From contig NZ_CP011427.1 in NCBI RefSeq assembly GCF_001506165.1, positions 1,860,001 through 1,924,000 of the forward strand: a stretch of 64,000 nt of DNA, given 5' to 3'. Source of the DNA: Pantoea vagans (lineage in GTDB: Bacteria > Pseudomonadota > Gammaproteobacteria > Enterobacterales > Enterobacteriaceae). Below the pieces are notes generated by a model. That model saw only the letters and a program-made list of their open reading frames with translations. It had not been told where the DNA came from and did not search any database. The translations under genes were made by a program, and so were the position numbers. Shown here piece after piece: positions 1 to 64,000 of the stretch. Each line of letters starts with the position of its first letter. Position 1 is the first letter of the stretch.

Positions 1-559
1 CCAGATCAAGAGCTTTCGCGCCGCGAAGGCCAATCTCTTCATCAGGCACAAACGCCACCACGATGTCGCCATGATCGCCCTTGAGATTTTCCATCAAGGT
101 CATCACTACCGTTACGGCGGCTTTGTTGTCGGCTCCCAGCACGCTGGTGCCATCACTGAAGATGATGTCCTGACCCACATAAGGTGCAATCTCCGGATGT
201 TCCGCCACACGCAGCCAGATATCTTGCTGGCTGTTGAGGCACAAATCCTCACCTTTAAACGCCAGGGTTTGTGGATGGATATCGGGTGATAAGCCAACGT
301 CCACGGTATCGATATGGGTGATAAAGCCAATGCGCGGTGCGTTGGGCCGGTTGCCAGGTTTCACCGCGGTCACGGTGGCATGCTGATCAATCACCACATC
401 TTTCAAACCCAATTCACGCAACTCCTCTGCCAGCAGTTCCGCCATAGCATGTTGCGATGGGGTGCTGGGTAAGGTGGTGGATTTGGCATCGCTCTGGCTG
501 GAGACCGCCAGATAACGATAGAAACGCTGGGTCAGTTGGCGAACAAGAGGCTCTGTCAT
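1..559 (-). CDS. pepT: Peptidase T (aminotripeptidase), N-terminal part
   Basis: Cytoplasmic zinc aminopeptidase that removes the N-terminal residue of tripeptides. The window holds the first 186 codons of a family of about 408 residues; the rest lies beyond base 1. Visible M20-family metal motifs are HID (His82, Asp84), GADNKA (Asp144) and DEE (Asp173, Glu174-Glu175), in the expected order. The ATG at 559-557 is preceded by AAGGA with good spacing. The gene is divergent from the DppA-like gene that starts at 673. The identification rests on close agreement with E. coli PepT as remembered. The gene is truncated by the window edge, not by mutation. Confidence 0.93.
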   Translation of the reverse strand, partial: MTEPLVRQLTQRFYRYLAVSSQSDAKSTTLPSTPSQHAMAELLAEELRELGLKDVVIDQHATVTAVKPGNRPNAPRIGFITHIDTVDVGLSPDIHPQTLAFKGEDLCLNSQQDIWLRVAEHPEIAPYVGQDIIFSDGTSVLGADNKAAVTVVMTLMENLKGDHGDIVVAFVPDEEIGLRGAKALDL

Positions 560-672
560 CACTATTCCTTATAAGCTTTGCGCGATGTGCATTACACACA
601 GCAGATAAATCATGTTAATAATCAATACATACCGATGAGGGCTCATGGAAGTCAATAAAAACGAGGTCGAAA

Positions 673-2268
673 ATGAAAAAGATGATGGTGAAGTTCACAC
701 TCAGTGCCTTAGGTCTGGCACTGGCTGGCGGGGTGTCAGCGAAGACGTTGGTGTACTGTTCTGAAGGGTCTCCGGAAAACTTCAATCCACAGCTATACAC
801 CTCCGGTACCAGTGTGGATGCCAGTGCCGTGCCGATTTTCAACCGGCTGGTCGATTTCAAACCCGGCACCACTGAGCTGGTGCCCAGCCTGGCGGAAAGC
901 TGGGACATCAGCCCAGATGGCACGGTGTACACCTTCCATCTGCGTAAGGGCGTGAAGTTCCAGAGCAATAAACTGTTTGAGCCTTCGCGTGATTTGAATG
1001 CCGATGATGTGATCTTTTCGTTTATGCGCCAACTGGACCCGAAAAATCCGTACCACAACGTCTCGGGGGGCAATTACACTAACTTCGACAGCCTTGAATT
1101 ATCGAAGCTGATCAAAGGCATCGATAAAGTCGATGACAATACAGTGCGCATCACGCTGGCACATGCCGAAGCGCCGTTTCTCGCCGATCTGGCGTGGTAT
1201 TTTGCCTCGATTCATTCAGCCGAATACGCAGACCAGATGTTGAAAGCCGGTACGCCAGAAAAAGTGGATATGGAACCGATTGGCACTGGACCGTTCGAGT
1301 TGGTGCAGTACCAGAAGGACTCGCGCATTCTGTATAAAGCCTTCCCGGACTACTGGCAGGGCAAAGCGAAACTGGACCGCATCGTCTTCTCCATCACGCC
1401 TGATGCCTCGGTTCGCTATGCCAAACTGGAGAAAAATGAGTGTCAGGTGATGCCATTTCCTAATCCGGCCGATCTCGACAAGATGCGCACTAACCCAGAT
1501 TTAACGCTGGAGCAAAAATCCGGCTTGAACACTGGCTTCCTGTCGTTCAATACCACCAAAGCACCGCTGGATAACGTCAAAGTACGCCAGGCACTGGCGA
1601 TGGCCATCAACAAGCAGGCGATCATCGACGCGATTTTCAAAGGCACCGGAACCGTGGCGAAAAATATCCTGCCGCCGGATGTGTGGAGCGCGGATAAGGA
1701 TCTGAAAGATTACGACTACGACCCGCAGAAAGCCAAAGCCTTGTTACAGGAAGCTGGCATCAAGCCGGGCACCGAAATTTCATTATGGGCGATGCCGGTG
1801 CAACGTCCTTACAATCCTAATGCGCGACGCATGGCCGAGATGATTCAGGCCGATTGGGCGCAGGTGGGCATCAAAGCCAATATTGTCAGCTATGAGTGGG
1901 GTGAATACCTCAAACGCGTGAAGGGCGGCGAGCATCAGGCGGCGTTGATGGGCTGGACCACGGCAACCGGCGATCCAGATAACTTCTTTGGCCCACTTTA
2001 CAGCTGCACCTCGGCAAACGGCGGCTCTAACTCATCTAAATGGTGTTATCAACCGTTTGAGAAGATCATTACCGAGGCGCGCGCTGAGCAGAACCACGAC
2101 AAGCGTATAGCGCTGTATCGCGAAGCACAGCAGATCATGCACGACCAAATGCCTGCCGTGATGATTGCGCACTCCACGATTTTCGAGCCGGTGAGCAAGT
2201 CGGTCAGCGGCTATACAATTGATCCTTTTGGCAAACATATCTTCTATCCGGTCGATATTAAGAATTAG
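673..2268 (+). CDS. DppA-like periplasmic dipeptide/haem-binding protein (orphan paralogue)
   Basis: Periplasmic solute-binding protein of family 5 (SBP_bac_5), which delivers peptides to a Dpp/Opp-type ABC importer. The 531-residue length and the stretches KTLVYCSEGSPENFNPQL, GTGPF, SITPDASVRYAKL and MPVQRPYNPNARRMAEMIQ match E. coli DppA closely. A signal peptide covers about residues 1-23, cut after VSA. No dppBCDF genes follow: the gene ends by overlapping the convergent LysR gene by 11 bases. It is therefore probably an extra binding protein that feeds a transporter encoded elsewhere. GAGG lies upstream of the ATG; a second ATG nine to twelve bases further in is possible. It could be dppA itself detached from its operon, so no symbol is given. 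Confidence 0.9.
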   Translation: MKKMMVKFTLSALGLALAGGVSAKTLVYCSEGSPENFNPQLYTSGTSVDASAVPIFNRLVDFKPGTTELVPSLAESWDISPDGTVYTFHLRKGVKFQSNKLFEPSRDLNADDVIFSFMRQLDPKNPYHNVSGGNYTNFDSLELSKLIKGIDKVDDNTVRITLAHAEAPFLADLAWYFASIHSAEYADQMLKAGTPEKVDMEPIGTGPFELVQYQKDSRILYKAFPDYWQGKAKLDRIVFSITPDASVRYAKLEKNECQVMPFPNPADLDKMRTNPDLTLEQKSGLNTGFLSFNTTKAPLDNVKVRQALAMAINKQAIIDAIFKGTGTVAKNILPPDVWSADKDLKDYDYDPQKAKALLQEAGIKPGTEISLWAMPVQRPYNPNARRMAEMIQADWAQVGIKANIVSYEWGEYLKRVKGGEHQAALMGWTTATGDPDNFFGPLYSCTSANGGSNSSKWCYQPFEKIITEARAEQNHDKRIALYREAQQIMHDQMPAVMIAHSTIFEPVSKSVSGYTIDPFGKHIFYPVDIKN

Positions 2269-3163
2269 TCAACGCACTCAGCTGCTGCTGTAAAAAAGCC
2301 AAAAACACATTCAGGGCGGCGCTACGGGGCCGCCCTGATTGCGCCTGCAATTGCAGATTACGCTGGCTAAGCTGATCAATCCCCACCGACCGCAGCACCA
2401 AGCCATGGGTTTCTGCCTCCTGCAACACCGTAAAGGCACTGCAAATCGTTAAGGCCAGCGGCGTACGTAGTAAAAACTGGAACAGCGTTGAAAAGGTATC
2501 GCAGGTAATAACCGGCTCAATCAGGTTGCCGCTCATATGGCTCGCCAGCTCGAACAGTTGGCGTACCGTGGTGTTTTGCTGTGGCAGGGCCAGCGGATAG
2601 TGGCTGATGTCGCTGAGAGCCACCTGTGGTGAGCTGGCCAGCGGATGCGTCTGATGCATCACTAACAGCACCGGCGCGGGCCAGGAACCGATAACCTCAA
2701 CGCCGCGCTCAGCGTGTAGGCTGAATTGCAACGCGACATCGCACTCGCCGCTGCGTAACAGTTCCGCCACGCCTTGCGTGCTGGCGACTTTAATATCAAA
2801 CAAAATACCTGGATTGCCTTCGCGAAAGGTGGCTATCAGCGTGGGCAACAGCGTGAAAGCCAAGCCATCGGTGCAGGCAACGCGTATTTGCGTGCGGCGC
2901 ACGGCTTTCAGCCCTTTGATCTCCGCCAGCGCATACTCCATATCCAGCATGTTTTTGCGCACGTGACTGGCAAAAATTTCCCCGGCTTCGTTCAGTACCA
3001 TGCCCCGGGCATGGCGTTCAAACAGCGGCACGCCAACCTGAGTTTCCAGGCGTTGAATCTGACGGCTGATGGCGGAGACGGCAACAAACAGCTGTTCGCT
3101 GGCCGCACTGAGCGATCCCGTATTGGCGACAGCGAGAAAATAGCGGATTTCATTACTTAACAT
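2258..3163 (-). CDS. LysR-family transcriptional regulator
   Basis: A 301-residue DNA-binding regulator with an N-terminal winged helix-turn-helix at about residues 1-60 (RYFLAVANTGSLSAASEQL, then SRQIQRLE) and a C-terminal effector-binding domain. It is divergent from the M20 peptidase gene at 3312 across a 148-base gap, the usual arrangement for a LysR protein controlling its neighbour. By inference it regulates the peptidase-transporter pair. Its 3' end overlaps the end of the DppA-like gene. The effector is unknown. Family membership is clear; the specific role is a guess from position. Confidence 0.88.
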   Translation of the reverse strand: MLSNEIRYFLAVANTGSLSAASEQLFVAVSAISRQIQRLETQVGVPLFERHARGMVLNEAGEIFASHVRKNMLDMEYALAEIKGLKAVRRTQIRVACTDGLAFTLLPTLIATFREGNPGILFDIKVASTQGVAELLRSGECDVALQFSLHAERGVEVIGSWPAPVLLVMHQTHPLASSPQVALSDISHYPLALPQQNTTVRQLFELASHMSGNLIEPVITCDTFSTLFQFLLRTPLALTICSAFTVLQEAETHGLVLRSVGIDQLSQRNLQLQAQSGRPRSAALNVFLAFLQQQLSALTNS

Positions 3164-3311
3164 GCGCGTGCCTCATGCTGGTGCATGCCTCGAAAACGGG
3201 CAACCAAGCTTTGCTTTAAAAGCAAATCTTACTCGATAAATTGATAATTGTGGCAAAGCAGTGTTTCAGCAAAGATGACAAAACCATAATACGAATAAAA
3301 GATCAGCAAAC

Positions 3312-4733
3312 ATGACAGCACAACACGCGGTACAACAGGCCACCGCCTGGTTCGATAGCGGGGAATTTCAGCGGATACTGGCACGGCGCGTCACGCAGCG
3401 TACCGAAAGCCAGCGTCAGGATCGCGACAGCGAATTACAGCGTTATTTACAGGATGAGATTGGCCCGCAGCTGATTGCGCTGGGCTTTACCCTGCATTTT
3501 ATTGAGAACAGCGAAGCCGCTCATCGTCCTTTCCTGGTGGCCGTGCGCATCGAAGATCCCGCATTGCCGACCTTGCTGAGTTACGGGCATGGTGATGTGG
3601 TATTCGGCGATGATGAAAACTGGCGCGAAGGTTTATCGCCCTGGCAGTTGGTCGAAGAAGGCGATCGTTGGTACGCGCGCGGCAGCGCAGACAACAAAGG
3701 CCAGCACTGTGTGAATCTGGCGGCGTTGGAGCAGGTGTTCCAAGCGCGCGGTGGCCGCCTCGGCTTTAACTGCAAACTGCTGTTTGAGATGGGCGAAGAG
3801 ATCAGCTCACCGGGTCTGGCGCAACTGTGCCAGCAGCATGGTGAACTGTTAAAAGCGGACCTGTTTATCGCTTCCGATGGTCCGCGTTTGAATGCGGTGC
3901 GACCGACTTTATTCCTCGGCTCACGCGGCGCGGTGAATTTCCGTCTGACCATTACCGCCCGCGACAACGCCTACCACTCTGGCAACTGGGGTGGCTTACT
4001 CACCAATCCGGGTACACAACTGGCGAATGCCATTGCCTCACTGGTTAACGCGCAGGGCGTGTTACAGGTTGAAGCGCTAAAACCGAATTCGCTGACCCAG
4101 CAGGTGCGCGACATCCTCAGTGATATCGAAGTGGGTGGCATGCCAGGCGACCCCGAAATCGACGCGAACTGGGGCGAGCCGTTATTGACGCCAACAGAGC
4201 GTCTGTACGGTTGGAATACCTTGGAGGTGCTGTCATTCCTGACCGGTAACCCCGCGCGACCGATGAATGCCATCCCTGGTGAAGCAACAGCGGTATGTCA
4301 GCTGCGCTTTGTGGTCGGCACCGATTGGCAGAATCTGGCGCAACATATCAGCGACCATCTTGCGCAGCAGAGCTTTGGCTATGTGAAGGTCGAGTTTATG
4401 CGGGGATCACCGGCCACCAGGCTGGATCCGACCGATCCGCTGGTGGATTGGGTGTTATCCAGCATGGCAGAAACCAGCGGCAAAAAGCCGGCGCTGTTAC
4501 CGAATCTGGGCGGCTCACTGCCTAACGAAGTGTTCTCCGACATTCTCGGCCTCCCCACGCTATGGGTTCCGCACTCTTATCCGGCCTGTGGTCAGCATGG
4601 CGTCAACGAACATATGTTGAAGTCGATCGCGCGTGAAGGTCTGCAAATGATGACCCGGCTGCTGTGGGATCTCGGTGAGAAAGGCAGCGATTTAGTGGCA
4701 CAGCATCGTAAACATACAGGAGGTGCAGCATGA
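3312..4733 (+). CDS. M20-family metallopeptidase (ArgE/DapE/carboxypeptidase type)
   Basis: A 473-residue zinc-dependent hydrolase of the M20 family, probably cleaving an N-acyl amino acid or a peptide in the cytoplasm. The metal-binding set is complete: GHGDVV (His93, Asp95), ADNKG (Asp127), EMGEE (Glu162-Glu163 with the catalytic Glu), SDGP (Asp189) and a C-terminal His at about 434 (NEHM). A dimerisation domain lies between about 200 and 320. The stop overlaps the start of the following transporter (ATGA), so the two are translationally coupled. The transporter probably imports the substrate that this enzyme hydrolyses. The substrate cannot be read from the sequence. Confidence 0.88.
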   Translation: MTAQHAVQQATAWFDSGEFQRILARRVTQRTESQRQDRDSELQRYLQDEIGPQLIALGFTLHFIENSEAAHRPFLVAVRIEDPALPTLLSYGHGDVVFGDDENWREGLSPWQLVEEGDRWYARGSADNKGQHCVNLAALEQVFQARGGRLGFNCKLLFEMGEEISSPGLAQLCQQHGELLKADLFIASDGPRLNAVRPTLFLGSRGAVNFRLTITARDNAYHSGNWGGLLTNPGTQLANAIASLVNAQGVLQVEALKPNSLTQQVRDILSDIEVGGMPGDPEIDANWGEPLLTPTERLYGWNTLEVLSFLTGNPARPMNAIPGEATAVCQLRFVVGTDWQNLAQHISDHLAQQSFGYVKVEFMRGSPATRLDPTDPLVDWVLSSMAETSGKKPALLPNLGGSLPNEVFSDILGLPTLWVPHSYPACGQHGVNEHMLKSIAREGLQMMTRLLWDLGEKGSDLVAQHRKHTGGAA

Positions 4734-6004
4734 GCACCCTCAACACGGCGGCACCGCTGAGTGCGACCAAGCCAAATCTGCACAAAACGCTGTTTGCCAC
4801 CTGTATCGGTAATGCGCTGGAGTGGTTTGATATCGCGGTGTATGGCTTCTTTGCCAGCTATATTGCCCATGCTTTCTTCCCAACCAGCGACCCCTCGGTG
4901 TCGTTGTTACTGACGTTTGGCAGCTTCGGTGTTTCATTCCTGATCCGTCCGCTGGGCGCAATTGTATTGGGTAACTATGCCGACCGTCATGGTCGTAAAA
5001 AAGCCTTACTGTTATCGATCAACCTGATGATGTTGGGCGGCGCGGTGATTACCTTTATGCCGGGTTACGCCAGTATTGGTTTGATGGCACCGATTCTGAT
5101 TTTGCTGGCGCGTCTGGTGCAGGGGTTCTCTGCGGGCGGGGAATTTGGCAGCTCAACCGCGTTTCTGGTGGAACATTTTCCCGAGCGCAAAGCCTTTATC
5201 GCCAGTTGGCAGTTTGCTACACAGGGTGCCAGTACTTTGATGGCTTCGGCGTTTGGCCTTGGGCTGACGCAGATCCTCAGTGAAAGCCAGATTCAGGAGT
5301 GGGGCTGGCGTATACCGTTTGCCTTCGGCCTGTTGATTGGTCCGTTAGGGATTTATATCCGTCGCCACGTGCATGAACCTGCCAGCTTCGAGGCACAACA
5401 GCCTGAAGCCGCACCGCTCAAGCGTCTGTTTGGGCGTCAGAAAGAGCTGATGTTGTTGGCGATTGGCCTGATGGTGATCTCAACGGCAGTCAACTATATG
5501 CTGAACTACGTGCCGACCTACGCCACCAAAAATCTGCATTTATCCGGTTCGGTTGCCTTTACCGCTACTTTGCTGGCGGGCGTGATTCTTACCGTTGTGA
5601 CGCCAGTCATGGGGTTGTGGGCAGAGCGTGTAGGACGTGTGCCGCTGATGTGGGGCTCACTGATTTTGCTGATCGTCACTATCTATCCGGCGTTCAAACT
5701 GGTGGTCAATCACACCACGCCGACCACCCTGATTATTTTGGTGTGCTGGATGGCCTTGCTTAAGTCGATCTACTTCTCGACCGTGCCCTCGGTGATGGCG
5801 GACTTGTTCCCGATTGGTACCCGAGCCAGCGGCATGGCGATCAGCTATAACGTGGCAGTGACGGTATTTGGTGGCTTTGCACCGTTGATTTGTACGCTGT
5901 TGATCAATGCGACAGGTACCAGCCTGGCACCAGGTTACTACCTGATGGCGATGTCAGTGCTAAGTGGATTGGCACTGCTGCGCAGCCAGAAGCGCGTGTC
6001 CTGA
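4730..6004 (+). CDS. MFS transporter, metabolite:H+ symporter (MHS) family
   Basis: A 424-residue inner-membrane transporter with about twelve hydrophobic segments. The N-terminal GNALEWFDIAVYGFF (residues 27-41) and the motif A loop GNYADRHGRKK (81-91) are typical of the MHS group, which includes ProP, ShiA and the citrate and tricarballylate carriers. The ATG overlaps the stop of the M20 peptidase, so both are made from one message. By context it imports the peptidase substrate, perhaps an acylated amino acid or an organic acid. Two hairpins, one of them a good terminator, follow before the convergent aldA. Confidence 0.88.
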   Translation: MSTLNTAAPLSATKPNLHKTLFATCIGNALEWFDIAVYGFFASYIAHAFFPTSDPSVSLLLTFGSFGVSFLIRPLGAIVLGNYADRHGRKKALLLSINLMMLGGAVITFMPGYASIGLMAPILILLARLVQGFSAGGEFGSSTAFLVEHFPERKAFIASWQFATQGASTLMASAFGLGLTQILSESQIQEWGWRIPFAFGLLIGPLGIYIRRHVHEPASFEAQQPEAAPLKRLFGRQKELMLLAIGLMVISTAVNYMLNYVPTYATKNLHLSGSVAFTATLLAGVILTVVTPVMGLWAERVGRVPLMWGSLILLIVTIYPAFKLVVNHTTPTTLIILVCWMALLKSIYFSTVPSVMADLFPIGTRASGMAISYNVAVTVFGGFAPLICTLLINATGTSLAPGYYLMAMSVLSGLALLRSQKRVS

Positions 6005-6009
6005 GTTGC

Positions 6010-6033
6010 GGGGGCGGCCTGAAGGCCGCCCCC
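6010..6033. repeat. GC-rich palindrome, GGCC-type hairpin
   Basis: A perfect 10-base-pair stem GGGGGCGGCC / GGCCGCCCCC closes a TGAA loop just after the MHS transporter gene. No T-run follows, so it is not a classical terminator. Similar GGGCGGCC-type hairpins occur at 30782-30800 and 41123-41142, which suggests a short dispersed repeat. Confidence 0.7.
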
Positions 6034-6070
6034 TGTTTGCGCAATAAATTGCGCCGCTACGTTTCCCTGC

Positions 6071-6105
6071 AAACTTCAGGCTGGCAGGGTGCCAGCCTGA
6101 AGTTT
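6071..6105. terminator. Bidirectional Rho-independent terminator
   Basis: A perfect 15-base-pair inverted repeat (AAACTTCAGGCTGGC and its complement) with an AGGGT loop. It has A residues on the left and T residues on the right, and sits between the convergent transporter and aldA genes. It can serve both strands. Confidence 0.85.
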
Positions 6106-6108
6106 TAA

Positions 6109-7545
6109 TTAAGAGAACTGCAAATACGCCACGTGTGTTTGCAGATACTCCTCCAGACCATGACGTCCATCGGCACCGCCAATTCCCGATTTACGCCAGC
6201 CCGCATGGAAGCCTTGCATCGCTTCGAAGTTTTCGCGATTGATGTAAGTTTCGCCAAACTTCAGCTGACGCAGCGCGATCATTGCGGTGTTCAGATTCTG
6301 GGTATAAATCGATGAGGTCAGGCCATACTCGCAGTCATTGGCCAATGCCACTGCTTCATCCAGCGTCTTAAATGTCATCACCGGCAGGACGGGTCCAAAG
6401 ATCTCTTCACGCATGATCTCCATCTCCTGACGCACGCCGGTAATGATGGTGGGCTCAAAGTAGAAGCCTTTGTCGCCTGCGCGTTTGCCGCCTAACACCA
6501 CTTTACCGCCGTCCGCTACCGCATTGGCCACCTTCTGCTCTACGCGCCCGAGCGCCGCTGCTGTGATCAGCGGCCCCATATCGATATCAGTTTGTTCCGC
6601 CGGGTTACCGAATTTCACTTGTTTCATCGCCGCGGTGAGCGCAGTGATAAAGCGGTCGTAAATGCCTTCCTGCACATAAACACGTTCTGCACAGTTACAC
6701 ACTTGTCCGGTATTGATCACGCGAGAGCTGACAATCGCTTTTACCGCCAGTTCAAGATCGGCGTCATCCATCACGATAGCTGGAGCCTTACCGCCGAGTT
6801 CCAGCGACACTTTGGTGACATTTTTGGCCGCCGCTTCCATGGTGGCGATGCCCGCACCTACGCTGCCCGTTAAACTGACCAAACCCACGGTAGGGTTAGC
6901 GGCCAGTTCCTGGCCCACTTCTGGACCGTAGCCATACACGAAGTTGATTACACCTTTCGGCAGACCAATCTCATCGATAATTTGGGCAAAAATAGCCGCG
7001 TTGTTTGGCGTCAACTCGCTGGGTTTGATGGCGATGGTATTGCCGGTGATCAGGGCAGGCGCCGCTTTACGCGCAATCAGGAAAAACGGGAAGTTCCATG
7101 GCAGGATGCCCGTGGTGACGCCGATGGCTTTCTTAAACACGAAAATGTTTTCATTTGGGCGGTCGCTGTTAACGATTTCGCCTTCGTAACGACGCGCCCA
7201 CTCGGACATATAGTCCAGATAATCGGCGGTGAACATCACTTCGGTTTGCGCCAGGCCTTGCGTCTTACCGCCTTCTGCCACGATGGTGGCGGTGAGTTCC
7301 GGCTCACGCTGACGAATAGCGGTGGCAATCTTACGCAGCCATTGACCACGCTCCACTGCGGGCAGCGCTTCCCAACCGGGTTGCGCAGCTTCTGCAGCAG
7401 CAATCGCCTGTGCGGCGTCTTGCCGGGTGCCTTCAGGGATGCGTGAGAGCAGCGCTTCGGTGGCAGGGTTGATCACTTCAATCCATTTATCATGCTGGTC
7501 GGCTACAAACGCGCCATTAATGTAATGTTGATGGTGTGTTGTCAT
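6109..7545 (-). CDS. aldA: Lactaldehyde dehydrogenase
   Basis: NAD-dependent cytoplasmic aldehyde dehydrogenase that oxidises L-lactaldehyde to L-lactate, and also glycolaldehyde. It has 478 residues against 479 in E. coli AldA and agrees along its whole length. Visible active-site parts are GILPWNFPFF (146-155), the general base in SLELGGK (Glu249) and the nucleophile region GQVCNCAERV (Cys283 and Cys285). L-lactaldehyde is a product of RhaD, encoded 7 kb away, so this gene very probably completes rhamnose catabolism in this organism. It is transcribed towards the terminator it shares with the MHS transporter. Confidence 0.95.
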   Translation of the reverse strand: MTTHHQHYINGAFVADQHDKWIEVINPATEALLSRIPEGTRQDAAQAIAAAEAAQPGWEALPAVERGQWLRKIATAIRQREPELTATIVAEGGKTQGLAQTEVMFTADYLDYMSEWARRYEGEIVNSDRPNENIFVFKKAIGVTTGILPWNFPFFLIARKAAPALITGNTIAIKPSELTPNNAAIFAQIIDEIGLPKGVINFVYGYGPEVGQELAANPTVGLVSLTGSVGAGIATMEAAAKNVTKVSLELGGKAPAIVMDDADLELAVKAIVSSRVINTGQVCNCAERVYVQEGIYDRFITALTAAMKQVKFGNPAEQTDIDMGPLITAAALGRVEQKVANAVADGGKVVLGGKRAGDKGFYFEPTIITGVRQEMEIMREEIFGPVLPVMTFKTLDEAVALANDCEYGLTSSIYTQNLNTAMIALRQLKFGETYINRENFEAMQGFHAGWRKSGIGGADGRHGLEEYLQTHVAYLQFS

Positions 7546-7745
7546 ATGTAGGGCTCCGCGATCGGTTTCGTTAATTTTGTGTGAAATGCAGAGTGAAACA
7601 GATCAAGGTGTAGCACCTTTTTGTCATTGCCAGCGCAGATGAGGGGATGGCAGAGAAGGGAAGAACAGCACGACAGACGCAGCATTCCTGATGAAATGCC
7701 GCGCATTCAGCGGGTTAGCAATCCGAAGGAATTGTTCTTAAAAAC

Positions 7746-7844
7746 TCAGGAACCGGGCATCGCGGCGCCACTGGCGATAAACCAGGCAAGGAAACTGACG
7801 CCAGCAATGATGATGGCAATGGGGAAAAGTAGTCCGATTTTCAT
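7746..7844 (-). CDS. yoaK: YoaK-like small membrane protein (32 aa)
   Basis: A 32-codon reading frame starting at the ATG at 7844-7842, preceded by AGGA, and ending in TGA. It reads MKIGLLFPIAIII, then AGVSFLAWFI, then a short ASGAAMPGS tail, i.e. one transmembrane helix. From memory the E. coli small membrane protein YoaK is also 32 residues, with FPVVIFITAVVFLAWF followed by a short Gly/Ala/Pro tail, so the likeness is strong but unverified. It starts 14 bases after the end of the upstream 107-residue gene and is probably co-transcribed with it. Function is unknown. Automatic annotation would easily miss it because of its size. Confidence 0.72.
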   Translation of the reverse strand: MKIGLLFPIAIIIAGVSFLAWFIASGAAMPGS

Positions 7845-7858
7845 AGCGATCCTGAGTG

Positions 7859-8182
7859 TTAAGCGAGTTGAACGATGGCGCGGTGCGTCTTCATCATACT
7901 AAATAACTGGAATTGCGTAGCGTCATCTACCTGGCGCAGATGTTCGCCTTTTTGATAATGAATACGGTGAACGTGCCCGAGTTGACGCCACACCACAATC
8001 GCCGACGCCAGCAAGGCGCAGTTCTCTTCACTCTGAACACAATCGAGTGTGGCATAGCGATCTTCATCTAATCCATTAATGAAAACGTTCAACGCCTGAG
8101 GCGGTACGATGGCGCGGATGTCATCCAGCATCACGCGGCTTACCGGGTGTGACAGCAGCAGCGTCAACCTTTTGCTATTCAT
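7859..8182 (-). CDS. Hypothetical protein, 107 aa
   Basis: A soluble-looking 107-residue protein that I do not recognise. The ATG at 8182 (MNSKRLTLL) has AAGGA at good spacing; a longer reading starting at 8284 lacks such a site and has an Arg-rich start, so the shorter form is preferred. The sequence is mixed alpha/beta in character, with two Cys (DCVQSEENCALL), a basic and aromatic middle (HVHRIHYQKGEHLRQVDD) and no signal peptide. It lies just upstream of the YoaK-like gene on the same strand, so the two probably form a small operon. Confidence 0.65.
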   Translation of the reverse strand: MNSKRLTLLLSHPVSRVMLDDIRAIVPPQALNVFINGLDEDRYATLDCVQSEENCALLASAIVVWRQLGHVHRIHYQKGEHLRQVDDATQFQLFSMMKTHRAIVQLA

Positions 8183-8490
8183 CTCAATCCTTCGTTCCGA
8201 TGATTTTTCCAACGTTATACGGCGATAACGTCTCCTGGGGAAGCACAGAGGCCGACTTTGTATGGGTGCCATGTTACGCAGCAAGCTGGCAGTCAGTCAA
8301 AAACTGTGTTGATCAACACAACAAAAAAGAAAAATATCCCCAATAATAAGTCACTTATAAAAAATAATCGCTGTTTTAACTGCAAAACCGATTTTGTGAT
8401 CCTGGTGTTGAAGACCCGCCGAATATTGCCAGCACTCTACGCTTTCCGGCAGCCATTCAAAGGCTGACGAAAAGCGGCGCACCGTAGACT

Positions 8491-8507
8491 GCCAGTAATC
8501 GGGAAAC
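8491..8507 (+). promoter_or_regulatory. Candidate RhaS half-site upstream of rhaT
   Basis: The bases GCCAGTAATCGGGAAAC agree at 10 of 17 positions with the right half-site seen before rhaB (GGCAGTAAGGGGAAGGT). They lie about 40 bases before the rhaT start. A partner at the expected distance is not clear, so this is tentative. The surrounding gap 8183-8548 carries the promoters of rhaT and of the leftward 107-residue gene; nothing else was recognised there apart from a GGAAAC/GTTTCC hairpin at 8502-8518. Confidence 0.3.
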
Positions 8508-8548
8508 TCTCGGTTTCCTGTGGGCCTCAACCTTACGAAGGAATAACA

Positions 8549-9583
8549 ATGAACAGTGCCATTCTTGCCGGTATTTTATGGCATCTGGTGGGTGCCGCCA
8601 GTGCCGCATGTTTTTATGCTCCGTTTAAGCAGGTAAAAAAGTGGTCATGGGAAACAATGTGGTCAGTGGGTGGCGTGATGTCGTGGCTGATCCTGCCATG
8701 GGCGGTCAGTGCCGTGCTGCTGCCCAACTTCTGGGCGTACTACAGCAGTTTTAGCCTCTCGCAACTGTTGCCGGTGTTTCTGTTTGGTGCCATGTGGGGC
8801 GTCGGGAACATCAACTACGGTTTGACCATGCGTTATCTCGGCATGTCGATGGGCATCGGGATTGCCATCGGGATTACGCTGGTGGTCGGCACGCTGATGA
8901 CACCGCTACTGCAGGGCCGCTTCGTTGAGCTGTTCAGTTCACCGGGTGGACGAATGACACTGCTCGGCGTGTTGGTGGCGTTAGTGGGGGTGGCGATTGT
9001 CTCGCGTGCGGGGTTGTTAAAAGAGCGTGCACTTGGCATCAATGCGGAAGAGTTTAACCTGAAGAAAGGGTTAGTGCTGGCGGTGCTGTGCGGCATCTTC
9101 TCGGCGGGCATGTCGTTCGCCATGGATGCAGCAAAACCGATGCATGAAGCAGCGGCGAACCTGGGCATTGACCCGCTGTATGTGGCACTGCCGAGCTATG
9201 TGGTGATTATGGGCGGCGGGGCGTTGGTGAATCTGGCATTCTGCTTTATCCGCCTGGCGGTGAAACCAGAATTGTCGGTTCGTCGGGATTTCTCGGTGGC
9301 CAAACCGATGCTGATAGCCAACATCGCCTTCGCGGTTCTTGGCGGCACCATGTGGTATCTGCAGTTCTTCTTCTATGCGTGGGGCCACGCCAAGATCCCG
9401 CCACAGTATGATTTTGTCAGCTGGATGCTGCACATGAGCCTGTATGTATTGTGCGGCGGGCTGGTTGGCTTGATTTTGAAAGAATGGAATGCGGTAGGGA
9501 AACGTCCGGTGCGCGTGTTGTCCCTGGGGTGTGTGGTGATCATCATCGCCGCAAACATTGTCGGCTTGGGCATGGCTAACTAA
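8549..9583 (+). CDS. rhaT: L-rhamnose-proton symporter
   Basis: Inner-membrane importer of L-rhamnose driven by the proton gradient. The 344 residues equal the E. coli RhaT length, and long stretches match ([61 protein letters not shown]). About ten hydrophobic segments are visible. AAGGAATAAC precedes the ATG. It is convergent with rhaR, as in E. coli, and should be induced with the rest of the regulon by RhaS and CRP. Confidence 0.96.
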
Positions 9584-9618
9584 AGACGCCATGAGAGCCT
9601 GACGTGCTATCTGCATCG

Positions 9619-10482
9619 TCAGGCTTTTGAGGTGTCCTGAGGCTCGCGCTGTGGCACAAAGCGCTGACGCCAGGCACTCGGCGTCAAGCCGGTATCCCGC
9701 GTGAACACCACCGAAAAGTAGTTACTGTCATCAAAGCCGCAGCGTGCGGCGACTTCACTGATCAAACAATCCTGAGTGCGCAGCAGATACTTCGCCTGAC
9801 ACAATTGCAGCTGGCGCAAATAGTGCCCAACCGTCATTCCTGTTTGTTGCCGGAAAAGCTGTTTCAGTGCACGTTCATTGAGTTGATTTTGCTGGCAGAA
9901 CAGATTGAGATCGAACGGACGATGCAGCGCGCCTTGTAAAGCCGACATCAGTAGATCGAGCTGTTCTCCCTCTGGCAGCGCCCACGGGCGATCGGCGGCA
10001 TAGCCATGGCGACGCAATATCAACGCTAATTGCAGGAACAGCGCTTCAGAAAGTTGAATGGATAATGAATCACTTTTGCGGCTTTCGCGTTCAAGTTGAC
10101 TGATCACTCCGCGCGCCAGCGCCATGCCGCGCGTGGTTAAGCGCCAGCAGCTGGGCGCATCAGCCTCTTCCGGTGGCAGCAGTTGGCTCCAGTCCAGACT
10201 CAAACGGAAACGATCGCGGCAGTAAAGGATGTTATCCAACGCCAAATCGTTGACGCTGTCATAGCTGTGACAGTCATTATCACGGATGTAGAACACGTCC
10301 CCGCAGGTAATCAGCCAGGGGCGATCGTTCAGCACATGCAAGCCATTGCCACGCCAGACAATGACAATCTCACTGAACTCATGGCGATGAGGGGGGAAGG
10401 AGGGTTGCGGCATGCGTTCGGCCACCGCTATCGGCAGACTGGTGGCCGGGAAATAGTCTTCGCGCTTCAATATCAGCGACAT
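9619..10482 (-). CDS. rhaR: Rhamnose regulon activator RhaR
   Basis: AraC-family activator, 287 residues, with an N-terminal cupin-like rhamnose-binding domain ([18 protein letters not shown]) and a C-terminal double helix-turn-helix ([26 protein letters not shown], then [22 protein letters not shown]). In E. coli RhaR binds rhamnose and switches on rhaSR. It lies 12 bases after the end of rhaS, so both come from one message. Assignment to RhaR rather than RhaS follows from the gene order rhaS-rhaR with rhaT beyond. Confidence 0.93.
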
Positions 10483-10494
10483 GAAAAACTCCGA

Positions 10495-11316
10495 TTACAT
10501 CATCTGCTGGCGCTCCGCTCGGGGCGCGCAGCCAAATTCTCGCCGGAACAGGGTAGAAAAGTGGTTGCTATCACCAAATCCACACTGGTAAGCGATGTCG
10601 GTAATGCGCATATCACTATGACGCAATAGATGTCTTGCCTGCAGTAGACGCAACCGATTGAGATAGCGCTGCGGCGTATTACCCGTTTGCTGTTTCATCT
10701 GACGATGCAGCGTACGCAACGACAGCGAGAAACGATCGGCCAACGCATCCCACACGATATCTTCACTGTAGTGCTCATTGAGCCAGTCCAGCAACCGATG
10801 CAGACGTGCTTCCTGATCCTGCGCTTGATCGTTGTGACCGGCTTCGCGCAGCAGCACCAGCAGTTGCAAAAACAGTTGCTCCTGGTGCGCCTGGCGCTCC
10901 AGTGACCAGATCGCTTGCTGCTTCATCTGCGTCACAATGTGCAACGCCTGCGCCATAACCTTGTTGTTAATACGCCAGTGCGAACTGTAGTTGCCATCCT
11001 CTTCTCCCGGCAGCAGTGACTGCAAGCCGGAAAGAAAGCGAAACGCCGCGGGACTGCGATACAGCACATTGGTCAGACACAGATTGTCCGTTTGTTCATA
11101 CAGATGACGGTCGTGATCGCGGATAAAACAGACGCAACCGGCACATAAGGTTTGCGGCTGACCATTAAACACGTGGATGCCGGAACCTTGTTCAACCAGC
11201 ACAATTTCATGGAAATCATGATGATGTTCGGGGAAGGCCGACTGCGGTACGCGCGGCTCAATGGCAATCGCGTAGTTTCCCTCAGGAAAGAAATCTGTAC
11301 TGTGCAAAACGGTCAT
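10495..11316 (-). CDS. rhaS: Rhamnose regulon activator RhaS
   Basis: AraC-family activator, 273 residues against 278 in E. coli. The N-terminal domain has [27 protein letters not shown]; the C-terminal part has two helix-turn-helix units ([21 protein letters not shown] and [25 protein letters not shown]). In E. coli RhaS with rhamnose activates rhaBAD and rhaT. It is divergent from rhaB across 288 bases that contain a matching RhaS inverted repeat and a CRP site. Confidence 0.95.
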
Positions 11317-11480
11317 GATGCGCCTCTCGTTAACAACTTTGCAACCGAGTCTACTCAGGCGTTCGGCACCTTACCTTGAAATTTGAACCGTCCAGCGCAG
11401 GAAAATGGCGTTTTATTCAAGATCGCCCAAGTGTTTGATGGAAATGCGGTAACGCTCACAACTCTACCCTGATGCGGTTC

Positions 11481-11496
11481 TGTGAGCTCTCTCACG
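11481..11496 (+). promoter_or_regulatory. CRP-binding site of rhaBAD
   Basis: TGTGAGCTCTCTCACG fits the CRP consensus TGTGA-N6-TCACA at nine of ten conserved positions. It lies directly upstream of the RhaS repeat, the same arrangement as in the E. coli rhaBAD promoter as remembered. Confidence 0.85.
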
Positions 11497-11499
11497 ATC

Positions 11500-11550
11500 A
11501 TCTTTGCCCGTCTGCCAGACACTTTCACGCGCTGGCAGTAAGGGGAAGGT
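11500..11550 (+). promoter_or_regulatory. RhaS-binding inverted repeat of rhaBAD
   Basis: Two 17-base half-sites, ATCTTTGCCCGTCTGCC at 11500-11516 and GGCAGTAAGGGGAAGGT at 11534-11550, form an inverted repeat with 11 of 17 positions paired. They resemble the E. coli rhaI half-sites closely. The spacer is 17 bases here; I recall 16 in E. coli. The rhaB start lies 54 bases downstream, and an AT-rich TATACG-like -10 region is at about 11568-11575. Confidence 0.82.
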
Positions 11551-11604
11551 GCCAGAACCTCAGGATTTATACGCTAGAGCCCTCTCATCACAGGAAGAAA
11601 CGCC

Positions 11605-13086
11605 ATGAGTATGCGTAACATTGTTGCCATTGATTTAGGCGCATCCAGCGGGCGCGTGATGCTCGCGCAGTGGACCTCGACCAGCCAAAAGCTAAGCCTG
11701 CGTGAAGTGTGCCGCTTTCCCAATCAACGTATACGCCGTGCGGGCTACGACTGCTGGGACCTTGACCGTCTGGAGCAAGAGATTCGGGCTGGGTTAGCAC
11801 AGCTGGATGATGAGGGCATCGTGCTGGACAGTATCGGTATTGATACCTGGGGCGTGGACCTGGTGCTGCTGGATGCCAACGGGAATCGTGTCGGTGAGGC
11901 GGTGAGTTATCGTGACCCGCGCACTGACGGGCAGATGTCGCAGGCCATCAACGATCTCGGAAAGGCGGCCATCTACCAACGCACCGGCATTCAGTTTCTG
12001 CCCTTCAACACGATCTATCAACTGCGCGCGCTGCACCAGCAGCAGCCAGACTGGCAAGCGCAGGTGAAACACGCGCTGATGATCCCGGATTATCTGCATT
12101 ACCGTCTGACCGGCAGGATGAACTGGGAATACACCAACGCCACCACCACGCAGTTACTGAACATCGAAACCGGTGAGTGGGACAGCGATCTGCTGGCCTG
12201 GGCGGGCGTTGATGCCGCCTGGTTTGGCAAGCCCAGCGCGCCAGGCAACACCGTGGGTTACTGGTCAAATGCCACGGGTAAAGCGATTCCCGTTATTGCC
12301 GTGGCAACCCACGACACCGCCAGTGCGGTAGTCGCCACGCCACTGATGCAGGATGATGCTGCCTACCTCAGCTCCGGCACCTGGTCGTTAATGGGCATTG
12401 AAAGTTTGCAGCCCTGTGTCAGCGCCGCTGCGTTGAAAGCCAACATCACCAATGAAGGCGGTGCAGAGGGTTACCGGGTATTAAAGAATATCATGGGCTT
12501 ATGGCTCCTCCAGCGCGTATGCAGTGAGCTGCATATCTCAGATCTCTGCGTCTTGATTGGCGAGGCAGCGCAAGAGCCCGCCTGTCGCACGTTGATCAAT
12601 CCCAACCACCACCGTTTTATTAATCCCAATAGCATGGTGCAGGAAATACAGAACGCCTGTGCCGAGCAACATATGCCAATTCCGCACACCCCTGCGGCTC
12701 TTGCGCGCACCATCTTTGACAGCCTGGCGTTGCTGTACCGCCAGGTGATCGGCGAGCTTAGCCAGTTGCGCGATGCGCCAATACGCCAGCTCCATGTGGT
12801 GGGCGGGGGGAGCCAGAATCCGCTGTTGAACCAGTTATGCGCCGATGCCTGTCAGTTACCGGTACTCGCCGGACCGATTGAAGCCTCAACCCTGGGGAAT
12901 GTCGGCTGCCAGCTGATTGCACTCGGTGAGTTGCGCGATGTGGCCGATTTACGCCGCTGCATCAGCCAGAATTTCCCGTTAGAAACTTTTGAACCTCAGC
13001 GCTCAAGCGTCTTCGCAGCCCACCAGGCACGATTTTCCGCGCTGAGCCAACCTGCTAAGGAACTTGCTTATGACAAAGCTGATTGA
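11605..13086 (+). CDS. rhaB: Rhamnulokinase
   Basis: FGGY-family sugar kinase that phosphorylates L-rhamnulose to L-rhamnulose 1-phosphate with ATP. It has 493 residues against 489 in E. coli. The N-terminal phosphate loop ([14 protein letters not shown]), [44 protein letters not shown], and the C-terminal [13 protein letters not shown] and EASTLGN motifs are all present. AGGAAG precedes the ATG. It is the first gene of the rhaBADM unit and overlaps rhaA by 17 bases. Confidence 0.96.
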
Positions 13087-14326
13087 ACAAGCTTATGAAC
13101 TGGCTAAACAACGTTACGCTGCCGTAGGAATTGATGTGGAGCAGGTGATGACGCAATTGGATGGGATTCCTGTGTCGATGCACTGCTGGCAAGGGGATGA
13201 CGTGCGCGGCTTCGAAAACCCCAACGGCGAACTCACCGGCGGGATTCAGGCCACAGGTAACTATCCGGGACGCGCGCGTAATGCGCATGAACTGCGCGCC
13301 GATATCGAAAAAGCCATGTCGCTGATTCCAGGCGCTAAGCGCCTCAATCTGCACGCCATCTATCTGGAAAGCGACACGCCGGTAGAACGTGATGCTATCG
13401 AACCGCAACACTTCAGCCACTGGGTGGAGTGGGCAAAACAGCATAAATTAGGGCTCGATTTTAATCCAAGCTGCTTCTCGCATCCTTTAAGTGCCGATGG
13501 TTTTACCCTGTCACACGCTGACAAAGGCATCCGCCAGTTCTGGATTGATCACTGCAAGGCCAGTCGCCGCATCTCGGCACATTTTGGTGAACAACTGGGC
13601 ACGCCCTCAGTGATGAACATCTGGGTTCCGGACGGTATGAAAGATCTCACCATTGATCGCCTGGCGCCGCGTGAACGTTTAGCCAGCGCGCTGGATGAAG
13701 TGATCAGCGAAAAACTCGATGCCAGTCATCATATCGACGCCGTCGAAAGTAAGTTATTCGGGATTGGTGCCGAGAGTTACACCGTGGGATCCAATGAGTT
13801 TTGCCTTGGCTACGCTGCCAGCCGCCAGACCGCGCTGACGCTTGATGCCGGGCATTTCCATCCCACTGAAGTGATCTCCGACAAAATCTCCACCGCGATG
13901 CTGTATGTCCCGCGCCTGTTATTGCACGTCAGCCGTCCGGTGCGTTGGGACAGCGACCATGTGGTGCTGCTGGATGATGAAACCCAGGCTATTGCCACTG
14001 AAATTGCGCGTAACAAGCTGTTCAACAAAGTGCATATCGGCCTCGACTTCTTTGATGCTTCTATCAACCGCATCGCGGCGTGGGTGATTGGTACCCGCAA
14101 TGCCAAAAAGGCGTTACTGCGTGCGCTGTTGGAGCCGAGTGACCAACTGCGCAAACTGGAGCAGGAGGGGGATTACACCGCACGTCTGGCGCTGCTGGAG
14201 GAGCAAAAGTCATTGCCATGGCAGGCTGTCTGGGAAGCCTGGTGCTTGCGTCACGATGTCCCTGCTGATGCCAGTTGGCTCAGCGAAGTCCGTCATTATG
14301 AACAACAAACACTGCGTCTACGTTAA
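13070..14326 (+). CDS. rhaA: L-rhamnose isomerase
   Basis: Converts L-rhamnose to L-rhamnulose in the cytoplasm; a manganese- and zinc-dependent TIM-barrel enzyme. The 418 residues compare with 419 in E. coli. Blocks such as [66 protein letters not shown] and [19 protein letters not shown] carry the metal and substrate ligands. The start at 13070 (MTKLIEQ) is chosen over an in-frame ATG six bases earlier because AAGGAA is better spaced and E. coli starts there. The start lies inside rhaB, which suggests coupled translation. Confidence 0.96.
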
Positions 14327-14336
14327 GGGATAACCC

Positions 14337-15182
14337 ATGCAAAACACGATTCTCGCTTCTTCATTTGTGCAGGATATGGTCAAGGCGACCAGTGATATGT
14401 GGTTAAAAGGCTGGGACGAGCGCAACGGGGGCAATGTCAGTTTGCGCTTGCTGCCGGAAGAGGCGCTGGCCTGGTCAGCTGATTTTTATGCCGAACCGCG
14501 CTGCATCGAGTTAACCAAACCCGCACCGGCACTGGCGAATGACTGGTTCCTGGTGACCGGCTCGGGCAAATTTTTCCGCAATGTGCAGCTTGATCCCGCC
14601 GACTGCCTGGCGTTACTTCAGGTTGACGACAAAGGGCTGTCCTACAAAATTCACTGGGGTTTGAGTCACGGTGGCTTGCCAACGTCAGAGCTGGCGGCTC
14701 ATTTCCAGTCGCACAGCGTGCGCAAGCAGGTCTCTAACGGCGCTGACCGCGTCATTATGCACTGCCATGCCACGAATTTTATGGCGTTGAGTTATGTGGT
14801 GAACCTTGATTCTGCACGCTTCACCCGTTTGCTGTGGGAAGGCAGCACCGAGTGTCTGGTGGTGTTCCCGGATGGCGTTGGCATCCTGCCGTGGATGGTG
14901 CCGGGTACCGATCAGATCGGCCAGGCTACTGCGGATGCCATGGCATCACACAGTCTGGTGATGTGGCCGTTCCACGGTATCTTTGGTGCAGGCCCGAATC
15001 TGGATGAAACTTTTGGCCTGATCGATACCGCAGAGAAGTCCTCTGAAGTGGTGGTGAAAGCCTTGTCGATGGGCGGCATTCGCCAGAGTATCACCACGGA
15101 ACAGTTGGTCGCCTTGGGTGAACGCTTTAATGTCAAACCCTGGCCAGCGGCACTGCAGGCGGAGCGCAGCGATGTTGCGTAA
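14337..15182 (+). CDS. rhaD: Rhamnulose-1-phosphate aldolase
   Basis: Class II zinc aldolase that splits L-rhamnulose 1-phosphate into dihydroxyacetone phosphate and L-lactaldehyde. It has 281 residues against 274 in E. coli. The zinc ligands His142, His144 (MHCHATN) and His213 (WPFHG), and the acid-base Glu118 (PTSEL), are present. [15 protein letters not shown] and [10 protein letters not shown] form the phosphate-binding region. It starts 11 bases after rhaA and overlaps rhaM. Its aldehyde product is the substrate of AldA, encoded at 6109. Confidence 0.96.
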
Positions 15183-15486
15183 AGCCTTTGTGATGCAGGT
15201 GCATGCGCACTGTCACGATGAGTACTTGCGCCGACACTCGCCCATCTGGCCGGAGTTGGAAGCAACGTTGAAGGCCCACGGTGCGCACAACTATGCGATT
15301 TGGCTGGATGCCGAGCGTGACCTGTTGTTCGCCAGCGTGGAGATTGAATCAGAAGCGCGCTGGGAAGCGGTGGCGAATACCGAAATATGCCAGCGCTGGT
15401 GGGCCTCGATGAAAGATTTGATGCCGTCAAACGCGGATAACAGCCCGGTCAGTGCTGCATTAAAACCGATGTTTTTTATGCCTTAG
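15172..15486 (+). CDS. rhaM: L-rhamnose mutarotase
   Basis: Interconverts the alpha and beta anomers of L-rhamnose so that RhaA always has its preferred form. The 104 residues equal the E. coli length, with [42 protein letters not shown] and [13 protein letters not shown] in the expected places. The ATG at 15172 lies within the end of rhaD, an 11-base overlap, so translation is coupled. A longer in-frame start at 15118 would overlap rhaD heavily and is rejected. Confidence 0.94.
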
Positions 15487-15499
15487 CATCGGAGTTGAA

Positions 15500-15524
15500 G
15501 GGCGCACCCTGGTGCGGTGCGCCC
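15500..15524. terminator. Hairpin between rhaM and the TetR gene
   Basis: GGGCGCAC and GTGCGCCC form an eight-base-pair stem with a nine-base loop between two convergent genes. No T-run follows, so termination is inferred from position. The GGTGCGC core also resembles the palindromic repeats at 25446 and 53279. Confidence 0.5.
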
Positions 15525-15530
15525 AACCGG

Positions 15531-16184
15531 TTACTTCGCGGTTAGCTCACAGTATCCCGCCAACGCGGGCCAAATGGCCATCTGCGTATCCACAATTTTG
15601 TCTAAATCATCGCGTGCTGCACCTTCGCGTGCGCGCACGGACATGCCTTGCAACAGGCAGGCTAAAAAACGCGCCAGGGTTGCGCTGTCAGCGCATTGCG
15701 GCAACTCACCACGCTGCTGTCGGCTATCCAGGAACTGCTGCAAAGCGCGTTCCTGAGCGTGATGCTGCTGCGCCAGCATATGGGCGATCTCTTCCGAACC
15801 CGATGAGAGGGCGCTGGATGTACAAATAAAGAAGCATCCAGCCGGTTTATCACACTCGGTAAAACAGGCCGCAGTGGCGCGGAAATAGGCTTCAATAGCC
15901 GTTTTCACATCGAGAGTGTCATCGTTAAGCACCGCGTTACGCTGGGCGCTAAAGGTTTCGATATAGCGCTGCATCGCGGCGCGAAACAGACCCTCTTTAT
16001 TTTCAAATTCTGCATACAGCGTTGGCGCTTTTGCACCGGTTGCATTGACCAAATCAGACAGCGATGTGCCTTCATAGCCATGCGCCCAGAACAACATCAA
16101 TGCTTTGTCTAATGCATCGTTGCGGTCAAACACTTTTGGGCGGCCACGCGTTTTGCGGTTAACCGTGTCGATAACTTCCGTCAT
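15531..16184 (-). CDS. TetR/AcrR-family transcriptional regulator
   Basis: A 217-residue repressor-type protein. The N-terminal TetR helix-turn-helix (ALDKALMLFWAHGYEGTSLSDLVNATGAKAPTLYAEFENKEGLF, about residues 18-61) is clear and is followed by an all-helical ligand domain containing a Cys-rich patch (CFTECDKPAGCFFICT). The start at 16184 (MTEVIDTVNRK) is preferred over one ten codons upstream because GAGG lies in front of it. The gene stands alone: the divergent side is a gene-free region with structured elements, so no target is suggested by position. Confidence 0.85.
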   Translation of the reverse strand: MTEVIDTVNRKTRGRPKVFDRNDALDKALMLFWAHGYEGTSLSDLVNATGAKAPTLYAEFENKEGLFRAAMQRYIETFSAQRNAVLNDDTLDVKTAIEAYFRATAACFTECDKPAGCFFICTSSALSSGSEEIAHMLAQQHHAQERALQQFLDSRQQRGELPQCADSATLARFLACLLQGMSVRAREGAARDDLDKIVDTQMAIWPALAGYCELTAK

Positions 16185-16256
16185 AGCGCACCTCAATGCG
16201 TTTTGAACATACAAATAAATTACCGATCATTAAATAAAGATGCAAGCGTCGTAGTG

Positions 16257-16490
16257 CTTGCCAGTTAAGAGAATGGCGTTAACGCCGTCTGGAGCCGCAC
16301 CGGGGCTGGCGGTCCTCGCGCCGCTTCGCGGTGCCTTCACTTCACTCGTCTGCCTTACGGACCGGTGCCGATGGAACATCCATGTTCCAGCGCCACCTTT
16401 CGCCCGCGTCCTGCGGGCTCTCCTGGCATACTCGCTCAGCTCAGCGCTGCGGAATGCCTGCCCCGGTGCGGCCCCAGCCAGCTCATGAGC
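16257..16490 (+). repeat. Structured element, copy A (rightward sense)
   Basis: A GC-rich non-coding stretch full of nested inverted repeats. The closing stem is GGAGCCGCACCGGGGCTGGC at 16291-16310, pairing with 16456-16475 at 18 of 20 positions. Inside are GGAACAT/ATGTTCC (16373-16388) and GCCCGC/GCGGGC (16402-16418). GGCGTTAACGCC (16275-16286) and GCTCATGAGC (16481-16490) are perfect palindromes just outside the closing stem. Shared blocks GTCCTCGCGCCGCT, ACGGACCG, CTCCTGGC and CTCAGCGCTGCGGA occur in the same order, on the other strand, in copy B. Reading frames here show no protein likeness. The outer limits are uncertain. It may be a structured RNA or an intergenic repeat; I do not recognise the family. 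Confidence 0.72.
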
Positions 16491-16522
16491 TTCAGTGCGA
16501 CTTGTCAAAAAGGGCACACAGT

Positions 16523-16750
16523 CTGAAGCTATGACGCCTCTGCTGCCCCCTCAGGGCTATCCGCAGCGCTGAGACTTTTACGTTGGGCCAGGAGCCCCAC
16601 GCGGGGAGGCGTGGGGCAGTTCGCGGCCGACCATGGATGGTCATCCGCGAACGGTCCGTCCGGCACGACGTGGAAGTCGAAGGTACCGCGTCAGCGGCGC
16701 GAGGACGGCCCAGAGGGGGCAGTAGTGGCGGCAGAGCCCGCACTGACAAG
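16523..16750 (-). repeat. Structured element, copy B (leftward sense)
   Basis: A diverged copy of the preceding element on the opposite strand. Its closing inverted repeat joins 16534-16557 to 16708-16731 (20 of 24 paired, core CTGCCCCCTC/GAGGGGGCAG). Inner stems are GCCCCACGC/GCGTGGGGC (16594-16617, six-base loop) and TTCGCGG/CCGCGAA (16620-16651) enclosing GACCAT/ATGGTC. The four blocks shared with copy A lie at 16693-16706, 16652-16659, 16587-16594 and 16560-16573, in the mirrored order. The stems of the two copies use different bases yet still pair. The 3' sides of the copies face each other, and AGCTTCAG (16488-16495) with CTGAAGCT (16523-16530) makes a further hairpin between them. Confidence 0.72.
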
Positions 16751-17036
16751 ACAGGCCACTTATTAATAAGCAGCCTGAGTTCTTAACAGACAAGGATTAT
16801 GCAAGCGCCGCAGTTTTTAGCAGTACTGGACTTTGCCCGTTTGTGCTTTTTCGGTTTGCCACCCCTCATACGGATAAGTGAAAAAGGGCTGCGAAGCCCA
16901 TAATCACGCCACTCCCCGTTAAAATAATGGTCGTTAATAAAATGATTGACGCCGGTGCGACTCCGGCGTTAGCATTTACTTAACGGTTGTTAAGTAAATT
17001 CAACCCACCCATTTCATCTGCATAAGAGAGACGATC
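16751..17036. promoter_or_regulatory. Leader region of the DUF1471 gene with two hairpins
   Basis: No convincing gene is seen here. ACGCCGG/CCGGCGT form a hairpin at 16949-16969. ATTTACTTAA/TTAAGTAAAT form a perfect ten-base-pair stem with a CGGTTG loop at 16974-16999, 37 bases before the next start codon. The second could be an operator or a 5' leader structure. A GGGCT/AGCCC stem lies near 16886-16900. Confidence 0.5.
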
Positions 17037-17294
17037 ATGAAAAGCATCAAAATGACATTAGCCGCTGTAGCCCTGTCTTCAATCGCGTTTGGTAGCATGG
17101 CTGCTGAGTTAGTGAACGAAGCACCTTTAAACCAGCAACAAGTTGGCGTGATTAGCGCGTCGGGTAGCACCAATCTGACTTCACTTGAGAATCAGCTATC
17201 GGAGAAGGCGAATGCTGCCGGAGCAAAGTCGTTCCGCATCACTTCGACCTCTGGCAACAACAAGCTAAATGGCACAGCAGTCATTTATAATTAA
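17037..17294 (+). CDS. DUF1471 (YhcN/BhsA-type) periplasmic small protein
   Basis: An 85-residue exported protein of the DUF1471 group, enterobacterial periplasmic proteins often linked to stress or biofilm responses (BhsA, McbA, YhcN). A signal peptide covers about residues 1-22 (ending GSMAA). The mature domain has QQQVGVISASGSTNLTSLEN, then AAGAKSFRITSTSGNNKLNGTAVIY, the usual alpha/beta layout with a C-terminal GTA.IY. AGAGAG precedes the ATG. A hairpin at 16974 in the leader may be regulatory, and a terminator follows. The exact paralogue cannot be named. Confidence 0.85.
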   Translation: MKSIKMTLAAVALSSIAFGSMAAELVNEAPLNQQQVGVISASGSTNLTSLENQLSEKANAAGAKSFRITSTSGNNKLNGTAVIYN

Positions 17295-17318
17295 TTAACC
17301 GATGCGCAGTGAAAGGCG

Positions 17319-17351
17319 CAGGGGCGCACAGTGTGTGCCCCTGGTTTTTTT
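17319..17351. terminator. Rho-independent terminator
   Basis: CAGGGGCGCACA and TGTGTGCCCCTG form a long stem (one G-T pair) followed by a run of seven or eight T residues. It ends the DUF1471 message and stands six bases before the end of the convergent sotB, which it may also serve. Confidence 0.88.
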
Positions 17352-17356
17352 CAGTG

Positions 17357-18541
17357 TTAACCGTTTGAACGCAACTGCGGATAACGACGGAAAATGGTGA
17401 TACACCAGATTAAAGCCACCAGGCCAATGACCCCGCCCACATTACCCACGTCCGACATCTTCATATGCAGGCTGACCTGATTACCCAGCAGGGCACCCGC
17501 GCCAATCCCAATGTTATAAATGCCAGAGAACAGTGACATTGCCACATCCGTTGCATCAGGGGCCAGCGACAGCACGCGCACTTGCATCGCCAGACCAATC
17601 ATCATCATCGCCATACCCCAGAAAATACAGACCAGGGTAATTGCGGCTGGGCGAACGGCGGCGAACACCAGTAAACCCATGCTCAATGTGATAATGGCGA
17701 TCGCAGCCAGTAATAATCCAGAGGGGAATTTATTACCCAGGGTGCTGAATAACACACTGCCGATAATGCCTGCCGTACCAAACAGCAGTAACAGCAGGGT
17801 GGTGAAGTTCTCATCGGCATTGGCAACCACCTGCATAAATGGCTCGATGTAACTGTAAGCGGTGTAGTGCGCCGTGACCACCAAGGTCACGAGCAGGTAC
17901 ATGGCCACCAGCGCCGGGCGACGGAACAGCATCGGCACACTACTCAGGGAACCCGTATGCTCACTCGGCAGGCGTGGCAGAATGCGCACCAGCAGGATCA
18001 ACAGTACCAGCGCTGACAAACCAATCATGCCGAAGGTGGTGCGCCAGCCTAGATACTGCCCAACGATACGACCAATCGGTACACCCAGCACCATCGCCAG
18101 CGCAGTACCCGTTGCCAGCATGCTCAAGGCTTGCGTTTTCTTACCGGCTGGGGCGACGCGAATCGCCAATGAAGCGGTAATCGACCAAAACACCGCATGC
18201 GCCAGGGCAATACCGATGCGTGAAATCACCAGTGAAGTGAAGTCCCAGGCCACGGAAGAGAGGACATGGCTGGCGATGAACAGAATAAACAGCACCGCCA
18301 GTAGCAAACGACGCTCAATGTTGCGCGTTAACAGCATCAACGGCAGGGAGAGTAGCGCAACGACCCAGGCGTAAATCGTCAGCATGATACCAACGTCGGC
18401 GGTCTTCATGGCGTAACTGGCGGCGATATCCGACAGCAGGCCAACCGGGACAAATTCAGTGGTGTTAAACACAAAAGCGGCAATAGCCAGCAGCACGACA
18501 CGTAGCCAGGCTGTTTTACGTGAGACGGTAGTTGATTGCAT
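17357..18541 (-). CDS. sotB: Sugar efflux transporter SotB
   Basis: A major facilitator drug:H+ antiporter-1 pump of the inner membrane that in E. coli (YdeA) exports arabinose and other sugars and IPTG. It has about 394 residues against 396, twelve hydrophobic segments, and matching blocks [65 protein letters not shown] and [35 protein letters not shown]. The ATG at 18541 gives the start expected from E. coli (MQSTTVSRK), though the ribosome site is weak. A TTG six codons upstream is an alternative. Confidence 0.92.
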
Positions 18542-18768
18542 GGAGTTCAAATCGGTCAACAGCGAGTGAGGGGGTGAAACGCACCCGATTAAGTGACCTA
18601 AGTCACAAACTGACGCTATTGTGGAGCATTAATGAGCGGATGAAAACCGTTGGCAGGGTTTTTATTACTGAATATTTTTTATCTCTAAAGCCGGAGTTAA
18701 TAGCCTGAGGTTATTATCAATTCTTGCGGTTACCACACAATTGCAACCGATGGCAACGCATAGCGCTC

Positions 18769-18895
18769 TACCCGTCATACTTCAAACCGCAGCTGCGTTG
18801 GCTGCGCGTGCTCACCCCAGTCACTTACTGATGTAAGCTCTTGGGGATTCACCCACTTGCCGCCATACTGCAATTCGAATTATTTTGGGTATATA
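18769..18895. repeat. ERIC (IRU) intergenic repeat
   Basis: An Enterobacterial Repetitive Intergenic Consensus element of about 125-127 bases. The central palindrome CTCACCCCAGTCACTTACTG / ATGTAAGCTCTTGGGGATTC and the ends TACCCGTCATA and TTTTGGGTATA match the ERIC consensus. It lies in the 456-base gap between sotB and a small gene; the rest of that gap holds only the sotB promoter region, with GTGAC/GTCAC near 18593-18606. Confidence 0.93.
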
Positions 18896-18997
18896 AGAGC
18901 CACGGAAAATTAAGCCGACTGTTTCTGTATTAGAACGATGTGACAGCCGTGCTTAACAAAACCCTATAAGCGCTATGCCATTGTCAAACCACTATTA

Positions 18998-19255
18998 TCA
19001 GAGTCTCACCATATGTTTTAGCGCCACGCTATGTTGAGTGGTCAGGTTTTTTTTTACCGCCACCGGGCAGCAGTGTTCACACCCCATCGCGCTGGCGTAA
19101 AACTTTCTTGCTTGCTGGATCGCGGCGGTCGCGGTGTAGAAAGTGCCGAGAAAACGCCGTGCGCCATCGGATGGCAGGAAGGGGCATCCCGTTGCGTGCA
19201 CCACATGATTGTCGTTATAGCCTGCGTGCTTATCGACGTAATAGTAAAGCTCCAT
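18998..19255 (-). CDS. Small conserved protein with Cys/His motif, 85 aa
   Basis: An 85-residue soluble protein whose layout I recognise only as a small uncharacterised family. The N-terminal part reads MELYYYVDKHAGYNDNHVVHATGCPFLP, followed by RRFLGTFYTATAAIQQARKF and a Cys-rich GCEHCCPV. The spacing of His, Cys and CxxCC residues suggests a metal site or a disulphide. There is no signal peptide or membrane segment. GAGGACG lies in front of the ATG at 19255. It stands alone between the ERIC element and ynfM. Confidence 0.7.
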   Translation of the reverse strand: MELYYYVDKHAGYNDNHVVHATGCPFLPSDGARRFLGTFYTATAAIQQARKFYASAMGCEHCCPVAVKKNLTTQHSVALKHMVRL

Positions 19256-19385
19256 CGAACGTCCTCATTGCTGTGAAAAAAAAAGTCTAACTATTGTTGG
19301 AATAAAATGAATTATAGCGATGAATAGACGCTTTGTTTTATGTGGGACTGTTTGATCGCCGGTTTTTATGGGCTGCGGTGAGAAA

Positions 19386-19403
19386 CGGGGCCCTGCGGCC
19401 CCG
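19386..19403. terminator. Hairpin downstream of ynfM
   Basis: CGGGGCC and GGCCCCG form a seven-base-pair stem with a CTGC loop, 19 bases beyond the ynfM stop on its transcribed strand. No strong T-run is present, so the call is moderate. Confidence 0.5.
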
Positions 19404-19421
19404 AATAAAGGATGAAGGGTA

Positions 19422-20678
19422 TTAAAGTTTACGGCACTGTAAGCGCCAGCCGACGAAGAGCGCCAGGAGCAGTAGCACGCTGATAAAGGCGGTCACACCC
19501 ATCCAGCCATAATTGTGCCAGAACACGCCGCCTAAAGTTCCTGCCACGCTGGAACCCACGTAATAACTGAACAAGTAGAGTGAAGAGGCCTGGCCTTTCG
19601 CGCGGCGCGCGCGCGGGCCAATCCAGCCACTGGCGACAGAGTGCGCGGCAAAGAACCCAGCGGTGAACAGCATCATACCGGGTAAAATGACCCAGAGTGA
19701 GTTGAATGCGGTAAGCAACAGTCCTGCCAGCATAATGGCGGTTGCGCCAATCATCACCGGACCGCGGCCAAAACGGCTGGTCATGGCACCGGCTTTAGGT
19801 GAACTCCATGAGCCGGTCAGATAGACCACTGACAACAGACCGACTACTGCCTGACTGAGTGACCAGGGCGCACTCAACAACCGATAGCCAATGTAGTTAA
19901 AGAGCGTGACAAACGCGCCCATCAACAAAAAACCTTCGGCAAACAGGAAGGGCAGCCCTTTATCTCGCCAGTGCAGACGAAAATTGATCAGCAAACTACG
20001 CGGTCGCAGTGACGCGGGGCGGAAATGACGTGATGCAGGCAAGATCTTCCAGAACATCAGTGCACCGGCCAGTGAGAAACAGCCAATCACACCAACGGCA
20101 ACACGCCATGAAAAGAAATCAGTCAGCACACCGGTCAACAGGCGTCCGCTCATCCCACCAATCGAGTTACCACTAATATACAGCCCCATGGAGAAGGCGA
20201 TGACTCGTGGATGGATCTCTTCACTCAGATAGGTCATACCGACCGCCGCGACTCCGCTCAGTGACAAGCCAATCAGCGCACGCATCAGCAGAATCCCTTG
20301 CCAGCTGGTCATGGTGGCGGAGATCAACGTGCAGATGGCTGCCAGCATTAATGCCGTCACCATCACGGATTTTCGGCCAACGGCATCAGAAATAGGGCCG
20401 GTGAACAGCAAACCCAGAGCCATTAATCCGGTGGACAGGGATAACGAGATACTACTTTCAGCAGGAGACACGCCAAACTGTTGCGACAATACTGGAAGAA
20501 TTGGCTGGACACAGTACAGCAACGCAAAGGTGGCCAGTCCGGCAGAAAACAGGGCCAGCGTGACGCGCATAAACTGCGGCGATCCGCGTTCTATCCATTC
20601 TGAAGGGGGTGTGGCGGAAACAGGCTTAACGGACAGCTCGTCTTCATCGAGTGTCACTGCCTGGGGAGAGCGACTCAC
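19422..20678 (-). CDS. ynfM: MFS transporter YnfM
   Basis: An inner-membrane major facilitator protein, 418 residues against 417 in E. coli YnfM (also reported as an arabinose or drug exporter, from memory). Blocks QFMRVTLALFSAGLATFALLY, QPILPVLSQQFGVSPAESS, GISGNS-type SGNSIGGMSGRLL, RDKGLPFLFAEGFLLMGAFV and ASGWIGPRARRAKGQASSLYLF match. Twelve hydrophobic segments follow a polar N-terminus of about 35 residues. A GTG at 20678 is chosen because GAGGA lies six bases before it and the E. coli protein begins at the same point (MSR). It is divergent from ynfL across 94 bases. Confidence 0.92.
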   Translation of the reverse strand: MSRSPQAVTLDEDELSVKPVSATPPSEWIERGSPQFMRVTLALFSAGLATFALLYCVQPILPVLSQQFGVSPAESSISLSLSTGLMALGLLFTGPISDAVGRKSVMVTALMLAAICTLISATMTSWQGILLMRALIGLSLSGVAAVGMTYLSEEIHPRVIAFSMGLYISGNSIGGMSGRLLTGVLTDFFSWRVAVGVIGCFSLAGALMFWKILPASRHFRPASLRPRSLLINFRLHWRDKGLPFLFAEGFLLMGAFVTLFNYIGYRLLSAPWSLSQAVVGLLSVVYLTGSWSSPKAGAMTSRFGRGPVMIGATAIMLAGLLLTAFNSLWVILPGMMLFTAGFFAAHSVASGWIGPRARRAKGQASSLYLFSYYVGSSVAGTLGGVFWHNYGWMGVTAFISVLLLLALFVGWRLQCRKL

Positions 20679-20772
20679 GGAAAATCCTCGGTTTAGAAAC
20701 AGTCTGAATACTGTAGAAAAGCCGTAATAGGTTGTACAATATATTAATAATCTCAAATGAGACGTTGTAAAT

Positions 20773-21669
20773 ATGAATGTCGAGCTGCGACATCTGCGGT
20801 ATTTCATTGCCGTAGCAGAAGAGCTGCATTTTGGACGCGCCGCTCAGCGATTAAATATCTCTCAACCGCCGCTCAGCCAGCAGATACAGCAGCTGGAGCG
20901 GGAAATGGATGCGCAACTTTTTACCCGCACCAATCGAAGCGTGCAGCTTACCCCTGCTGGGGAACTCTTCTTGCAGGACGCCCGTGCGATACTATTACAG
21001 ATTGAGCAAGCGGCGAGTCGTGCGGCGCGTATCCACAGTGGGCAAGAGGGAGAGTTAAGGATTGGCTTTACCTCATCTGCACCTTTTACCGGTCTGGTTT
21101 CAGATGCGCTTTATCAGTTTCGCCAGCGCTGGCCGGAAGTGCACATCCAGATGCAAGAAAACAATACGCGACAGCAGTTAGCGCCGCTGCATGAGGGGCG
21201 GCTTGATCTTGGCGTGATGCGCAATACGCCACTGCCGAATGATCTGCAACATCGGGTACTGCTACGCGAACCGCTTTGCGCGCTGGTGCACTGGGCCCAT
21301 CCACTTGCCGATGCCGAATCGATCTCGATTCAGGCGCTGGCCACTGAACCCTTTGTCTTTTTTGATCCACAGGGCGGTACCGCACTGTATGGCGAAACCC
21401 TGGCACTGCTTCATCGTTACCAAATAAAACCCTTTATTACGCAGGAAGTGGGGGAAGCGATGACGATCCTCGGCCTGGTGGCGACGGGTTTAGGGGTATC
21501 GATCTTGCCCGCTTCGTTTCGTCGTGCGCGTCTCGCCGATGTGGTTTGGATTCCGTTGCAGGAGGCCGATGCGATTTCAGAGGTTTGGTTGGTCTGGTCA
21601 GCCACGCGTGAACCCAGCGCTCAGATGCGTAATATGATGGCGCTAATGCTGCACAACGCGGAAATTTGA
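20773..21669 (+). CDS. ynfL: LysR-family regulator YnfL
   Basis: A 298-residue LysR regulator with the helix-turn-helix in MNVELRHLRYFIAVAEELHFGRAAQRLNISQPPLSQQIQQLE and a C-terminal effector domain (LRIGFTSSAPFTGLVSDAL, EVGEAMTILGLVATGLGVSILPASF). It agrees with E. coli YnfL and is divergent from ynfM as there, so it probably controls that transporter. TCTCA/TGAGA in the shared 94-base promoter is a possible LysR-type site. The effector is unknown. mlc follows on the same strand with its own control sites. Confidence 0.9.
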   Translation: MNVELRHLRYFIAVAEELHFGRAAQRLNISQPPLSQQIQQLEREMDAQLFTRTNRSVQLTPAGELFLQDARAILLQIEQAASRAARIHSGQEGELRIGFTSSAPFTGLVSDALYQFRQRWPEVHIQMQENNTRQQLAPLHEGRLDLGVMRNTPLPNDLQHRVLLREPLCALVHWAHPLADAESISIQALATEPFVFFDPQGGTALYGETLALLHRYQIKPFITQEVGEAMTILGLVATGLGVSILPASFRRARLADVVWIPLQEADAISEVWLVWSATREPSAQMRNMMALMLHNAEI

Positions 21670-21699
21670 ACCGTCTGGTGAATAATGGCCCAGTCTTTA

Positions 21700-21715
21700 T
21701 GTGCGATAAATCACA
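21700..21715 (+). promoter_or_regulatory. CRP-like site upstream of mlc
   Basis: TGTGCGATAAATCACA matches nine of the ten conserved CRP positions. It lies about 90 bases before the mlc start. Control of E. coli mlc by CRP is established, which supports the call. Confidence 0.65.
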
Positions 21716-21769
21716 TTTCTAATCAAATATTTGACGCTGCCTGCCAATCTGCATCACCATAGCTGCTGT

Positions 21770-21790
21770 TTATTTAGAAGCGCGAAAATA
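21770..21790 (+). promoter_or_regulatory. Candidate Mlc operator (autoregulation)
   Basis: The 21 bases begin TTATTTAGAAG and end CGCGAAAATA, with TATTT and AAATA arms arranged symmetrically. This matches the Mlc/NagC operator type. It lies 15 bases before the mlc start codon, the position expected for self-repression. Confidence 0.65.
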
Positions 21791-21804
21791 TCCGGGAGCA
21801 GGGC

Positions 21805-23022
21805 GTGAATCTGGACAGTCAGCCTGGCCACATTGATCAAATTAAACAGACCAACGCAGGTGTGGTTTACCGACTGATTGACCATTACGGCCCGATTTCT
21901 CGTATTGAGCTTTCTAAACGTGCCCAGCTGGCACCCGCCAGTATCACCAAAATCGTGCGTGAAATGCTCGATGCGCATCTGGTACAGGAAACCGAATTTC
22001 AGGAACCCGGCAGTCGTGGACGCCCGGCAATCGGCCTAATTCTTGATACCTTTGCCTGGCACTACCTTGCGGTGCGCATTCAGCCGGGACATATCACATT
22101 GACACTTCGCGACCTCAGTAGTCGGGCGTTGCAGGAAGATCGTTTACCGCTGCCCAATCAGGCCGGGCAACCTCTATTGCAAACCTTGCAGAATCAGGTG
22201 AATGATTTTTTCGTTCGCCACCAGCACAAACTTGAGCGTTTAACCGCCATTGCCATCACCTTGCCGGGTTTAATTAACGCGGCCACCGGCGTGGTACATC
22301 GCATGCCGGGATATGATGTGCAGGAGATGCCACTCGGAGAGACACTCGCCACGCTGACGGGCTTACCGGTGTTTGTACAGCACGATATTTCAGCCTGGAC
22401 GTTAGCGGAGGCGCTGTTTGGTGCCTCGCGTGGGGCACAGGATGTGATTCAGATTGTGATTGATGAAACGGTCGGTGCTGGCGTGATCAGTGGTGGTCAG
22501 CTACTGCATAAGCGCGGGAAAGCGCTGGTCGAAATCGGTCATACGCAGATCGACCCTTACGGCCAGCAATGCTATTGCGGCAATCACGGCTGTCTGGAAA
22601 CGGTTGCCAGCACGGGCAGCTTACTGCAGCTGGCGGCGCAGCGCATGGCCACGCAGCCGGATACGGTGTTGCACAACACCCCCCTGACCATCTCCTCGTT
22701 GTGTGAGGCCGCGCAGCAGGGGGATCGGCTGGCCCGGGATGTTATCGCCGGTGTGGGGCATCACATCGGACGCATGTTGGCGATGATGGTTAATATCTTC
22801 AATCCACAACAAATCCTTATTGGTTCTCCGCTGAATCAGGCTGCCGATGTGCTGTTTCCCGCGGTGAGCAGTACTATCCGCCAACAGGCGTTGCCCGCAT
22901 ACAGCCGGGATATCCAGCTTGCGCCCACCAGTTTCACTGATCCCGGCACGCATGGCGCGGCTGCGCTTATCAAGGATTCGCTCTACAGCGGTCATTTATT
23001 GGTGAAACTGTTGCAAGGTTAA
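21805..23022 (+). CDS. mlc: Global sugar-uptake repressor Mlc (ROK family)
   Basis: A repressor of PTS and other sugar-uptake genes that is removed from DNA by binding dephosphorylated PtsG. It has 405 residues against 406 in E. coli. The N-terminal helix-turn-helix is GPISRIELSKRAQLAPASITKIVREML. The ROK domain includes the zinc set GHTQIDPYGQQCYCGNHGCLE with His and three Cys, and VQHDISAW. A GTG at 21805 is the start, with GGGAG-type ribosome site. A CRP-like site and an Mlc-type operator lie upstream. The order ynfM-ynfL-mlc-ynfK is the same as in E. coli. Confidence 0.96.
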   Translation: MNLDSQPGHIDQIKQTNAGVVYRLIDHYGPISRIELSKRAQLAPASITKIVREMLDAHLVQETEFQEPGSRGRPAIGLILDTFAWHYLAVRIQPGHITLTLRDLSSRALQEDRLPLPNQAGQPLLQTLQNQVNDFFVRHQHKLERLTAIAITLPGLINAATGVVHRMPGYDVQEMPLGETLATLTGLPVFVQHDISAWTLAEALFGASRGAQDVIQIVIDETVGAGVISGGQLLHKRGKALVEIGHTQIDPYGQQCYCGNHGCLETVASTGSLLQLAAQRMATQPDTVLHNTPLTISSLCEAAQQGDRLARDVIAGVGHHIGRMLAMMVNIFNPQQILIGSPLNQAADVLFPAVSSTIRQQALPAYSRDIQLAPTSFTDPGTHGAAALIKDSLYSGHLLVKLLQG

Positions 23023-23127
23023 CCTCAGCTCGCCTTTAGTTTGCGCTAACGCAATCTGCCGCTCACCGCAATTCCTTACACTGCCTCCTTCGCAAGTTAC
23101 ACATCGCTTCAATGAAGGAGGAAAAAG

Positions 23128-23832
23128 ATGAGCACCATCTTTGTCACCGGTACCGACACGGCGGTGGGTAAAACCGTCGTGTCACGCGCGCTGTTACAGT
23201 GTTTTGCCAAAGCGGAACTTTGCGCGGCAGGTTACAAACCTGTCGCTAAGAGCGCGCAGCACACCCCTGACGGGTTGCGTAATAAAGATGCACTGCTGCT
23301 GCAGCAAGCGTCAGGCCTTGAACTCCCCTACAGTGCGGTGAACCCCATTACTCTGGCAGAAGACGAAATCAGCACCAGCCCGGCACAACGCATTGATTAT
23401 GCGCTGTTGAGCCGTAGTCTGGCGGAATTACAACAGCGTGCAGCGAGAGTGGTGGTTGAGGGAACGGGCGGCTGGCGGAGCCTGATGAATGATTTGCAAC
23501 CGCTGTCAAATTGGGTGCAGCAGGAACAGTTACCCGTGGTGTTAGTGGTGGGGATTAAAGAGGGCTGTATTAGCCATACTTTACTGACCGCAGAAACCAT
23601 TGCGCGCGATGGTTTGCCGTTAATCGGATGGGTGGCGAACCGTATTAACCCAGGCCTTGCCCATTACGCTGAGATCATTGACGTTCTGCGCGAAAAACTT
23701 GGCGCGCCCCTTTTGGGTGAACTTCCTTACTTACCGCGTGCCGAACAACGTGAGTTGTCTGGGTACCTGGATATTTCACTTTTACAGCCTGCACAATCGC
23801 ACCTTGGTAGTGCAATGACGGCTGAGGCGTGA
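23128..23832 (+). CDS. bioD2: Dethiobiotin synthetase paralogue BioD2 (YnfK)
   Basis: ATP-dependent enzyme of the dethiobiotin synthetase family, which closes the ureido ring in biotin synthesis. It has 234 residues against 231 in E. coli YnfK. The P-loop GTDTAVGKTVVSRALLQ (residues 7-23), KPVAKSAQ, VVEGTGGWRSLMND and GWVANRINPG are visible. It sits away from any bio operon and directly after mlc, as in E. coli, so it is the second paralogue and not the biotin-operon BioD. AAGGAGG is in front of the ATG. Confidence 0.93.
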   Translation: MSTIFVTGTDTAVGKTVVSRALLQCFAKAELCAAGYKPVAKSAQHTPDGLRNKDALLLQQASGLELPYSAVNPITLAEDEISTSPAQRIDYALLSRSLAELQQRAARVVVEGTGGWRSLMNDLQPLSNWVQQEQLPVVLVVGIKEGCISHTLLTAETIARDGLPLIGWVANRINPGLAHYAEIIDVLREKLGAPLLGELPYLPRAEQRELSGYLDISLLQPAQSHLGSAMTAEA

Positions 23833-23968
23833 AACTAAGTGATGCAAATGGCGCTAAGTTGAATCTAAGGTTTCTGGTTCAGCTTAGCTTCATCATTGAT
23901 TTAATCTGTTTTTATTCAAATCGTTAGAAAAATTTTCTGCCTGTCAGGTGGCGATGGCGTGATTCATG

Positions 23969-23985
23969 CATCAGCAATGCTGATG
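23969..23985. promoter_or_regulatory. Palindrome in the leader of the purine permease
   Basis: CATCAGCA-A-TGCTGATG is a perfect palindrome 23 bases before the permease start, inside a 174-base gap. It may be an operator or a leader hairpin; no T-run follows. Confidence 0.4.
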
Positions 23986-24007
23986 AATATTCTGCCGGAG
24001 CACCCTT

Positions 24008-25378
24008 ATGTCGCATTCTCAAAAAGGTTTGTTGTATGGGTTAGACGCCCGTATTGGTCTTGCCCCCGCTTTCTTTGCGGCACTGCAGCACGTGTTGGCC
24101 AGCGTGGTAGGAATTATTACGCCCCCACTGATTATCGGCTCCGTGCTCGGGTTGCAAAGCTACATTCCTTATTTGATCAGCATGTCCTTACTGGTTTCAG
24201 GATTAGGCACCTTTCTGCAGGCGCGCCGCTTTATGGGCATTGGCGCCGGGATGATTTGCCTGCAAGGCACCAGTTTTGCGTTTCTCGGCGTGATTTTATC
24301 CGGTGGCTTGATGGTGAAGGCGCGCGGTGGATCGCCGGAGGATATTATGGCAATGATCATGGGGTGCAACTTCGTCTCCGCGTTTATCCCGATGTTGATC
24401 AGCCGCTGTGCGACCACATTGAGAAAAGTACTGACTCCGGTTGTGACCGGAACCGTGATTACCTTGATCGGTATCAGCCTGATTAAGGTGAGTATCACCG
24501 ATTGGGCTGGCGGGCACAGCGCCACCGACTTCGGCGCGCCGGGTAATCTGGCGTTGGGTGCACTGACGCTGCTGGTGATTATTGTACTCAACCGTTCGCG
24601 CAATCGCTGGACACGTCTGGTGGCGGTAGTAGCAGGAATTGCCGTGGGCTGCCTGGCCGCTGCGTTGACCGGGCATATGCCGATCAAACCGATGTCTGGG
24701 GATCACTGGCTGGTATTGCCATCCTTCTTCCACTTTGGCTTCAGCTTTGACTGGACGATCTTTGTGCCGATTGCGCTGGTTTCAGTGATCTGTGTGATTG
24801 AGGCGGTAGGGGATTTGACCGCGAACTGTCTGATCTCACAGCAGCCGATTGAAGGAGAAAGTTTCCAGCGGCGTTTGCAGGGCGGCATCCTGGCCGACGG
24901 CGTGAGCTGCTTGCTGGCATCCATCTTCTCTGCTTTCCCCAACACCACCTTTGCGCAGAATAATGGTGTGATTCAGATGACCGGCGTCGCCAGCCGCTAT
25001 GTGGGGATGGTGATTGGCGTGATGCTGCTCCTGCTCGGCGTATTCCCGGTGATTGGCAATCTGTTGCAACAGATACCGCCGCCGGTCTTGGGCGGAGCCA
25101 CACTGGTGATGTTTGGCAGTGTCGTTGCCGCAGGTATCCGTGTGATGACGCAATCCCCGCTGGAGCGGCGTGAAATGCTGATCGTTGCGGTCTCCTTTGG
25201 CATTGGTTTAGGCGTAGAAGCGGTACCCGATGTACTGAAACAGTTCCCGCTGTTGGTGAGTAATCTGTTTGGCCATGCGGTGACCACCGGTGGCATTCTG
25301 GCGATTGTACTGAACGTGGTACTGCCTTCAGAGCGAGGGGATGAGTTAGCGGTGGAGGCGGTGGAGGAGTCTCATTGA
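24008..25378 (+). CDS. NCS2-family purine permease (xanthine/urate type)
   Basis: A 456-residue inner-membrane nucleobase:cation symporter-2 carrier of the xanthine-urate branch. Evidence includes PAFFAALQHVLASVVGIITPPLIIG near the N-terminus with the conserved QH, GMICLQGTSFAF, VGDLTANCLIS and TTFAQNNGVIQMTGVASRYVG, together with about 12-14 hydrophobic segments. It lies 8 kb from guaD-xdhABC and 16 kb from hpxO, which encode purine breakdown, so it is a good candidate for the purine importer of this pathway. Whether it prefers xanthine, urate or uracil cannot be settled by eye. Confidence 0.85.
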   Translation: MSHSQKGLLYGLDARIGLAPAFFAALQHVLASVVGIITPPLIIGSVLGLQSYIPYLISMSLLVSGLGTFLQARRFMGIGAGMICLQGTSFAFLGVILSGGLMVKARGGSPEDIMAMIMGCNFVSAFIPMLISRCATTLRKVLTPVVTGTVITLIGISLIKVSITDWAGGHSATDFGAPGNLALGALTLLVIIVLNRSRNRWTRLVAVVAGIAVGCLAAALTGHMPIKPMSGDHWLVLPSFFHFGFSFDWTIFVPIALVSVICVIEAVGDLTANCLISQQPIEGESFQRRLQGGILADGVSCLLASIFSAFPNTTFAQNNGVIQMTGVASRYVGMVIGVMLLLLGVFPVIGNLLQQIPPPVLGGATLVMFGSVVAAGIRVMTQSPLERREMLIVAVSFGIGLGVEAVPDVLKQFPLLVSNLFGHAVTTGGILAIVLNVVLPSERGDELAVEAVEESH

Positions 25379-25397
25379 TTGAGGATGAATCGTTAGT

Positions 25398-25465
25398 GGT
25401 CGCCATAAATGGCGACCCTACGACGAGCGGGTGAGGTTTTTGTAGGGTGCGCATTAATGCGCACC
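25398..25465. repeat. Pair of short palindromic repeats
   Basis: GGTCGCCAT/ATGGCGACC (25398-25417, nine-base-pair stem) and the perfect 20-base palindrome GGTGCGCATTAATGCGCACC (25446-25465) lie between convergent genes, each next to GTAGGG or CCTACG. Versions of both recur at 53279-53392 and 59690-59707. They look like a dispersed REP-like family. Confidence 0.75.
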
Positions 25466-25470
25466 TGGAC

Positions 25471-26616
25471 TTATGGAACTTGAGGATTCAATCGGCGGCG
25501 CGTGCGTCCGGAACTCAGATAATCCGCGATATAGTCCTGTGAAATCTCACCACTGTAACGACCTTCCTCGTCGACGATCGGCATCCACACGGTGTTGTGC
25601 TCATACAACTTGGAGAGTACCACACGCAGATTCTCCTCCGCTTTCCCTGTCACCTTAAAGGTATGCAGCATCTCCTCGCAGCGGCCGGTTGCACCTCGTG
25701 CTTCGCGGCGTTTCACAAAGCCCAGTGGCTTACCGTCTTCATCAACCACAGTGACAGAACGCATATCATTGTCATCCATGGTGGCAAAAGCATCGAGCAG
25801 TGGGGTGCTGCGCTGCACGGTAATGGTCGGCTGCTGATCGGTAACATCTCCCGCCTGGACTAACAGCAGGCGCTTCAGGGTACGGTCCTGTCCGACAAAC
25901 GAACCGACAAAATCATTGGCCGGTTTTGCCAGTAATTCATCTGGGCTCGCGCACTGCACAATCTTACCCTGACCAAATACCGCAATACGGTCACCCAGTT
26001 TAAGTGCTTCATCAATATCATGGCTCACCAGCATCACGGTCTTTTTCAACTGACGCTGCATCTCCAGAAATTCATTCTGAATCACTTCACGGTTAATCGG
26101 GTCGACGGCACCAAAAGGCTCATCCATCAGCAACACCGGTGGATCAGCGGCCAATGCGCGGATCACGCCAATACGCTGCTGTTGTCCACCCGACATCTCA
26201 CGCGGATAGCGGTGGAGAAATTTTGTTGGGTCCAGTGCCACCATGCTCATCAACTCGGTCGCACGCTCACGGCAGCGCTTCTTATCCCAGCCCAGCATGC
26301 GCGGTACTACCGTAATGTTCTCTTCAATGGTCATGTTCGGGAACAGACCAATCTGTTGGATGACGTAGCCAATATTACGACGCAGCGTCACGGTATCTTG
26401 TCCGCTGGTATCTTCACCGTTAATCAAAATCTTGCCGCTGCTGGCTGGGATCAAACGGTTAATCATTTTTAAGGTGGTGGTTTTGCCACAGCCAGAAGGG
26501 CCGAGTAGCACACACATCTCACCGGCGGGCACTTCCAGGCTAACGTTATCGACGGCGTTAAAGGACGTGCCGTTCTTCTGCGTAAAGGTTTTCGTCAGGT
26601 TTTCCAGCTTTATCAT
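25471..26616 (-). CDS. osmV: Osmoprotectant ABC transporter ATPase (OsmV type)
   Basis: ATP-binding subunit of a quaternary-amine importer. It has 381 residues with Walker A GPSGCGKTT (about 38-46), signature MSGGQQQRIG and Walker B VLLMDEPFGAVD, then two CBS domains after about residue 245 (STPLLDAFATMDDNDMRSVTVVD and NTVWMPIVDEEGRYSGEISQDYIADYL). CBS domains in this family sense ionic strength. It is the last gene of a four-gene unit and its start overlaps the stop of the preceding permease. Gene set and sizes match the Salmonella OsmU system, though the order differs, so the symbol is by analogy. Confidence 0.87.
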   Translation of the reverse strand: MIKLENLTKTFTQKNGTSFNAVDNVSLEVPAGEMCVLLGPSGCGKTTTLKMINRLIPASSGKILINGEDTSGQDTVTLRRNIGYVIQQIGLFPNMTIEENITVVPRMLGWDKKRCRERATELMSMVALDPTKFLHRYPREMSGGQQQRIGVIRALAADPPVLLMDEPFGAVDPINREVIQNEFLEMQRQLKKTVMLVSHDIDEALKLGDRIAVFGQGKIVQCASPDELLAKPANDFVGSFVGQDRTLKRLLLVQAGDVTDQQPTITVQRSTPLLDAFATMDDNDMRSVTVVDEDGKPLGFVKRREARGATGRCEEMLHTFKVTGKAEENLRVVLSKLYEHNTVWMPIVDEEGRYSGEISQDYIADYLSSGRTRRRLNPQVP

Positions 26617-27263
26617 TATCGAATCCCCTTAGGAGTCAGCGCCGACTGCAAACGGTGCAGTAGCCAATCAAGTACAATTGCTAACAAACAAATCATCAGT
26701 GCGCCCGCAATTAACATGCGCACGTCGCTGCCGCTAATGCCATCAAGCAGTTGCAGACCCAGACCGCCTGCGCCAATCACGGCGGCGATCGCCATTACGC
26801 CAACGTTCATCACCACCGCAGTACGAATACCGCCAAAAATCACTGGCAATGCCATCGGAATCTCCACCCAGCGCAAGCGCTGCCAGAAGGTCATGCCAAT
26901 GCCGCGACCTGCTTCGCGCAAACCCGGCGACAAATTCTCCAGTGCTGTGTGGGTGTTGCGCACAATCGGCAGTAATGAGTAGAGGAACACCGCACAAATA
27001 GCGGGAAGTGCACCAATGCCCTGACCGATCATCGAGAACAGGGGGATCATCAGGCCAAACAGGGCGATGGTAGGAATGGTGAGCACAATAGTGGCAATGC
27101 CAAGAATCGGGGTAGCCAGCCATTTAAATCGCACAATCAAAATGCCCAGAGGGACGCCAACGATGATGGCGCATCCGACCGCCACCAGCACCAACCAGGT
27201 ATGCTGCCAGGTCAGAGCCATCAAGGTATGCCAATTGCCCATCATGTAATGCAAAGTATCCAT
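26616..27263 (-). CDS. osmW: Osmoprotectant ABC transporter permease (OsmW type)
   Basis: A 215-residue inner-membrane permease of the ProW/OpuC kind with about five to six hydrophobic segments. The cytoplasmic coupling loop is SLLPIVRNTHTALENLSPGLREAGRGIGMTFWQRLRWVEIP, which contacts the ATPase. It lies nine bases downstream of the binding-protein gene and overlaps the ATPase start. It should pair with the second permease encoded at 28216. Confidence 0.86.
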   Translation of the reverse strand: MDTLHYMMGNWHTLMALTWQHTWLVLVAVGCAIIVGVPLGILIVRFKWLATPILGIATIVLTIPTIALFGLMIPLFSMIGQGIGALPAICAVFLYSLLPIVRNTHTALENLSPGLREAGRGIGMTFWQRLRWVEIPMALPVIFGGIRTAVVMNVGVMAIAAVIGAGGLGLQLLDGISGSDVRMLIAGALMICLLAIVLDWLLHRLQSALTPKGIR

Positions 27264-27272
27264 GATGCCTCC

Positions 27273-28199
27273 TTACAGCAGGTTTTTAGATTTCAGGAAA
27301 TCACGCGCCACCTGCTCAGGGGACTGGTGATCAATATCGACACGTTTGTTCATCTCGGTAATCGCTTCATCAGTGATTAAAGGCGAGAGTTGATTCAGTG
27401 CCGCTTCCAGGCCGGGATGGCTGTCGAGTACGTCTTGGCGCACCACTGGCGTGACGTTGTAACTTGGGAAGAAGTGTTTGTCATCTTCCAGAACTTTGAG
27501 TTCAAAGCCTTTTACGCGGCCATCGGTGGTGTAAATCAAACCCGCATCGACAAAACCATCACGCACAGCGTTATAGACCAGGCCGGGGTCCATCTGACGA
27601 ATTTGCGGGCGATCCAGCGGCATGTTGTAGGCTTTCTGCAGCGGTTTCAGGCCATCCGAACGTCCAGAGAACTCCAAATCCAGCCCCAGCTTCCAGTTAT
27701 GATCGGGATCGTTCTTGCGTATCTCTTCCAGCTTCGCCACCAGCTGCGACATGGTGCTGATACCTTCTTTGTCAGCGCGGGCACGCGTCATAGCAAAAGC
27801 GTAGGTGTTGTTCATGGGCGCAGGATCGAGCCAGATTAAACCGAGTTTGGCATCAAGCTGTTTCACCGTTTTATAGGCTTCTTCAGAGGACATCGGTTTA
27901 TTGATGTGATTAAAGATGATCAGAGACGTACCGGTGTACTCCCAGGTCATATCAATCTGTTTATTGATCATCGCATTGCGACCAATGGTGGTGGCGATAT
28001 TGGTTTTCGGCACCACCTGAAAACCCTTCTTCTGTAGCCACATTACCGTCATCGCGGAAAGAATGTGCTGTTCGGTAAAGCTCTTGGTGGCCATGACAAT
28101 CGGTGTGGCTGCCGCAGCGGTCTGGCTGATAGCCAGTGTGGCGGCCAGTGCCAGCGCAGTGTGCCTGGCCCAGCGTGTTAAACAATGCATCTTACCCAT
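27273..28199 (-). CDS. osmX: Osmoprotectant-binding periplasmic protein (OsmX type)
   Basis: Periplasmic binding protein of the OpuAC/ProX superfamily, 308 residues. A signal peptide ends near SQTAAAA (about residue 32). The mature part has [55 protein letters not shown] and [23 protein letters not shown], the usual blocks of glycine betaine and choline binders. AAGGAG lies seven bases before the ATG at 28199; a GTG one codon upstream is less likely. Ligand is probably glycine betaine or a similar quaternary amine. Confidence 0.86.
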
Positions 28200-28215
28200 C
28201 ACTTAGCTCCTTGTG

Positions 28216-28932
28216 TTAAGCCGCAGAGTGCGGGCTGAGGAAATGTCCCAATGCTGCCAGCAGCATATCGAGGATCAGGGCAAACAGCGCTGTTGCCACT
28301 GCACCGAGGATCAGGGTTGGGAAGTCATTGAGATAGATGCCAGGGAAAATCAGTTCGCCATAGCTGCTGGCACCAATCAGAAATGCCAGCGGCGCAGTAC
28401 CCACGTTAATCGCTGTGGCGATACGCACACCAGCCAGAATGACCGGCAAGGCATTGGGGATTTCCACCTGCATCAAACGTTGGAATTTGGTCATGCCGAT
28501 ACCGTTGGCGGCTTCAATCAGCGACGGCGGCACCGCGCTTAAGCCGGCATAGGTATTGCGCACAATCGGTAGTAATGAAGCGAGGAACAGGGCGATCAAT
28601 GCCGGACGATCACCAATGCCGACAATCACCATCGCCAGCGCCAATACGGCAAGCGGAGGCAGGGTATTACCGACATTGAAAATCTGCATCACATACTCAG
28701 CCCAACGGCGAGCAAAGGGGCGACTCAGTAAGATCCCGCTGGGAATGCCGACCAGCAGTGCGAAGAACATCGACCAGAAAACCAAAAACAGATGCTGCTG
28801 ACCCAGGTAAATCAGGTCTTCTTTACGGTCACGCAGGGTATTGAGTCCGATGCCCCAAACCAGCAGCGCAATCACCGCAACAATGGCCAGCAGTGCCAGC
28901 CCGGTTCGGCGGACGAGCGATGCATTTTGCAT
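28216..28932 (-). CDS. Osmoprotectant ABC transporter permease (OsmY type)
   Basis: The first gene of the unit: a 238-residue permease with about six hydrophobic segments and the coupling loop ASLLPIVRNTYAGLSAVPPSLIEAANGIGMTKFQRLMQVEIPNALPVI. The start at 28932 (MQNASLVRR) is preferred over an ATG seven codons upstream because GGGAGA is correctly spaced. It is the partner of the permease at 26616. No symbol is given because osmY also names an unrelated periplasmic protein. Confidence 0.85.
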   Translation of the reverse strand: MQNASLVRRTGLALLAIVAVIALLVWGIGLNTLRDRKEDLIYLGQQHLFLVFWSMFFALLVGIPSGILLSRPFARRWAEYVMQIFNVGNTLPPLAVLALAMVIVGIGDRPALIALFLASLLPIVRNTYAGLSAVPPSLIEAANGIGMTKFQRLMQVEIPNALPVILAGVRIATAINVGTAPLAFLIGASSYGELIFPGIYLNDFPTLILGAVATALFALILDMLLAALGHFLSPHSAA

Positions 28933-29316
28933 GCAAGTGTCTCCCTGATTCAAAAATTCGTTTGATATGGTGGTGCCATTCTCAGGATGTCAGCGTAACG
29001 CCTAAGACGTTGCGTACGAAAATCCTTCACCCTGTCAAAATGCAGATAAAATGACTCTTCCAGACTTCTTTCTCAGTGAATAACTGGAAAGAGGCTTTAA
29101 AAGCTATAGCAATGCTTACCGTAATGCGCCAGTTTTTACGTTAAAATCAGGCAGATAGAAAAGAGGCGAAAATGCGGTGAACCCGCATGAAATAAGGCAT
29201 CATCCAACAATAAAAAAAATTCATCGATATGGGTGACGTTGTCACAAATGGAAGCACGCAGAGGAAACTCATCTGGTGGAAAATCAGCTAGCCTTGAAGG
29301 TAAAAAAGGGAGACGT
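28933..29316. promoter_or_regulatory. Divergent promoter gap between the Osm operon and an MFS gene
   Basis: A gene-free, AT-rich stretch of 384 bases that must hold both promoters. I see no recognisable operator, riboswitch or small gene in it. Confidence 0.5.
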
Positions 29317-30777
29317 ATGACTGAAACTGCACAATTGAATACGGAACATCGCCACTGGATCCTCATCGCCTGCATGTTAGCCATGTTTATGGCGGCGATC
29401 GAAGTCACCATCGTTGCTACCGCTATGCCTACGATCATTGCTGAACTTGGCGGTTTTTCGCAGTTCGGCTGGGTATTCTCTATCTATCTGCTGACTCAGG
29501 CCGTGAGCGTACCTTTATACGGTCGACTGGCGGATATGTGGGGGCGGAAACGGTTATTTTTCATTGGTGTCTCGCTGTTTCTCATCGGTTCGGTGCTGTG
29601 CGGGTTTGCGCATACCATGACGTGGCTGATTCTGTTCCGTGCGTTTCAGGGCCTGGGTGCCGGGGCGATTATGCCGCTCACCACCACCATCGTGGCCGAT
29701 ATCTACTCACCCCGCGAACGCGCCAGCGTGCAGGGTTGGCTTTCAAGCGTGTGGGGCGTGGCGGCCATCATCGGACCCTTAAGTGGCGCCTGGCTGGTAC
29801 AGCATTTTAATTGGTCAGTCATTTTCTGGATAAATGTGCCGATCGGTTTGTTCTCCATCTTTCTGTTGGCAAAATTCCTGCCCGCGCGCGAACATCACAC
29901 AGGCGCGAAGCTCAATCTCACCGGCAGCTGCTGGCTGATGATATGCGTCACGGCACTGTTGGTGGCGCTGTTACAAGCGGATGCACTGGGTTACTGGCTG
30001 TTGGCATTTCTGCTATTAGCGCTGTTGGCCGGCTGGCAATTGAAGCAGCACGAACAGCGTGCTGCCGCGCCGCTGTTTCCCTTGGCCATCTGGCGTAGCC
30101 GATTGATTGTGGCGGGCAATGCCGGAAATCTGATTATTGGCGCCACCATGATGGGCATCAGCGCTTTTCTGCCAACGTGGATCCAAGGAATTAACGGTGG
30201 CACGCCGTTGCAGGCGGGAAGTGCGCTGGCGATGATGTCCATTGGCTGGCCGCTGGCGAGTACCCTCAGTGGCAGATTAATGCTGGTCACCTCGTATCGC
30301 TTCACTGCTCAACTGGGGGCCTTTTTACTCATCGCGGGCAGTGCACTGTTGCTGTTGTTACGCGCCGACAGCTCAATTATGCAGGCGGGGTTCACGGCAT
30401 TTGTGATTGGCACTGGCATGGGTATGACCAGCACCACTTTCCTGGTCTCGGTGCAGAACCATGCGCACTACGAAATTCGCGGCATCTGTACTGCATCAAT
30501 CATGTTTAGCCGCATGCTGGGTTCGGCGGTGGGCACGGCGCTGATGGGAGCGGTGCTGAATTTCAACCTTGCACTGCGTCTGCCGCAGGCCGACGATCCG
30601 ATGCAAAAAATCATGTCGCATGAGAGCCGTCAGGCACTGCCGGAAGGCACGCTGCATTACTGGATTGGTCAGATTGCCACGTCACTGCATTGGGTGTTTG
30701 TGGTCGCGCTGCTGATTGCCATGCTGACACTGTGGATTGCATGGCTGATGCCACGCCAAAGGCCGGAAGCCGAATAG
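29317..30777 (+). CDS. MFS multidrug efflux pump, DHA2 (EmrB/QacA) family
   Basis: A 486-residue inner-membrane antiporter with about 14 hydrophobic segments. Family marks are the first-segment motif MFMAAIEVTIVATAMPTI with an acidic residue in the membrane, motif A GRLADMWGRKRLF, motif B LFRAFQGLGAGAIMPL and motif C GVAAIIGPLSGAWL. The start at 29317 has GGGAGA; an earlier in-frame ATG at 29233 lacks one. No periplasmic adaptor gene is adjacent, so it probably works alone. The substrate is unknown. Confidence 0.85.
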   Translation: MTETAQLNTEHRHWILIACMLAMFMAAIEVTIVATAMPTIIAELGGFSQFGWVFSIYLLTQAVSVPLYGRLADMWGRKRLFFIGVSLFLIGSVLCGFAHTMTWLILFRAFQGLGAGAIMPLTTTIVADIYSPRERASVQGWLSSVWGVAAIIGPLSGAWLVQHFNWSVIFWINVPIGLFSIFLLAKFLPAREHHTGAKLNLTGSCWLMICVTALLVALLQADALGYWLLAFLLLALLAGWQLKQHEQRAAAPLFPLAIWRSRLIVAGNAGNLIIGATMMGISAFLPTWIQGINGGTPLQAGSALAMMSIGWPLASTLSGRLMLVTSYRFTAQLGAFLLIAGSALLLLLRADSSIMQAGFTAFVIGTGMGMTSTTFLVSVQNHAHYEIRGICTASIMFSRMLGSAVGTALMGAVLNFNLALRLPQADDPMQKIMSHESRQALPEGTLHYWIGQIATSLHWVFVVALLIAMLTLWIAWLMPRQRPEAE

Positions 30778-30781
30778 AAAA

Positions 30782-30800
30782 GGGCGGCTGAGTGCCGCCC
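30782..30800. repeat. GGCGGC hairpin between convergent genes
   Basis: GGGCGGC and GCCGCCC form a seven-base-pair stem with a five-base loop between the MFS gene and ynfD. It resembles the hairpins at 6010 and 41123 and may act as a weak bidirectional terminator. Confidence 0.55.
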
Positions 30801-30808
30801 GGTAAGCA

Positions 30809-31105
30809 TTACTGTGCAGGGGTATCTTGTGAGCTGCCTGCGCTGGCCGGAAGATTGCTTTCCGCATCACGGCCATTCTTCTTGTAGACGATTTTCTGAG
30901 TATCATTCTCGCAGTGGCCCACCACCTGACCGCCAGCCTGATCGGCCTGGTCATTGGGGACGATATCCAGCGAGAAGTCCGATTCGGCCACGCCATTATT
31001 AACAATCTTCTTACTGATATCGGCTTTAACGCTTTCACAGGATGCTTGGGCCAATACTGGCAGGGCCAGCATTGCCATCAATACAACGGCATTACGTTTT
31101 TTCAT
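30809..31105 (-). CDS. ynfD: DUF1161 periplasmic protein YnfD
   Basis: A 98-residue exported protein of unknown function. The signal peptide covers about residues 1-20 (ending LAQA); the mature part begins SCESVKADISKKIVNNGV and contains VPNDQADQAGGQVVGHCEND, the DUF1161 signature with two Cys that probably form a disulphide. The C-terminal tail is Ala/Ser rich. AAGGAG precedes the ATG at 31105; a GTG one codon earlier is unlikely. ynfB follows upstream on the same strand. In E. coli speG and ynfC stand between ynfB and ynfD; both are missing here. Confidence 0.85.
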   Translation of the reverse strand: MKKRNAVVLMAMLALPVLAQASCESVKADISKKIVNNGVAESDFSLDIVPNDQADQAGGQVVGHCENDTQKIVYKKNGRDAESNLPASAGSSQDTPAQ

Positions 31106-31157
31106 CACACTCTCCTTGGTTCTGAATTCCCATGAAAACTATAGCAGCAACAGCGAA

Positions 31158-31493
31158 TTAAGGTGCGACAGTACGCCCAGTGCGGCGATCAAGGCAACGT
31201 AGGGTATTGGGTTCCCAATAGGCGTTCACGTTGTAGCTCTTTTCACAGGCGTCACGGGTATCAAAAGCTTTGTCCGCTTTATCAAACTCTTTCTCCACAC
31301 GCGTATTGACCTTACCGCGCAGATTTTTCGTGTCATTCCATTGTTGCTGGCTTTGACGTGCCGCTTCATTGCTGGCAGCACTGTTACCATCTTCAATGAT
31401 CACGCGGTCAGTTTTAGCCACAGCCAATGGCGCGGTCAGCAGCACGCTGGAAGTCAATACGGCAGCCAGCAGGGCAGAAAACAGATTTTTCAT
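31158..31493 (-). CDS. ynfB: DUF1283 periplasmic protein YnfB
   Basis: A 111-residue exported protein of unknown function. The signal peptide ends near APLAVA (about residue 26). [36 protein letters not shown] and [20 protein letters not shown] match E. coli YnfB closely. The ATG at 31493 is preferred because AAGGA is six to seven bases in front, whereas an ATG two codons earlier is too close to it. It is divergent from ynfA, as in E. coli. Confidence 0.9.
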
Positions 31494-31623
31494 TGTCATT
31501 TCCTTAAGTTAACACCAGCACAGCCGCTTGGTCGGCTGTCACAACCATGGGCGTTAGTATATCATCGCTGCTTCTTTACTCACCAGCGGTGAGCCGTTTG
31601 TTTAACCTGGAGTGAACATTTTT

Positions 31624-31953
31624 ATGCTGGTGAAAACCACGTTGCTGTTTTTTATCACTGCGATTGCCGAAATTGTTGGCTGTTTCTTGCCGTGGCTGTG
31701 GTTGAAGAAAGGCATGACAGCATGGTTATTGATCCCTGCTGCTGCGAGCCTCGCCCTGTTTGTCTGGCTGCTGACGTTGCACCCGGCCGCCAGTGGACGT
31801 GTGTACGCGGCCTACGGCGGTGTCTACGTGATGACAGCACTCATCTGGCTGCGCGTGGTGGATGGCGTAAAGCTCAGTACCTGGGATTGGGTTGGCGCGC
31901 TGGTGGCATTCTGCGGGATGCTGATTATCGTCACGGGATGGGGTCGCGCATAG
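31624..31953 (+). CDS. ynfA: Small membrane protein YnfA (SMR-like)
   Basis: A 109-residue inner-membrane protein with four hydrophobic segments, related to small multidrug resistance pumps. [51 protein letters not shown] and [12 protein letters not shown] match E. coli YnfA. The membrane Glu in TAIAEIVG corresponds to the proton-coupling Glu of SMR proteins. The ATG at 31624 is chosen; a GTG four codons earlier would lie against its own ribosome site. Confidence 0.92.
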
Positions 31954-31973
31954 GGCACACGGCAGTGCGCCCT
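31952..31973. terminator. Hairpin between ynfA and ydfG
   Basis: AGGGCACAC and GTGCGCCCT form a nine-base-pair stem with one mismatch and a GGCA loop between two convergent genes. There is no strong T-run. Confidence 0.45.
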
Positions 31974-31983
31974 TGGGCATCGT

Positions 31984-32730
31984 TTAGCCTTTATGCACTT
32001 TCAAACCCGCGAGGGTCTGGGCCACGGGCATAATCTCTAATGTATTGATGTTAACGTGTTTAGGCAGGGTGGTTACCCAGTAAACGGCTTCAGTCACGTC
32101 TTCCGCGGTCAGTGCGGTAGTGCCTTCGTAAACCGCATCGGCGCGACCATCGTCACCTTTGAAACGCACGTTGGAGAACTCGGTGCCACCTACTAAACCA
32201 GGCTCAATATCGGTAACACGCAGCGCCGTGCCGTGTAAATCAGTGCGCAGGTTGAGGCTGAACTGACGGACGAAGGCCTTGGTTGCGCCATACACGTTAC
32301 CGCCCAGGTAAGGCCAGCTCCCCGCGATGGAGCCAATGTTGACGATATGACCAACATTGCGCTCCACCATGGCAGGCAGTACCGCGCGAGTCATGTACAC
32401 CAAGCCTTTGTTGTTGGTGTCGATCATATTTTCCCAGTCTTCGATATTGGCTTTGTGCGCCGGTTCAACACCCAACGCCAGGCCAGCGTTGTTCACCAGC
32501 ACATCAATATCGCGCCACTCAGCGGGCAGAGCTGCAATGGCTTCATCGATAGCAGCACGATTGCGCACATCCAACTGAACGGTATACAGATTGTCGCCAA
32601 GCTCATCTTTCAGCTCTTTTAAACGCTCAGCGCGGCGTCCGCTGGCGATCACCTTGTGACCTGTAGCAATGAAGCGGCGGGTGATACTTTGACCAAAACC
32701 AGCAGTAGCGCCGGTAACAAAAATAATCAT
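31984..32730 (-). CDS. ydfG: NADP-dependent 3-hydroxy acid / malonic semialdehyde reductase YdfG
   Basis: A short-chain dehydrogenase, 248 residues as in E. coli YdfG. It oxidises L-serine, L-allo-threonine and other 3-hydroxy acids and reduces malonic semialdehyde, a toxic intermediate of pyrimidine breakdown. The nucleotide motif TGATAGFG (6-13), NNAG, and the catalytic Ser with YGATK (GSIAGSWPYLGGNVYGATKAF) are present. In E. coli its neighbour is dcp; here guaD-xdhABC stands between them. Confidence 0.94.
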   Translation of the reverse strand: MIIFVTGATAGFGQSITRRFIATGHKVIASGRRAERLKELKDELGDNLYTVQLDVRNRAAIDEAIAALPAEWRDIDVLVNNAGLALGVEPAHKANIEDWENMIDTNNKGLVYMTRAVLPAMVERNVGHIVNIGSIAGSWPYLGGNVYGATKAFVRQFSLNLRTDLHGTALRVTDIEPGLVGGTEFSNVRFKGDDGRADAVYEGTTALTAEDVTEAVYWVTTLPKHVNINTLEIMPVAQTLAGLKVHKG

Positions 32731-32925
32731 CTCACTGTTCCTTAAACGATTTCAGGTTCTCAGCCACACCTTAGCATTAACCCTGACACCATGCTCATGA
32801 AAAGCCTAACCGGTGTGTTGCAGGATTCTTCGTGCACAAAAAGAGTGCGCTATTGCACCGGCATTGCGCAAAAAATCACGGGTCTTACTACGTTATCTCT
32901 GCGATTTACACTTTCATCACCAATA

Positions 32926-32969
32926 GCAACCGTTTGCCATTGTCAGCAAACGGTTGCGCATTCGTTTGC
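32926..32969 (+). promoter_or_regulatory. Three tandem PurR-like boxes upstream of guaD
   Basis: GCAACCGTTTGC (32926-32937), GCAAACGGTTGC (32946-32957) and GCATTCGTTTGC (32958-32969) differ from the PurR/LacI-family core GCAAACGTTTGC by one, one and two bases. The first two are exact reverse complements and so also form a 12-base-pair hairpin. Purine-responsive control of a purine-breakdown operon would make sense, but the protein that binds here is not known. The gap 32731-33110 carries no gene. Confidence 0.6.
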
Positions 32970-33018
32970 GAATTGATCCTGCCCTCAAAATCAATAAAAA
33001 TCACCTATTTTATTGAAA

Positions 33019-33040
33019 TAGAACAGTATTTTTTGTTCTA
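33019..33040. promoter_or_regulatory. TAGAACA/TGTTCTA inverted repeat upstream of guaD
   Basis: A perfect seven-base inverted repeat with an eight-base AT-rich spacer, about 70 bases before the guaD start and close to where the promoter should lie. Possible second operator, regulator unknown. Confidence 0.45.
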
Positions 33041-33110
33041 AGCTTTGGCATGTCCCTTGCAATTCACTTTCAAGGCAATTATCTGCAATGACATGTATCA
33101 AGGAACTTTT

Positions 33111-34439
33111 ATGCCTTACGCCTCTGAAACCCTGCTGCGCGCCAGCTTCTTTGACTTCACCGCCCTGGCTGCACAGCCCGATCAGATTGCGGCCAATGCA
33201 CGCTATCTTGAAGATGGCCTACTAACGCTGCGTGATGGCAAAGTGGTCGCGCTGGAAAGTTGGGAGATCGCAGAAGGGCGCGTTGATGCCGCTCAGGTGA
33301 TCGATCTGCGCGGTAAACTCATCGTGCCGGGCTTTGTCGACACCCACATCCACTATCCGCAAACAGAGATGATTGGGGCCTTTGGCGAGCAGCTACTGGA
33401 GTGGCTGAACCAATACACTTTCCCGGTCGAGAGCCAATATCACTGCCCGGACCACGCTGCGCAGATGTCCGCCTTCTTCTTGCAGCAGCTCTTGGCGAAT
33501 GGCACCACCAGTGCGCTGGTGTTTGGCACCGTCCACAAACAGTCCGTTGACGCCTTATTTAGCGCAGCGGAAAAGCTCGATATGCGATTGATCGCGGGCA
33601 AGGTGATGATGGATCGCAACGCGCCAGAGTATCTGACCGAAACCCCCGAAGAGAGTTATCAGCATACCCTGGAACTGATTGAGCGCTGGCACCAGCGTGG
33701 TCGGCTTAGTTATGCATTGACGCCGCGCTTTGCGCCAACGTCATCACCGGCGCTGCTGGAGAAGGTACGTCAGCTGCGTGAAGAGTTCCCTGATACCTGG
33801 CTGCACACACACCTCAGTGAGAACCAGCAGGAAATTGCCTGGGTGAACGAATTGTTCCCAGAGCACGACGGCTACCTTGATGTGTATCACCAGCATCAAC
33901 TGACCGGTAAGCGCAGTGTGTTTGCGCATTGCCTGCATCTGGAAGATCGCGAATGGCAATGCCTGCACGATACCGATTCCTCCATCGCATTCTGCCCCAC
34001 CTCCAATCTGTTCCTCGGCAGCGGGTTGTTCAACATCAAACGCTGCTGGCAGCAGGGTGTGCGCATGGGTATCGGAACCGATGTCGGCGCAGGTACCACT
34101 TTTAATATGCTGCAAACCCTGGGGGAGGCTTACAAAGTTGGGCAGTTGCAACAATACCGACTCAGTGCCTGTGAAGCCTTCTACCACGCCACACTGGGCG
34201 GGGCGCATGCGCTCGATTTAGATGACAAAATTGGTAACTTCAATCCCGGCAAAGAGGCCGATTTTGTGGTGCTCGATCCGGCGGTGTCACCGCTGCAAAA
34301 ATTACGCAGTGCCAACAGTAAAGACATCTGGGAACGCCTGTTTGTCATGATGACGCTGGGCGATGACCGCAATATTGCCCAAACCTGGCTGAGTGGCAAA
34401 CCCGTCTGGCAGCGGCATGGCGAGGAGATAACCGCATGA
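33111..34439 (+). CDS. guaD: Guanine deaminase
   Basis: Zinc amidohydrolase that turns guanine into xanthine and ammonia. It has 442 residues, with VDTHIHYPQTEMIG for the first metal pair, HTHLSEN, FAHCLHL, CPTSNLFLGSGLF and GIGTDVGAGT for the remaining metal and base-binding residues. The ATG at 33111 has AAGGA; an earlier in-frame start at 33045 gives an unlikely extension. The stop overlaps the xdhA start (ATGA), so the four genes guaD-xdhABC are one unit. Product xanthine feeds the xanthine dehydrogenase. Confidence 0.95.
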   Translation: MPYASETLLRASFFDFTALAAQPDQIAANARYLEDGLLTLRDGKVVALESWEIAEGRVDAAQVIDLRGKLIVPGFVDTHIHYPQTEMIGAFGEQLLEWLNQYTFPVESQYHCPDHAAQMSAFFLQQLLANGTTSALVFGTVHKQSVDALFSAAEKLDMRLIAGKVMMDRNAPEYLTETPEESYQHTLELIERWHQRGRLSYALTPRFAPTSSPALLEKVRQLREEFPDTWLHTHLSENQQEIAWVNELFPEHDGYLDVYHQHQLTGKRSVFAHCLHLEDREWQCLHDTDSSIAFCPTSNLFLGSGLFNIKRCWQQGVRMGIGTDVGAGTTFNMLQTLGEAYKVGQLQQYRLSACEAFYHATLGGAHALDLDDKIGNFNPGKEADFVVLDPAVSPLQKLRSANSKDIWERLFVMMTLGDDRNIAQTWLSGKPVWQRHGEEITA

Positions 34440-35878
34440 TCCAGTTTCTGCTCAACAACCGCCTGATCACCGAGACGGCTTTAGACCCCAATCTCACGGT
34501 GCTCAATTACCTGCGCAATCAGCAGCAGCGGCGCGGCACGAAGGAAGGTTGCGCGTCAGGAGACTGTGGTGCCTGCACGGTAACGCTGGGTAAAGTGGTA
34601 GCGGGGCGCATGCAGTATCAAACGGTCAACAGCTGCCTGACACTGGTGAGCAGTTTACAAGGCAAACAGTTGATTACCGTAGAAGATCTCAAGCAGGGGC
34701 GTGAACTGCACAGTGTGCAGCAGGCCATGGTGGATTGCCACGGCTCGCAATGCGGTTATTGTACGCCGGGGTTTGTCATGTCCATGTTTACCTTGCAAAA
34801 AAACAGTCAAGGCTGGAATCCGCACCATGCCGAACAGGCGCTGGCGGGCAATCTGTGCCGCTGTACCGGCTATCGACCGATTATGGCAGCGGCGCAGCAG
34901 GCGTGTGAGCAGCCAGTAGCAGATGCATTTACAGCTGATGAAACCGCGCTGGTACAGCGGCTTCAGGCATTGAACAACACAGAAGTGCAAACCCTTGAAG
35001 CCAACGGCAGCCGCTGTTTTGTGCCAAAAACGCTGGCGCAGTTAGCCGCGCTGTATGAGCAGCATCCTGACGCGCGTTTGCTGGCGGGCGGCACTGATCT
35101 GACTTTGCAAATTACCCAGCAGTATCAACGTCTGCCATTGTTGATCGCCTTAGAGCAGGTGCAGGAATTAGCCGAGTGCAGCGAAGATGAGGACACGTTC
35201 CGGCTGGGAGCGGCCGCGCCGCTGCATCTCTGTTACCACTTCCTGACCGACAAAATCCCGGCTTTTAGCGCCACACTCGAGCGTTTTGCGTCACTGCAAA
35301 TTCGCAATCAGGGCACGCTGGGCGGCAACATCGGTAATGCTTCACCGATTGGCGACTGTGCGCCGATGCTGCTGGCGTTGAATGCGCGTTTGGCCCTGCA
35401 GAAAGGAAAAGTGATGCGTGAGGTGCCACTCGACCAGTTCTTCATCGGCTATCGGCAAACGGTGCTGCAGGCGGGGGAGTTTATTCACTCCATCATCATT
35501 CCAAAAGTGACGGTGTCACATGACTTTAGCGCATGGAAGGTGGCTAAACGACTGGATGATGATATCTCTGCGGTGTTTGTCGCCATCAACATTCAGGTGG
35601 AAGACGGCGTGGTACAGCAAGCACGACTGGGCTTTGGTGGCATGGCCGCCACCCCAAAACGTGCTCTGGCTGCTGAAGACGCGTTGAATGGGATGCCATT
35701 AAATCAAGCCAGTATCGAAAAAGCCTGCGCTGCACTCAGTCAGGATTTTCAGCCCTTGAGCGATTTTCGCGCCAGCGCAGACTATCGCTTGCAGGTGGCG
35801 CGCAATCTCTTGCGCCGCTATTACGCCCAGATCACGGGCGAACTGACTATCACGGAGGTGGCGCGTTATGTCTCATAA
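34436..35878 (+). CDS. xdhA: Xanthine dehydrogenase small subunit (2Fe-2S and FAD)
   Basis: Electron-transfer subunit of xanthine dehydrogenase, which converts xanthine to urate. It has 480 residues. The first [2Fe-2S] cluster ligands are Cys39, Cys44, Cys47 and Cys67; the second are Cys106, Cys109, Cys141 and Cys143 (QCGYCTPGF and CRCTGYRP). The FAD domain begins near residue 215 with LLAGGTDLTLQI and includes RNQGTLGGNIGNASPIGD. The start overlaps guaD by four bases and the end overlaps xdhB by eleven. Confidence 0.95.
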   Translation: MIQFLLNNRLITETALDPNLTVLNYLRNQQQRRGTKEGCASGDCGACTVTLGKVVAGRMQYQTVNSCLTLVSSLQGKQLITVEDLKQGRELHSVQQAMVDCHGSQCGYCTPGFVMSMFTLQKNSQGWNPHHAEQALAGNLCRCTGYRPIMAAAQQACEQPVADAFTADETALVQRLQALNNTEVQTLEANGSRCFVPKTLAQLAALYEQHPDARLLAGGTDLTLQITQQYQRLPLLIALEQVQELAECSEDEDTFRLGAAAPLHLCYHFLTDKIPAFSATLERFASLQIRNQGTLGGNIGNASPIGDCAPMLLALNARLALQKGKVMREVPLDQFFIGYRQTVLQAGEFIHSIIIPKVTVSHDFSAWKVAKRLDDDISAVFVAINIQVEDGVVQQARLGFGGMAATPKRALAAEDALNGMPLNQASIEKACAALSQDFQPLSDFRASADYRLQVARNLLRRYYAQITGELTITEVARYVS

Positions 35879-38234
35879 CCGACCCGAGCTGACCGAAACG
35901 CTGCTGAAAAGCCAGTTCGCTACTGAGATGAAAACCGGTGTCGGACGCAGTCAAAAGCATGAAAGTGCCGACAAACATGTCACCGGCGAAGCTTGTTACA
36001 TCGATGACAAACCCGACTTGCCGGGCTTACTGCATCTTTGCCCGCGCTTGAGTGAACATGCACATGCCCGCATCACACATATCGATGTGCAGCCCTGCTA
36101 TGCGATCCCCGGCGTGGTCAGCGTGCTGACGTGGCGCGATGTGCCCGGACTGAACGATGTCGGTCCGCTTGAACCAGGCGATCCGTTGCTGGCGCAAGAT
36201 AGCGTCGAATATCTGGGACAAATCGTGATTGCGGTGGCAGCAGACTCCCCGGAAGCGGCGCGTGCGGGCGCAGCGGCGGCAATTATTGAATATCAGCCTC
36301 TGCCCGCCATTCTTGATGTGCGTGAAGCGCTGGAGAAACAGCACTTCGTACAACAGCCGCATATTCACCAGCGTGGTGATGTGGATTCCGCGCTGGCGCG
36401 TGCGCCACATCGTATTCAGGGCGAGTTTCACATAGGTGGTCAGGAGCATTTTTATCTGGAAACCCAGGTTGCGCTGGTGATCCCCGGCGAGGATGACACG
36501 CTGCAGGTTTACTCCTCGACGCAAAACCCCACGGAAGTGCAAAAGCTGGTGGCTGAAGTGATGAATATCACCATGAACAAAGTCACCATTGATATGCGCC
36601 GAATGGGTGGGGGCTTTGGGGGGAAAGAAACGCAAGCGGCCGGCGTGGCGTGCTTATGTGCCATTGCAGCCCGGCAGTTGCGTCGGCCAGTGAAAATGCG
36701 CCTCGCACGCCGGGATGATATGCGCATCACCGGTAAGCGCCATCCTTTCTATGTGCGTTACGATGTCGGCTTTGACGATCAGGGCATTTTTTGCGGTGTC
36801 AAAATCGATCTGGCAGGCAATTGCGGCTATTCGCTCGATCTTAGCGGATCGATTGTCGATCGTGCGATGTTCCACGCAGATAACGCCTATTACCTTGGCG
36901 ATGCACTGATCACCGGTTATCGCTGTCGTACCCATACCGCCTCCAATACTGCCTATCGCGGTTTCGGTGGGCCACAGGGGATGGTGGCCATTGAGCAGAT
37001 CATGGATCACATCGCCCGCGAACGTGGGCTTGACCCGCTCGAACTGCGCAAACGCAACTACTACGGCAAACACGACCGCAATGTTACCCATTATTATCAG
37101 CAGGTTGAAGATAACCTGCTGCAAGAGATGACTGCGCAGTTGGAAACCAGCAGTGAGTATGCGCAACGACGCGCTGAGATCACCGCCTTTAACGCCAGCC
37201 AACGCTTTATGAAACGAGGCCTGGCTCTGACGCCGGTCAAGTTTGGGATTTCCTTTACCTCCAGCTTTCTCAACCAGGCGGGAGCGCTCATCCTGATCTA
37301 TACCGATGGCACGGTGCAACTGAACCATGGCGGGACGGAGATGGGTCAGGGCTTGAATACTAAGGTGGCGCAGATTGTGGCAGAGGTGCTGCAAATTGAT
37401 ATCAGCCAGATTCAGGTCACGGCAACCGATACCGGTAAAGTCCCCAATACTTCACCGACCGCTGCTTCCAGCGGGGCCGATCTCAACGGTAAAGCAGCGC
37501 AGAATGCCGCACAGATATTACGCGATCGCTTAACCGAGATGCTGTGTCGCTTACACCAGTGTTCAGCTGATGACGTTCACTTTAGCAATGGCATTGTGCG
37601 TGTGCCGGGACAGCACTTTACCTTTGCGCAGGTGGCACAGCAGGGTTGGCTGAATCAGGTGCCGTTATCGGCCACCGGTTTCTACAAAGTGCCCGGCATT
37701 CACTACGATCGTCAGGCCGGGCGCGGCAAACCTTTCTATTACTATGCCTACGGCGCGGCGTGCTGCGAAGTGCTGGTGGACACGCTTACCGGCGAGTATC
37801 GGCTGCTTCGTGCGGATATTCTGCATGATGTGGGCGCTTCTCTGAACCCCGCGCTGGATATCGGGCAAGTGGAGGGCGGCTTTGTGCAGGGCATGGGTTG
37901 GTTAACCTGCGAAGAGTTGGTATGGAACGACCAAGGAAAATTACTCACCGATGGCCCCGCGAGTTACAAGATTCCGGCGATCAGCGATGTGCCACAGGAT
38001 CTGCGCGTAACGCTGGTAGAGAACCGCAAAAATCCACAGGACACGGTTTTCCACTCGAAAGCCGTTGGGGAACCACCGTTTATGTTGGGCATCGCGGTAT
38101 GGTGCGCATTGCAGGATGCGGTTGCCAGCGTGGATAACTATCGGCGTCATCCACAGCTGGATGCGCCAGCCACACCGGAGCGGGTTTTCTGGGGTGTACA
38201 GCGCCTCTCGGGAGCGAGTGATGATTTACCATGA
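35868..38234 (+). CDS. xdhB: Xanthine dehydrogenase large subunit (molybdopterin)
   Basis: Catalytic molybdenum subunit, 788 residues. Visible cofactor and substrate motifs are RRMGGGFGGKE, NTAYRGFGGPQGM with the substrate Arg, GGTEMGQGLNTK and the C-terminal KAVGEPPFMLG with the Glu base that deprotonates the molybdenum hydroxyl. These identify a true xanthine dehydrogenase rather than an aldehyde or CO oxidase. It overlaps xdhA at its start and xdhC at its end. Confidence 0.95.
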   Translation: MSHNRPELTETLLKSQFATEMKTGVGRSQKHESADKHVTGEACYIDDKPDLPGLLHLCPRLSEHAHARITHIDVQPCYAIPGVVSVLTWRDVPGLNDVGPLEPGDPLLAQDSVEYLGQIVIAVAADSPEAARAGAAAAIIEYQPLPAILDVREALEKQHFVQQPHIHQRGDVDSALARAPHRIQGEFHIGGQEHFYLETQVALVIPGEDDTLQVYSSTQNPTEVQKLVAEVMNITMNKVTIDMRRMGGGFGGKETQAAGVACLCAIAARQLRRPVKMRLARRDDMRITGKRHPFYVRYDVGFDDQGIFCGVKIDLAGNCGYSLDLSGSIVDRAMFHADNAYYLGDALITGYRCRTHTASNTAYRGFGGPQGMVAIEQIMDHIARERGLDPLELRKRNYYGKHDRNVTHYYQQVEDNLLQEMTAQLETSSEYAQRRAEITAFNASQRFMKRGLALTPVKFGISFTSSFLNQAGALILIYTDGTVQLNHGGTEMGQGLNTKVAQIVAEVLQIDISQIQVTATDTGKVPNTSPTAASSGADLNGKAAQNAAQILRDRLTEMLCRLHQCSADDVHFSNGIVRVPGQHFTFAQVAQQGWLNQVPLSATGFYKVPGIHYDRQAGRGKPFYYYAYGAACCEVLVDTLTGEYRLLRADILHDVGASLNPALDIGQVEGGFVQGMGWLTCEELVWNDQGKLLTDGPASYKIPAISDVPQDLRVTLVENRKNPQDTVFHSKAVGEPPFMLGIAVWCALQDAVASVDNYRRHPQLDAPATPERVFWGVQRLSGASDDLP

Positions 38235-39003
38235 CTGGATCGCCGTATTGCACGCGCTGCGAGAGCAGCGTGAAAGCTGCGTATTAATCACCGTGCTGAG
38301 CCAGCGGGGTTCCGTGCCGCGTGACAGTGGCTGCAAGATGGTGGTCAGTGCCAGCGACACTTTTCTCACCATTGGTGGCGGCCATCTGGAATACCAGTGT
38401 ATTGCGCTGGCGCGAGAGATGCTGCAGCAACGTAGCCTGCAACCGCGCACCGAAGAGTTCGCACTGGCGGCGCGTCTCGGTCAGTGCTGTGGCGGTCATG
38501 CCACGCTGCTGTTTGAGCCGCTAATGCAACAGCAGCCTGAGATTCAGGTTTATGGTGCGGGGCATGTGGGGCAAGCGCTGGTCAATCTGTTGGCCACCTT
38601 ACCCTGCAAAATCACCTGGATTGATAGCCGTGCCGCACTGTTTCGGGCGGTTCCGCCAGGTGTCACGGTGTGTCAGGTTGAAGACCCGATCGACTGCGTT
38701 ATAGAGGCTGCGCCTGACAGCTATTTCATTGTGATGACACACGACCATCCGCTGGATTTTGCGCTGAGTGAAGCGATATTACGTCGCGGGGATTTTCGCT
38801 ATCTCGGGGTGATTGGCTCTGCCACCAAGGCACAACGTTTTCGCTATCGCCTGTCGGGCAAGGGCATTGCCGCTGACGCGCTGGAAAGATTGCGCTGTCC
38901 GTTAGGTCTACCGGACGTGAAAGGAAAATTGCCGGCTGAGATCGCAGTAGCGGTAGCTGGCGAGATCATTAGTGTGTATCAGCGCCAGCAAGGCGGTTGT
39001 TGA
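38221..39003 (+). CDS. xdhC: Xanthine dehydrogenase maturation factor XdhC
   Basis: A 260-residue chaperone that binds molybdenum cofactor, helps its sulphuration and inserts it into XdhB. The N-terminal XdhC domain has VLITVLSQRGSVPRDSGCKMVV, TIGGGHLEYQCIALA and LGQCCGGHATLLFEP; a Rossmann-like C-terminal part has VYGAGHVGQALVNLL. The ATG at 38221 has GGGAG and lies inside the end of xdhB, a 14-base overlap. A hairpin CGCCGCA/TGCGGCG at 39036-39054 follows and may end the message. Confidence 0.93.
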   Translation: MIYHDWIAVLHALREQRESCVLITVLSQRGSVPRDSGCKMVVSASDTFLTIGGGHLEYQCIALAREMLQQRSLQPRTEEFALAARLGQCCGGHATLLFEPLMQQQPEIQVYGAGHVGQALVNLLATLPCKITWIDSRAALFRAVPPGVTVCQVEDPIDCVIEAAPDSYFIVMTHDHPLDFALSEAILRRGDFRYLGVIGSATKAQRFRYRLSGKGIAADALERLRCPLGLPDVKGKLPAEIAVAVAGEIISVYQRQQGGC

Positions 39004-39076
39004 GCGGCGTTGAAGCTGCCAGGATAGAAACATCCCGCCGCACAGGTTGCGGCGTTGCTGATTATCAGGAGCGATA

Positions 39077-41122
39077 ATGACTTCACGAGCAAATCCGTTT
39101 TTCACCGCCAGTACGTTACCGTATCAAACCCCGCCATTTGACCTCATCCAGGAGGAGGATTTTTTACCTGCGCTGGAAGCGGGCATTGAAGAAAAGCGTC
39201 AGGAAGTCGCGGCGATTGCCAACCACCCTGAGCCTGCCACCTTCGCCAATACCTACGAAGCGCTGGAGCGCTGCGGACAACTGTTGAATCGCGTTGAAAA
39301 GGTGTTCGGTGCTATGACCTCCGCCAATACCAGCGATCGCCTGCAGGAGATTGACGAGTTAATCACGCCAAAGCTCACTGCGCTTAGCGATGAAATTCAT
39401 CTCAACAGTCAGCTGTTCGCTCGTCTCGACAGCGTCTATCAGCATCGTGGATCAGCGTGCCCAGATGCCGAGTCGATGCGCTTAGTGGAGGTCACCTGGC
39501 AGCAGTTCCAACTCGCCGGTGCCAGCCTGAGTGATGCAGATAAACAGCAGCTGCGTGCCTGTAATCAAGAGTTGGCTACGCTGAGTACGCGCTTTGGCAA
39601 CAAACTGCTGGCGGCCACCAAAGCGGGTGCCTATACCGTCAGCAGCCCCGTGGCGTTGGCAGGATTGACTGAAGAAGAACTGGCGCACGCCAAAGCCGCT
39701 GCCGAAGCGCGCGGCTTAGCCGGCGAGTGGCTCATTCCGTTGCAAAACACCACGCAACAACCGGCATTGCAGTCACTTGAAGTCCGTGCCACGCGTGAGG
39801 CGCTGTTTACTCAAGCACTGACGCGAAGCGAACAGGGCGATGATAACGATACGCGCGCCATTGTCTTGCGCATGGCGCAGCTACGTGCGGAACAAGCGAA
39901 ACTGTTGGGCTTCAACACCTATGCTGAGTGGAGCATGCAGGATCAGATGGCGAAGACGCCTGATGCGGCGTTTGATTTTATGTGCAACATCGTCCCAGCA
40001 GCCCGGGCGCGTGCCGAGCGTGAAGCGGCAGACATCCAGCAACTGATTGAGCAGCAGCACCACAGTTTCCCGCTGCGTGCGTGGGACTGGAATTTCTACG
40101 CTGAGCAAGTACGTAAAGCGAAGTATGCGCTGGATGAGAGCCAAATCCGCCCTTACTTTGAACTCAACAGCGTGCTGGAGAAAGGCGTGTTCTGGTCGGC
40201 GAGCCAACTGTTTGGTATCCGATTTGAGCAGCGTCACGACTTGCCGGTTTATCATCCTGACGTCAACGTATACGAAATCTTTGATGCGGACGATGCTCCG
40301 CTAGCGCTGTTCTACACCGATCTGTTTAAGCGTGACAATAAAAGCGGTGGTGCCTGGATGAGCAATTTTGTCGACCAGACCACGCTGCTCGGCACTCAAC
40401 CGGTGATCTATAACGTCTGTAATTACACCAAACCGCAGGCAGGGCAACCCGCACTCATCAACTGGGATGAGGTGATCACCCTGTTCCATGAATTTGGTCA
40501 CGCTTTGCACGGTTTGTTCGCAACGCAGCGCTACCCGAGCCTCTCTGGTACCAATACGCCGCGTGATTTTGTCGAGTTTCCTTCGCAGATTAACGAGCAC
40601 TGGGCCAGCCATGAAGCGGTCTTTGCCAACTATGCGCGTCATTATCAGAGCGGTGAAGCGATGCCTGCCGAACTGCGCGAAAAGATGGTCAAGGCCTCTA
40701 AATTCAATAAAGGCTATGACATGACGGAGTTGCTGGCCGCCGCGCTGCTTGATCTGCAGTGGCATTCACTGACGACCCATGATAATCCGCAGGATGTCAG
40801 CCACTTCGAGCTTCAGGCGTTGGCTGCAGAAAACATCGCGTTGGCAGCGGTGCCGCCGCGCTATCGCTCCAGCTATTTCCGTCATATCTGGGGAGGCGGC
40901 TACGCCGCCGGCTATTACGCCTATATCTGGACGCAGATGCTGGCCGATGATGGCTATCAGGCGTTTGAGGAGCGAGGAGGCTTAACCCGCGAAAATGGCC
41001 AACAGTTCCGGGAACACATTCTGTCACGTGGAAACAGCAGCGATCTGCAGCATTTATGGCTGGCATGGCGCGGTAAAGCACCGGAGATTGGCCCGATGCT
41101 GAAAAATCGCGGCTTAGAGTAG
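39077..41122 (+). CDS. dcp: Dipeptidyl carboxypeptidase Dcp
   Basis: Zinc metallopeptidase of family M3 that removes C-terminal dipeptides. The 681 residues equal E. coli Dcp. The zinc motif HEFGH occurs in VITLFHEFGHALHGLFA near residue 470, with the third ligand Glu in the FPSQINEHWASH region. AEQVRKAKYALDESQIRPYFELN and PPRYRSSYFRHIWGGGYAAGYYAY also agree. It is read in the same direction as xdhC but has its own gap and ribosome site. Its E. coli neighbour ydfG lies 6 kb away on the far side of the purine genes. Confidence 0.95.
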   Translation: MTSRANPFFTASTLPYQTPPFDLIQEEDFLPALEAGIEEKRQEVAAIANHPEPATFANTYEALERCGQLLNRVEKVFGAMTSANTSDRLQEIDELITPKLTALSDEIHLNSQLFARLDSVYQHRGSACPDAESMRLVEVTWQQFQLAGASLSDADKQQLRACNQELATLSTRFGNKLLAATKAGAYTVSSPVALAGLTEEELAHAKAAAEARGLAGEWLIPLQNTTQQPALQSLEVRATREALFTQALTRSEQGDDNDTRAIVLRMAQLRAEQAKLLGFNTYAEWSMQDQMAKTPDAAFDFMCNIVPAARARAEREAADIQQLIEQQHHSFPLRAWDWNFYAEQVRKAKYALDESQIRPYFELNSVLEKGVFWSASQLFGIRFEQRHDLPVYHPDVNVYEIFDADDAPLALFYTDLFKRDNKSGGAWMSNFVDQTTLLGTQPVIYNVCNYTKPQAGQPALINWDEVITLFHEFGHALHGLFATQRYPSLSGTNTPRDFVEFPSQINEHWASHEAVFANYARHYQSGEAMPAELREKMVKASKFNKGYDMTELLAAALLDLQWHSLTTHDNPQDVSHFELQALAAENIALAAVPPRYRSSYFRHIWGGGYAAGYYAYIWTQMLADDGYQAFEERGGLTRENGQQFREHILSRGNSSDLQHLWLAWRGKAPEIGPMLKNRGLE

Positions 41123-41142
41123 GGGCGACCTTCAGGCCGCCC
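41123..41142. repeat. GGCC-type hairpin between dcp and hpxO
   Basis: GGGCGACCT and AGGCCGCCC pair with one mismatch directly after dcp. It resembles the 6010-6033 hairpin and may serve as a weak terminator for both convergent genes. Confidence 0.55.
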
Positions 41143-41150
41143 GATCGCGC

Positions 41151-42308
41151 TTAACCCAGCGGTCCACCTTCAATGGTGTCACACATACCGGCCAGCACCC
41201 GCTCGCCGGTTTCATTTTTCAGGTCTGCATACCACGCGGCAGTAACTTCCGCATCTTTCGCATGCGTGACATCGCAACGCTTGCGCGCCTTTAACACCAG
41301 ATCTTTGGTGCGTTCTACGCGACGCGCTTCGTAGCGCAGGAGCGCATCCTCAATGCCCAACGAGTGCGAGGCCAGCGTCTGTGCCAGCACCACCGCATCT
41401 TCCATCGCAGCACAACCGCCCTGGCCGATGTCAGGTGTGGTGCTGTGCGCCGCATCGCCCAGCAGCGCCACACGGCCTTTAACAAAACGGCTAAAGGGTT
41501 CGATATCGTGAATTTCCACGCGGTTAGTGGTGTCTGGATTGATGTTGTCTATCAGGCGTTGCACCGGTTCGGCCCAGCCCTGGAAGTAACCGCGCAGATC
41601 GTTTTTGAGTGTCGAACGATCTTCTGGCAGGCCTTTAGGCAAGGGCACATCAAAGAAGAAGTAGAAGCGGTTATCGCTGACCGGCATCAGAGAAACACGT
41701 TTACCTTCGCCCACAAAGGTCGTCCATTGGTCGGCCGGGGCGATGCTTTCATCGATGGTCACCAAGCCGTTCCAGTTAACATAGCCAGCATAGCGGCGCT
41801 CAACGCTTTCACCCAATACATAGTGGCGGATCACTGAATGCGTGCCATCGGCAGCGATCAGGAAGTCGCCACTGGTTTGCGTGCCATCATCAAACCAAGC
41901 GGTAACACCGGTATCGGTTTGCTCGACTTGTGTGACGCGTTTGCCAAATTGAATGCGCGAACGGCCATAGGTATCAATCAGCATCGCCTGCAGCTCAGCG
42001 CGTGCCACCGGGTAAGGGTATTCACCCACCTGTTGCACCAGTGGCGTCATACTGAAGCGGGTCAGGGTGTTACCGCTGTGTCCATCGTTGTAGGCCATGA
42101 ATGCCATGTTGCCGCCTAGTGCGCGCAACGGCTCTTTCATACCCAGTGCATTCAGGCACTTTACGCCATTTGGCCAGATTGAGATGGCGGCACCGACAGG
42201 TTTCATCTCTTTAACTGCTTCAAATACCGCCGTCTCAAATCCCGCTTTCTCCAGCGCTATCGTCGCGCTCATGCCACCGATACCCGCTCCAATTACAATC
42301 GCTTTCAT
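41151..42308 (-). CDS. hpxO: FAD-dependent urate hydroxylase
   Basis: Flavin mono-oxygenase that hydroxylates urate to 5-hydroxyisourate with NADH and oxygen, the step after xanthine dehydrogenase. It has 385 residues and matches Klebsiella HpxO in KAIVIGAGIGGMSA (FAD), VKEMKPVGAAISIWPNGVKCL, GYVNWNGLV, DQWTTFVGEGKRVSLMPV, FYFFFDVPLP and LLGDAAHSTTPDIGQGGCAAMEDA. GGAGACG precedes the ATG at 42308. Genes for the following steps (hydroxyisourate hydrolase, OHCU decarboxylase, allantoinase) are not in this window. Confidence 0.94.
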   Translation of the reverse strand: MKAIVIGAGIGGMSATIALEKAGFETAVFEAVKEMKPVGAAISIWPNGVKCLNALGMKEPLRALGGNMAFMAYNDGHSGNTLTRFSMTPLVQQVGEYPYPVARAELQAMLIDTYGRSRIQFGKRVTQVEQTDTGVTAWFDDGTQTSGDFLIAADGTHSVIRHYVLGESVERRYAGYVNWNGLVTIDESIAPADQWTTFVGEGKRVSLMPVSDNRFYFFFDVPLPKGLPEDRSTLKNDLRGYFQGWAEPVQRLIDNINPDTTNRVEIHDIEPFSRFVKGRVALLGDAAHSTTPDIGQGGCAAMEDAVVLAQTLASHSLGIEDALLRYEARRVERTKDLVLKARKRCDVTHAKDAEVTAAWYADLKNETGERVLAGMCDTIEGGPLG

Positions 42309-42559
42309 CACCGTCTCCTTTGTCTACAGGTAAATCCGTGCAACTTTTGTACCAACGAATGCGTTTGGAGTTATATGGATTAACTCAATGATAAATATGC
42401 TTTAATGCAAACGACGTTCAGTTGAGTGCGCACTGTAATGGAGCAATGTCATGCACCTAAAAAGCGCTTTCCGCGACTTTGTCTGAATCGAAAGTTTCAC
42501 CATGGTATTTGTTCGGGGAGGCGTCATACTCTTTAGATCGTTTCGATGAGGAGTTCACC

Positions 42560-42799
42560 ATGAAGTGGATAATGGCCTTTACCTTATTTTTGAGCGTCAG
42601 CGCCCTGGCACAAAGCCAGTGGCAGCCCGAACGTAAAGCACCGGTGGCACAACTGACGCCCGTAGCAGCGAAATGTGATCTCTCTGCGTGTCAACAGAAC
42701 TGTTACGTGCAGCAATCACAGTGCAAAAACGATAACGGCGGCGGTTGTGGCTCGCTGGCACAAATTTGCGTACAAAACTGTTCAAATCAGTGCAAGTGA
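42560..42799 (+). CDS. Small exported Cys-rich protein, 79 aa
   Basis: A 79-residue protein that I do not recognise. A signal peptide is clear (MKWIMAFTLFLSVSALAQ, cut near residue 18). The mature part ends with eight Cys in about 40 residues (CDLSACQQNCYVQQSQCKN, then GGGCGSLAQICVQNCSNQC), a CxxxC pattern that suggests a disulphide-bonded helical hairpin in the periplasm or outside the cell. GAGGAG in front of ATG 42560 is ideal; a longer reading from 42479 is rejected. It stands 75 bases before the phosphatase gene. Confidence 0.7.
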   Translation: MKWIMAFTLFLSVSALAQSQWQPERKAPVAQLTPVAAKCDLSACQQNCYVQQSQCKNDNGGGCGSLAQICVQNCSNQCK

Positions 42800-42874
42800 T
42801 TGAAATAAATCTGTCATAACAGGGTGCTAGCGTATTTCCCCGGCAAGGTAATGTTCTGATAACAGGGGAAAATA

Positions 42875-44125
42875 ATGAAAACCCGCTACACACTGATTGC
42901 AACGGTTTTACTGCTGGCTCAGCAGGCACACGCGACGACACTGCCACAAGTCGCCGCACTGGCAGCGCAGACATCTACCGGTGCGACACCGGGTTACACC
43001 CAGCTTGAGCAGCAGTCGCTGCAGGCGGAGCGCAAATATCTGCAAGGTGACAGCGCCACGCTCAAACGTGATTTGCTGGAAAAAGCCAAGCAAACCAGCA
43101 CGCAAGCCGATAAAGCCTGGCTGAAAAGCAGTGGCTATGATTTCAATGCTAAGCAGAACCAGCAGGCTGGCATCGCACTGCTGTCGGGATTTAGCACCTT
43201 GCCAGCCAGCGTACTGGACGCCAGTCGCGCCACCGTGACCAGCATCAACCTCAACGCCACACAGAATGTGCGTCACCAGGCGTTGCAGGATGCTGAAGCC
43301 ATCAGCAGCCTCTATTTCCTGTCTGATGCCATGGGGCCACGCCTCGGCAAAGCATTCCTGGCAGCCTATGATAAAGGCGAAATCGGCAAAGCCGCTGCGC
43401 TGATCAAAGCCAGTGAAGTCAGCACCAGCGCCGCCAAAAAACATTTTAATTATCCTCGTCCCTTCTTACACGAAGGCAACACTATCCATTTGGTACCCGA
43501 TGACGTCGTGGTGAAAGACAATGTGCGCTATACCGCTGACGGCGGATCCTTCCCCAGCGGCCATACCAACACCGGCTATACCGATGCCTTATTAATGGCC
43601 GAAATGGTGCCAGAACGTTTTGAAGCGCTGGTGACACGTGGTGCACGCTATGGTTATTCGCGTCTGGTATTGGGTGTGCATTACCCACTGGATGTGATGG
43701 GTTCACGTATGGTGGCAGAGCGCAACGTGGCCACTTACCTCAACGATGCCCGTTACCAGGTACTGTTCAAAGAAGCGCGTGACCAATTGCGCACCGCACT
43801 GGAGAAAGAGTGTGGCACCTCGCTGGCTGAATGTGCTCGCACAGCGGGTAAAGATGATCCGTATCGTTCGCCAGACATGAAGACGTTCTATCGCTTCACC
43901 ATGAGCTATAACCTGCCAAAAGCGGATGTGAAAAACACGCCGGTACAGGTTCCGCAAGGTGCGGAGATTTTGCTGAAAACCGCCATGCCGCATCTGTCTG
44001 ATGCTCAGATCCGCAACCTGATGGTGAAAACGGCGCTGCCAAACGGTTATCCGTTGTCGGGCAATACTGAGCAATCCTTCTGGCAGCGTGTGGACCTCAC
44101 CGCAGCCTACGCGATGGCGAAATAA
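42875..44125 (+). CDS. Exported PAP2-family acid phosphatase (PhoN-like)
   Basis: A periplasmic vanadium-haloperoxidase-fold phosphatase, 416 residues with a signal peptide of about 20 (ending AHA). The three catalytic motifs are complete: KxxxxxxRP at 188-196 (KKHFNYPRP), PSGH at 227-230 (GGSFPSGHTN) and SRxxxxxHxxxD at 262-273 (SRLVLGVHYPLD). This is the class A non-specific acid phosphatase signature, but the protein is longer than the usual 250 residues, with an extra N-terminal helical part and a C-terminal tail of about 120 residues. Probably releases phosphate from organic esters. Confidence 0.85.
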   Translation: MKTRYTLIATVLLLAQQAHATTLPQVAALAAQTSTGATPGYTQLEQQSLQAERKYLQGDSATLKRDLLEKAKQTSTQADKAWLKSSGYDFNAKQNQQAGIALLSGFSTLPASVLDASRATVTSINLNATQNVRHQALQDAEAISSLYFLSDAMGPRLGKAFLAAYDKGEIGKAAALIKASEVSTSAAKKHFNYPRPFLHEGNTIHLVPDDVVVKDNVRYTADGGSFPSGHTNTGYTDALLMAEMVPERFEALVTRGARYGYSRLVLGVHYPLDVMGSRMVAERNVATYLNDARYQVLFKEARDQLRTALEKECGTSLAECARTAGKDDPYRSPDMKTFYRFTMSYNLPKADVKNTPVQVPQGAEILLKTAMPHLSDAQIRNLMVKTALPNGYPLSGNTEQSFWQRVDLTAAYAMAK

Positions 44126-44131
44126 TGCTTA

Positions 44132-44154
44132 CAGGGCGTGCCTGGCGCGCCCTG
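44132..44154. terminator. Hairpin between convergent phosphatase and RES genes
   Basis: CAGGGCG and CGCCCTG form a seven-base-pair stem with a nine-base loop in the 32-base gap. No clear T-run. Confidence 0.5.
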
Positions 44155-44157
44155 AGT

Positions 44158-44658
44158 CTATTCTTTGATACGGCGATCGATGGTGAAAGGTGTTGATGTG
44201 GCGTGTGCGATGATGTCCGCCGCAGAGGGATGATCGGGGTTGAATAGGGCGTTATCTTCTCCGGTTAAAATACTCGGCACGGTCATCAGCAGCGGATAGC
44301 CACTTTCCAGATTGAGAAAGGCCGCGCCGATGGCTTGTGTCGCTTCCTGTTGCTGATACTTCTCCCAGCCTCGCGGCAGTTTGCTGCTATCCAGCGCAAT
44401 GATTTCACTCTCTGGGATCGTCAGGGTGAAGATCACAAATCGATTCTGTTCCAGCAGTGTTTTGCCTGCATGCACCACCGTTTCCAGCAATGCTAACGCT
44501 CTGGAACTGCTGAGGTAGACCGCTTTGGTACCCGGTGGATTCCAGCGGCCGCCCCATTTTTCCGCGCCATAACCGTTAAATGCCTGGCTTACATATTCTT
44601 CTTTCACTAAACGATAAAACATACTTGTTGATTCAGCCGGTTCCTTCCGTTGTGGCAT
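44158..44658 (-). CDS. RES-domain toxin of a RES-Xre toxin-antitoxin pair
   Basis: A RES-domain toxin of about 166 residues; characterised members destroy cellular NAD+. The Arg, Glu and Ser residues of the domain are visible in MFYRLVKEEY, GYGAEKWGGRWNPPGTKAVYLSSSRALALLETVVH and the C-terminal NPDHPSAADI. The start at 44658 overlaps the antitoxin stop (TAATG), which fits coupled translation; a start at 44622 (MFYRL, 154 residues) is also possible. It is the downstream gene of the pair, the usual order. Confidence 0.85.
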   Translation of the reverse strand: MPQRKEPAESTSMFYRLVKEEYVSQAFNGYGAEKWGGRWNPPGTKAVYLSSSRALALLETVVHAGKTLLEQNRFVIFTLTIPESEIIALDSSKLPRGWEKYQQQEATQAIGAAFLNLESGYPLLMTVPSILTGEDNALFNPDHPSAADIIAHATSTPFTIDRRIKE

Positions 44659-45140
44659 TACACAATCACTCCATGTTCCAGGCGACCCGTCAAGGTGAGT
44701 ATGGCGTCGCAACCTGCTGGCGTGCTCAGCATTTCCATGGGTTGCGCCCCATCCAGCGCCAGTGCGGGTTGATACATCCACTGCATCGCCACTTCGGGAT
44801 CGCCGCCAAACAGGTGAATGACGGCATCCAATACTTCAAATACCTGATAGATGCGCGCGCCCTGGTCAACGGAAAGTTGGCTGCCGGATTTCTCACGCCG
44901 ACGATAGGTATTACGATCAATAGACACCATTTGTGCCACATCAATCGGTGTCGCTTTAAGAATTGTTGCGGCGCGCACCACAATACCGACATCAATTCCT
45001 TCGGTAATGAGCTTATGTGCCTGCAATCGGTTTCGGGGAAGCCCCATTTGATCCATAAATGACGGGTCAGCATGGGGGATCAGCGAAGGGTCAAACACAC
45101 GCGCGCCACGAGTATGATTGAGTGCAGATGTCATAGACAT
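44658..45140 (-). CDS. Xre/MbcA-ParS-type antitoxin
   Basis: A 160-residue antitoxin with an N-terminal helix-turn-helix of the Xre kind (GIDVGIVVRAATILKATPIDVAQMVSIDRNTYRRRE) and a C-terminal MbcA/ParS/Xre toxin-binding domain (LSVDQGARIYQVFEVLDAVIHLFGGDPEVAMQWMYQPALALDGAQPMEMLSTPAGCDAI). It should neutralise the RES toxin and repress the pair. AGGAGG is in front of the ATG at 45140, and an inverted repeat operator lies just upstream. Confidence 0.88.
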   Translation of the reverse strand: MSMTSALNHTRGARVFDPSLIPHADPSFMDQMGLPRNRLQAHKLITEGIDVGIVVRAATILKATPIDVAQMVSIDRNTYRRREKSGSQLSVDQGARIYQVFEVLDAVIHLFGGDPEVAMQWMYQPALALDGAQPMEMLSTPAGCDAILTLTGRLEHGVIV

Positions 45141-45155
45141 GTAACCTCCTGACGA

Positions 45156-45190
45156 TGTTCACTTGAACATTGTAATGCATCAAGTGTACA
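45156..45190. promoter_or_regulatory. Inverted-repeat operator of the RES-Xre pair
   Basis: TGTTCACTTGA (45156-45166) and TCAAGTGTACA (45180-45190) are inverted repeats with one mismatch and a 13-base spacer, 16 bases before the antitoxin start. The position fits autorepression by the Xre protein. Confidence 0.65.
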
Positions 45191-45229
45191 TCAGTTCGCG
45201 TGACTTGTCATTTTTTGAGCAGCCTGAAG

Positions 45230-45559
45230 TCAATCAACAATGAAAAGTTTGGCACCCTGGCGAGTAGAAGATTGATGCGCCTCGGCGTTATCCGCCACCT
45301 GATAGCTGACACCTGGCGTCAGGGTGAAGGTGCGACCATCTTCCAGTTCTGTCACCATTTCACCTTCCAGGCACAGCAGAATGTGGCCTTTGCTGCACCA
45401 GTGGTCAGCAACATACCCGGCGGAATACTCGACCATGCGCACGCGAATGTCGCCAAAGCGTTGTGTGCGCCACAGGGCATAGCCTACGTCGCCGGGGTGG
45501 GTTTCGGTTTCGATGGCGCTCCAGTCGGTAATACCAAACGGCAGTTGATTGATTTGCAC
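45230..45559 (-). CDS. DHCW-motif cupin protein, 109 aa
   Basis: A single-domain cupin of 109 residues. The motif VADHWCSKGHILLCLEGEMV at about residues 50-69 is that of the DHCW cupin family, followed by the second cupin motif LTPGVSYQVAD. The biochemical role is unknown; cupins often bind a metal and a small ligand. A GTG start at 45559 has AAGGAT in front. It lies 66 bases downstream of the FGGY kinase on the same strand and could be the last gene of that operon. Confidence 0.82.
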   Translation of the reverse strand: MQINQLPFGITDWSAIETETHPGDVGYALWRTQRFGDIRVRMVEYSAGYVADHWCSKGHILLCLEGEMVTELEDGRTFTLTPGVSYQVADNAEAHQSSTRQGAKLFIVD

Positions 45560-45625
45560 GGGATATCCTTATTGCGTTGACGAAACAGCCACTATTACCA
45601 CTCGGCTGAAAATAAACCAGTAAAA

Positions 45626-47113
45626 TCAGCCAACTTCGCGCCACATTTCGCTCATCGCCAGTTCGAGCTTTTTAAATATCCGATACCGAGCATCGTGAAA
45701 GGCAAAACGTTCAGATCTGGGCAATAGTTCGCCGGGCGTAATCTGTACCGCTTGTTTTACCGCAGCGGCCAGATTGGGCCAAACGCCGACACCCACACCA
45801 GCGCAGAGTGCGGCGCCTAAAGCACCGGTTTCTTTGCACTCGGCTACACGAATGGGAATACCCAGCACATCGGCAAACATCTGTGGCCAGATGCAACTGC
45901 GTGCCGCACCGCCCGAGAGCGTCGCGTGGGTGAAAGGAATGCCTGCTGCCCGTAAGCGGTCGATGTGCGCCCGATGCGCAAACGTCACGCCTTCAAACAG
46001 CGCAAACAGCATATCTGCGCGGGTGTGCCAGCCGCCCAGACCGTAAAAACCGGCTTTGGCAGGTTCAGATTTGCGACCAGAGTAGAGGTAGGGGTGATAG
46101 AGCGGCAGCTGCGCATTCAGCTCGACATGCGCGACCGTGTCACTGCTGCGGGCCGCGCCTTGACCGCTGCGGCCATCGTCGAATTCACGTAGAAACCAGT
46201 CCAGATTGGCGGCCGAGGTGGCGCTGGCCTCAATGGCCATAAAGCGGTCTTTTTCGATGATCGAATTCATAAACACCGGGCGCAGATAATCAGGTTTATC
46301 GACCACCACCTGATTGATGCTCCAGGTGCCCGCCACTATCGAGGCGTCACCGGTTCGCACCACGCCTGAACCAATGGCGCTGGCTACCACATCAAAAATA
46401 CCCGCCACCACCGGAATACCCGCCGGTAACCCGGTCAGTTGCGATGCGCGATCGGTGACGTGGCCGATCACATCACAAGATTCACACAGCGGTGGCAGCA
46501 GGGCGAGAGCCTCTTCAATTCCGTACAACGCCATCAGTTGCGGGCTGTAATCGCGTTGCCGGTAGTCAATCAGCCCGGCGCCTGCGGCATCGGAGTAATC
46601 TGCGCTGATGGTGCCACTGAGAAAATGCGCAATCACATCTTTGGCGCAAAGCACATGGCCGAGTTGCGCCCAACGATCTGGCTGGTGGTGTTTGATCCAA
46701 CTGATCAACACCGGTGTGGCTGCGGGCCACGGTTTTTGCAGCGATAGCTGATAGATCGCTTTATCTGCGCCACTGGCTTCCAGCGCCTGCACGGTTTCCA
46801 TGGCGCGATGATCAATCGATTGAATACCAAACAGCGGCTGTTGCTGTTTATCCAACGCATACAACCCATTACCATGCCCTGCGGCACCCACCGCAATGAC
46901 TTCTCGCGCATCAGTTCCGGCCTGTTGCAGGCAGCGGCTCACCGCCTGGCTCACGCCGTGCCAGATATCAACCACCGGACGCTCAGCGTAACCCTCCTGT
47001 GGTTGATGGGTTTCACCGGCGCACTCTGCCACTGACAGCACACGACCACTAAGATCAAACAGTACCGCTTTGATCATGGTGTTACCGGCATCTATGCCAA
47101 GAATTTGACTCAT
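45626..47113 (-). CDS. FGGY-family carbohydrate kinase (LyxK/EryA-like)
   Basis: A 495-residue ATP-dependent sugar or polyol kinase. FGGY marks are GIDAGNTMIKAVLFD (5-19), the GAAGHGNGLY and DHRAME substrate region, AGIFDVVASAIGSG, and the C-terminal THATLSGGAARSCIWPQMFADVLG and ETGALGAA. By eye it is nearest to E. coli L-xylulose kinase LyxK and to erythritol kinases. It is the third gene after a GlpD-like dehydrogenase and an aldolase, so its substrate is probably a short polyol or keto sugar. CGGAG precedes the ATG. Confidence 0.85.
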   Translation of the reverse strand: MSQILGIDAGNTMIKAVLFDLSGRVLSVAECAGETHQPQEGYAERPVVDIWHGVSQAVSRCLQQAGTDAREVIAVGAAGHGNGLYALDKQQQPLFGIQSIDHRAMETVQALEASGADKAIYQLSLQKPWPAATPVLISWIKHHQPDRWAQLGHVLCAKDVIAHFLSGTISADYSDAAGAGLIDYRQRDYSPQLMALYGIEEALALLPPLCESCDVIGHVTDRASQLTGLPAGIPVVAGIFDVVASAIGSGVVRTGDASIVAGTWSINQVVVDKPDYLRPVFMNSIIEKDRFMAIEASATSAANLDWFLREFDDGRSGQGAARSSDTVAHVELNAQLPLYHPYLYSGRKSEPAKAGFYGLGGWHTRADMLFALFEGVTFAHRAHIDRLRAAGIPFTHATLSGGAARSCIWPQMFADVLGIPIRVAECKETGALGAALCAGVGVGVWPNLAAAVKQAVQITPGELLPRSERFAFHDARYRIFKKLELAMSEMWREVG

Positions 47114-47173
47114 TTCCGACTCCGTTTTTCTGGCGAAGACGGCGCACCGCTTAAGCGCCGGTGCAGGTAAGGC

Positions 47174-48014
47174 TTAACCCTGCTGATAGATTTCCAGTGC
47201 ATCCGGGCCGCTGGCACCCTGATGGATGATGGCCATGAGCGCTTTCACCACGCGCGACGGATTATCGTGCTGATAGACGTTGCGGCCATACACCATACCG
47301 CTGGCCCCTTGCGCCATCAGCGCGGCACTTTTTGCCAGTACGCCACCCAGTTCGCCTTTGCCGCCACCGCGCACCAGCGTAGGGCAACGCGCGGCTTCCA
47401 CCACACGATGAAAGTCGTCGATATTTTCGGTGGGATCGGCTTTGATGATGTCCGCCCCCAGTTCACGCGCCAGGCGCACCAGTGGTACAATTTTCTCGAC
47501 ATCACCCAGCGAACCATAGGCAGCACCTTGCCCGGCCGGTGCCATCACTAAAGGTTCAATCATCAGCGGCATGGCATAGCGATCGCACGCCTGACGTAAT
47601 CGTCCAATGTTCTCGACACACATGCGGAAAATACCGGGTTCGTCTGGAATCAAATAGAGATTGACCACCACCGCGGCGGCATCCATCTGCAGAGCAGCAA
47701 GAATGGGCTCATCAGGATTGTGCAACACGGCCCACATCTCCCGATGACGCGCGGCGTTATAGGCATTACCGACATCGGTACGCATCACCAACGCCGGTTT
47801 GCGTCCGGCAACGCGCTGTAACAGATCGGCCTGGCCATAGTTCACCTGAATTGCATCGGGTTGTGCGGCGATCAGGTTTTCCATCACGCCCTCAATATTT
47901 TCCAGGCCAATCAGGAAATCGGGCTCGTTGGCGATGCCGTGGTCGATCGCCACGTCAAGGCATTTACCGTGCTGAAAACAGGCGGTTCATGCGGACTTTA
48001 TTGGTTACTAACAT
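47174..48014 (-). pseudogene. Class I (DhnA/LsrF-type) aldolase with a one-base frameshift
   Basis: A DeoC/FbaB-type TIM-barrel aldolase. Most of it reads from 47953 (VAIDHGIANEPDFLIGLENIEGV onward, with the Schiff-base Lys in GADIIKADPTEN and GGGKGELGGVL). The natural start is the ATG at 48014, with GGAGG, reading MLVTNKVRMNRLF; that frame then meets a stop. Removing one base from the four-base run 47975-47978 joins RMNRLF to QHGKCLDVAIDHG, exactly as in the family. The start overlaps the GlpD-like gene by 17 bases. Either a real disabling mutation, a slippage site, or a sequencing error. Confidence 0.85.
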
Positions 48015-49752
48015 GTCGTGTTTCCTCCTGAAAAATCGTGGGATTAAGGTGAGTCAGGCCGTGCCATTGCGCCAGACGGGCGCAACTCTGATCCAGATGC
48101 TGCCTGCGGTGGCTGTCACTCCAACCCAGCGTGCTGGCTAAAAGGTGTGATATCTCTTCCACCAGCGGCAAGGTCAGTTCGCCGCAGATGGCCAAGGATG
48201 TGCGTCGCACCAGCAGATCTTCCAACTGTTGTACCTGCTCGTGCTCAATCAGATAACGCAGTTCCAATGCGCTGTACTCGCTATGATGTTGCAGCGGTTG
48301 TTCGCCTTGTTGCTGAATCCGTTGCAGAATGGGCAGAGCGCGACTGCCGTAGCGCTTCGCCAGTAATGACACGCGAGGCAGCGGCAGATCATATTGTTGC
48401 GCCAGTTGCGTCAGCCAGCGCGTTTGCCCGGAAGGTGCCGGAAAGTCACGGCCGCCACCGATAGGCATATCGCCGCTCGATTGACGCCGTTTTTCACCCA
48501 CCAATCGCAATACCCGGTCTGCTGCCTCCTCACCAAACTGTCGGAATGTGGTCCATTTCCCGCCCACCAGACACAGCACGCTGTACGCATGCGCCGCATC
48601 TGGCGGCAACAGCACCAATGAGTGATTACGGGATATCTGCCCGTTCACTTTTGCATCGCTGGCGGGCAGGGGGCGGACACCACAGAAGGTGTAGAGGATG
48701 GACGATTCTGGTACCACCACATTGGGGAAGACGAAGCGTAGCGATTCGAGGATGTAGGCTTTCTCATCCTCTTCACACACCACGCTATCGGGGTCGTCAA
48801 CACGGATGTCGGTAGAACCTAACAGCACTTTGCCGAACCACGGGAACATAATGCACACCCGACCTTCCTGGTTTTCGAAATAGACCATCTCGCCGTCGAG
48901 CATGTGCCGCAATTCGGGATGGTCGATAATCAGGTGCGAACCCTTGGTGCCGCCAATTAATCTCGCCGTGGTTTCCGTGGGGACCAATCGCTGATTAAGC
49001 TGATCAATCCACGCACCGCCAGCATTCACCAGCACATGGGGTTGCAGCGTAAAACGCTCGCCGCTGAATGCATCCTGAAGCGTGACGGATTCGCCATTGG
49101 TGCTGACTAACTGAAGATAGTTCAGCGCCAGCGCGTCGGGGCAGGCGCGTTCGGCATCCTCTATCAATTCATAGCCTAAGCGTTCGGGGGCACTGATCCA
49201 CGCATCATAGTAGCTGGCGCTGTACTTCACCCACGGGGCAAAACCGGGCCAGCGGTCCCGCGTTGCGGCTTCTGCGCGTACCTGATGTTTAGGCATCGAA
49301 CCATATTGTCGCGTGTAGATATCGTAAAGACTCAGGCCCGTTTTGATCAGCAAAGCCCCCCGTCGGGTAGGTTTATCACTGAGTCGAAGAAAGCGACGAG
49401 TGGCATTGATTAGCCCCCCACCGAGATTGTCGATTGGCACCGTGGTGCGCAGCGGGAAAACGTAATGTGAGGCGTTTTTCAGTAGCCGGTCACGCTCGGT
49501 CACGGACTCTTTTACCAGGGTAAATTCACCGGTTTCCAGATAACGTAATCCGCCGTGAATCATGCGCGATAGCGCGCCGCTGGCGGCCTGACACCAGTCG
49601 CCTTTCTCCACCAAAATTACCGGAATGCCCTGTAGCGCCAGTTCACGAAAGGTGCTGATACCATTAATCCCCCCGCCGACAATTAACACGGGGGCCGTAG
49701 TGCGCTGTCGCAGCGCGTTAAGTCGTTGTTCGCGTGTTGCGTTATTCTCCAT
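47998..49752 (-). CDS. FAD-dependent GlpD-like polyol-phosphate dehydrogenase
   Basis: A 584-residue flavoprotein of the glycerol-3-phosphate dehydrogenase family, which passes electrons to quinone at the inner membrane. Visible parts are the FAD fold VLIVGGGINGISTFRELA (22-39), the SGALSRMIHGGLRYLETGEF block, NAGGAWID, GGTKGSHLII, MFPWFGKVLLGSTD, and the C-terminal domain from about 490. It is the first gene of an operon with an aldolase and an FGGY kinase, so it more likely oxidises another polyol phosphate, as EryB does for erythritol 4-phosphate, than glycerol 3-phosphate. A consensus CRP site lies about 95 bases upstream. Confidence 0.85.
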   Translation of the reverse strand: MENNATREQRLNALRQRTTAPVLIVGGGINGISTFRELALQGIPVILVEKGDWCQAASGALSRMIHGGLRYLETGEFTLVKESVTERDRLLKNASHYVFPLRTTVPIDNLGGGLINATRRFLRLSDKPTRRGALLIKTGLSLYDIYTRQYGSMPKHQVRAEAATRDRWPGFAPWVKYSASYYDAWISAPERLGYELIEDAERACPDALALNYLQLVSTNGESVTLQDAFSGERFTLQPHVLVNAGGAWIDQLNQRLVPTETTARLIGGTKGSHLIIDHPELRHMLDGEMVYFENQEGRVCIMFPWFGKVLLGSTDIRVDDPDSVVCEEDEKAYILESLRFVFPNVVVPESSILYTFCGVRPLPASDAKVNGQISRNHSLVLLPPDAAHAYSVLCLVGGKWTTFRQFGEEAADRVLRLVGEKRRQSSGDMPIGGGRDFPAPSGQTRWLTQLAQQYDLPLPRVSLLAKRYGSRALPILQRIQQQGEQPLQHHSEYSALELRYLIEHEQVQQLEDLLVRRTSLAICGELTLPLVEEISHLLASTLGWSDSHRRQHLDQSCARLAQWHGLTHLNPTIFQEETRHVSNQ

Positions 49753-49845
49753 GGGTTGCTCCCCGGCTCATGGCCATCTTCATAAGCGCAGATAGATAAA
49801 TCGTTGACGCAAAAAGAGGTGAGGGTTAATGGAAGCTGCAATTGT

Positions 49846-49861
49846 TGTGATTACACTCACA
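49846..49861 (-). promoter_or_regulatory. Consensus CRP site upstream of the GlpD-like operon
   Basis: TGTGATTACACTCACA matches all ten conserved CRP positions. It lies 94 bases before the GlpD-like start and about the same distance from ampC on the other side; the polyol operon is the likelier target. Confidence 0.75.
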
Positions 49862-49959
49862 AAGAGAGCTTTATCGAAGGTTCAGGCTAAGCGCTTTCAG
49901 TTGGGCTGAATTTCGTTTCGTGGCAAAATAGTGACTTAACTAAAATATAAGGGATTATC

Positions 49960-51084
49960 ATGCAATTACCAAAAACACTCAGTATTTTGGCTCTCATAAT
50001 GAGCAGTAACTCTTTCGCACAAACCCCCGCGCCGGACACGATTATCAAACCCCTGATGCAGCAATACCAGATTCCCGGCATGGCTGTGGCCATTCTGCAT
50101 AACGGTAAAACGGAATTTTATAATTACGGTGTGGCATCTAAAGAGACTCAACAACCGATCACGCAACAGACGCTGTTTGAGATTGGTTCGTTGAGCAAAA
50201 CCTTTACCGCAACGTTGGCCAGCTACGCCGCGCAGCAGAAAAAACTGCAATTCAGCGATAAAGCCAGCACATGGTTGCCTGAACTCAAAGGCAGTGCTTT
50301 CGATCGGGTATCACTGCTGAATCTCGCCACCCACACCTCCGGCACACCTTTGTTCGTGCCGGATGCGGTCACCAATCAGCAGCAGTTAATGGACTGGTAC
50401 AAACACTGGCAGCCTGATGCAAAGCCCGGCACTGTGCGCGTCTATTCCAATCTTGGCATTGGTATGTTGGGCATGATTGCTGCGAAAAGTTTGCAACAGC
50501 CTTTTATCAGCGCAATGGAAAAGCAGCTTTTACCGGCCATGGGCATGCACCACAGCTATGTGCAGGTGCCGGCGTCAGCAATGGGGCAGTATGCGCAGGG
50601 GTATAACAAGCAGGATAAACCGGTACGTGTTACACCGGGTCCGTTGGATGCAGAGTCTTATGGACTCAAATCGACCTCATCAGATTTGATTCGCTGGTTG
50701 TCGATCCAATTGGATGAGCAAAAAGTCGCACCTGACTGGCAGCAAGCCATTGCTCGCACGCATCAGGGTTACTACCAAACCGATGCATTTACGCAAGCAA
50801 TGATGTGGGAGTATTACCCGCTGCCCGTCACCGCGCAGCAACTGGTTGAGGGCAATAGCGGGCAACGCATTATGAAAGGGATGTCTGCGACACTGATTTC
50901 GCCACCGCAGCCTGCGCCACAACAGGCATGGTTCAACAAGACCGGTTCCACTAACGGTTTCTCGACTTACGCCGTGTTTATCCCATCGCAAAAAATCGCG
51001 GTGATCATGCTGGCGAACAAATGGTTCCCGAATGACGATCGCGTGATCGCAGCGGATAAAATCATTAAGCAGCTGAATAAGTAG
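49960..51084 (+). CDS. ampC: Class C beta-lactamase (AmpC)
   Basis: A periplasmic serine beta-lactamase that hydrolyses cephalosporins and penicillins. It has 374 residues with a signal peptide cut near residue 20 (NSFA-QT). The three active-site motifs are complete: SxxK at Ser77-Lys80 (GSLSK), Tyr162-Ser-Asn164 (VYSN) and Lys327-Thr-Gly329 (FNKTG). No ampR regulator lies next to it; the divergent neighbour is the polyol operon. Expression is therefore probably low and constitutive, as in E. coli, unless a regulator is encoded elsewhere. Confidence 0.94.
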
Positions 51085-51127
51085 CTGTTAACTCAGGGCG
51101 CTTTATTGATGATGTGCGTCCTGTTCA

Positions 51128-51760
51128 TTATTTGCGCGCATCCAGCGCCAGCTTTACCGCCATTCCCGCCAGCACTGTGCCCATGAGCCAACGTTGCAGA
51201 CGCTGCCAACTGGGACGAGCCAGCAAAAAGGTTGAAACCTGGCCTGCGGTGGTGATGAAAATCGCGTTAACCGTCAGGCTAATCACAATTTGTGTGACAC
51301 CCAGCACCAGCGATTGCATTAACACGCTGCCGTGATCCGGGGTAATGAACTGTGGCAGGAGAGATAAAAACATCATGGCGATTTTGGGATTCGCAAGATT
51401 CGTGAGAAATCCCATGGTGAAAAGTTTACGGTGGTTATCGGCCGGCAGGTCGCGCACCGCAAACGGGGATCGGCCACCCGGTTTCAATGCCTGCCACGCG
51501 AGATAAAGCAGATAGAGCGCACCGCTAAAGCGCAGCGCGTCGTAGGCCCACGGCACCGCCAGCAACCAAGCGGTGATCCCCAGTGCCGCGCACAGCATGT
51601 AAAACACAAAACCTAACGCCACGCCGCCTAACGAGATATATCCAGCACGCTTGCCCTGGCACAGCGAGCGGGAAACCAGATAAATCATGTTTGGGCCGGG
51701 GGTCAACACTAATCCTAATGCCACCAAAGCAAAGGCTAACCAACTGGATAATTCAGGCAT
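51128..51760 (-). CDS. LysE/RhtB-family amino-acid exporter
   Basis: A 210-residue inner-membrane exporter with about six hydrophobic segments. The RhtB marks are LTPGPNMIYLVSRSLCQGKRAGYISLGGVALGF near the N-terminus and FTMGFLTNLANPKIAMMFLSLLPQF in the middle. Members export homoserine, threonine, lysine or related compounds; the substrate here cannot be told. It is convergent with ampC. Confidence 0.88.
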   Translation of the reverse strand: MPELSSWLAFALVALGLVLTPGPNMIYLVSRSLCQGKRAGYISLGGVALGFVFYMLCAALGITAWLLAVPWAYDALRFSGALYLLYLAWQALKPGGRSPFAVRDLPADNHRKLFTMGFLTNLANPKIAMMFLSLLPQFITPDHGSVLMQSLVLGVTQIVISLTVNAIFITTAGQVSTFLLARPSWQRLQRWLMGTVLAGMAVKLALDARK

Positions 51761-51894
51761 GCGTCACTCCTTGCGTTCATCATCAGCGATTATGACGCGA
51801 ATGTTTTGGTGCAGGCAACGCACATTTAGGACTGACAGCAGGAATAAGCTGAGTTAACGTAAATCTGCATTTTTTATTTAATAGGGAGATGAAT

Positions 51895-52194
51895 ATGACG
51901 GTTCCTGTTGTTGCATTGCTAACCGCAAAACCAGGCTGTGAAGATAAAGCTGAGCAATTATTCCGTGGCGTGATTGAAGAGACGTTACAGGAAGAGGGAT
52001 GTATCACCTACCAGCTGAATATTGACAGCAAAAACACACGCCGCTTTGTCTGGACAGAGGAGTGGGCGAGCCAGGAATTACTGGATAAGCATCTCAATGC
52101 CCCCCATATTGTTAAGTTGTTTGCCGATCTGGAACCATTGCTGGAGCAGGCAGAAGTGGTGGCATTGAAAAAAGTGGCGGGTGGTAATGCCTGA
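51895..52194 (+). CDS. Antibiotic-biosynthesis mono-oxygenase (ABM) domain protein
   Basis: A 99-residue ferredoxin-like (dimeric alpha-beta barrel) protein of the YgiN/ABM group, members of which act on quinones or are of unknown use. The pattern is VALLTAKPGCEDKAEQLF, EGCITYQLNIDSKNTRRFVWTEEWASQELLDKHLNAPHI, then LEQAEVVALKKV. The start at 51895 is preferred because GGGAG is six bases before it; an ATG two codons earlier lies against that site. A short stem AGCAGA/TCTGCT with T-run follows the gene at about 52203-52230. Confidence 0.82.
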   Translation: MTVPVVALLTAKPGCEDKAEQLFRGVIEETLQEEGCITYQLNIDSKNTRRFVWTEEWASQELLDKHLNAPHIVKLFADLEPLLEQAEVVALKKVAGGNA

Positions 52195-52252
52195 TACAGA
52201 ATAAGCAGATTTCGGTCTGCTTTTTTATTTTTCTGAATGTAGCGAGTCTGAC

Positions 52253-52837
52253 ATGGGATGTTTTGGTTCGGTAAGCAGAGCAGAGAATTCACGCTGGAAA
52301 AATAGTTCACCTTTATTACCTGAATTTCACTTTCATGAAATTCACCGCGCCAGGATGCATGCAGACAGTGCGCCCACGATTATCCAGGCGCTGAAGCAAT
52401 TCGATATGCAGCAGGATGTGATTGCACGCACCCTGATGGCGATTCGAAAATGGCCTGAGAAGCTCTTACCCGGCTTCACACCTCAGGATTTTAACCTGCA
52501 TCGATTTACCTTACTCAATGAATCTGCAGAAGAAATCACCTTCGGGCTGGTCGGGCGCTTCTGGCGTCTGGATATGGGGCTGGAAGCGATTAACGATGCA
52601 CAGGATTTTATACGGCATGACAACCCATTGCATGCGCGTTTAATCGTGCGCAATCAGGTCTTTCAGCGATCGGTTGGCGAGTATGAGGTGATGACCGAAA
52701 CCTTCATTTACTGCCCGACGCCACAGGTAAAGCGTCGCATGCTTCCCTACTGGCTGACCATCCGTCCGGCCAGCGGTTTGATTCGTTTGCGCATGCTTAA
52801 ACTGGTTCAGCAGAATATTAACGGAGAGATGAAGTGA
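52253..52837 (+). CDS. Hypothetical protein, about 194 aa
   Basis: A soluble protein of up to 194 residues that I cannot assign with confidence. It contains PEFHFHEIHRARMHADSAPTIIQALKQFDMQQDVIARTLMAIRKWPEKLL, then FTLLNESAEEITFGLVGRFWRLD and VMTETFIYCPTPQVKRRMLPYWLTIRPASGLIRLRMLKLVQQ. The alternation of strands with a long C-terminal helix recalls lipid-binding (SRPBCC-like) folds, but that is a guess. The start is uncertain because no strong ribosome site is visible. Its end overlaps the broken VOC gene (GTGA). Confidence 0.62.
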   Translation: MGCFGSVSRAENSRWKNSSPLLPEFHFHEIHRARMHADSAPTIIQALKQFDMQQDVIARTLMAIRKWPEKLLPGFTPQDFNLHRFTLLNESAEEITFGLVGRFWRLDMGLEAINDAQDFIRHDNPLHARLIVRNQVFQRSVGEYEVMTETFIYCPTPQVKRRMLPYWLTIRPASGLIRLRMLKLVQQNINGEMK

Positions 52838-53229
52838 GAACGCAAAAACGTTGTATGGGTTATGTAGCGATTGTAGTGGATGATTATGATCGCGCTATTG
52901 AATATTACACGCAAAAATTAGGTTTTCATTTAATCGAAGATACGCCACAACCCGGCAAGCGTTGGGTGGTGGTGAATCCGAATCCGTAAAGTGACTGTAA
53001 TCTGTTATTAGCACAGGCGTCTAATGAGCGTCAGCAAAGCTTTATTGGCAATCAGTGTGGCGGCCGTGTGTTTCTGTTTTTGCAGACTGACGACTTCTGG
53101 CGTGATTATCAGCAGATGAAAGCCAACGGGGTAACTTTCTGTGAGGAACCACGTGAAGAGGAATATGGCACCGTGGTGGTGTTTGAAGATATTTATGGTA
53201 ACCGCTGGGATCTTTATCAGAACAAATAA
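52834..53229 (+). pseudogene. VOC-family (glyoxalase-like) protein interrupted by an in-frame stop
   Basis: Reading from the GTG at 52834 (GGAGA upstream) gives a 131-residue glyoxalase/bleomycin-resistance-type protein: CMGYVAIVVDDYDRAIEYYTQKLGFHLIEDT, GKRWVVVNPNP, then a TAA at 52987-52989, then SDCNLLLAQASNERQQSFIGNQCGGRVFLFLQ and EEYGTVVVFEDIYGNRWDLYQNK up to the TAA at 53229. The frame is unbroken apart from codon 52, and the second half keeps clear VOC features. A single base change, for example from GAA or CAA, would explain it. The result is a recent nonsense pseudogene or a sequencing error. Confidence 0.85.
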
Positions 53230-53278
53230 TGGGCCCGACGCTCTGTCGCTCAGTTTAGTGAACAATACCATGTATGCT

Positions 53279-53392
53279 GGTGCGCATAAATGCGCACTCT
53301 ACGAAAATCGCAGCCATTTTTGCTGATGTGCGTAAATGCGCGCCCTTCGAAAAACCGCTTCCATTCTTGTAGGGGCGCCATTCATGACGACC
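53279..53392. repeat. Cluster of three short palindromic repeats
   Basis: GGTGCGCATAAATGCGCACT (53279-53298), a degenerate GTGCGTAAATGCGCGC (about 53328-53343) and GGCGCCATTCATGACGACC (about 53374-53392, preceded by GTAGGG) are variants of the repeats at 25398-25465. They lie in the 209-base gap between the broken VOC gene and the cupin; nothing else is seen there. Confidence 0.65.
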
Positions 53393-53438
53393 GCCGTAAG
53401 TTGAACAGATAAGACCCTGAAACTGCGTATGGTCATCC

Positions 53439-53774
53439 TCAAAAATTCGTACGGTCGCCACGGGTCGTCGGATGAGAGATCACCAAAAACTCCACCGGGG
53501 ATGCTGAATCATTACGCGCCTGATGTGGCGCGTCAGGAGGAATTTCAATCCCTTGCTGTGCCTGCAATCGGTGATATTCGCCCTGTAATTCCATCGTCAG
53601 CTCACCGCTCAATACAAAGAAAAACTGACGAGATACAGAGTGGTAATGACGCTGTTCGGCACTGCTTGCCGGCATTCTTTCATGGATCACCAGCATGTCC
53701 TGGCGCTCAAGCAGCGTCCAGCCATCACAATTGCCGCCCCAAATATAATGTGGTGCATTCTCTTTAGAAATCAT
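53439..53774 (-). CDS. Cupin-domain protein, 111 aa
   Basis: A small single-domain cupin. RHYHSVSRQFFFVLSGELTMELQGEYHRLQAQQGIEIPPDAPHQARN carries both cupin motifs with two His, a Glu and a further His that would bind a metal. The start at 53774 (MISKENAPHY) has AAGGAAAC in front, and a longer reading from 53924 is rejected. It is divergent from ybiU. The function is unknown. Confidence 0.8.
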   Translation of the reverse strand: MISKENAPHYIWGGNCDGWTLLERQDMLVIHERMPASSAEQRHYHSVSRQFFFVLSGELTMELQGEYHRLQAQQGIEIPPDAPHQARNDSASPVEFLVISHPTTRGDRTNF

Positions 53775-54015
53775 GGTGTTTCCTTTTGGTGCTGAAAATT
53801 CATCAACGCCTTGTTTTAACATTAAGGGCAGAACAAGCAAACAGTTGCAGCACGGCATTTTAACTGCCAGTACCGCGGACAGGTTCCTGCAATTCGTTAG
53901 CAGAATAACTGTGATTCCGGTCATAAAACCAAGCGCAGGCGATTGGCGTAATTTTGTCCTTTTGTTATGAATGAAACTATATCATGTTTCAAACGAAACA
54001 AAGCGGAGCAAAAAC

Positions 54016-55278
54016 ATGAACACTATCTTTACCTCAGAACAACAACCCGAAGATTTCAAAACCAACGTGCGTCTGATGAAAAAGGTCCTCAGAGAGCAAA
54101 TCGGTGATGTCGAGGGGCTATTTGAGCAAGTCAGAAGCAAAATTGTCAGTGAACTTCAGGCCGCGCGGGCTGAAGAGGCGCAAAACGGCACAGCATGGCC
54201 GCAGGTAACCGCACAAGATATTGCAGAAGGCCGAGTAAGCGATGAGGTGAAAAATCATATTCGCCGCCGCGGTTGTGTGGTGGTCAAACAGACCTTCAAA
54301 CGCGATCAGGCGCTGGCCTGGGATGAATCCATGCTCAAGTACCTCGACGACAACGATTTTGACCAGGTTTACAAAGGGCCGGGCGATAACTTCTTCGGTA
54401 ACCTGGATGCGTCACGCCCGGAAATCTATCCGATTTACTGGAGCGATGCACAGATGTCGGCACGTCAAAGCGATGCCATGGCCAAAACTCAGTCGTTCCT
54501 CAATCGGCTGTGGATCTTCGAATCAAATGGCACACGCTGGTTTGATCCTGATGTCAGCATCATCTATCCCGATCGTATCCGTCGTCGTTTACCGGGTACT
54601 ACCTCAAAAGGGCTGGGCGCACATACTGATTCCGGCGCGCTGGAGCGTTGGTTGCTGCCTGCGTACCAACAGGTGTTTGGCAAGATCTTCAACAATCAGT
54701 TCGATCAATATGATCCATGGGATGCGGCTCACCGCACGCAAGTGAATGAGTACCAGGCGGGCACCACTACTAAGTGTTCGGTATTCCGTACCTTCCAGGG
54801 CTGGACTGCACTGTCAGACATGCAATTGGGTCAGGGCCTGCTTCACGTGGTGCCAGTTCCAGAAGCGATGGCGTATTTGCTACTGCGCCCGTTATTGAAA
54901 GATGTGCCTGAAGATGAACTCTGTGGCGTTGCACCAGGCAAAGTGTTACCGGTTTCTGAAAAATGGCATCCAGAGTTGATTCAGGGACTGTGCTCGATTC
55001 CGGCGATGGAGGCGGGCGATTCCGTCTGGTGGCACTGTGACGTCATCCATTCCGTAGCACCGGTAGAGGACCAGCAAGGTTGGGGCAATGTGATGTATAT
55101 TCCGGCGGCCCCTCTGTGTGATAAAAATGCAGCCTACGCCAGCCAAGTCGCGCAGGCGCTGGCAACCGGGGTTTCACCCGGAGATTTCCCGAAAGAGGAT
55201 TATGAAGCCAGCTGGCGCGATCGCTTCACACCTGAGGCATTAAATGCCAACGGACGCCGTAGTCTCGGTTTAGGCTGA
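54016..55278 (+). CDS. ybiU: DUF1479 protein YbiU (2-oxoglutarate dioxygenase-like)
   Basis: A 420-residue protein against 421 in E. coli YbiU, with long matches (YKGPGDNFFG, SRPEIYPIYWS, FNPDVS-type FDPDVSIIYPDRIRRR, CSVFRTFQGWTALSDM, GDSVWWHCDVIHSVAPVE). The HxD pair His203-Asp205 (GLGAHTDSGALERW) and a later His in WWHCDVIHSVAP are arranged like the iron ligands of 2-oxoglutarate-dependent dioxygenases. The substrate is unknown. GGAG precedes the ATG at 54016. yciT follows 42 bases later on the same strand and may be co-transcribed. Confidence 0.9.
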   Translation: MNTIFTSEQQPEDFKTNVRLMKKVLREQIGDVEGLFEQVRSKIVSELQAARAEEAQNGTAWPQVTAQDIAEGRVSDEVKNHIRRRGCVVVKQTFKRDQALAWDESMLKYLDDNDFDQVYKGPGDNFFGNLDASRPEIYPIYWSDAQMSARQSDAMAKTQSFLNRLWIFESNGTRWFDPDVSIIYPDRIRRRLPGTTSKGLGAHTDSGALERWLLPAYQQVFGKIFNNQFDQYDPWDAAHRTQVNEYQAGTTTKCSVFRTFQGWTALSDMQLGQGLLHVVPVPEAMAYLLLRPLLKDVPEDELCGVAPGKVLPVSEKWHPELIQGLCSIPAMEAGDSVWWHCDVIHSVAPVEDQQGWGNVMYIPAAPLCDKNAAYASQVAQALATGVSPGDFPKEDYEASWRDRFTPEALNANGRRSLGLG

Positions 55279-55320
55279 GTTTCTGATAAGCTTGATAAAA
55301 ATTAACGGACAGCAGGTTTT

Positions 55321-56061
55321 ATGAACGCACGTCATCAGCACATTATCCAACTGGTCAGCGAGCGCGGCAGCGTGAGCGTCAATGAACTGGCGCAAACCAC
55401 CGGCGTCTCGGAAGTTACCGTGCGTCAGGACTTGAACCTGCTAGAAAAGGGCGGTTTTCTGCGCCGCGTGCACGGTTCTGCCGTGGCGCCAGAAAGTGAT
55501 GACGTGGGCGCACGTATGCAAACGCGTTTTGCCGTGAAAAAACGTCTTGCTGAGTACGCTGCATCGCTGGTGAATGCGGGAGACACCGTCTTTATTGAAG
55601 GTGGAAGCACCAATGCACTGTTGGCGCGTGAACTCAGCGATCGCAGCGATATCACCATTATTACCGTCAGCCATTATATCGCCGGTTTACTGCGGGAAAA
55701 GGGCGGCGATGTGATCATCCTGGGCGGTCTGTTTCAGAAAAGCAGCGAGTCGGTGGTGGGACCGCTGACTCGCCTCTGCATTCAGCACCTCAATTTCCAT
55801 AAAGCCTTTATCGGGATTGATGGCTGGGATGCGGTGACCGGGTTTACCGGTCGCGATATGCTGCGATGCGATGTCGTCAACGCGATCATGGACAAACAGA
55901 CTCACACCATTGCGCTCACGGACGCATCGAAATTTGGTCAGATTCATCCTTATGCACTGGCACCGACTCAACCTTTCAAACAGGTAGTGACGGATGCAGG
56001 ATTGAGTGCGGAGTATCAAAAAGCGTTGCGGGAACAAGGCATAGTGTTGAGCCTGGTGTGA
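55321..56061 (+). CDS. yciT: DeoR-family regulator YciT
   Basis: A 246-residue DeoR-family repressor against 249 in E. coli YciT. The N-terminal helix-turn-helix is GSVSVNELAQTTGVSEVTVRQDLNLLEKGGFLRRVHG (17-53), followed by the sugar-isomerase-like effector domain (FIEGGSTNALLARELS, GGLFQKSSESVVGPLT, KAFIGIDGWD and LTDASKFG). It probably responds to a phosphorylated sugar. In E. coli YciT has been linked to osmotic response. It follows ybiU closely and is convergent with the GntR-LacI regulator. Confidence 0.88.
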   Translation: MNARHQHIIQLVSERGSVSVNELAQTTGVSEVTVRQDLNLLEKGGFLRRVHGSAVAPESDDVGARMQTRFAVKKRLAEYAASLVNAGDTVFIEGGSTNALLARELSDRSDITIITVSHYIAGLLREKGGDVIILGGLFQKSSESVVGPLTRLCIQHLNFHKAFIGIDGWDAVTGFTGRDMLRCDVVNAIMDKQTHTIALTDASKFGQIHPYALAPTQPFKQVVTDAGLSAEYQKALREQGIVLSLV

Positions 56062-56063
56062 TA

Positions 56064-57191
56064 TTAATTTTTGGGTTTAACGCTGTGGCATGAAGCCCGC
56101 ACGATCAGTTCGCCCTGGGCTATGGTGTGTATTGGGCTGGCATCAGGATTTTGCAGCCGATGCATCATCGCCACCACCGCATTATGTCCAATGGCGTTAA
56201 AGGGCTGTTTCCACGTGGTGAGTGGGATGCCAAGCAGCGCGGAATACTCGTTGTCATCAAATCCGACGACGTTTATTTTCACACCTTGTTGACTGCACAA
56301 AGAGAGCAACTTCATGGCGGTGAAATCATTGGCGCAGACCACATCGCGCGCGCCGCTTGCCAGTAGTTCGGTAATAAAGTCGGGCTGATTAAGTTCCCCT
56401 TCATGCTGCCAGCTGGGTTGCAGCGCCACGCCAGCCTCCAACAGTGCGAGCTGGTAACCGAGCATGCGCATATGAACCGTGTTGGCGGAAAAACGTTCAC
56501 AGAGAAAATCAATACGTCGTGGGTGGTCGGCCAGTAAATGGCGTGTCATCAGCATGCCGGCACCCACATTATCAATGCCAATTAAGTCCCAACGACTGCG
56601 TGCCGGCCAGCGCACTACATCACTGTCGAGCAGCACCACACTCATGCCATCACGTTCGAGTTTACTCAGGATCAACTGATTGATTTCAGCCGCAAAAGGA
56701 TGAAACTCAATCGGGATAAAAAACACCCCTTTTACGCCACTACGCTGGTAACGCTCAATCACCCCATCGATCTTATTGATAATCGCCTGACGCGTGGCGC
56801 CAGCGCCTAAGGTCATGACGCCATTCCACACTAAATCAAAGTTGAATTGCTGTGACAGGGCGGCGATGGATTTAAAGATCTGCTCAAACAGGAATCCACT
56901 TTCGTTAGCTTCCATGCGTGGAGAAAGGATGCCTAGGGCAATGGCAGGGGGCAGTTCAGCGGGATAAGCGACATCAGACCAGGTAATGTAATGCCCCGAT
57001 CCTTGCGTACTGCTGATCATGCCTTCTTCCCGCAGGCGGGCAAGGGCACGAGAGAGTGTCGGGCGTGATACATCCAACTCTGCACAGAGCATCAATTCCG
57101 TTGGCAGACGTTCCCCGTTGGCATAATCACCGCGTTGAATACGCCGTGTTAGTTCGTGGTAAACGCGATCCAGTTTGCCCGATTTCGCCAT
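56064..57191 (-). CDS. GntR-LacI hybrid transcriptional regulator
   Basis: A 375-residue regulator of the AraR type. It joins an N-terminal GntR winged helix (KLDRVYHELTRRIQRGDYANGERLPTELMLCAELDVSRPTLSRALARLREEGMISSTQGSGHYI, residues about 6-70) to a LacI-like sugar-binding domain (ALGILSPRM, GVFFIPIE, RWDLIGIDNVGAGMLMTRHLL, DVVCANDFTAMKLL, INVVGFDDNEYSALLGIPLTTWKQP). The start at 57191 (MAKSGK) is preferred, but an ATG 21 codons earlier cannot be excluded. It is divergent from the SIS-VOC-ABC operon and is its likely repressor. A palindrome in the gap is the likely operator. Confidence 0.85.
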   Translation of the reverse strand: MAKSGKLDRVYHELTRRIQRGDYANGERLPTELMLCAELDVSRPTLSRALARLREEGMISSTQGSGHYITWSDVAYPAELPPAIALGILSPRMEANESGFLFEQIFKSIAALSQQFNFDLVWNGVMTLGAGATRQAIINKIDGVIERYQRSGVKGVFFIPIEFHPFAAEINQLILSKLERDGMSVVLLDSDVVRWPARSRWDLIGIDNVGAGMLMTRHLLADHPRRIDFLCERFSANTVHMRMLGYQLALLEAGVALQPSWQHEGELNQPDFITELLASGARDVVCANDFTAMKLLSLCSQQGVKINVVGFDDNEYSALLGIPLTTWKQPFNAIGHNAVVAMMHRLQNPDASPIHTIAQGELIVRASCHSVKPKN

Positions 57192-57518
57192 AGCCCAGTT
57201 CACCCAATGTTTGACTGTGTCAGCGTTTATCCCTTGATTCACGCTGGAACACATTAAGGGAGTTAATAAGTAAAATCAAGAATCTGAAAATCGCGTAAAT
57301 TTGTAAAAAATCCAAAACGACTGGCTGACTTTGTTTGCCATGCACATCAAACGGCTGAAAGGAAAGTAGCGTATTAATTCAGCTAAAACGTGTGATCCAG
57401 CTCGCTAATTCAGTAGTTCAGGACGAGTTGTAAACGATTGGTGTTCAATTTGTGATCAAAACCAAAAGAAAAAGTAAAAATCTTGCGTAAGGTTATTTTC
57501 AGTTGTCAGGTCATTTAC

Positions 57519-57534
57519 TTTACAAATTTGTAAA
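57519..57534. promoter_or_regulatory. 16-base perfect palindrome, likely operator of the sugar operon
   Basis: TTTACAAATTTGTAAA is a perfect palindrome 50 bases before the SIS gene, as GntR-family operators often are. A half-matching copy (TAAATTTGTAAA) lies at 57296-57307 near the regulator's own start. A partial CRP-like site TGTGATCCAGCTCGCT is at 57391-57406. The 393-base gap 57192-57584 otherwise shows no gene. Confidence 0.65.
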
Positions 57535-57584
57535 CATAAAAACCCTACACCTGCACCCTTGCAGGGCCAACTGAGGAATGACAC

Positions 57585-58157
57585 ATGTCTCAATACGCAG
57601 CACTGGTAGAGAAGGTCATCAATGAAAACCGCGACACCCTGCAGGCCGTCGATCCCGCTCAAATAGACCAACTGATCACTGAAATTCGCCAAGCCAAAAC
57701 TATCCAGCTTTACGCCATGGGCCGCATGCAACTCTCGGTACGCGGCTTTGCCATGCGCTTGAAGCACATGGGCTTTGACAGTTACGTCGTCTACGACACC
57801 ACTTCGCCCTATCTCGGCAAGGGTGACCTGCTGATCGTGCACTGTGCCGTCACTAACGTTGAACTCAACATCATCAAACTGGCGAAAGAAGCGGGTGCGC
57901 GCATCGTGTTACTGACCGCGCATCCGGAGAACGAACATGGGCAGTACGCGGATTTGGCCGTGCGCGTGCCCGGGCAAATCTTTGGGGGCGATCAAGAGAT
58001 CCCATCAATCCAACCGATGTCGACGTTGCTGGAACAGGCGCTTTTCCTGTTCACCGATATCGTCACCATGATGCTGATTGAACAGTGCGGTATCGAAATG
58101 GAGGCGATGAAAGCCAGTCACACCAACCTTGAAGGTTTGCCGCACAAGTTTGCTTAA
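57585..58157 (+). CDS. SIS-domain sugar isomerase (6-phospho-3-hexuloisomerase-like)
   Basis: A 190-residue single SIS-domain protein, related to HxlB-type 6-phospho-3-hexuloisomerases. The phosphosugar fold is visible in KTIQLYAMGRMQLSVRGFAMRLKHMGFDSYVVYDTTSPYLGKGDLLIVHCAVTNVELNIIKLAKEAGARIVLLT, with the usual helical ends. It is the first gene of an operon for sugar uptake, so it probably isomerises the phosphorylated import product. No HxlA-type partner is adjacent, so the hexulose route is not proven. TGAGGA precedes the ATG. Confidence 0.82.
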   Translation: MSQYAALVEKVINENRDTLQAVDPAQIDQLITEIRQAKTIQLYAMGRMQLSVRGFAMRLKHMGFDSYVVYDTTSPYLGKGDLLIVHCAVTNVELNIIKLAKEAGARIVLLTAHPENEHGQYADLAVRVPGQIFGGDQEIPSIQPMSTLLEQALFLFTDIVTMMLIEQCGIEMEAMKASHTNLEGLPHKFA

Positions 58158-58171
58158 TCGGAGCGCTTACG

Positions 58172-58645
58172 ATGAAAGACGGTGACATCATTCAGATTGC
58201 CCATCTGGTCGAGGATCTTGATGCGGCGATGCAGCACTACTGGGAAGCTTTCAATATGGGACCCTGGGATATTTACACCTATGGTCCGCACAACATTAAA
58301 AACTCGATGTATCGCGGCCAGCCCGCAGAGCATATCTACAAAATCGCCGTGTGCTGGATCAACGGTATTCAGATGGAGTTGATGCAGCCGGTTTCCGGTT
58401 ACAGCATCTACGACGAATACATTGAAAAACACGGCTACGGCTTGCACCACCTCAAACTCTACTTCGCCGATTGTGAACAGGCGCTCAAAACCTACCAGGC
58501 ACGCGGCTATGACGTGGTGCAGAGCGGCAATATCGGCGATGACGTTTTCTATTACCTCGATACCGAGGAGCGTTTTCAGGGTGCCGTGATCGAAATCGGT
58601 AACGCTGGCTCCATTCCTGAACCTGAACGGCGCTATCCCGCCTGA
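58172..58645 (+). CDS. VOC-family protein (glyoxalase/epimerase fold), 157 aa
   Basis: A metal-dependent VOC-superfamily protein, 157 residues, with two beta-alpha-beta-beta-beta units. The metal-ligand positions look filled by His in IIQIAHLVEDLDAAMQHYWEAF, Glu in QMELMQPVSG, His in GYGLHHLKLYF and Glu in GAVIEIGNAG. Such proteins act as epimerases, isomerases or lyases. It follows the SIS gene by 14 bases inside a sugar operon, an unusual place, so an epimerase role on a sugar acid or phosphate is conceivable but unproven. Confidence 0.8.
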   Translation: MKDGDIIQIAHLVEDLDAAMQHYWEAFNMGPWDIYTYGPHNIKNSMYRGQPAEHIYKIAVCWINGIQMELMQPVSGYSIYDEYIEKHGYGLHHLKLYFADCEQALKTYQARGYDVVQSGNIGDDVFYYLDTEERFQGAVIEIGNAGSIPEPERRYPA

Positions 58646-58660
58646 TATAGGACACACATC

Positions 58661-59650
58661 ATGATGAAAACGCGTAACGCCCTCACGCTGGCTCTGATGC
58701 TGAGCGTCACTTCACTTTGTGCCGCTCTGCCTGCGCAGGCCGCAGATGAATACACCATGGTCGGGATTCCGAAACTGCGTTCGGCCTGGTTTAACGACTA
58801 TGAAACCGGGCTGAAGAAAGCAGCGAAGGATTTCAAGATCGATGCTTACCAGCAAGCCCCGGCTTCGGCAGATGAAGCACAGCAGGTGCGTATTATTGAA
58901 GACAGTATCACCCAAGGCGCGAATGCCTTGCTGGTGGTGCCCAATAATGCCAGTTCCGTAGAGCCGGTATTTAACCGTGCACGCGGGCAGAAAATTGTGG
59001 TGATCACCCATGAGTCGGTGAACCAACCCGGTGCCGATTATGATGTTGAGATGATTGAGAACGAGAAGTTTGGTCGCTACATGATGGACGAGTTCGCCAA
59101 ACATGCCGGTGGTAAAGGGGAATTCGCCATCTATGTGGGTTCGCTGACGGTGCCAGCGCATAACACCTGGGCGGATGCGGCGATCAAAGAGATGAAAGAG
59201 AAGTACCCCGATATGAAACTGGTCTCAGACCGCTTCCCGGTCAGTGAGGACCGCAACGCCTCGCGTCAGAAAACCCTGGAGTTACTCTCAACCTATCCCG
59301 ATCTGAAAGGGGTCCTGGCCTTTGGCAGCCAGGGTGGGCCTGGTGCGGCACAGGCGCTGCGTGAAAAAGGCCTGGTCGGCAAACTGACGGTGATTGGTAC
59401 CACATCGCCGAAAGAGAGCGCCACCTTCCTGAAGGACGGTTCGCTAACCGAGTCTATCTTGTGGAGCCCAGGCGAAGCCTCGTATGCCATGGCCTACATC
59501 GCCAAAATGGTACTGGATGGCAAGCGTGACCAGATCAAACAAGGTCTGGAGATCCCGACGCTGGGTGTACCGACTATCAGCGGGCAAAACATCATTTTTG
59601 ATAAGCCGTTGACCGTCACTAAAGACAATTACAGCAAATACGATTTTTGA
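58661..59650 (+). CDS. Periplasmic sugar-binding protein (LsrB/RbsB family)
   Basis: A 329-residue pentose/autoinducer-2-type binding protein with a signal peptide to about residue 28 (ALPAQA-AD). The two-lobed fold shows in YTMVGIPKLRSAWFNDYETGLKKAAKDF, IIEDSITQGANALLVVPNN, IVVITHESVNQ, GGKGEFAIYVGSLTVPAHNTWADAAI and LAFGSQGGPGAAQALRE. It resembles LsrB and rhamnose-binding proteins; the ligand is not known. The ribosome site AGGA precedes the ATG at 58661; a second ATG follows directly. Confidence 0.86.
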   Translation: MMKTRNALTLALMLSVTSLCAALPAQAADEYTMVGIPKLRSAWFNDYETGLKKAAKDFKIDAYQQAPASADEAQQVRIIEDSITQGANALLVVPNNASSVEPVFNRARGQKIVVITHESVNQPGADYDVEMIENEKFGRYMMDEFAKHAGGKGEFAIYVGSLTVPAHNTWADAAIKEMKEKYPDMKLVSDRFPVSEDRNASRQKTLELLSTYPDLKGVLAFGSQGGPGAAQALREKGLVGKLTVIGTTSPKESATFLKDGSLTESILWSPGEASYAMAYIAKMVLDGKRDQIKQGLEIPTLGVPTISGQNIIFDKPLTVTKDNYSKYDF

Positions 59651-59689
59651 TGGCGAGGCGGTCTTGCGGCCGCCCACGGAAATTGTCGT

Positions 59690-59707
59690 GTCGCCAGTGA
59701 TGGCGAC
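59690..59707. repeat. GTCGCCA/TGGCGAC palindrome between binding-protein and ATPase genes
   Basis: A seven-base-pair stem with a GTGA loop inside the operon, of the same type as 25398-25417. A GGCGGTC/GGCCGCC hairpin at about 59657-59675 lies just before it. Within an operon, such hairpins often protect the upstream message, giving more binding protein than membrane parts. Confidence 0.6.
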
Positions 59708-59740
59708 CGCTTCCTTCACCGCACGGTTTGCGGAGGTCAT

Positions 59741-61222
59741 ATGCAGTTTTTGTCCGTGGCAAATGTCACGAAAAAATTCGGTGGTGTCACTGCGCTTAAT
59801 GACGTCAGCTTTGACATCAATGAAGGTGAAATACATGGACTGGTGGGTGAGAACGGTTGCGGCAAATCGACCCTGATGAAAATCATCGCCGGGGTTGAAG
59901 CGCGCGATCGTGGCACCTTGACCGTGAAAAACCAATCCGTGCAGCGTTTCACCGCCATGGACGCGGTCAAGCAAGGCATTGGCATCATCTATCAGGACCT
60001 GTCGCTGTTCCCAAACCTTACGGTGCTGGAAAACATCTACATCAGCCAGATGCTCAATGACCGTAAAGCGCTGGTGCACAGCCGTACCTACCAAGAGAAT
60101 GTCGAAAAAATCATTGCTCAGCTGGGCATTCGGCTTGATCTCGATGCCACGGTGGATGAACTGCCGATTGCCAAACAGCAACTGGTGGCGATTGCGCGTG
60201 CGCTGGTGAATGAGTCGAAACTGATCATCCTGGATGAGCCGACCACCGCGCTGACGCGCAGTGAAATCAATAGCCTGTTTGCCATTCTGCGTCAGCTGAA
60301 ACAGCAGGGTATTGCCTTTATTTTTATCAGCCACAAACTCAATGAACTGCTGGAAATCTGTGACAGGGTCACCGTCATGCGCGATGGCAAAGTCATTGAT
60401 TGCCAACCTACCGCGCAACTCACCAGCGGTGATATCGAAAATCTGATGCTGGGTTACGCGCTAACCTTTGAAACCCGCCAATCCAGCGCCTCGCAGGATG
60501 TTCTGCTCAGCGTTCGCCATCTCAGCAAACGCAATAGTTTCCAGGACGTGAGCTTCGATCTACACAAAGGTGAAGTGCTGGGCATCGCAGGATTGCTGGG
60601 TGCCGGTCGCACCGAACTGGCAATGGCGCTCTTTGGCGTCGAGCCGGCGCAAAGCGGGGAAATTTATCTGCAGGGGCAGCGTGTCGAGATCAACAGCATT
60701 CATACGGCGGTGAAAAACGGGATTGCCTACGTGCCAGAAGATCGTCTGGCTCAAGGTTTGGTGATGGAGCAGAGCATCGCCGCCAATGCCGCCATTTGCA
60801 CACTCGACCACTATCTGACGCCCATGCGGTTATTGAACGGCCGCAAGATGCGCGAAACGGTTGAGGGTTTACTCAAAGGCATGCAGGTGAAATACGGCAG
60901 CCAGGACCAACCCATTCGGATGCTTTCGGGCGGCAATCAGCAAAAAGTGGTGCTGGCAAAGTGGCTGGCGATGCGACCACAGGTGTTCATTCTGGACAGT
61001 CCGACCGTGGGCATTGATGTCGGCGCCAAAAATTATATTTATCAAACCGTCAAAGCCAAAGCTCAGGAAGGCATGGGCATCATTTTCATCTCTGATGAGC
61101 TGCCAGAACTGCTGGCCAACTGTGATCGCATCATCATGATGCAGCGCGGAAGGCTGGGAAAAAGCTGGCGAAGTGATGAGATTGATAATGAAACGCTGCA
61201 ACGTGAGATCGAGCGGCAATAA
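59741..61222 (+). CDS. Sugar ABC transporter ATPase (two domains)
   Basis: A 493-residue double ATPase of the RbsA/LsrA/MglA type, which powers the importer. The first domain has GENGCGKSTLMKIIAG, LPIAKQQLVAIARAL and KLIILDEPTTALT. The second has the degenerate GLLGAGRTELAMALFG, LSGGNQQKVVLAKWLA and VFILDSPTVGIDVGAK. Unlike most members, the second Walker B has Ser-Pro where Glu-Pro is usual (LDSPTVG), which is common in the weak second site of some relatives. It follows the binding protein and precedes both permeases. Confidence 0.9.
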   Translation: MQFLSVANVTKKFGGVTALNDVSFDINEGEIHGLVGENGCGKSTLMKIIAGVEARDRGTLTVKNQSVQRFTAMDAVKQGIGIIYQDLSLFPNLTVLENIYISQMLNDRKALVHSRTYQENVEKIIAQLGIRLDLDATVDELPIAKQQLVAIARALVNESKLIILDEPTTALTRSEINSLFAILRQLKQQGIAFIFISHKLNELLEICDRVTVMRDGKVIDCQPTAQLTSGDIENLMLGYALTFETRQSSASQDVLLSVRHLSKRNSFQDVSFDLHKGEVLGIAGLLGAGRTELAMALFGVEPAQSGEIYLQGQRVEINSIHTAVKNGIAYVPEDRLAQGLVMEQSIAANAAICTLDHYLTPMRLLNGRKMRETVEGLLKGMQVKYGSQDQPIRMLSGGNQQKVVLAKWLAMRPQVFILDSPTVGIDVGAKNYIYQTVKAKAQEGMGIIFISDELPELLANCDRIIMMQRGRLGKSWRSDEIDNETLQREIERQ

Positions 61223-61243
61223 CGTTCGCTGGAGGAGAGTGTC

Positions 61244-62251
61244 GTGGAAATGATGAAACTGCTCAAAGCGCGAGAAACACTGCTGCTGGTGCTGATTGTG
61301 GTGTTGTCGATCGTGATCACCAGCATCAATCCCAATTTTATCAGCTTTGATAATCTGACCGATCTGCTGAAATCCTGGACGGTACTCGGCATCTTTGCGC
61401 TGGGCGTTTTGCTGGTACTGATTTCGGGCGGTTTTGATGTCTCCTTTACCGCCATTGCCCAGGTCGCTCAGTATGTGGTGGTATTTTGGTTCCTGCAGTT
61501 AGGACTCGATAATATCTGGCTGGCGATTCTGTGTGCGTTGATCCTCGGCGCATTGATGGGGCTGCTCAACGGCTTGATCATCTATTATTTCAAGATCACC
61601 GCGATTATCGTCACCATTGCCACCAACAGTCTGTTCTACGGTGCGCTTTATGTCATCACGCAAGGCGATCTCATCTACGATTTACCCCCTTCGTTGCTCA
61701 GTCTGGCGGAAATCAAAATATTCCCGCTGCAGGCGGCTAACGGCGCCTGGTACGGCTTGAGTCTGGTGACCTGTCTCTGGTTTGCCCTGGCAATATTTCT
61801 GCATCTGTTCCTCAAACACACCGTATTGGGCCGCAGCATTTACGCGGTGGGGGGCAACGCGCTGTCAGCCGAACGCGTCGGGTTCAACCTGCGTCGGACA
61901 ACGCTATTCATTTATACCTTTGTCGGGGCCATTTCTGGTTTCGCCAGCATTATTCAGGTGTCGATTGTGCAGACAGTGATCCCCAACTCGATTGTGGGTT
62001 CTGAGTTGCAGGTTATTGCTGCAGTGGTGCTGGGGGGCGCATCGGTCACCGGCGGGCGCGGCAGTGTGGCGGGGACTTTACTGGGTGTCTTGCTGTTCGC
62101 CATTCTCAGCAACAGTCTGACGCTACTGAAAGTCTCGCCTTATTACTACAACGTCTTCACCGGGCTGGTGATTCTGTTCAGCGTGTCGCTGAATGCGCTG
62201 CAAATTCTGCGGCAGAAAAGGGCGCAGGTGCGTGTGGTGGTGGAGCAATGA
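61244..62251 (+). CDS. Sugar ABC transporter permease 1
   Basis: A 335-residue inner-membrane permease of the BPD_transp_2 (RbsC/LsrC) family with about eight to ten hydrophobic segments. LGVLLVLISGGFDVSFTAIAQ near residue 62, LLNGLIIYYFKITAIIVTIATNSLFYGALYV, GRSIYAVGGNALSAERVGF, and VIAAVVLGGASVTGGRGSVAGTLLGVLLFAIL are the family blocks. It begins 21 bases after the ATPase with GGAGG in front of a GTG. It forms a heterodimer with the next permease. Confidence 0.88.
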   Translation: MEMMKLLKARETLLLVLIVVLSIVITSINPNFISFDNLTDLLKSWTVLGIFALGVLLVLISGGFDVSFTAIAQVAQYVVVFWFLQLGLDNIWLAILCALILGALMGLLNGLIIYYFKITAIIVTIATNSLFYGALYVITQGDLIYDLPPSLLSLAEIKIFPLQAANGAWYGLSLVTCLWFALAIFLHLFLKHTVLGRSIYAVGGNALSAERVGFNLRRTTLFIYTFVGAISGFASIIQVSIVQTVIPNSIVGSELQVIAAVVLGGASVTGGRGSVAGTLLGVLLFAILSNSLTLLKVSPYYYNVFTGLVILFSVSLNALQILRQKRAQVRVVVEQ

Positions 62252-62262
62252 GGAGCAATGCC

Positions 62263-63270
62263 ATGAAAACTTACACCCCTGCGCGTTTGCGTTTCAGCGC
62301 GATCATTGCGGAGAATCTGTCACTGTATGTGGTGCTGATTGCCGTATTTGTGCTGATGTTCGTGCTCAACGGCGAGAAATTTATCCGCCCACAAAACCTG
62401 ATATCAATGGCCTATCAATTACCGATTGTGGGACTACTGGCGATTGGCATGATGATCTCGATGCTGTCGGGCGGCATTAATCTCTCGATCATTTCAACGG
62501 CCAATCTCAATGGCATCATTATCGCGCTGTGCCTGCAGACTTTCTCTGCGCAGGGGATGAAACTGGCGGGAGGTGAACTGGTGCTACTGGCGGTGTTACT
62601 GGGTTTTATCGCCTGTCTGCTGGTGGGGGTGATCAATGGCTTGCTGATCTCGATCCTCAAGATCCCGGATATTCTGGTGACGCTGGGTACCATGACGTTA
62701 ATCGCGGGTCTGAATGTGGTGCTTACGCGGGGATATACGTTGTCTGGTTTTCCTGATTCACTGTTGAATATTGGCAATGGCGTGAGTTTCGGTATCCCTA
62801 ATGCGTTGATTCTGTTTGTGGTGGCGGCCATTGTGGCATCGGTGATCCTTAACAAAACCCGCTTTGGTTTTAGCCTCTACATGATGGGATCAAACGCAAC
62901 AGCGGCACAGTACGCCAACGTCAATCTGGTCAAAATCACCGTGATGCAGTATGTGTTTTCATCTACCTTTGCGGCGTTGACCTCGTTGGTGATGATGGGG
63001 CAACTCAACTCCGTTAAAGCCAGCTATGCGGATTCCTACCTGCTGGTGGCCGTGCTGGCCGCGTTTCTTGGTAAGGTTAGTCCCTTCGGCGGATTTGGAC
63101 GGGTTTCCGGTGTGGTGCTGGCGGTAATTATCCTGCAGATGATCTCCAGTGGCCTCAACTTGCTCCGCCTCGATCCTTTCATGATCACCGCTACCTGGGG
63201 CGCAATTATTATCGCCATCGTGGTCTGCCGCGGTTTATTCTCACAGATTAGGCAGCGGTTGGGGAAGTGA
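62263..63270 (+). CDS. Sugar ABC transporter permease 2
   Basis: A 335-residue RbsC/LsrD-type permease with about eight to ten hydrophobic segments. MISMLSGGINLSIISTANLNG, LLISILKIPDILVTLGTMTLIAGLNVVLTRGYTLSGFPD, GFSLYMMGSNATAAQYANVN and FLGKVSPFGGFGRVSGVVLAVIILQMISSGLNLL are characteristic. The ATG at 62263 has GAGGAG eight bases before it; an ATG five codons earlier overlaps the previous stop. It ends the transporter part of the operon. Confidence 0.88.
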   Translation: MKTYTPARLRFSAIIAENLSLYVVLIAVFVLMFVLNGEKFIRPQNLISMAYQLPIVGLLAIGMMISMLSGGINLSIISTANLNGIIIALCLQTFSAQGMKLAGGELVLLAVLLGFIACLLVGVINGLLISILKIPDILVTLGTMTLIAGLNVVLTRGYTLSGFPDSLLNIGNGVSFGIPNALILFVVAAIVASVILNKTRFGFSLYMMGSNATAAQYANVNLVKITVMQYVFSSTFAALTSLVMMGQLNSVKASYADSYLLVAVLAAFLGKVSPFGGFGRVSGVVLAVIILQMISSGLNLLRLDPFMITATWGAIIIAIVVCRGLFSQIRQRLGK

Positions 63271-63318
63271 TTGTCTAAAGTCACCCGCAACGATGATGAT
63301 GAGACTTAAAAGGAAAAC

Positions 63319-63870
63319 ATGCTCTTAGACATCCTTTCTAAACGACTACAGTATCGCCAAATCAACGCTGAAGATTGGCCCTTTTTCCTGGCGCTGCAGC
63401 AAGATGATCAGGTCATGCAATTTGTTGCTGATCCAAAGCCTGAAGCCGTCATCCGTCGCGAAAGGTTCGAGGTGCGTTTGCCGCAGTGGCATACAGACAG
63501 TTCGCATTGGCTGTGCCTGGTGATGATGGAAAAGGGCAGCGTTGTGCCACTTGGCGTGACAGGCTTTATTGACCGCGGTGATGGCATCGCTGAGGTTGGG
63601 TTTATGCTGGCAACCTCCGCGCAAGGCAAAGGTTTTGGCGCGGAATCCCTGCGCGATATCAGTCAGTTTGCATTGATGGATGTAGGCTACCGCAAGTTGG
63701 TTGCTACGGTCACCGCGGGCAATCAAGCGTCGCGCAGGACGCTGCTGAAAGTAGGATTTCAGCAGGAGGGTACTCTGCGCAAAAGCTATTTTCTTGGCGG
63801 TGAGTGGCGGGATGACTGGCTGTTTGGTTTGTTAGCTGAGGAATTTCACGCGGAGCTACTCCGCAAGTAG
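63319..63870 (+). CDS. GNAT-family N-acetyltransferase (RimJ/RimL-like)
   Basis: A 183-residue acetyltransferase using acetyl-CoA. The RimJ/RimL arrangement is seen in INAEDWPFFLALQQDDQVMQFV, VGFMLATSAQGKGFGAESLRDISQFALMDVGYRKLVATVTAGNQASRRTLLKVGFQQEGTLRKSYFLGGEWRDDWLFGLL, with the acetyl-CoA loop at QGKGFG. The acceptor (protein N-terminus or small amine) is unknown. AAAAGGAAA precedes the ATG. It runs in the same direction as the transporter with a 48-base gap, but is probably independent. Its last 15 bases overlap the end of the SorC gene. Confidence 0.87.
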   Translation: MLLDILSKRLQYRQINAEDWPFFLALQQDDQVMQFVADPKPEAVIRRERFEVRLPQWHTDSSHWLCLVMMEKGSVVPLGVTGFIDRGDGIAEVGFMLATSAQGKGFGAESLRDISQFALMDVGYRKLVATVTAGNQASRRTLLKVGFQQEGTLRKSYFLGGEWRDDWLFGLLAEEFHAELLRK

Positions 63871-64000
63871 CGCCTGCGCCGTTAATTCATCGGTAATTAA
63901 CCCGGTCACTAAGCCGCTTGCCAGCACGGCGCGAATCGCCGCAACCTTGCTTGCACCGCCGGCTAACGCCACAATCTCCGCGCGATGGGTAAGATCCAGT
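63856..64000 (-). CDS. SorC/DeoR-family sugar-binding regulator, C-terminal end
   Basis: The last 48 codons of a gene that continues beyond the window. It reads LDLTHRAEIVALAGGASKVAAIRAVL, then ASGLVTGLITDELTAQALLAE and a TAG. The AGGxxK.xAI.A.L..G....LITDE..A..LL pattern is that of the C-terminal phosphosugar-binding domain of SorC-family regulators such as LsrR and DeoR-like EryD. It is convergent with the GNAT gene. Position beside the sugar ABC operon makes it a second candidate controller of sugar genes in this region. Confidence 0.82.
   Translation of the reverse strand, partial: LDLTHRAEIVALAGGASKVAAIRAVLASGLVTGLITDELTAQALLAE

Follow-up and report, generated by a model that had tools for sequence, protein, structure and literature searches.

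The stretch of the Pantoea vagans genome analysed here (64 kb, the window) contains, between a TetR gene on the left and a DUF1471-like gene on the right, a 548-bp element at positions 16252-16799. No strand is assigned to it, and its extent is defined by empty orthologous sites in relatives and by repeats elsewhere in the genome. Open reading frames upstream (11605-15486) resemble, by eye, a rhamnose catabolism cluster with kinase, isomerase, aldolase and mutarotase. The element is bounded by 18-bp inverted repeats of the IS4-subgroup type. The left repeat, TAGTGCTTGCCAGTTAAG, occupies 16252-16269 on the plus strand, and the right repeat, read on the minus strand as TAATCCTTGTCTGTTAAG, occupies 16782-16799. 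Each has two mismatches to the consensus of the MITE ends, TAATGCTTGTCAGTTAAG, which is identical to the right end of an IS4-family element of Serratia symbiotica. Directly outside lies an 11-bp target duplication, TGCAAGCGTCG at 16241-16251 and TGCAAGCGCCG at 16800-16810 (both on the plus strand), in which 10 of 11 bases are identical and for which relatives have a single copy. Earlier boundaries, with ends beginning GCGTAATGC and duplications of 8-9 bp, were superseded once the IS4 ends were recognised. Coding content was also rejected, the overlying open reading frames being short, overlapping frames when judged by eye. The initial annotation had described this place as two inverted, diverged copies of a structured element at 16257-16750, with no reverse transcriptase or transposase gene adjoining. 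The absence of such genes agrees with the list of open reading frames, read by eye and without a family search; the range is in the right place but slightly short. What had been missed is that the two copies belong together, as parts of a single transposable element that has IS4-type ends and is flanked by a target duplication. The feature in the window is almost certainly an IS4 MITE with an inverted pair of TwoAYGGAY modules.

Module A lies on the minus strand (16284-16482 with its closing stem, core 16332-16445) and module B on the plus strand (16528-16737, core 16568-16685). The closing stems pair 16284-16315 with 16451-16482 in module A (81% complementary) and 16528-16562 with 16703-16737 in module B (80%). 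Two strings are common to both modules in inverted orientation, 16308-16325 with 16693-16710 (94%) and 16440-16458 with 16555-16573 (89%), and the inner hairpins of both were recovered in the repeat comparison, so that the inverted copies with covarying stems were found again independently. Folded as RNA, module A (minus strand) reaches -112.6 kcal/mol against a mean of -83.1 for shuffled sequences (z -6.7), and module B (plus strand) reaches -138.8 against -94.6 (z -9.7); in neither case was any of 200 shuffles as good. Both modules contain two hairpins with GGA in the loop. On the minus strand, the loop of hairpin 1 of module A is CAGGACG (16407-16413) and that of hairpin 2 is CATGGATG (16377-16384). 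On the plus strand, the corresponding loops of module B are CGGGGAGG (16602-16609) and again CATGGATG (16632-16639).

It had been supposed that no family with such a layout was known and that the copies might found a new one, an entry in some database being allowed for. Both modules match RF01731 (TwoAYGGAY) of Rfam above its gathering score of 43, module A with 44.0 bits at 16349-16425 and module B with 47.7 bits at 16589-16665, which rules out a new RNA family. They are the only matches at this score in the window. The alignments are local, covering model positions 43-123 and 43-121 of 168, and GGA is found in four of four loops, the exact AYGGAY occurring at most in hairpin 2 of each copy. 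With R1, a model derived from 40 diverged modules, the scores are 112.4 bits for module A and 85.5 bits for module B.

The insertion can be seen by comparison with relatives. The TetR gene left of the element was searched in 60 genomes of the genus and matched in 58, the own genome included. Among the best 24 loci besides that of the window, the orthologous site is empty in 24 of 24, with both flanks present in each. The site reads ATGCAAGCGCAGC in seven and a diverged form in nine of the 16 loci that were read in the right direction, and the window has at the same site TGCAAGCGTCG, the element and TGCAAGCGCCG. Another copy in the same genome, L008, is inserted inside a REP hairpin, which two relatives (L175 and L177) keep intact as GGTCGCCATTAATGGCGACC. 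A 136-bp IS4-ended element with a REP-like interior (L182) is found at the L008 site. The spacer of L008 also holds, in another species (L176, genome G020), a decayed TwoAYGGAY-like element, which is a sign of one target used repeatedly. To the right of the element in the window, a perfect 11-bp inverted repeat, ATTTACTTAAC/GTTAAGTAAAT, coincides at 16974-16999 with a promoter-like site of the DUF1471-like gene; the TetR gene is preceded by comparable AT-rich sequence at about 16215-16238. Both sites, which resemble TetR operators, are conserved among relatives, and the element now lies between them.

The initial annotation had suggested looking for many copies with covarying stems, and these exist. 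RF01731 matches 32 times at E <= 0.001 in the genome, a single contig of 4.31 Mb, and 25 of these matches exceed the cut-off; R1 finds at least 38 modules, with 150 of 999 initial candidates scored, and the stems covary across the 40 modules described below. Ten pairs of modules are present, about 240 bp apart, and all are arranged minus then plus, that is, facing outward. Comparison by blast of 16000-17100 with 30 loci of the same genome defines a unit of about 16250-16802, with nine complete or almost complete copies; the other eight are 92-95.5% identical to that of the window. In shorter forms a single module remains, together with one or both of the ends. The two ends could be located in 12 of 19 copies, and 10-14 matching duplication bases (at most three mismatches) in 8 of these 12, the remaining four having no good duplication. 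In one further copy (L065 2231-4223, G000:C1 about 4006230-4008220), whose modules at 4006342/4006582 are among the ten pairs, module A is split by an insertion of 1.45 kb flanked by a 5-bp duplication. At the end of another, three tandem end-like sequences are spaced 44 bp apart (G000:C1 698972-699079; L064 1972-2079). In eight loci (L051, L054, L056, L057, L058, L059, L062 and L063), IS4-end-like sequences adjoin REP hairpins without TwoAYGGAY, in a BIME-like repeated layout; these are perhaps smaller MITEs or relics.

The ends lead to the vehicle. A search of GTDB genomes with the end sequence of the MITE gave 42 stretches, and in three Kosakonia contigs this sequence leads into the tail of a transposase. 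The 93-aa tail matched no Pfam family by itself; its relatives, two full-length transposases, gave PF13006 and PF01609. By tblastn the transposase was found in 315 plasmid records, many annotated as IS4-family transposase, and its identity is 84% to the protein of S. symbiotica and about 39% to that of IS4 of Escherichia coli. IS4 elements with full transposases have the left end TAATGCCGATCAGTTAAG, and the right end of the S. symbiotica element is CTTAACTGACAAGCATTA, the same as the MITE consensus. Ends of the IS4 subgroup follow the consensus -AATR--------WTW---- and are accompanied by duplications of 10-13 bp (PMC2266710). The ends observed here fit this consensus, those of the window with two mismatches each. 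A REP-associated tyrosine transposase is disfavoured as the mover by the inverted ends and the duplications. In the genus, the IS4 transposase was matched in 13 of 61 genomes, fragments included, and one of them (G068) has eight copies without internal stops; intact IS4 elements of the genus have ends that agree with those of the MITE. None was found in the own genome, either with the PF01609 profile or by protein search, and the end of the Kosakonia insertion sequence had no match in E. coli genomes. Relatives of the element itself occur, by blastn, on 47 plasmid records, all from Pantoea; there was no blastn match in 50,697 phage records.

Modules and IS4 ends do not always go together. R1 matches in 25 of the 42 end-carrying stretches (in L218, outside the element), and two modules are present in 14, minus then plus in 14 of 14. 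When eight stretches labelled 'Enterobacter ludwigii EnVs2' are treated as Pantoea, 12 stretches with ends lie outside Pantoea and EnVs2, and among them modules are found only in Silvania (L200), where the first scores 50.6 bits and the second is weak (E 0.042). Among 19 module loci of Pantoea relatives, two have both IS4 ends and two have one end. RF01731 is found in at least 55 of 197 genomes and at least 20 of 79 genera of the order, with no more than 13 candidates scored per genome. In the 24 module loci inspected outside the genus, IS4 ends were nowhere found as a pair, and one end-like sequence turned up by itself (L265). IS4 ends are thus missing from many modules, also within Pantoea, which makes the module older and more widespread than the IS4 vehicle. 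In loci outside Pantoea (L252-L269 and L066-L069), modules are multicopy, often by long AAAAGTAACC-type palindromes, in arrays and without IS4 ends.

The choice of insertion site was analysed with 42 elements having both ends and a duplication, and chosen for having one, from several genera and ranging from a 133-bp MITE to 1.4-kb IS4 copies. The target rebuilt from these insertions is usually a hairpin, with a mean stem of 8.9 pairs against 3.6 in shuffles, and many of the rebuilt targets are REPs or hairpins with a T-run. The target in the window is no strong hairpin, with a stem of 4 pairs against 3.3 when shuffled. Overall, insertion of IS4-subgroup elements and of the MITEs related to them is strongly biased towards REP and terminator-like hairpins. 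The IS4-family element ISRm22 targets REP (PMC1525189), and a strong insertion specificity is recorded for some IS4-subgroup elements (PMC2266710). Four IS4-ended elements of about 146-190 bp in Pseudomonas, Serratia and Budvicia (L195, L211, L227, L229) have other palindromic interiors and lie mostly in terminator-like hairpins. By a simple rule on open reading frames, 12 of 23 copies in the genome are between convergent genes, 10 between co-directional genes and one, that of the window, between divergent genes; a gene end precedes 22 of the 23, the exception being again the copy in the window. Three of these classes are doubtful, resting on frames of 79 aa (L007) and 72 aa (L010) or on a right frame inside an inserted IS (L029), and without them the counts are 11 convergent, 8 co-directional and 1 divergent (n = 20). 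Single modules between co-directional genes have no sense bias (two of four).

Selection on the fold, which the initial annotation had read from two copies, was recovered on a broader basis. In alignment A1, comprising 40 modules of less than 90% identity out of 82 and gathered by the Rfam model, a procedure biased towards pairing, 93.1% of cells pair against 70.9% in shuffled versions, and both sides have changed at 21 of 26 pairs. The covariation score is 0.563, compared with 0.174 +/- 0.011 for shuffles (none of 500 as high) and 0.04-0.08 for slid versions. The loop GGA is kept in hairpin 2 of all 40 modules and in hairpin 1 of 38, and CCAGGA is exact in 28. In a strict scan of the 82 modules, requiring the loop pattern and at least four uninterrupted pairs, at least two GGA hairpins were found in 67, one in 12 and none in three. 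Within the own genome, the A copies (n = 19) have changed at 1 of 114 cells in the GGA loops, 64 of 2204 in the core and 159 of 1848 in the flanks, and their changed pairs are kept in 66 cases and broken in 58. The B copies (n = 16) have changed at 2 of 96, 139 of 2834 and 31 of 568 cells, respectively, core and flanks being hardly different, with 33 changed pairs kept and 60 broken. Selection on the fold is therefore clear between species, whereas for each single copy the evidence is mixed; single copies may be dead or decaying, because broken pairs are common and conservation of the B cores does not exceed that of the flanking sequence. The ratio of G-U to A-C is 21:9 in the 40 modules, 41:20 and 21:13 in own copies and 20:10 in another Pantoea set; own loci give 1:1 and those outside Pantoea 6:5, and the sets overlap. 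As a sign of RNA, this excess of G-U is only suggestive, being too weak to distinguish RNA from DNA.

In the 2010 screen of Weinberg et al. (PMC2864571), TwoAYGGAY was listed as a probable RNA for which a cis-regulatory role is improbable, and the Rfam type of RF01731 is Cis-reg. From its loops, Gardner and co-workers, having Clostridia in mind, predicted that it binds CsrA (PMC4333381); this prediction, unvalidated, is the only functional idea in the literature searched. Inside the element, the promoter scan gave no promoter-like site, and no T-tract terminator was found, the nearest match (16261-16242, minus strand) spanning the left junction. Two GGA hairpins about 30 nt apart suit one CsrA dimer. 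The element is probably a non-autonomous MITE moved in trans by a DDE transposase of the IS4 subgroup. Its two TwoAYGGAY modules face outward from the centre, so that transcription entering from either side would yield exactly one module in sense, which may present two GGA hairpins fit for one CsrA dimer. Most copies sit where read-through could happen, because IS4 elements favour REP and terminator-like hairpins, and the copies might serve as CsrA-binding sites scattered over gene-end regions, either titrating CsrA or marking host transcripts. That a non-autonomous IS4 MITE spreads a structured TwoAYGGAY module for which CsrA binding is probable, as in the published prediction, could equally turn out right or wrong. 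A CsrA-type RNA function would likewise have an even chance of explaining the TwoAYGGAY cargo. It is a tentative and rather doubtful further step that the transposon family spreads working CsrA-binding sites into hairpins behind genes, with one sense module whichever the direction of transcription. If this is true, the MITE copies would change how CsrA controls host genes, or dozens of them would together titrate CsrA like a distributed sponge.

Other roles have to be weighed against CsrA binding. The modules may act as DNA hairpins in the manner of REP and BIME, as sites for proteins or in replication or transposition of the element, RNA being irrelevant. The near-palindromic hairpins fold on the other strand too, arrays and inverted units occur in other species, and the excess of G-U over A-C is weak and absent outside Pantoea. 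However, the GGA loop letters are kept on the sense strand only, and G-U exceeds A-C in four Pantoea sets. In addition, modules occur without IS4 ends, so that they are not needed parts of the IS4 transposon. A role as DNA is unlikely. Much the same low probability is given to a passive MITE, in which a TwoAYGGAY relic recombined between IS4 ends is now functionless and its conservation reflects only the ancestral RNA. The lower rate of change in the A cores than in their flanks and the near constancy of their GGA loops speak against such a relic, as does the recurrence of the same outward-facing pair in several Pantoea and in Silvania. On the other hand, pairs are frequently broken in own copies, some IS4 MITEs have other interiors (L182, L211, L229), and the IS4 transposase is absent from the genome.

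Least probable among the alternatives is a role of the element in mending or substituting for the terminators and REPs split by its insertion, with its hairpins stabilising or ending transcripts from both sides. Insertion into terminator-like hairpins, the very stable folds and the 12 of 23 copies between convergent genes speak for this, but no T-tract terminator lies inside the element, and loop letters are not fixed by stability alone. The prediction of CsrA binding gains a concrete system for tests, since the element is defined, mobile and present dozens of times in a single genome. The element also offers a reason for TwoAYGGAY RNAs occurring as inverted pairs, and the preference of IS4-subgroup elements and MITEs for REP and terminator-like hairpins bears on the evolution of gene ends. 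The TwoAYGGAY motif is not new; that a transposon spreads it merits testing.

The RNA family and the type of vehicle are both known, and the IS4 MITE with an inverted TwoAYGGAY pair is a new combination. No description of it was found among the titles and abstracts searched, with subscription literature mostly outside, and it may be published. RF01731 (PMC2864571) has the same two GGA-loop hairpins and inner closing stem. The matches here are local, and two modules form one mobile element, an arrangement that the consulted part of the family's description does not contain. IS4-subgroup insertion sequences (PMC2266710) have the same type of ends, and the duplications of about 10-14 bp compare with 10-13 bp in the portion of that survey consulted. 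In contrast to them, the element has no transposase gene, measures 548 bp instead of 1400-1650, and has two mismatches per end. The CsrA-sequestering small RNAs of the CsrB/RsmZ type likewise expose GGA in hairpin loops (PMC4333381, PMC4383904), whereas here there are two hairpin GGA sites per module, in dispersed mobile copies in which no promoter or terminator was found. REP and BIME sequences are likewise dispersed, palindromic, near gene ends and arranged in arrays of inverted units (PMC2817692). IS200/IS605-type elements are described in the same source, as far as consulted, as having neither inverted ends nor target duplication; the element in the window has both, which points to a DDE transposase. 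It therefore falls outside the REP/RAYT group, whose members have no inverted ends and no larger duplication, and REPs are here the targets of IS4-type MITEs.
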